Positions 1-11,805 of a stretch of DNA of 11,805 nucleotides are shown piece after piece. Numbering within the stretch: position 1 is the stretch's first letter; each line of letters starts with the position of its first letter. Origin of the DNA: Fibrobacterota bacterium (lineage in GTDB: Bacteria; Fibrobacterota; Chitinivibrionia; Chitinivibrionales; JANQEN01); NCBI GenBank assembly GCA_030619215.1, contig JAUXBV010000042.1, positions 1-11,805 on the forward strand, given 5' to 3'. Both the position numbers and the translations under genes were made by a program. The notes beneath the pieces were generated by a model. The model was not told the DNA's origin. It saw only the letters and a program-made list of their open reading frames with translations, and made no database searches.

Positions 1-22
1 AAAAAAGACTATATTATAAGTT

Positions 23-46
23 AAGTGTCTGGGGACGGAGACGCTT
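23..46. repeat. short GC-rich hairpin
   Basis: AAGTGTCT (23-30) pairs with AGACGCTT (39-46) through 8 base pairs, one of them G-T, around the loop GGGGACGG. It stands out against AT-rich surroundings and resembles short REP-like palindromes found between genes. No T-run follows on either strand, so it is not an obvious terminator. Its role is unknown. Confidence 0.4.
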
Positions 47-182
47 TAGTGCTTTAATAAAAATCGATTTAATTTATTAGCGAGCATTTATTACAATACG
101 GAATTATATTATTGCAAAGCGGTGTTATGAGTTTTTATAAGATTTTTTGCAAGAAGTTATGAATTATTAGCGAAAAAACGTT

Positions 183-255
183 TCCCAACAAAAACGTTAC
201 AGCTTATGGGTGTGTTTAGCATGGGAGAAACCCAAAGCTGAACTTCGCGTTGTGG
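183..255 (+). repeat. attC-like folded site 1 (left edge of the vapBC cassette)
   Basis: An imperfect 73-bp palindrome. CAGCTT-A-TGGGT (200-211) pairs with ACCCAAAGCTG (230-240), leaving A206 unpaired on the left arm. AACG (193-196) pairs with CGTT (248-251). The left end TCCCAAC (183-189) is close to the integron R'' consensus RYYYAAC. The right end GTTGTGG (249-255), preceded by GC, occupies the place of R' (GTTRRRY) but departs from the consensus. Size, arm layout and the extra base on the left arm are those expected of attC. No integrase gene is in the window, so the assignment rests on structure only. Confidence 0.5.
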
Positions 256-425
256 GTATATATTAATAATAGACGAAGAAAAGAGCTAAAACATGAAACT
301 TTACTTTCTTCATCTCTTCGCTTAACGAGATTCTTACTGTAAATTGCTGCTATTATCCCTTTTTTCGTACACATATACTCATAGAATTAATTTTGTGTGC
401 AAAAAATTTATTTATATAATTTTTC

Positions 426-454
426 TTGAAATCACACATCATTTTGTGTATATT
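426..454 (+). promoter_or_regulatory. probable vapBC promoter
   Basis: TTGAAA (426-431) and TATATT (449-454) are separated by 17 bp, a good sigma-70-type match. Transcription would start near 460, leaving a leader of about 15 nt that is almost entirely ribosome binding site. A second possible -10, TATAAT at 415-420, has only a poor -35 (near 392-398). The region is AT-rich, so chance matches are likely. Confidence 0.45.
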
Positions 455-461
455 TATGTGT
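434..461 (+). promoter_or_regulatory. candidate vapBC autoregulatory operator
   Basis: ACACAT (434-439) and ATGTGT (456-461) form an inverted repeat with a 16-bp spacer that brackets the proposed -10 box. The octamer TTTTGTGT also occurs twice, at 391-398 and 442-449. VapBC complexes usually repress their own promoter by binding inverted repeats through the antitoxin's DNA-binding domain. The position fits that, but binding is inferred. Confidence 0.35.
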
Positions 462-476
462 AGGAGGTGATTTCTT

Positions 477-677
477 ATGGCAACAAATTTAGATATTGAT
501 TCTTCCCTGATTGAGGAAGCTCGTATTATTAGTGGTAAACCAACAAAAAAAGCCGCTGTTATTGAAGCGCTAAATGAGTATATTCAAAGGCGGAAGCAAT
601 TGAAAATTACCAATTTTTTTGGTAAAATTGAATATGATTCTAAATATGACTATAAAAAGCAAAGACATGTAAAATGA
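477..677 (+). CDS. vapB: VapB-type antitoxin
   Basis: A 66-residue antitoxin of a type II toxin-antitoxin pair. Residues 1-40 (MATNLDID..., then SLIEEARIISGKPTKKAAV and ALNEYIQRRK) follow the pattern of the VapB ribbon-helix-helix family: a short beta strand and two helices that dimerise and bind DNA. The basic, aromatic tail (about 41-66, with NFFGKIEYD) is where such antitoxins usually wrap and block the toxin active site. The start is set by a near-perfect Shine-Dalgarno sequence, AGGAGGTGA at 462-470, six bases before the ATG. It overlaps the toxin gene by 4 bases (ATGA), so translation is probably coupled. The pair is noticeably AT-richer than the large minus-strand genes, consistent with horizontal transfer. 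Confidence 0.85.
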   Translation: MATNLDIDSSLIEEARIISGKPTKKAAVIEALNEYIQRRKQLKITNFFGKIEYDSKYDYKKQRHVK

Positions 678-1084
678 AAACCCTTATCGATACTTGCATT
701 TGGTCAGAGGCTTTACGACATAAAAAGAAAAGATCCCTCTCCGGAAATACTGCTGAGCTGATTGAATTAATAAAAGAAGCACGAGCTGAAATAATTGGAG
801 CAATAAGACAAGAAATTTTATCAGGTATTAAGTCCAAGAAACAATTTGAGGAATTACGTGAGCAACTTAAGGAATTTAAAGATTTAGAAGTTATTACATC
901 AGATTATGAAAAAGCAGCAGAAAACTTTAACACCTTACGCTCGAAAGGGATACAAGGTTCAAACACAGATTTTTTAATATGCGCAGTAGCAGAAAGACTA
1001 GGAATTCCAATATATACGACTGATAAAGACTTCTTAAGTTTTGCAAAACATCTCCCGATCCAACTATATATACCACGCCCTTAA
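674..1084 (+). CDS. vapC: VapC-type PIN-domain ribonuclease toxin
   Basis: A 136-residue PIN-domain protein, the usual length for VapC toxins. The acidic residues that coordinate the active-site metal are all visible: Asp6 in the opening LIDTCIW, Glu47 in RQEIL, Asp99 in NTDFLICAVAERLG, and Asp117 in YTTDKDF. PIN toxins are Mg2+-dependent RNases that typically cut tRNA or rRNA and halt translation when free of antitoxin. The exact target cannot be read from the sequence. The ATG lies inside the vapB stop (ATGA), and no good ribosome binding site precedes it, so expression probably depends on coupling to vapB. The intact active site argues for a working toxin. No obvious terminator follows; the attC-like site starts 42 bases after the stop. 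Confidence 0.88.
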   Translation: MKTLIDTCIWSEALRHKKKRSLSGNTAELIELIKEARAEIIGAIRQEILSGIKSKKQFEELREQLKEFKDLEVITSDYEKAAENFNTLRSKGIQGSNTDFLICAVAERLGIPIYTTDKDFLSFAKHLPIQLYIPRP

Positions 1085-1126
1085 TTACTGATAATTCAAG
1101 CTATACTATGTAGTATTTACGACGAG

Positions 1127-1202
1127 CCACAACCGGAAAATTGAAGCTGAGGGGTGGGCGTATGACGTTGGCGTACCCATAGCTCAATTTCCGCGGTTTC
1201 CG
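1127..1202 (+). repeat. attC-like folded site 2 (right edge of the vapBC cassette)
   Basis: An imperfect 76-bp palindrome. GGAAAATTGAAGCT (1135-1148) pairs with AGCTCAATTTCC (1181-1192). The left arm carries two extra bases: A1144 and one A of the 1137-1140 run. AACC (1131-1134) pairs with GGTT (1195-1198). Unpaired extra bases confined to one arm are a hallmark of attC folding, and site 1 has its extra base on the same side. The left core CCACAAC (1127-1133) is the exact reverse complement of the right core of site 1. The right core GTTTCCG (1196-1202) deviates from GTTRRRY. Both sites share the inner AGCT...GGGT...ACCC...AGCT layout and a TTC(C)GCG run before the right core. Confidence 0.5.
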
Positions 1203-1264
1203 AAACCTGATGCTGCGGTACAAGGTGCTGATTTATCAGTACCCAGTGCAAATTTATTTGTATA

Positions 1265-1340
1265 AGTGGTTGTACCAAAGGTATAACTCAAAGTGCTATA
1301 GCTACTTTTTGTTTATATGAGCTATAGTCTGACAACCACT
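1265..1340. repeat. 76-bp nested inverted repeat
   Basis: The outer arms AGTGGTTGT (1265-1273) and ACAACCACT (1332-1340) match over 9 of 9 bases. The inner arms CTATAGCT (1296-1303) and AGCTATAG (1320-1327) match over 8 of 8. The cores run GTT...AAC, opposite to attC, so this is not simply a third attC site. There is no open reading frame inside. It may be a small non-autonomous element or a structured RNA; its identity is unknown. Confidence 0.5.
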
Positions 1341-1391
1341 ATAGTAAAATATTCATATCCAATGCAAAATATTAATTCTTAAATATAGAAA

Positions 1392-1425
1392 GGAGCAGCT
1401 GCCAGAGGGTTTGGGCACCTGCTCC
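1392..1425 (-). terminator. probable rho-independent terminator of the minus-strand operon
   Basis: Read on the minus strand, GGAGCAGGTGCC (1425-1414) pairs with GGCAGCTGCTCC (1403-1392): 12 positions with one C-C/G-G mismatch and a 10-base loop. It is followed by TTTCTATATTT. The stem is long and GC-rich and lies 57 bases past the stop of the 49-residue gene, a sensible end for the VIT-VWA operon. The T-run is interrupted, which lowers confidence slightly. Confidence 0.6.
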
Positions 1426-1482
1426 ATCGGGGTGGGGCCTGTTACTTATATGCGCACATCAAGGGAATCCTCCCCATTTTTA

Positions 1483-1632
1483 TTACATAACAAGAGAGAA
1501 AATTTTATAAAAGAATAAAATGACAAAAACCAGATAAATTATTGCCCAAATAGGCATGTAATAATTGAGATTAGGATGGGACACATTCCTGTTTGAGTGA
1601 AGTATTATTTTAGTCGTATCTAATGGTTGCAT
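1483..1632 (-). CDS. 49-residue single-pass membrane miniprotein
   Basis: An open frame of 49 codons from ATG at 1632-1630 to TAA at 1485-1483. Its ribosome binding site is among the best in the window: GGAAGGAGGG, ending six bases before the ATG. Residues 1-23 (MQPLDTTKIILHSNRNVS...) are polar. Residues about 24-48 (YYMPIWAIIYLVFVILFFYK and onward) form one clear hydrophobic helix. It lies 60 bases downstream of the second VIT-VWA gene on the same strand and just before the terminator, so it is probably the last gene of that operon. I recognise no family. It could be a small accessory subunit or an envelope stress peptide, but nothing in the sequence decides this. Confidence 0.6.
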   Translation of the reverse strand: MQPLDTTKIILHSNRNVSHPNLNYYMPIWAIIYLVFVILFFYKIFSLVM

Positions 1633-1692
1633 GATATCCCTCCTTCCAAAATTGTGAAATACTTTTTAGTTGATAGAGGTGATAAAAATCTT

Positions 1693-3810
1693 TTACTTAA
1701 TCAGCCTCATTTTCATCATCTTAATAACATTTCCAGCCTTAAGCATTGCAATATAAAATCCACTTCCCAAACTTTTACCGTTTTCATCTTTCCCATACCA
1801 TTTCACTGAGAAGTTTCCGCCCGCTGTCATTTCGTTCATCAGGGTATTTACCAGTTTGCCCTTTGAGTCAAATATCTTGAGCTGCAGGGAAACCGCCTTT
1901 TGGGATCTTGGTACTGAGAACTTTATGGTTGTAATGTTTTTAAAAGGATTGGGAAAGTTCTGATACAGCTTTACGGCGTTTGCATAGGGGATAGTTTTAT
2001 CCTGTACTGATGTCGGGTTATCATCTATTACTATAAAAGAGGTAAAGGGTGTAATGATGCAGTATCTTTTTCCAAGGTATTTAACGGCATTAACAAGCTC
2101 CGGCACTTTTCCATAAATTTCAATCTCATCAAGCAAAAAATCGATTTTAGCGGAAGCCCACATACGAGCCACAAAGGGGTGGTTGGGCATGTCTGATGGA
2201 AATGTGAGGTCGTTTGATAATGAAAAAGGTTGAGAACCTATATTTCCGGAGAAGGTTATTTTGAATGTGCCGGTGTTTCTGTAACGTCCCAGTATTGTTA
2301 GCTGAGCGCTCGCATAAAGATTCGGGATTGTTCTGGGGAATATATCGTATTTGTCAAACCCGTCATAGTCAATGGAGATATTTTTAATAAGCGGATAGGA
2401 GATTTTTTTCATAAAGCTCTCCATAACGATATCGATGCTGTCGTCCTCCATTATCATTATTGAGAAGCCGCTGTTCTGTTTGGCTAAAAGCTTTAAAAAT
2501 GATTCTTCCGCTTCGTCACCGATGCCAAAAGTAAATATAGACACACTGTCTGAATTGTATTTTGCAACAGTATCAATAACACTTTCAGCGCTCGTACTAA
2601 TCGGCCAGGTCGGTTTCCCATCGGTAAGAAATACAAGGGCATTTACGCTTGTATCATCCCAGGTGCTATTCAATGAAACCTTAAAGGCATCCTCCATGTT
2701 TGTCATGCCTACCTCTCCAAGTTCGTTAATAAATTTATGCGCCTCTTCCCGGGTAGCATAAGAGTCTGCGCCGACAAGATCGTTTTTAAAAGGATGCGTG
2801 CCTGTATTAAAAGCAACTATGTTAAACATGTCCTTCGGATTAAGCATGTCTACCATGGCGTTTAAGGATTTACGGAGCTGTTCAATTCTGTCTCCCGCCA
2901 TGGAGCTTGATATATCCGCTACAAAGGCAACATTCTTTTTTATAACTTGCGACTGAGATATGTTATCCGGAGGAGTTACCCACAGCAGGTAGTATGAGTC
3001 ATCGCCGGCACTGTCAAAAAACATGGCGCTGTCCGTATTCGGGGCATAGGTTAGGTGGTTTAATTCAAAATCATCGTTTTTCGGTTGATATAAAAGTTTG
3101 AGGTCTTTTTCCGAATGGGCATTCTCTTCGCCATAGGTTACCTGATATTCATAGCCTGATATTTTATTAATAACGATTCCGCTTGTATTGTCATGGGTTG
3201 GCGATATTAGTGACAATATCTCTTTCTGCGAAGAGAGACCTATTGAGATGGACGCTCTTTCAACCGGTTTGGATGATAAATTAACGGTTTTCATAAAGAA
3301 TTTGTATTCAATATTTCCATTGTCATAGGGCAGCAGTTCCGTATATGTAATCTCTATGCGTCTTTCGCTCATTTGATGCCCATCCGGTTCTATTGGAAAT
3401 ACCGAGAGCTTGAATATGTTATCGCCCATATATTCAAGCAGAGCAGGGTCAATGAGTTTTTTTACCGTATTCTCGTAGATCGACTGCGCAGTATCAGAAT
3501 CCATAACCTGGGCTTGTATGGGGACACCATTTACCCAGAGAATAAGCTCCATAACGATAGCGTTTTCCGGAAGGGGGAAGAAAAAGATTCCTTCCAGCCG
3601 CTGGTTTGTCTCGTTTTTAAAGGTCTGGTCAACATGGGTTACAGCCATCTGGTCGGTAATGGTGACAGTTGCGTCGTAATTTTTTAACCAGAGCGGGAAG
3701 TAGCTGTTGTTGGTCAGGGGCCTGCGTGCGTATAAAGACCCTATTGCAAAAATGCTTTCAGTGATGAGAAGCAGTGTGATTGCAGTTGCAAAGAACATTT
3801 TTTTTAACAT
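1693..3810 (-). CDS. secreted VIT-VWA protein with C-terminal sorting-like domain (copy 2)
   Basis: A 705-residue exported protein built like inter-alpha-trypsin inhibitor heavy chains. A signal peptide covers about residues 1-22 (MLKKMFFATAITLLLITE...). A VIT domain follows at about 40-170, then a von Willebrand A domain at about 290-470 with an intact metal-binding (MIDAS) site: DISSS at 299-303, Thr370 in GMTN, and Asp397 in LTDG. TPFTSFIVID near 587-597 matches a motif common in bacterial VIT-VWA proteins. The last 90 residues start with YQNFPNPF and end GSGFYIAMLKAG...MRLIK, a FlgD-like / T9SS type A sorting-like domain. The start at 3810 is chosen over an ATG 12 codons upstream because AAAAGGAGA precedes it at proper spacing and it gives a clean signal peptide. 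It lies 50 bases after the previous gene, probably in one operon. Likely role, by inference: metal-dependent surface adhesion. Confidence 0.82.
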   Translation of the reverse strand: MLKKMFFATAITLLLITESIFAIGSLYARRPLTNNSYFPLWLKNYDATVTITDQMAVTHVDQTFKNETNQRLEGIFFFPLPENAIVMELILWVNGVPIQAQVMDSDTAQSIYENTVKKLIDPALLEYMGDNIFKLSVFPIEPDGHQMSERRIEITYTELLPYDNGNIEYKFFMKTVNLSSKPVERASISIGLSSQKEILSLISPTHDNTSGIVINKISGYEYQVTYGEENAHSEKDLKLLYQPKNDDFELNHLTYAPNTDSAMFFDSAGDDSYYLLWVTPPDNISQSQVIKKNVAFVADISSSMAGDRIEQLRKSLNAMVDMLNPKDMFNIVAFNTGTHPFKNDLVGADSYATREEAHKFINELGEVGMTNMEDAFKVSLNSTWDDTSVNALVFLTDGKPTWPISTSAESVIDTVAKYNSDSVSIFTFGIGDEAEESFLKLLAKQNSGFSIMIMEDDSIDIVMESFMKKISYPLIKNISIDYDGFDKYDIFPRTIPNLYASAQLTILGRYRNTGTFKITFSGNIGSQPFSLSNDLTFPSDMPNHPFVARMWASAKIDFLLDEIEIYGKVPELVNAVKYLGKRYCIITPFTSFIVIDDNPTSVQDKTIPYANAVKLYQNFPNPFKNITTIKFSVPRSQKAVSLQLKIFDSKGKLVNTLMNEMTAGGNFSVKWYGKDENGKSLGSGFYIAMLKAGNVIKMMKMRLIK

Positions 3811-3860
3811 AACGTCTCCTTTTATTAAAGAGTGGGTTGCAAACAATACATTTCTTTTGT

Positions 3861-6173
3861 CTATTTTATTATTATCCTTTTGTTAATCTTAAAGAAGCTG
3901 TTCCGGACACAGAGTACATAAAAACCTTTCGCGATAGGACTTCCGGATAAATCATTCATATTCCAGGTCCAGTTGAAATTCTGTTTTGCAAGGTCGGCAA
4001 TTCTCCAGCGCATGACAATTCTGCCTTTCAGGTCAAAAATGGTGACATAGCCGTTTATGTGATTTTGAGGAACATTGGTCAATGAAAGTTGAATAGAATT
4101 ACCGAGATGGTTTAAACGTAATGCAGGTTTTTTAGTTGTTGAGGTTATTTCATTTATACCTGTAGTGCCGTTTGTGTCATTACCATTATTATTATTTGGT
4201 TGGTTGCTGTAATATTCCTCAGCAGAGACCCAGTTTCCGTTCTCATCCATGAGAGAATCGGCAACAGCAAGGAATGCTGTGTATTTACAGAGAACCGTAT
4301 GTGCAAGGCTCAGTTCCAGAATCTTGTCTTTATTATGTTCATCATTCTGCGCAATCTGATCATTCATGAGGTATTCGATTGTCTCACGCGCCCAGATTTT
4401 CGGCACAAAGTAACAGACTTTATTATTGTTTACAAAATGAACGTTATATGATTCTGAAACCGGCGTGGTATTTGAGTACCCGCTCAGCGTTATTGTGCGG
4501 GGGCCGCCGCTAGTATATTGGCCGAAAATTTTAATAGGCATACCATACCAGAGGCTGCTCATTTCAGAGCAGACGATGCTTGTCGGTATATCGGGGCTGC
4601 CCCAGTCAATAGAGAGATTGGAGATTTGCGGTATTCTGATACGTTTCCAGAACTCCTCAACAGTCGGGGCAATATCGTCGAAATTGACAATATGCCTCCC
4701 TGCGCCACCTCCGGCTTCTGCAGCGCCGTCAATAAGCTCCTGGTTTGTTCTGGCTCCTACAGCAAAAGCAAAAACAGTAGTACTTGACGGGTCATTTTTT
4801 ATTGCAGCATACATCTCATCAACCCCGTAAATCTCTCCATCAGTTATAAGGGCGAGGATTCGAACTCTGCCGCCCGTTAAGGGTGTTTGAAGTGCCTTTT
4901 GCACTCCGGCAAGCATTTCCGTTCCGCCGCTTGCATCAAGCTGGTCGATCCAACTGTGTGCGGTGGCAAGGTTCTCCGCAGTAGCCGGTTGCGGCTCGGG
5001 GAAGAGAGATGTGTGTGTGCTGTTAAAAGCAAGAAGTGAAATCCGGTCGTCGGGAGTTGCCTTGTCAAGCATCTTATGAACTACTTCACGGGCAAGCACG
5101 ATTGGGTTCCCGCCCATTGATCCGGATCTATCAATGACAAATACTATATCTATTAATTGCGGAGCCTGTCCTGTATCATGAAGGTCAGGATAAATCTGCA
5201 TGGCAAAATAACCGTCTTTGCCGTCATTATAGGAGAGCAGGCTGACATCCCGCTGCGCCTCCTCCCTGCTGAAACGGACAACAATATCGTTGTTGGGGAT
5301 TGTCGGTTTGCTTTTCAGGAGTATAAGCGACGGGTTTACACCGTCAGGGAAATGCTCGTCCTGCGAGATGAGATCATAGTTAATAGCGGTCTGTTCTGTA
5401 ATGATGGGATGGATTGTTACCTCATGAGTAGGACAGGACAGGTTGTTGATTTTATACGGAGCCAAAATCAGGACATAAAACTCAAGGCTTGCCCCGGGTC
5501 TTTCATGCGGAAATTCAATTATCGGGTCCAGCGGGTTATCACCGTACCTGTCTTCCGCAATGGTTGTCGGGAAATTGAAATCAAACTTTTCCATATCATA
5601 TACAAGTGGTGTGCTGAAGGTGATGGTTATCTTTACACTGTCTTTTGGTGGAATGTTGCAGATATTCTGAACAAATATCCCGTCCTGTACCTGTGTAAGA
5701 AGCGAAGCCTGCATACCCTGTGCGTTTGCAGTGTCATAGATATTTTGCGCAGTCTCCTTTTTCATGATCTCCGCATGATACAGGCCCTTGCTTGTTCTGA
5801 AATCCATCCCGTGTACTGCCCCGTCATTCGGGAGAGGGAAAACATAGGTAGCATCAAAAGGAAGATTGAATGGATTGTTGAAAATCTGTGTTACTTTTCC
5901 ATGTGCAAAACCGTCACCAATTATAACCTTTACAACGGTCTTTACAGATGGAATTACCACCTCTTCCTTTGTGCTGTCCGGCACCTTAATGGATATTTCT
6001 CCATTACCAAGATAGAGTGTATCCCCGACATGAAATGAGGTATCGCTGACAGTATCAGCAGGTGTGGGGACATATCCGACACAGGTTCCTTCCTTGAGGC
6101 TGTCGGCAGGAATTGAGGCATAAAGCGATGAAACAAGTATTATGATTGAAAAGAGTGATGAAATGGTTCTCAT
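3861..6173 (-). CDS. secreted VIT-VWA protein with C-terminal sorting-like domain (copy 1)
   Basis: A 770-residue exported protein with the same architecture as its downstream neighbour but clearly diverged. A signal peptide covers about 1-20 (MRTISSLFSIIILVSSLYAS). A VIT domain lies at about 75-195 and a VWA domain at about 338-510, with an intact MIDAS site: DRSGS at 348-352, Thr418 in GGTEM, and Asp445 in ITDG. HTVLCKYTAFLAV near 625-637 is the counterpart of the neighbour's TPFTSFIVI motif. An Asn/Gly/Thr-rich linker (about 657-672) leads to a C-terminal domain (about 685-770; TIFDLKGRIV, then AKGFYVLCVR) like T9SS type A sorting domains. The start follows AGGAGAGG at good spacing. The gene heads an operon with the next VIT-VWA gene and probably the miniprotein. 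A shared palindrome lies about 120 bp upstream. Its ligand cannot be told from sequence. Confidence 0.83.
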   Translation of the reverse strand: MRTISSLFSIIILVSSLYASIPADSLKEGTCVGYVPTPADTVSDTSFHVGDTLYLGNGEISIKVPDSTKEEVVIPSVKTVVKVIIGDGFAHGKVTQIFNNPFNLPFDATYVFPLPNDGAVHGMDFRTSKGLYHAEIMKKETAQNIYDTANAQGMQASLLTQVQDGIFVQNICNIPPKDSVKITITFSTPLVYDMEKFDFNFPTTIAEDRYGDNPLDPIIEFPHERPGASLEFYVLILAPYKINNLSCPTHEVTIHPIITEQTAINYDLISQDEHFPDGVNPSLILLKSKPTIPNNDIVVRFSREEAQRDVSLLSYNDGKDGYFAMQIYPDLHDTGQAPQLIDIVFVIDRSGSMGGNPIVLAREVVHKMLDKATPDDRISLLAFNSTHTSLFPEPQPATAENLATAHSWIDQLDASGGTEMLAGVQKALQTPLTGGRVRILALITDGEIYGVDEMYAAIKNDPSSTTVFAFAVGARTNQELIDGAAEAGGGAGRHIVNFDDIAPTVEEFWKRIRIPQISNLSIDWGSPDIPTSIVCSEMSSLWYGMPIKIFGQYTSGGPRTITLSGYSNTTPVSESYNVHFVNNNKVCYFVPKIWARETIEYLMNDQIAQNDEHNKDKILELSLAHTVLCKYTAFLAVADSLMDENGNWVSAEEYYSNQPNNNNGNDTNGTTGINEITSTTKKPALRLNHLGNSIQLSLTNVPQNHINGYVTIFDLKGRIVMRWRIADLAKQNFNWTWNMNDLSGSPIAKGFYVLCVRNSFFKINKRIIIK

Positions 6174-6293
6174 GTTTCCTCTCCTTTTGTTAAATTTGAA
6201 TATTATGTTATTTTTTAGAAAACAAGCTTTATTAATAATTTACTATAATTTAGGGAGTTTTTCGACAGTAAAAGTGGGAAAAAATGCAAAAAA

Positions 6294-6312
6294 TGTTTTC
6301 TATCAGAAAACA
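6294..6312. promoter_or_regulatory. 19-bp palindrome upstream of the VIT-VWA operon
   Basis: TGTTTTC (6294-6300), a 5-base spacer TATCA, then GAAAACA (6306-6312). The arms and spacing are identical to the palindrome at 11369-11387 upstream of the TIGR02147-family gene; over 21 bases the two sites agree at 18. It lies 121 bases before the start codon, in the 289-bp gap 6174-6462, which otherwise shows only AT-rich sequence and a weak CTATTT/AAATAG stem (6374-6392). It could be a repressor operator or a small RNA stem. Confidence 0.5.
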
Positions 6313-6462
6313 GCAAAACGGGTTTGTTTTATATATAACTTTTTTGAAATTAATCACTTATAAAATGGGTTGGCTATTTTCCATTGAAATAGGAGTTAAA
6401 AATTCTGGAAACAAGTTACCAATGTTATAAAGGGTAAAAATTTAAGTGAAAAAAGAAAGGAA

Positions 6463-8184
6463 TTATTTAACAACAGGAAGGGTGCTTCTTTGAATAGAAC
6501 CGTCTTTAAAAAGATATTCAACAAAAATTAAACCTGAAGAAATAGATACAGGCATGTAAATTCTATTGCTATATTTTCCAATTTTGATTGAAGAAAGCTG
6601 CTTACCTGCAGAGTTATAAATACTTATTGCATGAATTTTATTCTGCGGGATAGTAAACATGAGCTGATTATTTTTGCTTTGAACAATTGGTTGTTGTTTA
6701 AGCTTTTGATTGTAATTATCAGAAATTGGTGTTGGACTACCATATATAATCTCTAGAGTTTGATCGCCTAATTTTATGCTAAGCTGGTCATATTTTGACC
6801 AGGGATTGGATGTTTGAAAAGTTGGGTATGTCCAGTAATATTTATAGCTTATAGCGTTAAAAGCTGCGCGCCTCGCCTTTACGGAAAAATGTACAGAATC
6901 AGAGGTTAGGATAACAGTAAGAAGGGTGTCGGCAAGCTCGATTAAACCTGGAACACAGGCTGTATCAGGGTGCATATTTTTAAGTGTGTCGCTGCCGTCA
7001 ACGGTTAGAGAAATTGAATTTTTCAGAATGATATCCGGTACCAGGCAATTACCATCGGGATCTAATAAATGAATATATACCGTTTCAGAAGAGGTTTCGA
7101 AATAGTATGGTGTGTCATTTATATGTGATGCTATGTGTGCTGGTGTTATATCAAATGTTGTCAGGGAATCCTCGAGAGTATATAAATAGTAGTTCCAGGA
7201 GTCGTCCAACAGCTCAACTCCAGAGCCATCTGTCCGTGAAATGAAATTGAAATAGTGATAGTTAGCACTGCCTTGCGTGAATGCGCTCCACAGGCTCCCT
7301 TTCTTTTTGAGAACAGTTCCTTCGTTACAGGCAGCACCGGTAGCAGAAATTTGATTAACTGGTTTTGTAGAGGGTTGGCTGTCGTAAACAAAACTGCCGG
7401 ACTGGTCTATATATACCTTTCCTGATAGTGTTCCTACTGCTTCCAGGGAAAATGCAGAAACAGTTTCCTGATTATCGATATCATAGCCGGTTTCGCCGCT
7501 CCAGTTTGAGCCGTCCCATGAGAAGAAACGGATAAGGCCGTGTGTCCCGACTGCCCAGATACATGACTGGTTTCCCTTTGCCAGCCCAGGGCCGCCGTAA
7601 AGTCTGGTTATTCTACAGTTTGGGTTGGGAAGGTTGATTGTTAAGGTGTCTGTTTTGAAAACATTAAAGCTCTGGCCAATCATGTGGTGTACAGCAATTT
7701 TATTAGAAGCAACTGCTGCGAGAAAGACAATATCAAGATTATCAGCAGTATAGGCGAAAATGCCGAAAACCGAATCTACAGAGCCAACCGGGCTTTCCAC
7801 AGGGTCATCCACAGCCATCTTGTTGTTACTTGTAACAGTTGGCGGCGATTCAAGGACTGCATGCATGAGATACAGCTTATCAGAAGTTGAGAACAGGGCT
7901 ATATTATTCGAATCATTGCCAGCCATGAAGGCTTTCACCGGAGTCAGGTTTGTGTATGAAGATGGCAGGTTATAATCAAGGGTATCTCCGCTTCGCTGCC
8001 AGTGCTTGTTGTTGAAATATGAATGCAGAAACAGGAGGTTTGTATGTACCGAGGAGGTGCCGGCAGACAGGTCGCTAAGGAGACAAAGAATAATACCCAT
8101 AACAATAGCAAGGATAGGCAAACTATACCTTGTCCCGGTAATGCTTGAATGTTCCTTTTTTGTATTTGTTTTATAATAAAACAT
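6463..8184 (-). CDS. exported protein of unknown function with C-terminal sorting-like domain
   Basis: A 573-residue protein I do not recognise. A long polar start (1-20) is followed by a hydrophobic stretch at about 21-40 (SLPILAIVMGIILCLLSDLS), read as a signal peptide or anchor. Residues about 50-340 are rich in short beta-strand-like segments separated by Gly/Asp/Asn turns (such as GTHGLIRFFSWDGSNWSG), suggesting a beta-propeller, but no clear repeat can be set by eye. Residues about 500-573 (NNQLMFTIPQNKIHAISIYN, then GKQL and SSGLIFVEYLF) resemble a T9SS type A sorting domain. The ribosome binding site is weak (only GAG near the ATG). An internal Met29 would cut into the hydrophobic stretch, so the upstream start is kept. 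It lies between the Kelch lipoprotein and the VIT-VWA operon, all on the same strand. Confidence 0.7.
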   Translation of the reverse strand: MFYYKTNTKKEHSSITGTRYSLPILAIVMGIILCLLSDLSAGTSSVHTNLLFLHSYFNNKHWQRSGDTLDYNLPSSYTNLTPVKAFMAGNDSNNIALFSTSDKLYLMHAVLESPPTVTSNNKMAVDDPVESPVGSVDSVFGIFAYTADNLDIVFLAAVASNKIAVHHMIGQSFNVFKTDTLTINLPNPNCRITRLYGGPGLAKGNQSCIWAVGTHGLIRFFSWDGSNWSGETGYDIDNQETVSAFSLEAVGTLSGKVYIDQSGSFVYDSQPSTKPVNQISATGAACNEGTVLKKKGSLWSAFTQGSANYHYFNFISRTDGSGVELLDDSWNYYLYTLEDSLTTFDITPAHIASHINDTPYYFETSSETVYIHLLDPDGNCLVPDIILKNSISLTVDGSDTLKNMHPDTACVPGLIELADTLLTVILTSDSVHFSVKARRAAFNAISYKYYWTYPTFQTSNPWSKYDQLSIKLGDQTLEIIYGSPTPISDNYNQKLKQQPIVQSKNNQLMFTIPQNKIHAISIYNSAGKQLSSIKIGKYSNRIYMPVSISSGLIFVEYLFKDGSIQRSTLPVVK

Positions 8185-8217
8185 AACAATCTCGTTTGTT
8201 ATACTTAAAGCACAAGG

Positions 8218-8252
8218 TACAAATTTACCCAGTGCCCTTCAGGGTATTTGTA
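8218..8252. repeat. 35-base hairpin between the Kelch and unknown exported genes
   Basis: TACAAAT-TT-ACCC (8218-8230) pairs with GGGTATTTGTA (8242-8252) around the loop AGTGCCCTTCA, with two extra bases on one arm. It abuts the larger palindrome at 8252-8310. No T-run follows on either strand, so a simple terminator is unlikely; attenuation or mRNA end protection is possible. Confidence 0.45.
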
Positions 8253-8310
8253 TAACATTGTGTAGAAGCGGAAAGTCTATTGCATAGCCTTCCGCCTAAC
8301 ACACTGTTAT
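8252..8310. repeat. 59-bp near-perfect palindrome overlapping a stop codon
   Basis: ATAACA (8252-8257) matches TGTTAT (8305-8310); TGTGT matches ACACA; GCGGAA (8268-8273) matches TTCCGC (8290-8295); and CTAT matches ATAG around a 3-base loop. Only a few positions mismatch or bulge. It contains the TAA stop of the Kelch lipoprotein gene (8309-8307). No T-run follows, so it is not a canonical terminator. It may mark the 3' end of the upstream transcript or be a REP-like element. Confidence 0.55.
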
Positions 8311-10451
8311 GGGTAATATCGTAACACAGATCCCAACTGACCGAAGTTAGGAGGCCCCTGTTCTGCTCCTCCCAGTATGTACATTATATTATGATTGACA
8401 CAAATTGCAAAGCTGTGACGGGCTGAAGGGAGTGGTTTTTTCCCTGTCCATGTATCGGTTGCCGGGTTATACATTTCCATACTTGAAAGGGCGGTGAACT
8501 CATCCGGAAACATTGATACAGCGCCGCCGAGTGCGTATATTTTCCCGTTAACAACAGCAGCGCCAAAATTCATACGTCCGGTGTTCATCGCGCGAATCGG
8601 GCTGGTTGTATTGCTTACGGGATCGTACCTTTCAACTGATGTTAACGCTGTTGGATCCTGCAGGTTATTAATACCTCCCATGATGTAGACCGTGTCATTA
8701 AGCACAACAACCTGGTGGTATGCCCGCGCCATACTCATCGACCCCTTGGTGGCCCATGTTCCGGTTGCCGGGTCAAAAACATTTATCTCTGAAGAGGTTT
8801 CATACAGCCCTGTCAGGCCGCCGAATACATAAATAGAATCGTTAATAACGCATGCTGCATGGCCAAAAAGAGCGGAGGGCATCTGAAATTCAGTATCCCA
8901 GGTGTTGGATTGGGTATTATAAGTTTCAATGGTTTTGAAATTTTCGTCGTAGTTGGTGCCTCCAATGACGAATAATTTTGTACCGACCGCGACAACTGAT
9001 GCAGCAGAACGGGCTGTTGGCATGGTGCCGAATGATGACCAGCTGCTGTCAGTAGCATTGAACAGCTCCATTGAGGCGAGCGCGTTCGGGTACCAGTCAT
9101 CGACAATGAAAATGTCTTCAGCTCCGCCAATAGCATATAAAGTGTCATTTATAACAGCGGCCCCGCTGAATCTGCGCTTGTGGACAAGCGGATAAAAATC
9201 TTCCCATGTGTCAGTTGGGATAAGCCCCTGTACCGTAACCTTGCAACTGTCACGCCATGTATCACCCTTTTCGTCCAAAGCTTCGACGCAAACCAGGTGT
9301 ACTCCGGTGTCCTGCCAGGTATAGGTTAGGGTGTCATCTCCTTCCTTGGTGTCAACATTTGCGGTGCGGACTATTTCAAGCGGGTCTTTAGTGTACCATC
9401 TTATCAGGATATTTTTCCTAACTTTATTTTTAAAATTAACGGCGAGATTGACGCTTTGTCCGTTAACAACAGTATCAGTGTCGCTGGGCATAAGGGTCCA
9501 TGTAAAGAATGTCATTAACACCGTTGGAGATATTGCATTGATATCTGCCCTTGGAGAGAAGTCGCTTTCGTTTGTCAAAGTGTCAACGGATTTAACCTGG
9601 TATTGGTAGAAACAGGAATTTGTATCAGATAAATCCTTAAAGATAGTGTCACTGTAAACAGTATCATAGGCTGTGGCAATCTTTATAAAGCCGGTGTCGG
9701 TTGTATCCCTTCTATACACATTGTACCCAAGAAGGTCTGACACATTTACTTTTTCCCATGTTAAGATAACCGCGCCACTTACAGTATCATAGGCAGCAGA
9801 TAAAAAGCCCGGGGCCGGTGGTTTATCGTTTGGATCAAGAGAGAGATTTTTCGTATCAAGTTGTGTGGTTAATCCTGAGAATACAGAAATGTTTGTATCT
9901 ACACCTCTTAAATAACCGGGGTATTCATAATAGACATTATGGGTACCGGCAAGAATGAAGCTGATGATAAAATAGCCTGAGTCATCGGAGTGTGCATCGT
10001 AAGATGTCCCTGGAATATAAATTGAAACGCCCGCAGTTGCAGCGCTGTCTACTAATACTCTTCCGGAGATATTTCCCGGAGCCCACATGGTATCAATTCC
10101 AAGATCAAGTTTTATTGAGTCATTTGCATAAAGTATACTATCAATAACTATGACAAGAGAGCTGTCTTGTGTAAAGCCCTCAAGGTTGTAAATACCCGCT
10201 TTAATTTTTTCTATTAAGTATTCACCGTCTATATTTGTAACATCCCAGAATTCTATTGATGAGGCTGTATCAACAGGAGCAACCCGAACAAAGGCGTTAT
10301 TAACGGGATTGCCCAGGGAGTCAACAAGTATACCGCCTACCGTTTCAGTGCCGCTGCCGCCGAAAGTGGAGACGGTAGTCCCGTCACTGCAACAAAGAAA
10401 CAGCACGAACATGCTGCTGACCAGCGATAATGCAACGAAGAAGCGTTTCAT
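8307..10451 (-). CDS. probable lipoprotein with regulatory-like, FnIII-like and Kelch-propeller domains
   Basis: A 714-residue envelope protein. Residues 1-20 form a signal peptide ending in FLCC, so lipid attachment at Cys20 or Cys21 is likely, though the lipobox is not textbook. Then come two carboxypeptidase-regulatory-like beta sandwiches (about 37-120 and 126-205), a fibronectin type III-like domain (about 213-305; GYNVYRR and YQYQVKSVD are typical), a PKD/Ig-like domain (about 315-408), and six Kelch repeats (about 420-714), each marked by a hydrophobic-GG pair (YAIGG, FVIGG, YVFGG, YIMGG, YALGG, YILGG) that probably close into a propeller. It lacks the sorting-like C-terminus of its neighbours. 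The start lies 3 bases after the regulator's stop with only a weak ribosome binding site, so translation is probably coupled. Role inferred: surface binding of protein or glycan. Confidence 0.8.
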   Translation of the reverse strand: MKRFFVALSLVSSMFVLFLCCSDGTTVSTFGGSGTETVGGILVDSLGNPVNNAFVRVAPVDTASSIEFWDVTNIDGEYLIEKIKAGIYNLEGFTQDSSLVIVIDSILYANDSIKLDLGIDTMWAPGNISGRVLVDSAATAGVSIYIPGTSYDAHSDDSGYFIISFILAGTHNVYYEYPGYLRGVDTNISVFSGLTTQLDTKNLSLDPNDKPPAPGFLSAAYDTVSGAVILTWEKVNVSDLLGYNVYRRDTTDTGFIKIATAYDTVYSDTIFKDLSDTNSCFYQYQVKSVDTLTNESDFSPRADINAISPTVLMTFFTWTLMPSDTDTVVNGQSVNLAVNFKNKVRKNILIRWYTKDPLEIVRTANVDTKEGDDTLTYTWQDTGVHLVCVEALDEKGDTWRDSCKVTVQGLIPTDTWEDFYPLVHKRRFSGAAVINDTLYAIGGAEDIFIVDDWYPNALASMELFNATDSSWSSFGTMPTARSAASVVAVGTKLFVIGGTNYDENFKTIETYNTQSNTWDTEFQMPSALFGHAACVINDSIYVFGGLTGLYETSSEINVFDPATGTWATKGSMSMARAYHQVVVLNDTVYIMGGINNLQDPTALTSVERYDPVSNTTSPIRAMNTGRMNFGAAVVNGKIYALGGAVSMFPDEFTALSSMEMYNPATDTWTGKKPLPSARHSFAICVNHNIMYILGGAEQGPPNFGQLGSVLRYYP

Positions 10452-10454
10452 AGT

Positions 10455-11285
10455 TTATTTAGCATCCCGCTCTTTTGCAAGCGGGAAAATTTGAAAGTTA
10501 AACTGATATACCCGATCAACCCTGTTTTTATCGTGTTTTACTAAATCTAGCACTTCCCTTCTAAAAATTGCAAGTTTGTCTTCGATTTCCTTGTATGCTT
10601 CCTTTGAGAGGCTTAATGTTAACGTCGAGATACTCCTTTTTTCACGAGGAATACGGTCAATAGCCTCCTTTGCCAGATCCATTGTTGCAAGCTGAAAATT
10701 ATGCACCGCCACAAGCGGAATGTGCGGTACGGTTGTTACGGTTTTGTTGGTTACCCGATACGTATGATCTTCTTTTTTTTCAATAAGCCCCAGCTTCTTC
10801 AGAAGCTCAACCGATTTTTTTGCTTCGGTCGGGCTGATGGGCGGATCGAGCGTTTTAGCAAGCTGCTGATAGTCTCCTCTAAAGGGAAAATAATTCAACA
10901 ACTCTCGTATTGCAACATTGTACCATTTATCAAAATACATATATTGCTCGGCAGTAAGCTCATGGACTTTGGATTTGCGCATAGCGAGCAGTTTTTCAAA
11001 ATAATATTTCTTTCTGATGTGTTGGTTTGCCTGGTCATAAAGGACAATCAACTCAAAATATTCAGTCTCTTTTTTATTGAATTTGAAGAGCTCTGCAAAC
11101 CTGAAGATCGTGTTTTGAGAGATGTTTCGTTTTCCCTGCAGGATGTTTGAGAAAAAACCCGCGGATTTAAAGCCGACCTTCTGCCCTATATATCTATAGG
11201 AAAAGGAGGGCTGTTTCTTCTTGTGCGCTTCATATAAATCCTTAAGAAGCTGCCGGTAATTGATATACTCGAAAACATTTGCCAT
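10455..11285 (-). CDS. TIGR02147/DUF4423-family putative transcriptional regulator
   Basis: A 276-residue protein matching the TIGR02147 family, which is expanded in Fibrobacter. The opening MANVFEYINYRQLLKDLYEA is characteristic. Residues about 28-70 (SYRYIGQKVGF, SAGFFSNILQGKRNIS) look like an XRE-type helix-turn-helix, and about 110-180 resemble a winged helix (LLKKLGLIEKKEDHTYRVT). DNA binding is therefore likely, but the family's function is poorly established. ATG at 11285 is chosen over the one three codons upstream: AAGGAG sits only 2 bases from the upstream ATG, 11 from this one, and family members begin at this point. It is followed 3 bases later by the Kelch lipoprotein gene, which it probably controls together with itself. 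A palindrome about 80 bp upstream is a candidate operator. Confidence 0.82.
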   Translation of the reverse strand: MANVFEYINYRQLLKDLYEAHKKKQPSFSYRYIGQKVGFKSAGFFSNILQGKRNISQNTIFRFAELFKFNKKETEYFELIVLYDQANQHIRKKYYFEKLLAMRKSKVHELTAEQYMYFDKWYNVAIRELLNYFPFRGDYQQLAKTLDPPISPTEAKKSVELLKKLGLIEKKEDHTYRVTNKTVTTVPHIPLVAVHNFQLATMDLAKEAIDRIPREKRSISTLTLSLSKEAYKEIEDKLAIFRREVLDLVKHDKNRVDRVYQFNFQIFPLAKERDAK

Positions 11286-11368
11286 AATGCACATTTCTCC
11301 TTACACCAATAAATATAAGGAAAAATCAGCGGTTTGAATCAAAAAAAGTTTAGAGAATTAGTATTTTC

Positions 11369-11387
11369 TGTTTTCCAGCAGAAAACA
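11369..11387. promoter_or_regulatory. 19-bp palindrome upstream of the TIGR02147-family gene
   Basis: TGTTTTC (11369-11375), spacer CAGCA, GAAAACA (11381-11387); one further outer pair, C11368-G11388, extends it. It is the same motif as at 6294-6312. On the minus strand a -10-like TATACT (11392-11387) touches its edge, so a bound protein could block transcription start. It is 84 bases from the chosen start codon. The rest of the gap 11286-11527 is AT-rich with no supported gene. Confidence 0.5.
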
Positions 11388-11527
11388 GTATAATTGGATA
11401 AAATATAATAATACACAAGGTGAGGGTATATAAAGAACTTCCTGTCAGGTATACAAGAATTGCATAAATAAGATGGAATTATTCATTATATTTAGAATAT
11501 TATTATAGCAATTACAGGTCGTATATA

Positions 11528-11725
11528 CTAGCTCTTTTTCTCAGGCTCGGTCTCTTTGTCATCAGTCACATGCTCAATTTCGTTTTTCATGTCTTTGGAT
11601 GCTTTTTTAAACTCTTTAATCCCTTTTCCAAGCCCACTTGCCAACTCGGGAATCTTTTTCGCGCCAAAGAGAATGATGACAATTGCTAAGATAATGAGAA
11701 GTTCCTGTCCGCCTAAAAAGCCCAT
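11528..11725 (-). CDS. tatA: twin-arginine translocase subunit TatA/TatE
   Basis: A 65-residue TatA-family protein. A short N-terminus precedes a single membrane helix (about 7-20, [16 protein letters not shown]). The conserved Phe20-Gly21 hinge is followed by [21 protein letters not shown], the amphipathic helix typical of the family. A charged tail (about 45-65) completes it. TatA oligomerises in the inner membrane to let folded proteins with twin-arginine signals cross, together with TatC. No tatC or tatB is in the window, so the gene stands alone here. AAGGGAG ends about six bases before the ATG. The sequence cannot separate TatA from TatE. It is probably housekeeping and unrelated to the surface genes downstream. 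Confidence 0.92.
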
Positions 11726-11747
11726 GGTTTTCTCCCTTTTTATATAG

Positions 11748-11776
11748 GTTATACAAGCTGTTTACTATTTTTTTAA
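11748..11776 (-). promoter_or_regulatory. candidate tatA promoter
   Basis: On the minus strand TTAAAA (11776-11771) and TATAAC (11753-11748) are 17 bp apart, placed to start transcription about 15 bases before the tatA ribosome binding site. Each box matches the sigma-70 consensus only partly, and the region is AT-rich. Confidence 0.3.
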
Positions 11777-11805
11777 TCTCTCTAATATAATACAGAATTT
11801 TTTGA

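Follow-up and report, generated by a model that had tools for sequence, protein, structure and literature searches.

A probable integron gene cassette carrying a vapBC toxin-antitoxin pair, and a family of related attC sites, in a Fibrobacterota genome

Known cassette systems and the locus described here

Clusters of attC sites without an integrase (CALINs) have been described, and off-target insertion is one of the origins proposed for them in the relevant passages of PMC8618304, PMC9668308, PMC9024848 and PMC12444791. According to the parts of PMC11023631 and PMC8876359 that concern them, toxin-antitoxin cassettes have promoters of their own, and an excerpt of PMC6557892 places a PIN plus ribbon-helix-helix cassette from an oral metagenome among the toxin-antitoxin cassettes of chromosomal integrons. 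The list of integron phyla in PMC8618304 omits Fibrobacterota. Among the matches listed for integron or attC combined with Fibrobacter, Chitinispirill or Chitinivibri, no paper was on this subject by its title, which does not prove that none exists.

The locus studied here lies in a window of 11,805 bp, the whole stretch of DNA that was analysed, which is the entire contig C363 of a MAG of 3.64 Mb in 579 contigs with a completeness of 68.6%. Like sedentary chromosomal integrons and CALINs, this genome has attC sites of R''-L''-L'-R' arrangement with extra bases on one arm and a G^TT boundary, genes on the strand that runs towards attC, and several related attC sites. Unlike them, it is a Fibrobacterota MAG in which half of the sites have a contig to themselves and several lie next to unrelated genes. 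As in CALINs and dispersed cassettes, the attC sites here occur without an integrase above cut-off, in a MAG that is incomplete. Cassettes inserted at attG sites have reportedly been the subject of a 2024 Nature Microbiology paper, which is cited in PMC12444791. The present sites resemble such insertions in being single cassettes in chromosomal intergenic regions by G^TT-like targets, and differ in that we deduce the insertions from a natural MAG in which no integrase was detected. Like the oral-metagenome cassette of PMC6557892, the cassette has a two-gene toxin-antitoxin operon with a promoter of its own, active there by demonstration and here by prediction; unlike it, the antitoxin matches PF09957 and the host belongs to a different phylum. 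The kind of element is known; its host and its scattered distribution are unusual.

The vapBC cassette and its two attC sites

We conclude with high confidence that positions 250-1196 (+ strand) are an integron gene cassette of 947 bp, bounded by the G^TT points 249/250 and 1196/1197, with a VapBC toxin-antitoxin pair that is predicted to be self-expressed. This reading is backed by the anatomy of the locus, the covariation of the attC stem, the relation between the cassette start and its R'', the family of sites in the genome and the occurrence of the VapC family in cassettes elsewhere. A preliminary description of this DNA had placed two folded sites of attC size on either side of vapBC, and its coordinates are right on direct reading. 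It had also stated that the site 1 right core and the site 2 left core are exact reverse complements, the relation that a single cassette must have, and this can be read directly from the bases: the cassette starts with GTTGTGG, its own R'' is CCACAAC, and the two agree at 7/7 positions. The G+C content of the cassette is 33.4%, against 41.3% for 1203-11805.

Site 1 occupies 183-255 (+ strand), with R'' TCCCAAC at 183-189 and R' GTTGTGG at 249-255; between them lie a spacer (190-195), the L''/L' stem (196-211 with 230-243) and a second spacer (244-248), and its pairing is supported by covariation. Its arms read GTT[A]CAGCTT[A]TGGGT / ACCCA AAGCTG AAC, with extra bases at 199 and 206. Site 2, the cassette's own attC, occupies 1127-1202 (+ strand), with R'' at 1127-1133, R' GTTTCCG at 1196-1202 and a GGGT...ACCC stem whose arms read TTGA[A]GCT...GGGT / ACCC..AGCTCAA; its R' was probably supplied by the downstream DNA. 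In the canonical attC arrangement, the unpaired (extrahelical) base or bases lie on one arm. Direct reading bears out the earlier statement that both sites here carry their extra unpaired bases on the same arm, which is the 5' arm. Site 1 scored 90 bits with our covariance model R1 and 74 bits with model R2, being a training site of both; site 2 scored 58 bits with R2, which was trained on it, and E=1.7e-4 with R1, which was not. Compared with shuffles, the folding energies gave z values on the two strands of -2.5 and -2.1 for site 1 and -2.0 and -2.3 for site 2. Folding energy by itself is weak to moderate evidence; the comparative evidence is strong. A scan of the window found no Rfam family at its gathering score, and a terminator scan of 200-1300 found none.

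Both genes lie on the + strand. The 66-aa antitoxin VapB (477-677) starts at the ATG at 477, behind AGGAGG at 462-467, stops at 675-677 and matches PF09957 VapB_antitoxin (E=9.7e-15). The 136-aa PIN-domain toxin VapC (674-1084) matches PF01850 PIN (E=1.7e-10) and NF047959 TA_toxin_VapC (90.2 bits, cut-off 80); it gave no match to a PDB chain at E<=0.001. The two frames overlap as ATGA at 674-677, and vapC, on the attC strand, ends 43 nt short of R''. VapBC is a predicted type II toxin-antitoxin pair, and both proteins look like plain members of their families. Ahead of vapB, at 426-454 (+ strand), lies a sigma-70-type promoter-like sequence, TTGAAA-17-TATATT, with 10/12 consensus positions; promoter-like sites numbered 6 in the region against 3.9 expected, which is not significant alone. 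It overlaps an inverted repeat, CACACA...TGTGTA (433-450), which is possibly the VapB operator. The promoter-like block is kept 5' of homologous vapB genes at two loci in other genomes (L134 and L143) and less so at a third (L127).

Site 1 ends a non-coding segment (1-248, + strand) that is repeated on C73, C176 and C302. The three copies elsewhere in the genome match it over 251 bases (96% identity), 226 bases (85%) and 135 bases (80%), and positions 150-251 likewise have three copies. The copies separate at the GT(T) of the R' core and run on into different DNA beyond G^TT, and the segment is possibly the 3' part of an ORF-less cassette. As the contig begins at base 1, the left start of the segment lies outside the view. 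The starting point of this repeated element could not be placed, and the start of the element with site 1 disagrees with its R''.

Several further repeats and genes were observed in the window. Positions 1-26, ending in GTTAAGT, have an exact 26-base match on C125 (L019) and on C73, whose left flanks differ; on C125 the stretch is upstream of a two-gene operon, which we take to be a DUF4160/DUF2442-like pair, and it is perhaps an insertion target or a promoter. A TCTGGGGACGG-type motif at 27-40, near the start of the repeated element 1-248, also occurs twice on C369 upstream of its attC (L021 445-470) and resembles a short dispersed repeat. Nine bases past site 2, positions 1211-1250 belong to a different family of intergenic palindromic repeats (CTGATAAATCAGTACC...), with matches on C110, C409, C241, C389, C176 and C540. 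A hairpin-like GGAGCAG...CTGCTCC at 1393-1424, between site 2 and the neighbouring gene, has no Rfam match in the window scan. Two tandem VIT plus von Willebrand A proteins follow on the minus strand (1693-6173), with C-terminal FlgD_ig-like domains that are weak in the second, and intergenic inverted repeats of TGTTTTCTATCAGAAAACA type lie at 6206-6312 and 11369-11393. The closest named relatives of a TIGR02147-type protein at 10455-11294 are labelled Chitinivibrionales (74% identity) and Chitinispirillia (71%); Chitinispirillum is placed in the Fibrobacteres by the title of PMC4814513.

The family of sites, the integrase search and the placement of cassettes

The preliminary description took the cassette to be an isolated one, which does not hold: the further attC sites with similar arms that were sought with covariance models and BLASTN bring the family to 22 related sites on 16 contigs. 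R1 was built from site 1, its three copies and one site on C369, a contig reached through a weak DNA match and whose hairpin was spotted by eye; site 2 was left out. Over the 3.64 Mb it returned 9 further sites at E<0.01, site 2 of the window among them. R2 was built from 14 sites; alignment A3 had 16 matches, from which those on C169 (E 1.09) and C245 (E 5.97), both weak in the whole-genome R1 scan, were left out beforehand. Run with stricter filters, and scoring 82 candidates in each genome, R2 gave 18 sites in its own genome and hit one of 59 other genomes, weakly (E 0.0047). Weak sites on C171 (E 0.0086) and C50 (E 0.0079) were found later, and BLASTN gave two sites of a second subtype, on C417 and C10; the partial site C246:37-83 is excluded from the count. 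The first R2 scan missed 4 of the 22 sites, and the second site of C417 and the C10 site were never found by R2. R' begins with GTT in 21 of the 22 sites (GTA on C302) and R'' ends with AAC in 20 (AGC on C375, ACC on C249), core-letter counts in which both the models and our reading of the sites favour AAC/GTT. Except among the four copies of the segment with site 1, the flanks differ from site to site.

The stem covaries across the family. In 19 aligned sites, 98.2% of 276 cells are paired (96.5% in the outer helix, 98.6% in the inner), a value reached by 0 of 500 shuffles and somewhat inflated since alignments A3-A5 were fitted to the model structure. When the 3' side is slid by 1-3 columns, pairing falls to 23-42%. 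Both sides have changed in 10 of the 15 pairs. Two of five measures separate less: both-side changes, for which 16/500 shuffles were as high, and further pair types (88/500). An unpaired base on the 5' arm, at column 17, is present in 19/19 rows of alignment A5.

Five contigs (C363, C50, C58, C171 and C417) have 2-3 sites on one strand, giving six closed cassettes. Besides the vapBC cassette, the start agrees with the cassette's own R'' at 7/7 positions on C171, 6/7 on C58, 6/7 on C417, and 5/7 and 3/7 on C50, where cassette C50-1 has only GTT in common with its R''. At the four variable core positions the agreement is 4, 4, 3, 3, 2 and 0 (16 of 24), which 10 of 720 re-pairings reach. Of the 19 sites examined, 8 (C363b, C58b, C171b, C511, C375, C249, C55 and C50b) have an open frame on the attC strand that stops 13-43 nt ahead of R''; the remaining 11 have none that stops within 43 nt ahead of it. 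The products encoded before attC include a ribbon-helix-helix (RHH) plus PIN pair (C511), a DUF3592 protein (C58), a weak DUF4258 match (C249) and unknowns. The pair on C511 (L031), directly before its attC, is a second toxin-antitoxin-like one.

The intI gene that the preliminary description proposed to look for was not found: TIGR02249 gave 7 matches on four contigs of the incomplete MAG, none above the cut-off for an integron integrase. Such an integrase scores above cut-off in 10 of 120 genomes, six from the same order and four from elsewhere in the phylum. The best match in the MAG is a tyrosine recombinase frame on C405 (L009 3-893), cut by the contig start, whose visible half reaches 109.5 bits for TIGR02249. 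It has an N-terminal extension of about 125 aa, and its closest homologues are 401-420 aa long, with scores intermediate between XerA-type and integron integrases. The five full-length homologues tested reach 177-212 bits against a cut-off of 265, and 4 of the 5 score higher for the XerA-type NF040815; we do not call the C405 recombinase IntI because of these scores. Around 12 integrase matches in relatives, R2 found nothing in the short flanks and R1 one poor match (E 0.15). A generic stem finder marked 5 places in nine stretches around the relatives' integrases (100.9 kb), about the rate in shuffled sequence (2 in 46 kb). In the same-order genome G012, two sites whose cores agree at 7/7 positions lie a few kb from the integrase, which hints at an array. 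For the present genome, the integrase may be on missing sequence, be supplied in trans or have been lost.

We suggest a mechanism for the movement of the vapBC cassette. The attC at 1127-1202 would fold into a single-stranded hairpin, and IntI, a tyrosine recombinase provided either by the host or in trans, would cleave the G^TT point. The cassette could then be excised as a circle and inserted at another attC, at attI or at a secondary G^TT site; at the present locus it would have been inserted behind an older attC. The promoter-like sequence would be active and drive vapBC, and the addictive toxin-antitoxin pair would stabilise the locus.

Half of the 22 sites are the only ones on their contigs, and several lie next to unrelated chromosomal genes; for this reason we think that off-target insertion, and not retention in a single array, accounts for the position of most cassettes. 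A single site was detected on 11 of the 16 contigs, and 8 of these (C73, C176, C249, C315, C369, C375, C511 and C10) have at least 680 bases on each side with no second site detected. Neighbours of single sites include AlgH/YqgE (C73), a CBAH hydrolase (C176), a sigma-70 factor (C375) and a gamma-glutamyltranspeptidase (C511). Lone sites beside such genes suggest, and do not prove, insertion outside an array. The R' cores speak less clearly: GTT is followed by a purine in all six closed-cassette starts, and among the 16 other R' cores by a purine in 12 and a pyrimidine in 3 (GTTTCAC on C73, GTTCCCC on C369 and GTTTCCG at site 2 of the window), the last being the GTA of C302. Insertion at chromosomal G^TT-like targets that contribute R' would explain the odd cores, site 2's included.

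An alternative is that one or a few chromosomal integron arrays were fragmented by assembly, so that the cassettes are not truly dispersed. The 579 contigs and 68.6% completeness would allow for this, and the five multi-site contigs hold 11 of the 22 sites. The sites on C302, C487 and C55 lie less than 600 bases from a contig end, neighbours may have been overlooked by a model whose first scan missed 4 of 22 sites, and the purine after GTT in 12 of the 16 non-opening R' cores is what cassette starts show. Against a broken array stand the clear flanks of those 8 single sites and the unrelated genes next to them, and we regard it as rather unlikely. Our own proposal, which we make tentatively, is that in this Fibrobacterota lineage cassettes exist as independent mobile units spread across the chromosome, each insertion bringing one or two of them to an intergenic G^TT-like site, with the integrase elsewhere or lost; self-expressed toxin-antitoxin cassettes (vapBC and the RHH plus PIN pair on C511) may fix such insertions, and the genome would keep a record of natural off-array (attG-type) integration.

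Relatives of the locus and the nature of the element

VapC has 6717 relatives at E<=1e-8. From 248 loci in public genomes we kept 80 for comparison (51-63% identity), and a vapB relative is present at 79 of them. The generic stem finder placed an attC-like site just downstream of vapC at 4 of the 80 loci, against 2/235 displaced controls, and none at the other 76; R2 scored an attC at one locus only (L134, E 0.0089). At two loci, L127 and L134, both in MAGs labelled Proteobacteria, an exact 7/7 start is also present upstream (displaced controls, 0/235). L134 and L143, from separate MAGs, have a nearly identical cassette after quite different left flanks, with the common sequence starting at the identical base (TTGGAA); in L143 the cassette start is preceded by A instead of G, and the DNA just past attC is alike in the two. 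The MAGs with L134, L143 and L127 are labelled Proteobacteria or Deltaproteobacteria, and the DNA downstream of these VapBC cassettes looks like further palindromes. Carriage on a cassette is a minority state in this VapC family, yet real.

These loci also bear on whether the hairpins could belong to a family of REP/MITE or IS200-like elements whose ends flank vapBC by chance. Site 1 does end a repeated segment of about 250 bp, and the genome has other palindromic intergenic repeats. Yet the sites keep a common stem architecture with compensatory changes while their flanks differ (beyond the four site 1 copies), 8 of 19 sites come just after the end of a frame on the attC strand, the start/R'' relation is specific to cassettes, and two VapC relatives in other MAGs have the same anatomy with a different attC sequence; such an origin is very improbable. 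An ordinary chromosomal vapBC locus with two terminators or chance hairpins would fit the modest folding z-scores, the abundance of vapBC loci and the 76 of 80 without an attC-like site, and we consider it scarcely credible given the empty terminator scan of 200-1300, the finding of site 2 by a model untrained on it, the covariation and the 7/7 core relation.

The preliminary description proposed to look in related genomes for a clean presence or absence of the cassette. Five same-order loci (L145-L149), at which the right-hand neighbour gene has a homologue of 36-59% identity, have no vapBC and no model match in flanks of about 1.5 kb; the comparison is a distant one, and a clean empty site was not seen. 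Such a site is not demonstrable in the set searched because this holds no same-genus genome and the neighbour gene has no match at E<=1e-60 in the same-family genome G001. The integron cassette reading of the preliminary description is supported: the attC-like scores are strong, related sites exist elsewhere in the genome, and the five same-order loci did not show flanks conserved together with vapBC.

These results extend integron cassettes to an uncultured branch of the Fibrobacterota and define an attC family, with a covariance model and 22 sites. One VapC family is cassette-borne in this genome as well as in MAGs labelled Proteobacteria, and the attC sequences differ between the two. Those single sites that lie next to unrelated genes could be used as natural cases of cassette insertion outside an array.
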